From the NCBI GenBank assembly GCA_027011025.1, contig JALVAU010000125.1:1-10222 (forward strand): DNA of 10,222 nucleotides. The letters run 5' to 3'. Source of the DNA: Campylobacteraceae bacterium (lineage in GTDB: Bacteria; Campylobacterota; Campylobacteria; Campylobacterales; Sulfurospirillaceae). The notes under the pieces were generated by a model, which saw only the letters and a program-made list of their open reading frames with translations, made no database searches and was not told the DNA's origin. Both the position numbers and the translations under genes were made by a program. How positions within the stretch are numbered: position 1 is the first letter of the stretch; each line of letters begins with the position of its first letter. Of the stretch, positions 1 to 10,222 are shown in pieces.

Positions 1-2
1 CA

Positions 3-103
3 GCAAATAAGAAAGAGGTATAGTGCGAGGCGGAAAGATTTTAGCATAGCCAAAGCTATACTGAAAGCTTTCCAACGAAGCAATATGCCTCTTTCTTATT
101 TGC
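3..103 (+). repeat. Structured palindromic repeat unit A (101 bases)
   Basis: The outer arms are a perfect 16-bp inverted repeat (3-18 with 88-103). Inside, ATAGTGC (20-26) pairs with GCAATAT (80-86) with one G-A mismatch. An internal loop follows, GAGGC (27-31) opposite AACGAA (74-79). The apical stem is 32-50 with 55-73, closed by a CAAA loop, with 17 of 19 positions pairable if one G-U is allowed. The core matches unit B read on the other strand (CGAGGCGG, CATAGC, AAAGCTAT, AACGAAG, ATGCC), but the outer arms have unrelated sequence. An open frame crosses it (1-114, plus) but I regard that as incidental. I do not recognise a named RNA or repeat family. Confidence 0.75.
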
Positions 104-110
104 CCTACGG

Positions 111-211
111 GTGAGTTTTAAGGCATACGATTACTTCGTTAGTTTCACTTTAACATAGCTTTAGCTATGCCAAAGCAAAACCGCCTCGTACTCGTCAGTC
201 TTAAAACTCAC
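111..211 (-). repeat. Structured palindromic repeat unit B (101 bases), inverted relative to unit A
   Basis: The outer arms are a perfect 12-bp inverted repeat, GTGAGTTTTAAG (111-122) with CTTAAAACTCAC (200-211). TACGA (126-130) can pair with TCGTA (186-190). Read on the minus strand it carries the same core as unit A: CGAGGCGG, a long hairpin with a TAAA loop, AACGAAG, ATGCC. On that strand the 18-bp apical stem (145-162 region with 163-180 region) is fully pairable, with four G-U wobbles; on the plus strand those positions become A-C mismatches. The unit has the same length as unit A and sits symmetrically about base 107, where the spacer reads CCCTACGGG. Confidence 0.75.
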
Positions 212-222
212 TGATGATGTGA

Positions 223-228
223 TATAGT
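223..228 (+). promoter_or_regulatory. Candidate -10 element for the YfdX-family gene
   Basis: TATAGT matches the TATAAT consensus at 5 of 6 positions and lies about 40 bases before the start codon. No good -35 hexamer is present; the expected place falls in the right arm of repeat unit B. This is a weak, position-based call. Confidence 0.3.
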
Positions 229-269
229 GCGTAAGGTCAGTTTCACAAATCAAACATAAAGGATCAAAG

Positions 270-1250
270 ATGAAAAAAGAGTTAATAGCTTCGGTAGCAT
301 TGGTTTCGTTGGTATTAGGTGTGCCTTCTTTAAATGCATCAACAGGCACTAAAGCTAAAAGCATACAAAAAGAGGTTTCATTTCAAAATAAAAACTTTAA
401 AGTAGCTTCGCAGAATATACAAAAAGGTTTAAGTGATACACTTAGTGCTATCTCTGCATTATCAAAAAACAAGAGTGATCTAGCGAAGAAAAACTTAAGT
501 GATGCATCCAAGTATTTTGCAAAAGCATTAAAGATTGATCCAAAATTGGGCTTAGTACCTATCGAGGAGAGTACCGTTATATATAGATATGACGGAGATC
601 CTAAAAATATAAAAGAGGCTGTAAACTTAGCAAAAAAAGCACTCAGTAAAAATGACATTCAGTTTGCAAGAGATATTTTAAATCCATTGAAAGATGAAAT
701 TGTTGTGACAACTCATTATGTACCTATGGATGTCTATCCGAGTGTTACAAAAATTGCTTCAAAACTCTTAGACAAAGGGAAGGTTAAAAAAGCTCTTCAA
801 GAGTTAAGTTTGGGTTTAAGTACTATTGTAAGCGATAGAGTAGTGATACCTATACCGCTTTTAACTTCTCAAGAGTTGGTATCAATCGCATCAAAGATGG
901 ATAAAACAGATAAAAAAAAGGTATCAAAGTTTCTTAAAAGGGCTAAGATTGAATTACAAAAAGCTGTACTTCTAGGTTATGCTTCAAAACACTCTAGTGA
1001 ATACAAATCACTAGAAAAGAAAATAGATGCGATACAAAAAGAGATAAAAGGCAAAAATGAGGTAAAAAAACTTTATGATGATATAAAAAATGACTTTAAA
1101 TCTCTAGTTCATAAAACTAGAGGAGAAAAGAGAGTCTATGACTCTGATTCTGTGTGGAATGGCACTAAAAAATCACATACAAGTGCCACAAATGAAGAGG
1201 ATAAAGATGTGGTAAAATTTGCCCAAAAATCAAAAGCCAATGCTTTTTAA
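270..1250 (+). CDS. YfdX-family exported protein
   Basis: This is a 326-residue protein with a Sec-type signal peptide: Lys2-Lys3, a hydrophobic stretch at about 5-18, and a likely signal peptidase I site after LNA (residue 23). The mature part is mostly helical and carries two repeated Ala/Leu/Lys-rich helical segments (about 40-90 and 105-190). The segments reading HYVPMDVYP and VVIPIPLL look like the YfdX family (E. coli YfdX, a periplasmic protein of the EvgA acid-resistance regulon). The C-terminal tail (about 230-326) is highly charged and longer than I expect for the family. The start is supported by AAAGGA (258-263) six bases before ATG. It stands alone: repeats lie upstream, and a long palindrome separates it from mqnC. 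The role in this organism is unknown; stress protection of the periplasm is inferred from family membership only. Confidence 0.7.
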   Translation: MKKELIASVALVSLVLGVPSLNASTGTKAKSIQKEVSFQNKNFKVASQNIQKGLSDTLSAISALSKNKSDLAKKNLSDASKYFAKALKIDPKLGLVPIEESTVIYRYDGDPKNIKEAVNLAKKALSKNDIQFARDILNPLKDEIVVTTHYVPMDVYPSVTKIASKLLDKGKVKKALQELSLGLSTIVSDRVVIPIPLLTSQELVSIASKMDKTDKKKVSKFLKRAKIELQKAVLLGYASKHSSEYKSLEKKIDAIQKEIKGKNEVKKLYDDIKNDFKSLVHKTRGEKRVYDSDSVWNGTKKSHTSATNEEDKDVVKFAQKSKANAF

Positions 1251-1264
1251 CAGGTAATTCCCAT

Positions 1265-1346
1265 ATACCCGATTGTAATAAGTACCTAACTAGAAGCAAC
1301 ACAAATTAATTGGTGTTACTTCTGATTAGGTACTTAAATCGGGTAT
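1265..1346. repeat. Long imperfect palindrome (about 30 paired bases)
   Basis: Nested arms pair as follows: ATACCCGATT (1265-1274) with AATCGGGTAT (1337-1346); AAGTACCTAA (1280-1289) with TTAGGTACTT (1326-1335); AGAAG (1292-1296) with CTTCT (1319-1323); AACAC (1298-1302) with GTGTT (1313-1317). The loop is 10 bases. No clean T run follows on either strand, although AT-rich sequence does on the plus side. It may end yfdX-family transcription, or it may be a small MITE-like element. It is unlike the repeats at 3-211. Confidence 0.7.
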
Positions 1347-1360
1347 TAATTATATTTTAG

Positions 1361-1366
1361 TATAAT
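1361..1366 (+). promoter_or_regulatory. -10 element of the mqnC operon promoter
   Basis: A perfect TATAAT lies 29 bases before the mqnC start codon, in AT-rich sequence (TTATATTTTAG) and without a recognisable -35 box. That is usual for sigma-70 promoters in Campylobacterota. The predicted leader is only about 20 bases. The -35 region would fall on the right arm of the 1265-1346 palindrome. Confidence 0.6.
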
Positions 1367-1395
1367 GCCACAATATTTAATTGGTGGAGTTATAA

Positions 1396-2442
1396 ATGTC
1401 AAGAATGAGTAGTGCCAAAGCCTTGGATTTGATCAAAAATGCAGATTTGATTGATCTTGGGGTGATGGCAAGCAAGAGAAAAAGAGAGCTACATCCCAAA
1501 AAAATCACCTCTTTTATCGTAGATAGAAATATAAACTATACAAATGTCTGTTGGGTAGATTGTAAATTTTGTGCTTTTTACCGCCATGCCGGTGCCGATG
1601 ATGCTTATGTGCTCAGCTTTGAAGAGATAGGCAAAAAAATTGAAGAGCTTTTGGATATCGGTGGTACGCAGATACTTTTTCAAGGTGGTGTTCATCCAAA
1701 ACTTAAGATTGAGTGGTATGAAGATTTAGTGGAGTGGATAAGTACAAACTATCCGACTATCACGATTCATGGTTTTTCTGCTATTGAGATAGACTATATC
1801 GCTAAAATATCCAAGATTTCATATAAAGAAGTATTGGAAAGACTACATGTAAAAGGACTTTTTTCCATCCCTGGAGCGGGAGCCGAGATACTAAGTGATG
1901 GGGTGCGAGATATAATCGCACCAAAAAAACTAGATACAGAAGATTGGATAGATGTCCATAGGCAAGCTCATAAGATAGGCATAAAATCAACAGCAACGAT
2001 GATGTTTGGAACGGTTGAGAGAGATGAGGATATAGTGGAACATTGGGAGCATATCAGAAACCTTCAAGATGAGACGGGTGGTTTTAGAGCCTATATAATG
2101 TGGAGTTTTCAATCAGCCAATACAAAGTTACTTCAAGAGTACCCAAACATAAAAAAACAGTCATCAAATAGATACCTTAGACTTTTGGCAATTAGCAGAT
2201 TATATCTTGATAATTTTAAAAATATCCAAAGCTCATGGGTAACCCAGGGAAGTTATATCGGGCAGTTAGCACTCATGTTTGGTGCAAATGATTTGGGAAG
2301 TACGATGATGGAAGAAAATGTTGTAAGTGCAGCGGGTGTGCAAAACAAAATGAACCAAGAAGAGATGATAAAGTTGATAAGAGACATAGGTGAGTATCCT
2401 GCCAAAAGAGATACGGCATACAATATATTAGAGAGATTTTAA
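1396..2442 (+). CDS. mqnC: Cyclic dehypoxanthinyl futalosine synthase (radical SAM, MqnC)
   Basis: This 348-residue radical SAM enzyme of the futalosine route to menaquinone cyclises dehypoxanthinyl futalosine in the cytosol. The 4Fe-4S cluster motif is C52-x3-C56-x2-C59, in the setting NYTNVCWVDCKFCAFYR, which is typical of MqnC. QGGVHP (96-101) is the conserved glycine-rich strand for SAM binding, and the C-terminal part follows the MqnC pattern (WSFQ, SSWVTQG). MqnE, its paralogue in the pathway, has a different setting around the cysteines, so I favour MqnC. GGAG (1386-1389) six bases before ATG sets the start. It is the first gene of a five-gene operon, and its stop overlaps the next start by one base. 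From memory, mqnC next to an M16 homologue is also seen in Helicobacter and Campylobacter. Confidence 0.9.
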   Translation: MSRMSSAKALDLIKNADLIDLGVMASKRKRELHPKKITSFIVDRNINYTNVCWVDCKFCAFYRHAGADDAYVLSFEEIGKKIEELLDIGGTQILFQGGVHPKLKIEWYEDLVEWISTNYPTITIHGFSAIEIDYIAKISKISYKEVLERLHVKGLFSIPGAGAEILSDGVRDIIAPKKLDTEDWIDVHRQAHKIGIKSTATMMFGTVERDEDIVEHWEHIRNLQDETGGFRAYIMWSFQSANTKLLQEYPNIKKQSSNRYLRLLAISRLYLDNFKNIQSSWVTQGSYIGQLALMFGANDLGSTMMEENVVSAAGVQNKMNQEEMIKLIRDIGEYPAKRDTAYNILERF

Positions 2443-3725
2443 TGAAATTTATAGTGATAATTTTTCTATTTTTAGAGGGAGTTTTGATGAGTCAGAGTTT
2501 GAGCAATATAGAAGTTAATGGGGTAAAAATACCTGTAATTTATGAAAAAGATACGCATCTACCTATAACATCTTTGCAATTAGTGGTAAAAAAGAGTGGA
2601 AGCATAGAAGATGATGGGCATGCAGGACTTGCTAGGTTTACAGCAAGTATGCTAAATGAGGGTAGTAAAAAAATGGGTTCAATCAAATTTTCTACAGAAC
2701 TTGACCAAAGAGCCATAAATCTTAGTGTACATAGCGGAACTGAAACATTTGTATATGAGTTGTCTTGCTTAAAAGAGCAGTTCTCTTTTGGTATCTCTAT
2801 GTTAAAACAGCTATTGGATGATCCAAATTTTACAAAAGAGAGTTTTGCAAAGGTGCAGAGCCAGACACTAGGTTATCTCTCGGGCAAACAAAATGATTTT
2901 GACTATATAGCAAATGTAAATCTAAAAACATTGATATATAAAAATACTCCGATAGAACATCCGTTTGCAGGAGATGAGAAGAGTATAAAGAATCTAACCC
3001 TGAGTGAAGTTGAGAAGTTTTATAAGAATCATCTTGATTTGAGCAATCTAATCATAGTGGTTGGTGGAGATATAAAGGAGGAAGAGTTTAAGAAGCTGAT
3101 AACTCCTGTTTTAAAGGGATTGAAAAAAGGCACAAAAAGAGAGCTAGGTTATTTTGATGCAAACGGAGATGAAAAAGAGAAAATTATCAAAAAAGATACC
3201 CAGCAAGCCTATATTTACTTTGGAGCACCTCTTTATCTAAAGAGTGGAGATAGAGATATATATAAGTCAAAAGTGGCTAGTTTCATACTTGGAGAGAGTG
3301 GATTTGGCAGTAGGCTAATGGAAGAGGTGAGGGTGAAAAAAGGCTTGGCATACTCTGTCTATTCGAGAAATGGCATAAATAGGTCACATAGCTCTTTTAC
3401 AGGATATCTTCAAACAAAAACAGATAATCTAAAAGAGGCGAAAAAGCTTGTAAAAAGTGTCATAGATAACTTTGTAAAAGAGGGTGCAACAGCAGACGAG
3501 CTAGAGCAAGCAAAGAAGTTTCTACTCGGAAGTGAACCTCTTAGAAATGAGACACTATCCCAAAGATTAAATCGTGCATTTTTTGAGTATTATGGAGGCT
3601 ATAAGCTCGGACACTCTAAAAAAGTTCTGCAAGATATAGAAAAGCTTAGCTTAAAAGATTTGAATGATTTTATAAAAAAACATAGTGAAATCACAAAATT
3701 AAGCTTCTCCATAGTGACAAAGTGA
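2442..3725 (+). CDS. M16 (pitrilysin) family protein lacking the zinc-binding motif
   Basis: This 427-residue, single-unit M16B-type protein has two M16 domains (about 25-165 and 180-350) followed by a C-terminal helical part. The first domain has GLA-R-F-T-A-S (62-69) where catalytic members have GLA-H-x-x-E-H, so R65, A68 and S69 replace the zinc ligands and catalytic glutamate. The R/Y substrate pair of the second domain is intact (R297 and Y304, in R-V-K-K-G-L-A-Y). It is probably the non-catalytic partner of a heteromeric M16 peptidase, or a chaperone-like factor. The first 15 residues (MKFIVIIFLFLEGVL) look like a weak signal sequence. A second ATG at 2487 follows a stronger ribosome-binding site (GAGGGAG, 2475-2481), so the start is uncertain. 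It is coupled to mqnC by a 1-base overlap and to recG by a GTGA overlap. Confidence 0.85.
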   Translation: MKFIVIIFLFLEGVLMSQSLSNIEVNGVKIPVIYEKDTHLPITSLQLVVKKSGSIEDDGHAGLARFTASMLNEGSKKMGSIKFSTELDQRAINLSVHSGTETFVYELSCLKEQFSFGISMLKQLLDDPNFTKESFAKVQSQTLGYLSGKQNDFDYIANVNLKTLIYKNTPIEHPFAGDEKSIKNLTLSEVEKFYKNHLDLSNLIIVVGGDIKEEEFKKLITPVLKGLKKGTKRELGYFDANGDEKEKIIKKDTQQAYIYFGAPLYLKSGDRDIYKSKVASFILGESGFGSRLMEEVRVKKGLAYSVYSRNGINRSHSSFTGYLQTKTDNLKEAKKLVKSVIDNFVKEGATADELEQAKKFLLGSEPLRNETLSQRLNRAFFEYYGGYKLGHSKKVLQDIEKLSLKDLNDFIKKHSEITKLSFSIVTK

Positions 3726-5539
3726 ATAGTGATACAAAGTATTTTAAAAAACTAGGGGTTAATAGCTTTTGTGATTTAGCCCTTCTGCTACCAAAGTCTT
3801 ATGAAAATAATTTTATCACTAGAGCACCCCTTTTAAATCAGCAAAACTCTATAGAGATAGAGGTTTTAAGCTCACACAAAACCTCCAAGGCTTTGAGTCT
3901 CAAACTCTTTTGCAAAACATGGAATGAAAAACTAAGTGCTATAATCTTCAGACCAAGTGCTTATCATCTTGCTACTTTTAGGGTTGGTACAACTCTACAT
4001 GTAAAGGGAAAGCTTGTATATTCTCAAGGCTTTACTCAACTCCAACAGCCAAAAGTCCTAAAAGAGATAAATACCATAAATACAAAGTACAAAACCTCTA
4101 TACCAAATGCTATGATGCAAAAACTTATCAAAAAATATCTAAAAGAGGATAACTTAAAAAAAGAGGGGGTAGGTGCAAAAGATATACAAAATCTTCTTCT
4201 TTTGCATTTTCCTAGCTTGGATTTTTTGACAACTTTTATGAAAGATGGGCTTGGTAAAGATGTGCTTAGAACATTGAAGTATATAGAGATACGGCAGTAT
4301 CTAAAAAGTTTGGAAAAAAAGAGTCTCAAATTTGGAGCAAAGAGTAAATTAGAGAGCCCGATAGAGAGTTTTGTGCAGAGTTTACCTTTTATTTTGACAG
4401 GAGATCAAAAAAAAGCAATTAAGCAGATACAAGACGATTTCAAAAGTAAGTATGCAGCCAAGAGGCTCATCATGGGAGATGTCGGGTGCGGTAAAACTAT
4501 GGTGATACTTGCCTCAGTTGTGATGTGCCACCCAAAAAGAGCTGTTTTGATGGTGCCTACAACTGTTTTAGCAAAGCAGATATATGATGAGGCTTTGAAA
4601 TTTTTACCTCTACATGTAAAGAGCACTTTAGTCGTTCAAAAGAGTAAAAAAAGTGATGATTTATCTAAATTTGATTTTATCATAGGAACTCATGCGCTTT
4701 TGTTCAGAGAGTTGCCCGATATTGACCTTGTGATGGTGGATGAACAGCATAGATTTGGAACAAAACAGAGAGTAGCCATATCAAATTTAGCAAAAAAAGG
4801 TGATAAAAGAGTACATTTTTTGCAGTTTTCTGCTACTCCAATCCCTAGAACTCTTAGTATGATGCACTCTTCTCTGGTTGATTTTTCCTATATAAAAGAG
4901 TTGCCATACAAGAAGGATATAGATACTAAAATCATCAGAAAAACTGAATTTACTAAGCTTTTAGAGCACATAAAAGCAGAGATAGAGCAAAACCATCAAG
5001 TAATCATAGTCTATCCTTTGGTAGAGGAGAGTGAGGTCATAGAGTATCAATCTATAGAGGAGGGTAGAAGCTTTTGGGAGAGGAGTTTTGAAAATGTATA
5101 TGTCACTTTTGGAAAAGATAAAAATAAAGAGGACATTTTGCAAGAATTTTCAGAAAAAGGAGATTTGCTTATCTCAACAACTGTTATAGAGGTAGGAATT
5201 TCACTTCCAAGACTCACTACTATCGTACTTGTGGCACCCGAGAGACTAGGGCTTGCAAGTTTACACCAACTCAGAGGCAGGGTAAGTAGAAATGGACTTA
5301 AAGGATACTGTTTTTTATATACAAATCTGCAAAAAAGCAAAAGATTGGAGGATTTTTGCAAAACAAATAGTGGATTTGATATAGCAGAATTGGATCTAAA
5401 ATATAGAGAGGGAGGAGATATGCTAAAAGGTGTTTTTCAAAGCGGAAAGAGCTTTGAGTGGTTTGATATGAGCGAGGATATAGAGATATTAAAAGAAGCT
5501 AAAGACAATTTAAAGTATAATGCAATATTATCTATCTAA
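3722..5539 (+). CDS. recG: ATP-dependent DNA helicase RecG
   Basis: This superfamily 2 helicase remodels stalled replication forks and Holliday junctions. Visible motifs in order: Walker A GDVGCGKT (252-259), DEQH (340-343), FSATPIPRT (from 369), STTVIEVG (485-492), and QLRGRVSR (516-523). The N-terminal part (1-230) carries the OB-fold wedge domain (region around IEVLSSHKTSKALSL and VKGKL). At 605 residues it is shorter than E. coli RecG (693); the shortening is at the N terminus and is usual in Campylobacterota. The start codon is GTG at 3722, overlapping the stop of the M16 gene as GTGA, with no clear ribosome-binding site of its own, which suggests translational coupling. The next gene begins 17 bases after the stop. 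Confidence 0.95.
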   Translation: MNSDTKYFKKLGVNSFCDLALLLPKSYENNFITRAPLLNQQNSIEIEVLSSHKTSKALSLKLFCKTWNEKLSAIIFRPSAYHLATFRVGTTLHVKGKLVYSQGFTQLQQPKVLKEINTINTKYKTSIPNAMMQKLIKKYLKEDNLKKEGVGAKDIQNLLLLHFPSLDFLTTFMKDGLGKDVLRTLKYIEIRQYLKSLEKKSLKFGAKSKLESPIESFVQSLPFILTGDQKKAIKQIQDDFKSKYAAKRLIMGDVGCGKTMVILASVVMCHPKRAVLMVPTTVLAKQIYDEALKFLPLHVKSTLVVQKSKKSDDLSKFDFIIGTHALLFRELPDIDLVMVDEQHRFGTKQRVAISNLAKKGDKRVHFLQFSATPIPRTLSMMHSSLVDFSYIKELPYKKDIDTKIIRKTEFTKLLEHIKAEIEQNHQVIIVYPLVEESEVIEYQSIEEGRSFWERSFENVYVTFGKDKNKEDILQEFSEKGDLLISTTVIEVGISLPRLTTIVLVAPERLGLASLHQLRGRVSRNGLKGYCFLYTNLQKSKRLEDFCKTNSGFDIAELDLKYREGGDMLKGVFQSGKSFEWFDMSEDIEILKEAKDNLKYNAILSI

Positions 5540-5556
5540 AAGGGAGGTATATAGCG

Positions 5557-6066
5557 ATGGCAAGGCCAAAACCGACAACAAGCAGATATGATTTGAAGCC
5601 AAATGATTTTATCGTTTCAAAAACTGATTTGAAGGGAAAGATCACATACTGTAATAAGATTTTTATGCAGTTGGCAAAATATAGTGAAGAGGAACTCATA
5701 GGAGCACCTCATAATATAATAAGACATCCTGACATGCCTCGTATCGTATTTAAACTTTTATGGGATAGGATTCAAAATAGAGAGGAAATATTTGCTTATG
5801 TGAAAAATCTCTCAAAAGATGGTGGATACTATTGGGTCTATGCAAATGTTACTCCTTCGTTGGATGCTAGTGGAAATCTCATCGGATACTATTCTGTTAG
5901 AAGAAAACCAAGTGAAGAGGGAATAAGAACCTGTGAAGGGTTGTATGCTAATCTTATAAATGAAGAGAGAAGAGGAGGCATGGATGCTTCAAGTAGGTAC
6001 TTGAATGATTTGCTGAAAGAAAAAGGTGTTAGCTATGATGAGCTAGTCACCTCACTGCAAGGATAG
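5557..6066 (+). CDS. PAS-domain redox/energy sensor, CetB/Aer-like
   Basis: This 169-residue soluble protein is mostly one PAS domain (about 15-125). It closely follows the FAD-binding PAS of E. coli Aer: [11 protein letters not shown] (51-61, with R56 and H57 where Aer has R57 and H58), VKN (82-84), and [10 protein letters not shown] (91-100). A short helical tail (about 126-169) may contact the receptor. It has no membrane segment and no signalling domain. In Campylobacter jejuni the analogous CetB works with a separate receptor, CetA. Here the next gene, four bases downstream, is a chemoreceptor, so the two probably form a bipartite energy-taxis sensor. FAD binding is inferred from motif similarity. 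GGGAGG (5542-5547) lies nine bases before ATG. Confidence 0.85.
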
Positions 6067-6070
6067 AGAT

Positions 6071-7357
6071 ATGTTTGGTTCTAGAAAGAAAAATTCAGAT
6101 TTGATTGAGAAAATTAACAGGGTAGTGCTTAAAGCTGCAAATGGTGACTTGGAAGATAGGATAATTCATATAGATATGAAAGACCCACTTGCAAAAACTG
6201 CATGGGGTATAAATGATTTGCTTGATCAGCTAGAAGCCTATATGAGGGATGCAAATACTGCAGTAGAGTTTGCTAGTAGCGGAAAGAGTTATAGAAAAAT
6301 GTATCCTGAGGGACTAAAAGGACTTTTTAATGTATCTAGTAAAAATATCTCAAAAGGTGTTGATGGCATACTAATAGCTGGAAAAGAGAAATTAAGAGCC
6401 GAAATGAGTGTGCAATTTGGTACTTTAAATGGTGGAATAAGCTCTTCATTTAAGATTCTCCAAGCAGATATGCAAGAAGTTATAAATGTAGTTTCTCAAA
6501 TAAGTAGTATGTCTGAAAGTACAGCTATCAAATCAAATGAAAGTCTTAGTGTAACCCAGGAGATATCAAATAAACTAAATAACCTCATAGAGTTGATAAT
6601 GAGCATATCTGAAGCTATAAATTCACTAGGCTCTCGAACTGAGGAGATAAGCTCAGTCGTTAATCTCATAAAAGACATAGCGGATCAGACAAACCTTTTA
6701 GCACTGAACGCTGCTATAGAAGCAGCTCGTGCAGGTGAGCATGGAAGAGGATTTGCAGTTGTTGCCGATGAGGTAAGAAAACTAGCAGAGCGCACTCAAA
6801 AGGCAACTTCAGAGATAGCCATCACTATACAAACTCTCCAGCAAGAGACTCAAGATATACAATCAAATGCAAAAGAGATAAGTGAGATAGCTACAGACTC
6901 AGGAGAGGCTGTAGAGGGCTTTAAAACTACGCTAGAGGATTTCAGTAAAAATGCAAATGAGACATCAAAAGCATCAAAATATACTGAAGAGAAGAGTTTT
7001 TCTACCCTTGTTAAAATAGATCATATCATATATAAGACGACCGCGTACTCTTCTGTACTGAATGAAAAAGCAAATGAGATAGATTTTGTTGATGCAAATA
7101 GCTGTAGATTGGGTAAATGGTACAATACTAAAGGAAAAGAGCTTTTTGGATATACAAGTGCCTATAAAACCTTAAATACGCCGCATCAAAATATCCATAA
7201 TTTTGTAATTGCAAATATGCAAGAGCTAAATAAAAATGGCTTGAAAAAAAGTAATGCTAATTTCTATCTTGAAAACTTTAGAAATATGGAAGATAATAGT
7301 TTGAAGGTATTTGAAATGCTAGATAAGATGGTTAAAGAAAAGAGTGAGAGAAGATAA
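6071..7357 (+). CDS. Soluble methyl-accepting chemotaxis protein with C-terminal CZB zinc-binding domain
   Basis: This 428-residue chemoreceptor has no transmembrane segment. Residues about 10-100 form HAMP-like helices ([14 protein letters not shown], then a second similar unit with [14 protein letters not shown]). The MCP signalling hairpin follows, its tip at 205-231 ([27 protein letters not shown]). The C-terminal CZB domain (about 312-420) keeps all four expected zinc ligands: H318, C345 (in CRLGKWY), H372 and H376. CZB receptors such as Helicobacter TlpD are cytoplasmic and respond to oxidants or zinc. No CheR/CheB-docking pentapeptide is seen at the C terminus (KEKSERR). AAGGA (6059-6063) overlaps the PAS gene's stop region seven bases before ATG, so the two are co-translated. 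It probably relays the redox state of the PAS partner to CheW/CheA; specificity is unknown. Confidence 0.9.
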
Positions 7358-7368
7358 CTTCTCTCACT
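7343..7368 (-). terminator. Intrinsic terminator of hpf, possibly bidirectional
   Basis: A perfect 11-bp stem (AGTGAGAGAAG, 7343-7353, with CTTCTCTCACT, 7358-7368) encloses an ATAA loop. On the minus strand it is followed by a T-rich run, CTTTTCTTTAA, so it fits termination of hpf best. On the plus strand only AAATAAT follows, giving a weak signal for the operon. The left arm and loop lie inside the last codons and stop of the chemoreceptor gene. Confidence 0.65.
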
Positions 7369-7380
7369 AAATAATATCAA

Positions 7381-7899
7381 TCAATAGAGACCAAACTTAG
7401 CATTTGCTCTTTTGTATAAAACTCTTACCTTGTCTTCTTTATCATGAAATATGATAAATTGCTTTTCGCTGTCTTTCAGTTGGGCTAGTGCCTCTTCGAC
7501 TTCTATCGGCTTGTAGCTCTCTAATCTCATAGGTACAATTTCATCTTCAGAATATTCCACTTCCTCTATGTCTATATTTTTAGGTGCCTCTTTTTTCTTG
7601 AAGCTTGTAACCTTGTCGTGGTGTCGTCTCAACACTTTTTTAGCTCTCTCTATAGCTAAATCAACAGCAGCATACACATCTTTGTCTTTTTGTTTGATGA
7701 CAACTGTATTCATATGAGCTAAATTGATAGCAAACTCTACACTAAAACCCTTTTTGCCGTTTTTTTCATCAGCTGAAATCACACATCTTGTTGAAATGAT
7801 ATCCAAATTATACTTCTTAAGTGAATCAGCAGCTCCTTGTACATGATTTTTTAGAGCATCAGTAAGCTCTATCTGTTTTCCAACGATACTTAAATTCAT
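7381..7899 (-). CDS. hpf: Long-form ribosome hibernation promoting factor (HPF)
   Basis: This 172-residue protein has the N-terminal HPF/RaiA domain (about 1-100, beginning MNLSIVGKQIELTDALKNHV), which binds the decoding centre of the 30S subunit. A linker of about 15 residues with KKK follows, then the C-terminal dimerisation domain (about 115-172, EIVPMRLESYKPIEVEEALAQL, ending in LYKRANAKFGLY). The second domain marks the long form, which alone pairs 70S ribosomes into inactive 100S dimers. AAGGAG (7905-7910 on the complement) lies five bases before ATG. It is monocistronic, with its own promoter upstream and a hairpin terminator downstream, and is convergent with the chemotaxis operon. 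Length and domain order are normal for the family. Confidence 0.92.
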   Translation of the reverse strand: MNLSIVGKQIELTDALKNHVQGAADSLKKYNLDIISTRCVISADEKNGKKGFSVEFAINLAHMNTVVIKQKDKDVYAAVDLAIERAKKVLRRHHDKVTSFKKKEAPKNIDIEEVEYSEDEIVPMRLESYKPIEVEEALAQLKDSEKQFIIFHDKEDKVRVLYKRANAKFGLY

Positions 7900-7914
7900 C
7901 TTGTCTCCTTTATA

Positions 7915-7930
7915 TCCCTGCCATCAGGGA
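7915..7930 (-). promoter_or_regulatory. Hairpin in the hpf 5' untranslated region
   Basis: TCCCTG (7915-7920) and CAGGGA (7925-7930) form a perfect 6-bp inverted repeat with a 4-base loop. It lies between the predicted transcription start and the ribosome-binding site, four bases from the latter. It could stabilise the mRNA, tune translation, or be an operator. No role is demonstrated by sequence alone. Confidence 0.5.
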
Positions 7931-7944
7931 AGTTTATAGTCTAA

Positions 7945-7973
7945 AGTATAGCAAAATGAAGCTTAAATGTTAA
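7945..7973 (-). promoter_or_regulatory. Sigma-70 type promoter of hpf
   Basis: On the minus strand TTAACA (7968-7973; 5 of 6 to TTGACA) and TATACT (7945-7950; 5 of 6 to TATAAT) are separated by exactly 17 bases. Transcription would start near 7937, giving a leader of about 38 bases that includes the 7915-7930 hairpin. This is the best two-box promoter in the window. Confidence 0.65.
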
Positions 7974-7990
7974 GGAAAAAAATGGTAAAT

Positions 7991-8410
7991 CTAAGGTTTT
8001 TGTATAGTTCGTCTATGTAGTCTAATAGGCTCGGTAGTTACTCCATCTTTGGTAGAGACAATAGTGTCAATTATAACTGTTCTATTTGAGTCATTTGTGT
8101 CTATATCGCTTCCAAGTTGTGTGCAATTTGTACCACTAAGCCCATTGCCAATATACATAATGCTGGCATTTATATCAAGTTGATTATTGTATGTCATATT
8201 TACATCTCTTAGGCACCCATTTGGAGCACCACTTATAGCTAGCAAGGCATACTCTGTACCGCTTCTAAGTAAAAGTTCGGCTTGGGATTTTAGATATATA
8301 TCGCTTGTCTGTTTGACTGATTGGGTTGAAAGTGCTATGCTTAGAGCCGATATAGTTGCTATTAGCACCAAAAATATGACAGCAGTTATGAGAGAAAATC
8401 CTTTTCGCAT
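7991..8410 (-). CDS. Minor pseudopilin, GspK/PilX-like
   Basis: This 139-residue protein has a type III (prepilin peptidase) signal: RKG|FSLIT, then a hydrophobic helix (residues 5-28). Position +5 of the mature protein is T9, not the usual Glu, a feature shared by GspK-type pseudopilins, which cap the tip. Two cysteines (C66, C96) may form a disulfide. Four D-x-N-x-S/T sequons are present (N71, N81, N106, N109); the last two overlap. It is much shorter than E. coli GspK, so it is a reduced or PilX-like version. I chose ATG at 8410, overlapping the previous stop (TGATG), with GGTGG seven bases upstream; TTG at 8413 is the alternative. It is the last gene of the pseudopilin operon. A run of seven T follows (7976-7982) without a clear hairpin, so read-through into hpf is possible. 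Confidence 0.7.
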   Translation of the reverse strand: MRKGFSLITAVIFLVLIATISALSIALSTQSVKQTSDIYLKSQAELLLRSGTEYALLAISGAPNGCLRDVNMTYNNQLDINASIMYIGNGLSGTNCTQLGSDIDTNDSNRTVIIDTIVSTKDGVTTEPIRLHRRTIQKP

Positions 8411-9297
8411 CAAAATACCACCTTCTCTTTACAAAATCCAAAATCCCCGCCTGTTCTATCGTCTCTTATGCAGAGCTTTAGTCTGATAGTCTCTCCACTT
8501 TGTAAAAATTTAAAACTACTGACATGCTCCATTAAAACTGAACTATTTCCATCATTATAATCCTCTCCATCCCAAGGTTGAAAATTATATTTCAATGTAA
8601 GATTGAAGTCATCACTTATCGTACCCTCTGGTACAATTGCATAAGCTGTCCAAGCTAAATCATATTGTTCATAAGCTGTTGTTATATTTTTATCAAGAAT
8701 TTGTAGTGTTTCATTGCCATCAACTCGTATATTATATGTATAGTTTGCATCATTTTTATTCCATCCATATTTTGTTACATTGTAGTCATCTTTGCCTTTA
8801 AAAATAAGTACGGCATGTGGGGTTGCTACAGTTGTATTTATATCAATAGTGCCATATGAGAGGGCATATATTATATCTCTTGCATATCCAAGATGGCTGC
8901 CACTGGTTTTGATGTGTGTTTTATCACTTGATTCTAAATCTATAAAACCACTCCAACCCGGCACATTTGCACTTTTGCTACTATCCCATTTTCCATTAAA
9001 ACCTTCATTGTCTTTGCCTATCCACTCTAAAATTGTATAGTTATTGTCGACACTACTATCCGATAAAGGCTTGATATTGCTGCCCTTTCTTGCTATCACA
9101 CTATCTTTTATGCGATATGTCAGTCTCTTTGCTATTTGGTTCAAAACCAGTTCTGTTTGAAATTGCAGTCTGTTTATAGATCTTGTTTGCAGGTAGTTTT
9201 CATATAGTTTTGCTATGATTTCTGCACCGATAGATGCAACTATGCCCATAACGACTATAACCATGACCAACTCTATCATAGTATATGCTTTTTTCAA
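8410..9297 (-). CDS. Minor pseudopilin, GspJ/PilW-like
   Basis: From the TTG start at 9297 this is a 295-residue prepilin: MKKA|YTMIELVMVIVVMG, with cleavage after A4 and Glu at mature position 5 (E9). Ala instead of Gly at -1 is tolerated. The helix (5-60) is followed by a long beta-rich periplasmic domain with a C-terminal cysteine pair (C276, C289). An in-frame codon at 9339 would add 14 residues before the signal, but TTG is better placed: AAGGA sits six bases upstream and it overlaps the preceding stop as TTGA. Eight sequons D-x-N-x-S/T are visible (N86, N154, N173, N185, N195, N204, N232, N251), and every N-x-S/T in the protein has the acidic residue. The GspJ assignment rests on length and gene order. 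Confidence 0.75.
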   Translation of the reverse strand: MKKAYTMIELVMVIVVMGIVASIGAEIIAKLYENYLQTRSINRLQFQTELVLNQIAKRLTYRIKDSVIARKGSNIKPLSDSSVDNNYTILEWIGKDNEGFNGKWDSSKSANVPGWSGFIDLESSDKTHIKTSGSHLGYARDIIYALSYGTIDINTTVATPHAVLIFKGKDDYNVTKYGWNKNDANYTYNIRVDGNETLQILDKNITTAYEQYDLAWTAYAIVPEGTISDDFNLTLKYNFQPWDGEDYNDGNSSVLMEHVSSFKFLQSGETIRLKLCIRDDRTGGDFGFCKEKVVF

Positions 9298-9962
9298 TAA
9301 AAATCCTTTCTTAAGAGTTGATTTGCACCGATATTGCAAGAAAAAGCCCGAAGTGTCAAGTTGCCATCAAGTTGAGAATTGTTTAGATCTACTGTTATCA
9401 TTTTTATATTTGTTGTGGTTGTTCCTGTAGGGAGTGTTGATGGATAAAAGATAAAAGGAGATGTATTGCTATCATTGATATATTTTACGCTTATTTTCAT
9501 TGTTGTATTTGCATCTGAAAACTTATAATCAAAAGATGCATTCGTAGTACCTGTTAAATTCTTATCTTTGTCATTGAAGTCATCTATGTCATCAGGAATA
9601 CTTTCTCCATTATCGGCTGTACCAAAAGTATTAGTTAAGCTTGCATTTCTTTCTGAATTAAAAAATTTTCTTCTCTTATTTCCTTTTACATGTCCTACTC
9701 TTCTTGTACTATTGCCATCTCTTCTGAAGTAGGTGCTATTTGTATCTAAAACACCTATTTTAAAATTCAATAAGCTATTTTCATCCCATCTGTAAGTGAC
9801 AATGTCTCCTATCTGTGTTCTTGCCATGAGTATCGCCTCTTGTTGCATAGCAAAATTGTTATTGCTTTGCACTCGACTAAGCATAAGAGGCAGGGTCATC
9901 ATGGCAATTCCCATGACGACTATAGCTATGACAAGCTCCAACATAGATGCAGCTTTTCTCAC
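9294..9962 (-). CDS. Minor pseudopilin, GspI/PilV-like
   Basis: This is a 222-residue prepilin: MRKA|ASMLELVIAIVVMGI, with Glu at mature position 5 (E9) and a hydrophobic helix through about 30. The rest is a polar Asp/Asn/Thr-rich exported domain with one cysteine (C209). Eight D/E-x-N-x-S/T sequons occur at N75, N84, N106, N135, N152, N166, N194 and N201. I chose GTG at 9962, which overlaps the previous stop as GTGA, with AAAGG eight bases upstream; TTG at 9965 is equally possible and adds one residue. The next gene starts inside its stop (TTGA). The second place in the operon and the intact Glu5 suggest GspI/PilV. The surface domain itself has no family I can name. Confidence 0.72.
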   Translation of the reverse strand: MRKAASMLELVIAIVVMGIAMMTLPLMLSRVQSNNNFAMQQEAILMARTQIGDIVTYRWDENSLLNFKIGVLDTNSTYFRRDGNSTRRVGHVKGNKRRKFFNSERNASLTNTFGTADNGESIPDDIDDFNDKDKNLTGTTNASFDYKFSDANTTMKISVKYINDSNTSPFIFYPSTLPTGTTTTNIKMITVDLNNSQLDGNLTLRAFSCNIGANQLLRKDFY

Positions 9963-10222
9963 CAATCTAGCCTTTGGTTTTGAATTGTAGATATATTTAG
10001 ATCTACAGTTTTACCTTGTATTCCTTGTCCTGCCCAACTATCATTTGCTTTAAAAAATTCTACTAAAAAATCAGTAGTATTGGCGTCTGGATTAAATTTG
10101 TTAAAAACTAACCATTTACTTGGTATTAATGTAATTTTATCTTTATAAGGTGCTACATGAGCAAGAGTTTTTATTTCTGAATCACCACCTATAAATATTC
10201 CTGAAGTTGTAGTGTCTTGTTG
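9959..10222 (-). CDS. C-terminal part of a probable minor pseudopilin (GspH/FimT-like), cut by the window edge
   Basis: On the minus strand an open frame runs from the window end to TGA at 9961-9959, giving the last 87 residues (ends STIQNQRLDW). It was probably missed by ORF callers because no start codon lies inside. Gene order (H-I-J-K in pseudopilin operons), GTGA coupling to the next gene, and a beta-rich Asp/Thr/Asn composition support a pseudopilin. Two sequons occur (DANTT and DLNIS). The N-terminal prepilin helix, which would prove the family, lies outside the window. Confidence 0.6.
   Translation of the reverse strand, partial: QQDTTTSGIFIGGDSEIKTLAHVAPYKDKITLIPSKWLVFNKFNPDANTTDFLVEFFKANDSWAGQGIQGKTVDLNISTIQNQRLDW

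What the first reader, a model, noticed from the sequence alone, without database searches (positions are those of the whole stretch)
7991..10222. Pseudopilins packed with bacterial N-glycosylation sequons
By hand count, 22 of the 26 N-x-S/T sites in the four pseudopilins have Asp or Glu at -2, matching the D/E-x-N-x-S/T (x not Pro) sequon of the Campylobacter PglB oligosaccharyltransferase. The GspJ-like protein has 8 of 8. In the other seven proteins of the window I count 17 N-x-S/T sites and only one with an acidic -2 residue, in M16, where Pro at -1 forbids use. This suggests a heavily N-glycosylated pilus or secretion tip. Asp/Asn/Thr-rich composition contributes but would not by itself give this spacing.
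Basis: partly seen in the sequence, partly recalled or inferred. Interest (0 to 1): 0.75.

Follow-up and report, generated by a model that had tools for sequence, protein, structure and literature searches.

The report
N-glycan sequons crowding a pilus tip
Genes for a bacterial pilus tip (three minor pilins and the end of a giant adhesin-like protein) are crowded with the motif to which the Campylobacter-type enzyme PglB attaches sugars, which suggests a sugar-coated pilus tip, though no sugar has yet been seen.

Summary
The count is right: 22 of 26 N-x-S/T sites in the four ORFs at 7991-10222 are D/E-x-N-x-S/T; shuffles average 1.15 and 0 of 10,000 reach 22. One identification is wrong: the fourth "pseudopilin" is the C-terminal tail of a giant exported protein. 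The set resembles an MSHA-pilus tip module (MshD/O/P-like minor pilins, MshQ/DUF6701-like giant).

In 120 J homologues, 935 of 1,188 sequon Asn have an acid at -2, against 97 of 1,552 other Asn. The enrichment is on pilus filament proteins; 116 other predicted exported proteins show none.

No pglB was found in the window's own draft genome, but recN and a sister's pglB neighbourhood are missing too, so a gap is likely. 41 of 44 family genomes have pglB; 153 of 156 class genomes with the giant have it. In pglB-less G321 the pattern is gone (1/18, control 7/89); seven of seven pglB+ genomes of its family keep it. G137 is intermediate. G027, also without detected pglB, keeps the pattern: evidence against, or a recent loss or gap.

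Most likely PglB densely N-glycosylates this pilus tip. No glycan is shown.

The parts
7991..8413 (-). K-like (MshP/GspK-like) minor pilin, 140 aa, 4 acidic sequons of 5 N-x-S/T; likely start ATG at about 8410, overlapping the stop of J
   Evidence: searches (counts; leader, overlap): acidic sequons at residues 82 and 110 are kept in 33 and 34 of 34 orthologues
8410..9339 (-). J-like (MshO/GspJ-like) minor pilin, 309 aa as listed (real start probably a TTG near 9297), 8 acidic sequons of 8
   Evidence: TIGR02532 prepilin motif 23 bits against cut-off 16.3; sequon at residue 246 acidic in 31 of 34 orthologues
9294..9965 (-). I-like (MshD-like) minor pilin with prepilin-like leader, 223 aa, 8 acidic sequons of 10; no family model matched it
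9959..10222 (-). C-terminal 87 residues of a giant exported, MshQ/DUF6701-like protein cut off by the contig end; 2 acidic sequons of 3
   Evidence: best match in 25 of 34 other cluster loci (not the window's own locus nor its C55 paralogue) is the end of a long ORF, 1,049-1,470 aa in the 19 not cut by a locus end and not short; 1,944 and 2,102 aa in two cut ones; 4 short ones (198, 271, 304, 419 aa)

Best explanation
The four overlapping genes encode the tip module of an MSHA-like type IV pilus: a giant adhesin-like protein and three minor pilins. After export, their periplasmic domains are dense acceptors for a Campylobacter-type oligosaccharyltransferase, PglB, which moves a lipid-linked glycan to the Asn of D/E-x-N-x-S/T. 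Selection keeps many sequons on these proteins, mostly without fixing where they lie. The outcome would be a glycan-coated pilus tip and adhesin, protected from proteases or phages, or tuned in stickiness. Shown: the motif, its excess over composition and over other Asn, its confinement to filament proteins in the samples read, co-occurrence with pglB, and its absence in one lineage without detected pglB. Inferred: pglB in this very organism, actual glycosylation, and the role of the glycan.
For: Window: 22 of 26, shuffle mean 1.15. Orthologues: acid at -2 of sequon Asn against other Asn K 114/145 v 1/223, J 194/310 v 34/494, I 92/163 v 49/402; 120 J homologues 935/1188 v 97/1552 and 120 giants 2923/5840 v 985/10331. 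Specificity: 116 other predicted exported proteins of G009, G013 and G000 samples 14/188 v 148/1326; in the G009 pilus locus the giant piece (24/30) and six pilins carry the motif, eight machinery proteins 0 or 1 each. Enzyme: PglB of a relative aligns end to end with C. lari PglB (E 3.6e-163); 41 of 44 family genomes have pglB. Co-occurrence: 153 of 156 genomes with the giant have pglB, 75 of 172 without it. Loss: G321, no PglB: giant 1/18 v 7/89 and N-x-S/T at shuffle level; seven of seven pglB+ genomes of its family odds ratio 11 or more.
Against: No pglB found in the own genome. G027 (99% complete, 40 contigs) has no PglB and yet keeps 24/39 v 8/61; G040 (98%) also lacks it and keeps K 4/4, J 5/12 in its paralogous cluster. 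pglB+ G346 is weak, 4/17 v 6/72. Triad residues are not more conserved than other D/E, N, S/T: I 42/120 v 177/295, J 93/168 v 322/525, K 64/84 v 159/224. The co-occurrence is confounded by descent. G321 is one lineage, distant from its sisters (J 44-46% identity).
Confidence: 0.78

Rival explanations
1. The sequons are real PglB acceptors by descent, but this species has lost pglB (as G027 and G040 may have), so they are relics, not yet eroded, and the pilus is unglycosylated here.
For: No PglB in G000 by PF02516, by PglB protein and by PF21436; G027 and G040 lack PglB and only short, not long, PF02719 genes rank high in them, yet sequons persist.
Against: G000 is 92.1% complete in 494 contigs and lacks recN, a core gene, and the coding part of the sister's pglB contig (40 of 223 first-look candidates were scored). 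The window's own I and J proteins are among the densest: 8/8 and 8/10.
Confidence: 0.13
2. D-x-N-x-S/T serves structure rather than glycosylation, for instance metal-binding loops or turns of beta-rich adhesins and pilins.
For: G027 and G040 keep the pattern without a detected PglB; three sites (K82, K110, J246) are nearly fixed; G346 has PglB but little pattern.
Against: Positions turn over: I 34 columns, none shared by half of 31 orthologues; J 30 columns, 3 shared; K 9 columns, 2 shared. The acid is tied to Asn followed by x-S/T, not to other Asn. G321, without detected pglB, keeps the proteins but not the pattern. J sequon Asn lie in coil in 6 of 8 cases of a medium-confidence model, with half of the exported part coil, so this says little.
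Confidence: 0.06
3. Compositional artefact of Asp/Asn/Thr-rich surface proteins.
For: The exported parts are rich in D, N and T.
Against: Shuffles: 1.15 against 22; 60 giants 1,468 against 166.1. Other Asn of the same proteins lack the acid. G321's giant C-terminus is the most Asn-rich of 14 compared (13.3%) and has no pattern.
Confidence: 0.01

Closest known systems
Campylobacter jejuni/lari Pgl N-glycosylation system (PglB, D/E-x-N-x-S/T rule)
   Same: Relatives encode a PglB that aligns end to end with C. lari PglB beside glycosyltransferase and PF02719 genes; the acceptor motif is the same, as stated in PMC4894442 (passages).
   Different: The motif is concentrated, tens per protein in the giants, on pilus tip proteins; the pglB neighbourhood differs (next to nadK/recN in G008, G003, G007 and with nadK further off in G009; near his-like genes in G013; labels recalled). 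The glycan is unknown.
MSHA type IV pilus (Vibrio), minor pilins MshD/O/P and putative adhesin MshQ
   Same: Order giant, I, J, K; DUF6701 hit in the paralogous giant piece of the same genome and in 2 of 11 giant C-termini; the paralogous cluster of G040 has an MshEN-type ATPase and a secretin. PMC7096442 calls MshQ a putative adhesin (passages).
   Different: The window cluster has no motor or secretin beside it (within the window); no direct sequence match of I, J or K to Msh proteins was obtained; Msh labels are recalled.
Archaeal N-glycosylated pilins and archaellins (AglB)
   Same: An STT3-family enzyme modifies type IV pilin-like filaments (starts of abstracts of PMC5131992 and PMC4390842).
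   Different: Bacterial; acidic -2 rule; tip module and giant adhesin-like protein.
Type II secretion minor pseudopilins GspI/J/K
   Same: Short prepilin-like exported proteins in a row.
   Different: No GspI or GspJ hit; K scores 14.7 bits against a GspK cut-off of 130.

Membership tests
PglB (Campylobacter-type) N-glycosylation acceptor | D/E-x-N-x-S/T, no Pro at -1 or +1, above chance, in an exported domain | tested here: met
   (22 of 26; shuffle mean 1.15); export inferred from prepilin-like leaders
PglB (Campylobacter-type) N-glycosylation acceptor | A pglB gene in the same genome | tested here: inconclusive
   None in G000; assembly lacks recN and the sister's pglB region; 41 of 44 family genomes have it
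PglB (Campylobacter-type) N-glycosylation acceptor | Relatives' PglB keeps the Arg paired with the -2 acid (C. lari R331) | tested here: met
   Arg in the RIS motif in 15 of 16 loci read (14, L001; L047 is a C-terminal fragment). Weak: PMC4894442 finds it in relaxed enzymes too (passages)
PglB (Campylobacter-type) N-glycosylation acceptor | Glycan attached to the Asn | not testable with these tools
   needs mass spectrometry
MSHA-type IV pilus tip module | Prepilin leader on the minor pilins | tested here: met
   J over the TIGR02532 cut-off; I and K judged by eye from the leader, no model over cut-off
MSHA-type IV pilus tip module | MshQ/DUF6701 domain on the giant | tested here: inconclusive
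   2 of 11 giant C-termini hit PF20419 (best E 2.5e-10) and so does the C55 paralogue, 29.5 bits against 27; the nearest relative (L061) has none. The link DUF6701-MshQ is recalled
MSHA-type IV pilus tip module | Own motor ATPase and secretin | tested here: inconclusive
   Not in the window; present in the paralogous cluster of G040; in G000 contig C55 is cut before them
Type II secretion minor pseudopilins | Match to GspI/J/K models at cut-off | tested here: not met
   K 14.7 of 130 bits; no GspI or GspJ hit

The most novel reading that the evidence does not exclude
In free-living Campylobacterota the MSHA-like pilus tip, above all its giant adhesin-like protein, is the main client for which PglB is kept: a hyper-N-glycosylated coat whose sequons drift in position but hold their density, and decay once pglB is lost, so that adhesin and oligosaccharyltransferase evolve as a pair.
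Probability: 0.4. Interest if true: 0.75.

Novelty: new variant of a known kind. Interest (0 to 1): 0.6.

Why it matters
What bacterial N-glycosylation is selected for is not well settled (an abstract in the listing, PMC7683400, calls the direct effects of such modifications unresolved). Here sequence evolution itself points at one client class: pilus filament and tip proteins with many good sequons, which move about, accompany pglB, and are absent in one lineage without it. If true it gives a test bed, in free-living bacteria, for what a bacterial N-glycan coat on an adhesin does, and a large natural set of PglB acceptor sites.

Tried and rejected
Composition as the cause: rejected by shuffles and by the other Asn of the same proteins. 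A general enrichment over exported proteins: not seen in the G009, G013 and G000 samples, 14/188 v 148/1326. The pglB-less samples are if anything slightly higher, G027 13/69 v 61/505 and G040 13/74 v 47/380, which I cannot explain. Export there is judged by a home-made hydrophobicity rule on part of each genome (20 blocks or contigs each for G009, G013, G000; 22 loci for G027; 17 for G040), with ORFs called by length. 'Sequon triads are more conserved than other residues': tested, not found. Type II secretion membership: not met. Structure of J: medium confidence (mean pLDDT 74.4), no fold match at E 0.001 or better; by sequence only pilin N-terminal helices match, best MshA at E 0.0014.

Dropped rows and biases. 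One search leaves out the G040 and C55 clusters (paralogues) and I proteins under 150 aa. Searches found 598 and 281 proteins; only the 120 listed of each were counted, and they include the window's own protein (P0001) and G008's giant (P0121). Those searches draw words from sequon-rich queries, so they may favour sequon-rich relatives. Model A1 was made from 11 sequon-rich members, though it found the sequon-poor G321. The Fisher value ignores relatedness. The seven pglB+ family members compared with G321 are those of the 30 loci cut out. G137's pglB+ sister G241 was not read, so G137 has no same-genus comparison.

Literature. Nine searches (lists capped at 10 or 20 where longer) showed no title or abstract start describing N-glycosylated pseudopilins or MSHA pili in Campylobacterota. 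Passages only were seen of PMC4894442, PMC7096442, PMC6025236 and PMC6215017 (which had nothing on R331). Labels MshD/O/P/Q, PglC/E/F, nadK and his genes are recalled or read off families.

Full report
Observation. The window is one whole contig (C125) of a 1.97 Mb draft genome in 494 contigs, 92.1% complete. Named relatives of the J gene are two 'Campylobacteraceae bacterium' MAGs and a Sulfurospirillum sp. MAG. The four minus-strand ORFs at 7991-10222 hold 26 N-x-S/T sites, 22 of them D/E-x-N-x-S/T. The other seven proteins hold 17, none usable. Shuffled exported parts give 1.15 acidic sequons on average and 0 of 10,000 shuffles reach 22; N-x-S/T as such is also in excess (26 against 10.4). 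Only 3 of 34 other Asn have an acid at -2.

What the genes are. I, J and K have prepilin-like leaders and start on or next to the stop of the gene before, as in one operon. J passes the TIGR02532 prepilin cut-off; none matches a GspI/J/K model at cut-off, and Pfam gives nothing for the four ORFs. The fourth ORF is not a pseudopilin. In 25 of 34 other cluster loci its best match is the end of a long ORF: 1,049-1,470 aa in 19, 1,944 and 2,102 aa in two cut by the fetch, and 4 short ones of 198-419 aa. In G009 the open frame is 4,065 aa. LamG and DUF11 domains were found in the G002 giant, and precomputed lists and names add PA14, Calx-beta and Ig-like domains in others. A paralogous cluster on contig C55 of the same genome has the same order and a DUF6701 hit. 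In G040 that cluster lies with an MshEN-type ATPase and a secretin. So the module looks like the tip of an MSHA-type pilus. Msh names are recalled; MshQ is called a putative adhesin in PMC7096442 (passages).

The motif across relatives. On alignments of 31 (I) and 34 (J, K) orthologues the acid peaks at -2: K 114/145 sequon Asn against 1/223 other Asn, J 194/310 against 34/494, I 92/163 against 49/402. Positions turn over: 34 columns in I, none shared by half; 30 in J, 3 shared; 9 in K, 2 shared; K82 (33 of 34), K110 (34 of 34) and J246 (31 of 34) are nearly fixed. Against a simple expectation, triad residues are not more conserved than other D/E, N, S/T. In 120 listed J homologues the figures are 935/1188 against 97/1552 and in 120 giants 2923/5840 against 985/10331; Thr is favoured over Ser in the J sequons (609 to 326, background 2576 to 2835). 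Neighbouring genes read in the same loci (HPF 33, MCP 7, PAS 7, recG 31, M16 29, mqnC 29 proteins, the window's included) have at most one acidic sequon each, 13 in 136 proteins; the I, J and K proteins outside the window have 411 of 648 (this last figure includes the two paralogous clusters).

Specific to the filament. In sampled parts of G009, G013 and G000, 116 predicted exported proteins outside the G009 pilus locus show 14/188 against 148/1326, no enrichment. In that pilus locus the giant piece (24/30) and six pilin-like proteins (6/8, 6/9, 2/3, 2/5, 4/7, 4/4) carry acidic sequons; eight machinery proteins have 0 or 1 each, the one in the place of the secretin 0 of 6 (places judged by likeness to the G040 operon).

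The enzyme. A relative's PglB matches C. lari PglB over its length. G008's has PF02516, PF21436 and PF18527 domains and glycosyltransferase-type neighbours. The Arg in line with C. lari R331 is in 15 of 16 loci read (14, L001); the other is a C-terminal fragment. PMC4894442 (passages) proposes R331 as partner of the -2 Asp, but finds it in relaxed enzymes as well, so this is weak support. pglB is in 40 of 44 family genomes by PF02516, G041 below the curated cut-off, and in G029 by protein search. It was not found in G000, G027 or G040. G000 also lacks recN, and G008's 13.5 kb pglB contig finds only short matches there, most of them in two dispersed repeats. A gap is the likely reason.

Natural experiments. 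Of 328 class genomes, 228 have pglB and 156 the giant. Of the 156, 153 have pglB, against 75 of the other 172; descent confounds this. The exceptions are G000, G137 and G321. G321 (99% complete, 110 contigs) has no PglB by three searches. The last 850 residues of its giant have 1/18 acidic sequons against 7/89, and N-x-S/T at shuffle level (18 against 15.8); the whole giant has 3/27 against 10/120; its J has 0/5, K 0/2, I 1/4. Seven of seven pglB+ genomes of its family have odds ratios of 11 or more and N-x-S/T 1.6 to 2.4 times shuffle. G137 (100%, no PglB) is intermediate, 6/16 against 8/82, with N-x-S/T at shuffle level (16 against 14.0). Against the reading: G027 (99%, no PglB found) keeps 24/39 against 8/61; G040 keeps K 4/4 and J 5/12; pglB+ G346 is weak, 4/17 against 6/72. 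A recent loss or an assembly gap could explain G027 and G040, but neither is shown; in both, recN is present.

Verdict. The finding is real, and its main interpretation holds on comparison: a pilus tip module rich in PglB-type sequons, probably N-glycosylated. Two corrections: the fourth gene is the end of a giant adhesin-like protein, and the system looks MSHA-like rather than type II secretion. No glycan is shown, and pglB in this very organism is inferred.

Noticed in passing
G000 contigs C47:7030-7139, C32:3355-3462, C62:3349-3468, C212:243-448 and others; L053:1703-1812 and 12086-12320: Two dispersed repeat families of roughly 100-230 bases, about 72-87% alike in the longer matches, lie between genes and recur in the own genome and its sister (17 matches listed, a few of them in a response regulator gene; copies read). 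Not identified.
   Followed up: partly
G009:C1:1006169-1007395 and G115:C1:1192770-1194011: Frames of 4,065 and 4,079 aa end in the same C-terminal domain, so the giant varies about fourfold in length.
   Followed up: no
G000:C55 (L059:339-3742): A second, paralogous pilus cluster of the same genome is also sequon-rich: K-like 5/5, J-like 8/11, I-like 6/9 and giant piece 17/21.
   Followed up: partly
G044, G114 and many others of families f2 and f3: Many genomes have two STT3-family matches, so two oligosaccharyltransferases may coexist; specificity not looked at.
   Followed up: no
window 5557-7357: A lone PAS-domain protein lies directly before a chemoreceptor-type protein with MCP signalling and CZB zinc-binding domains, perhaps a split redox or energy sensor.
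   Followed up: no
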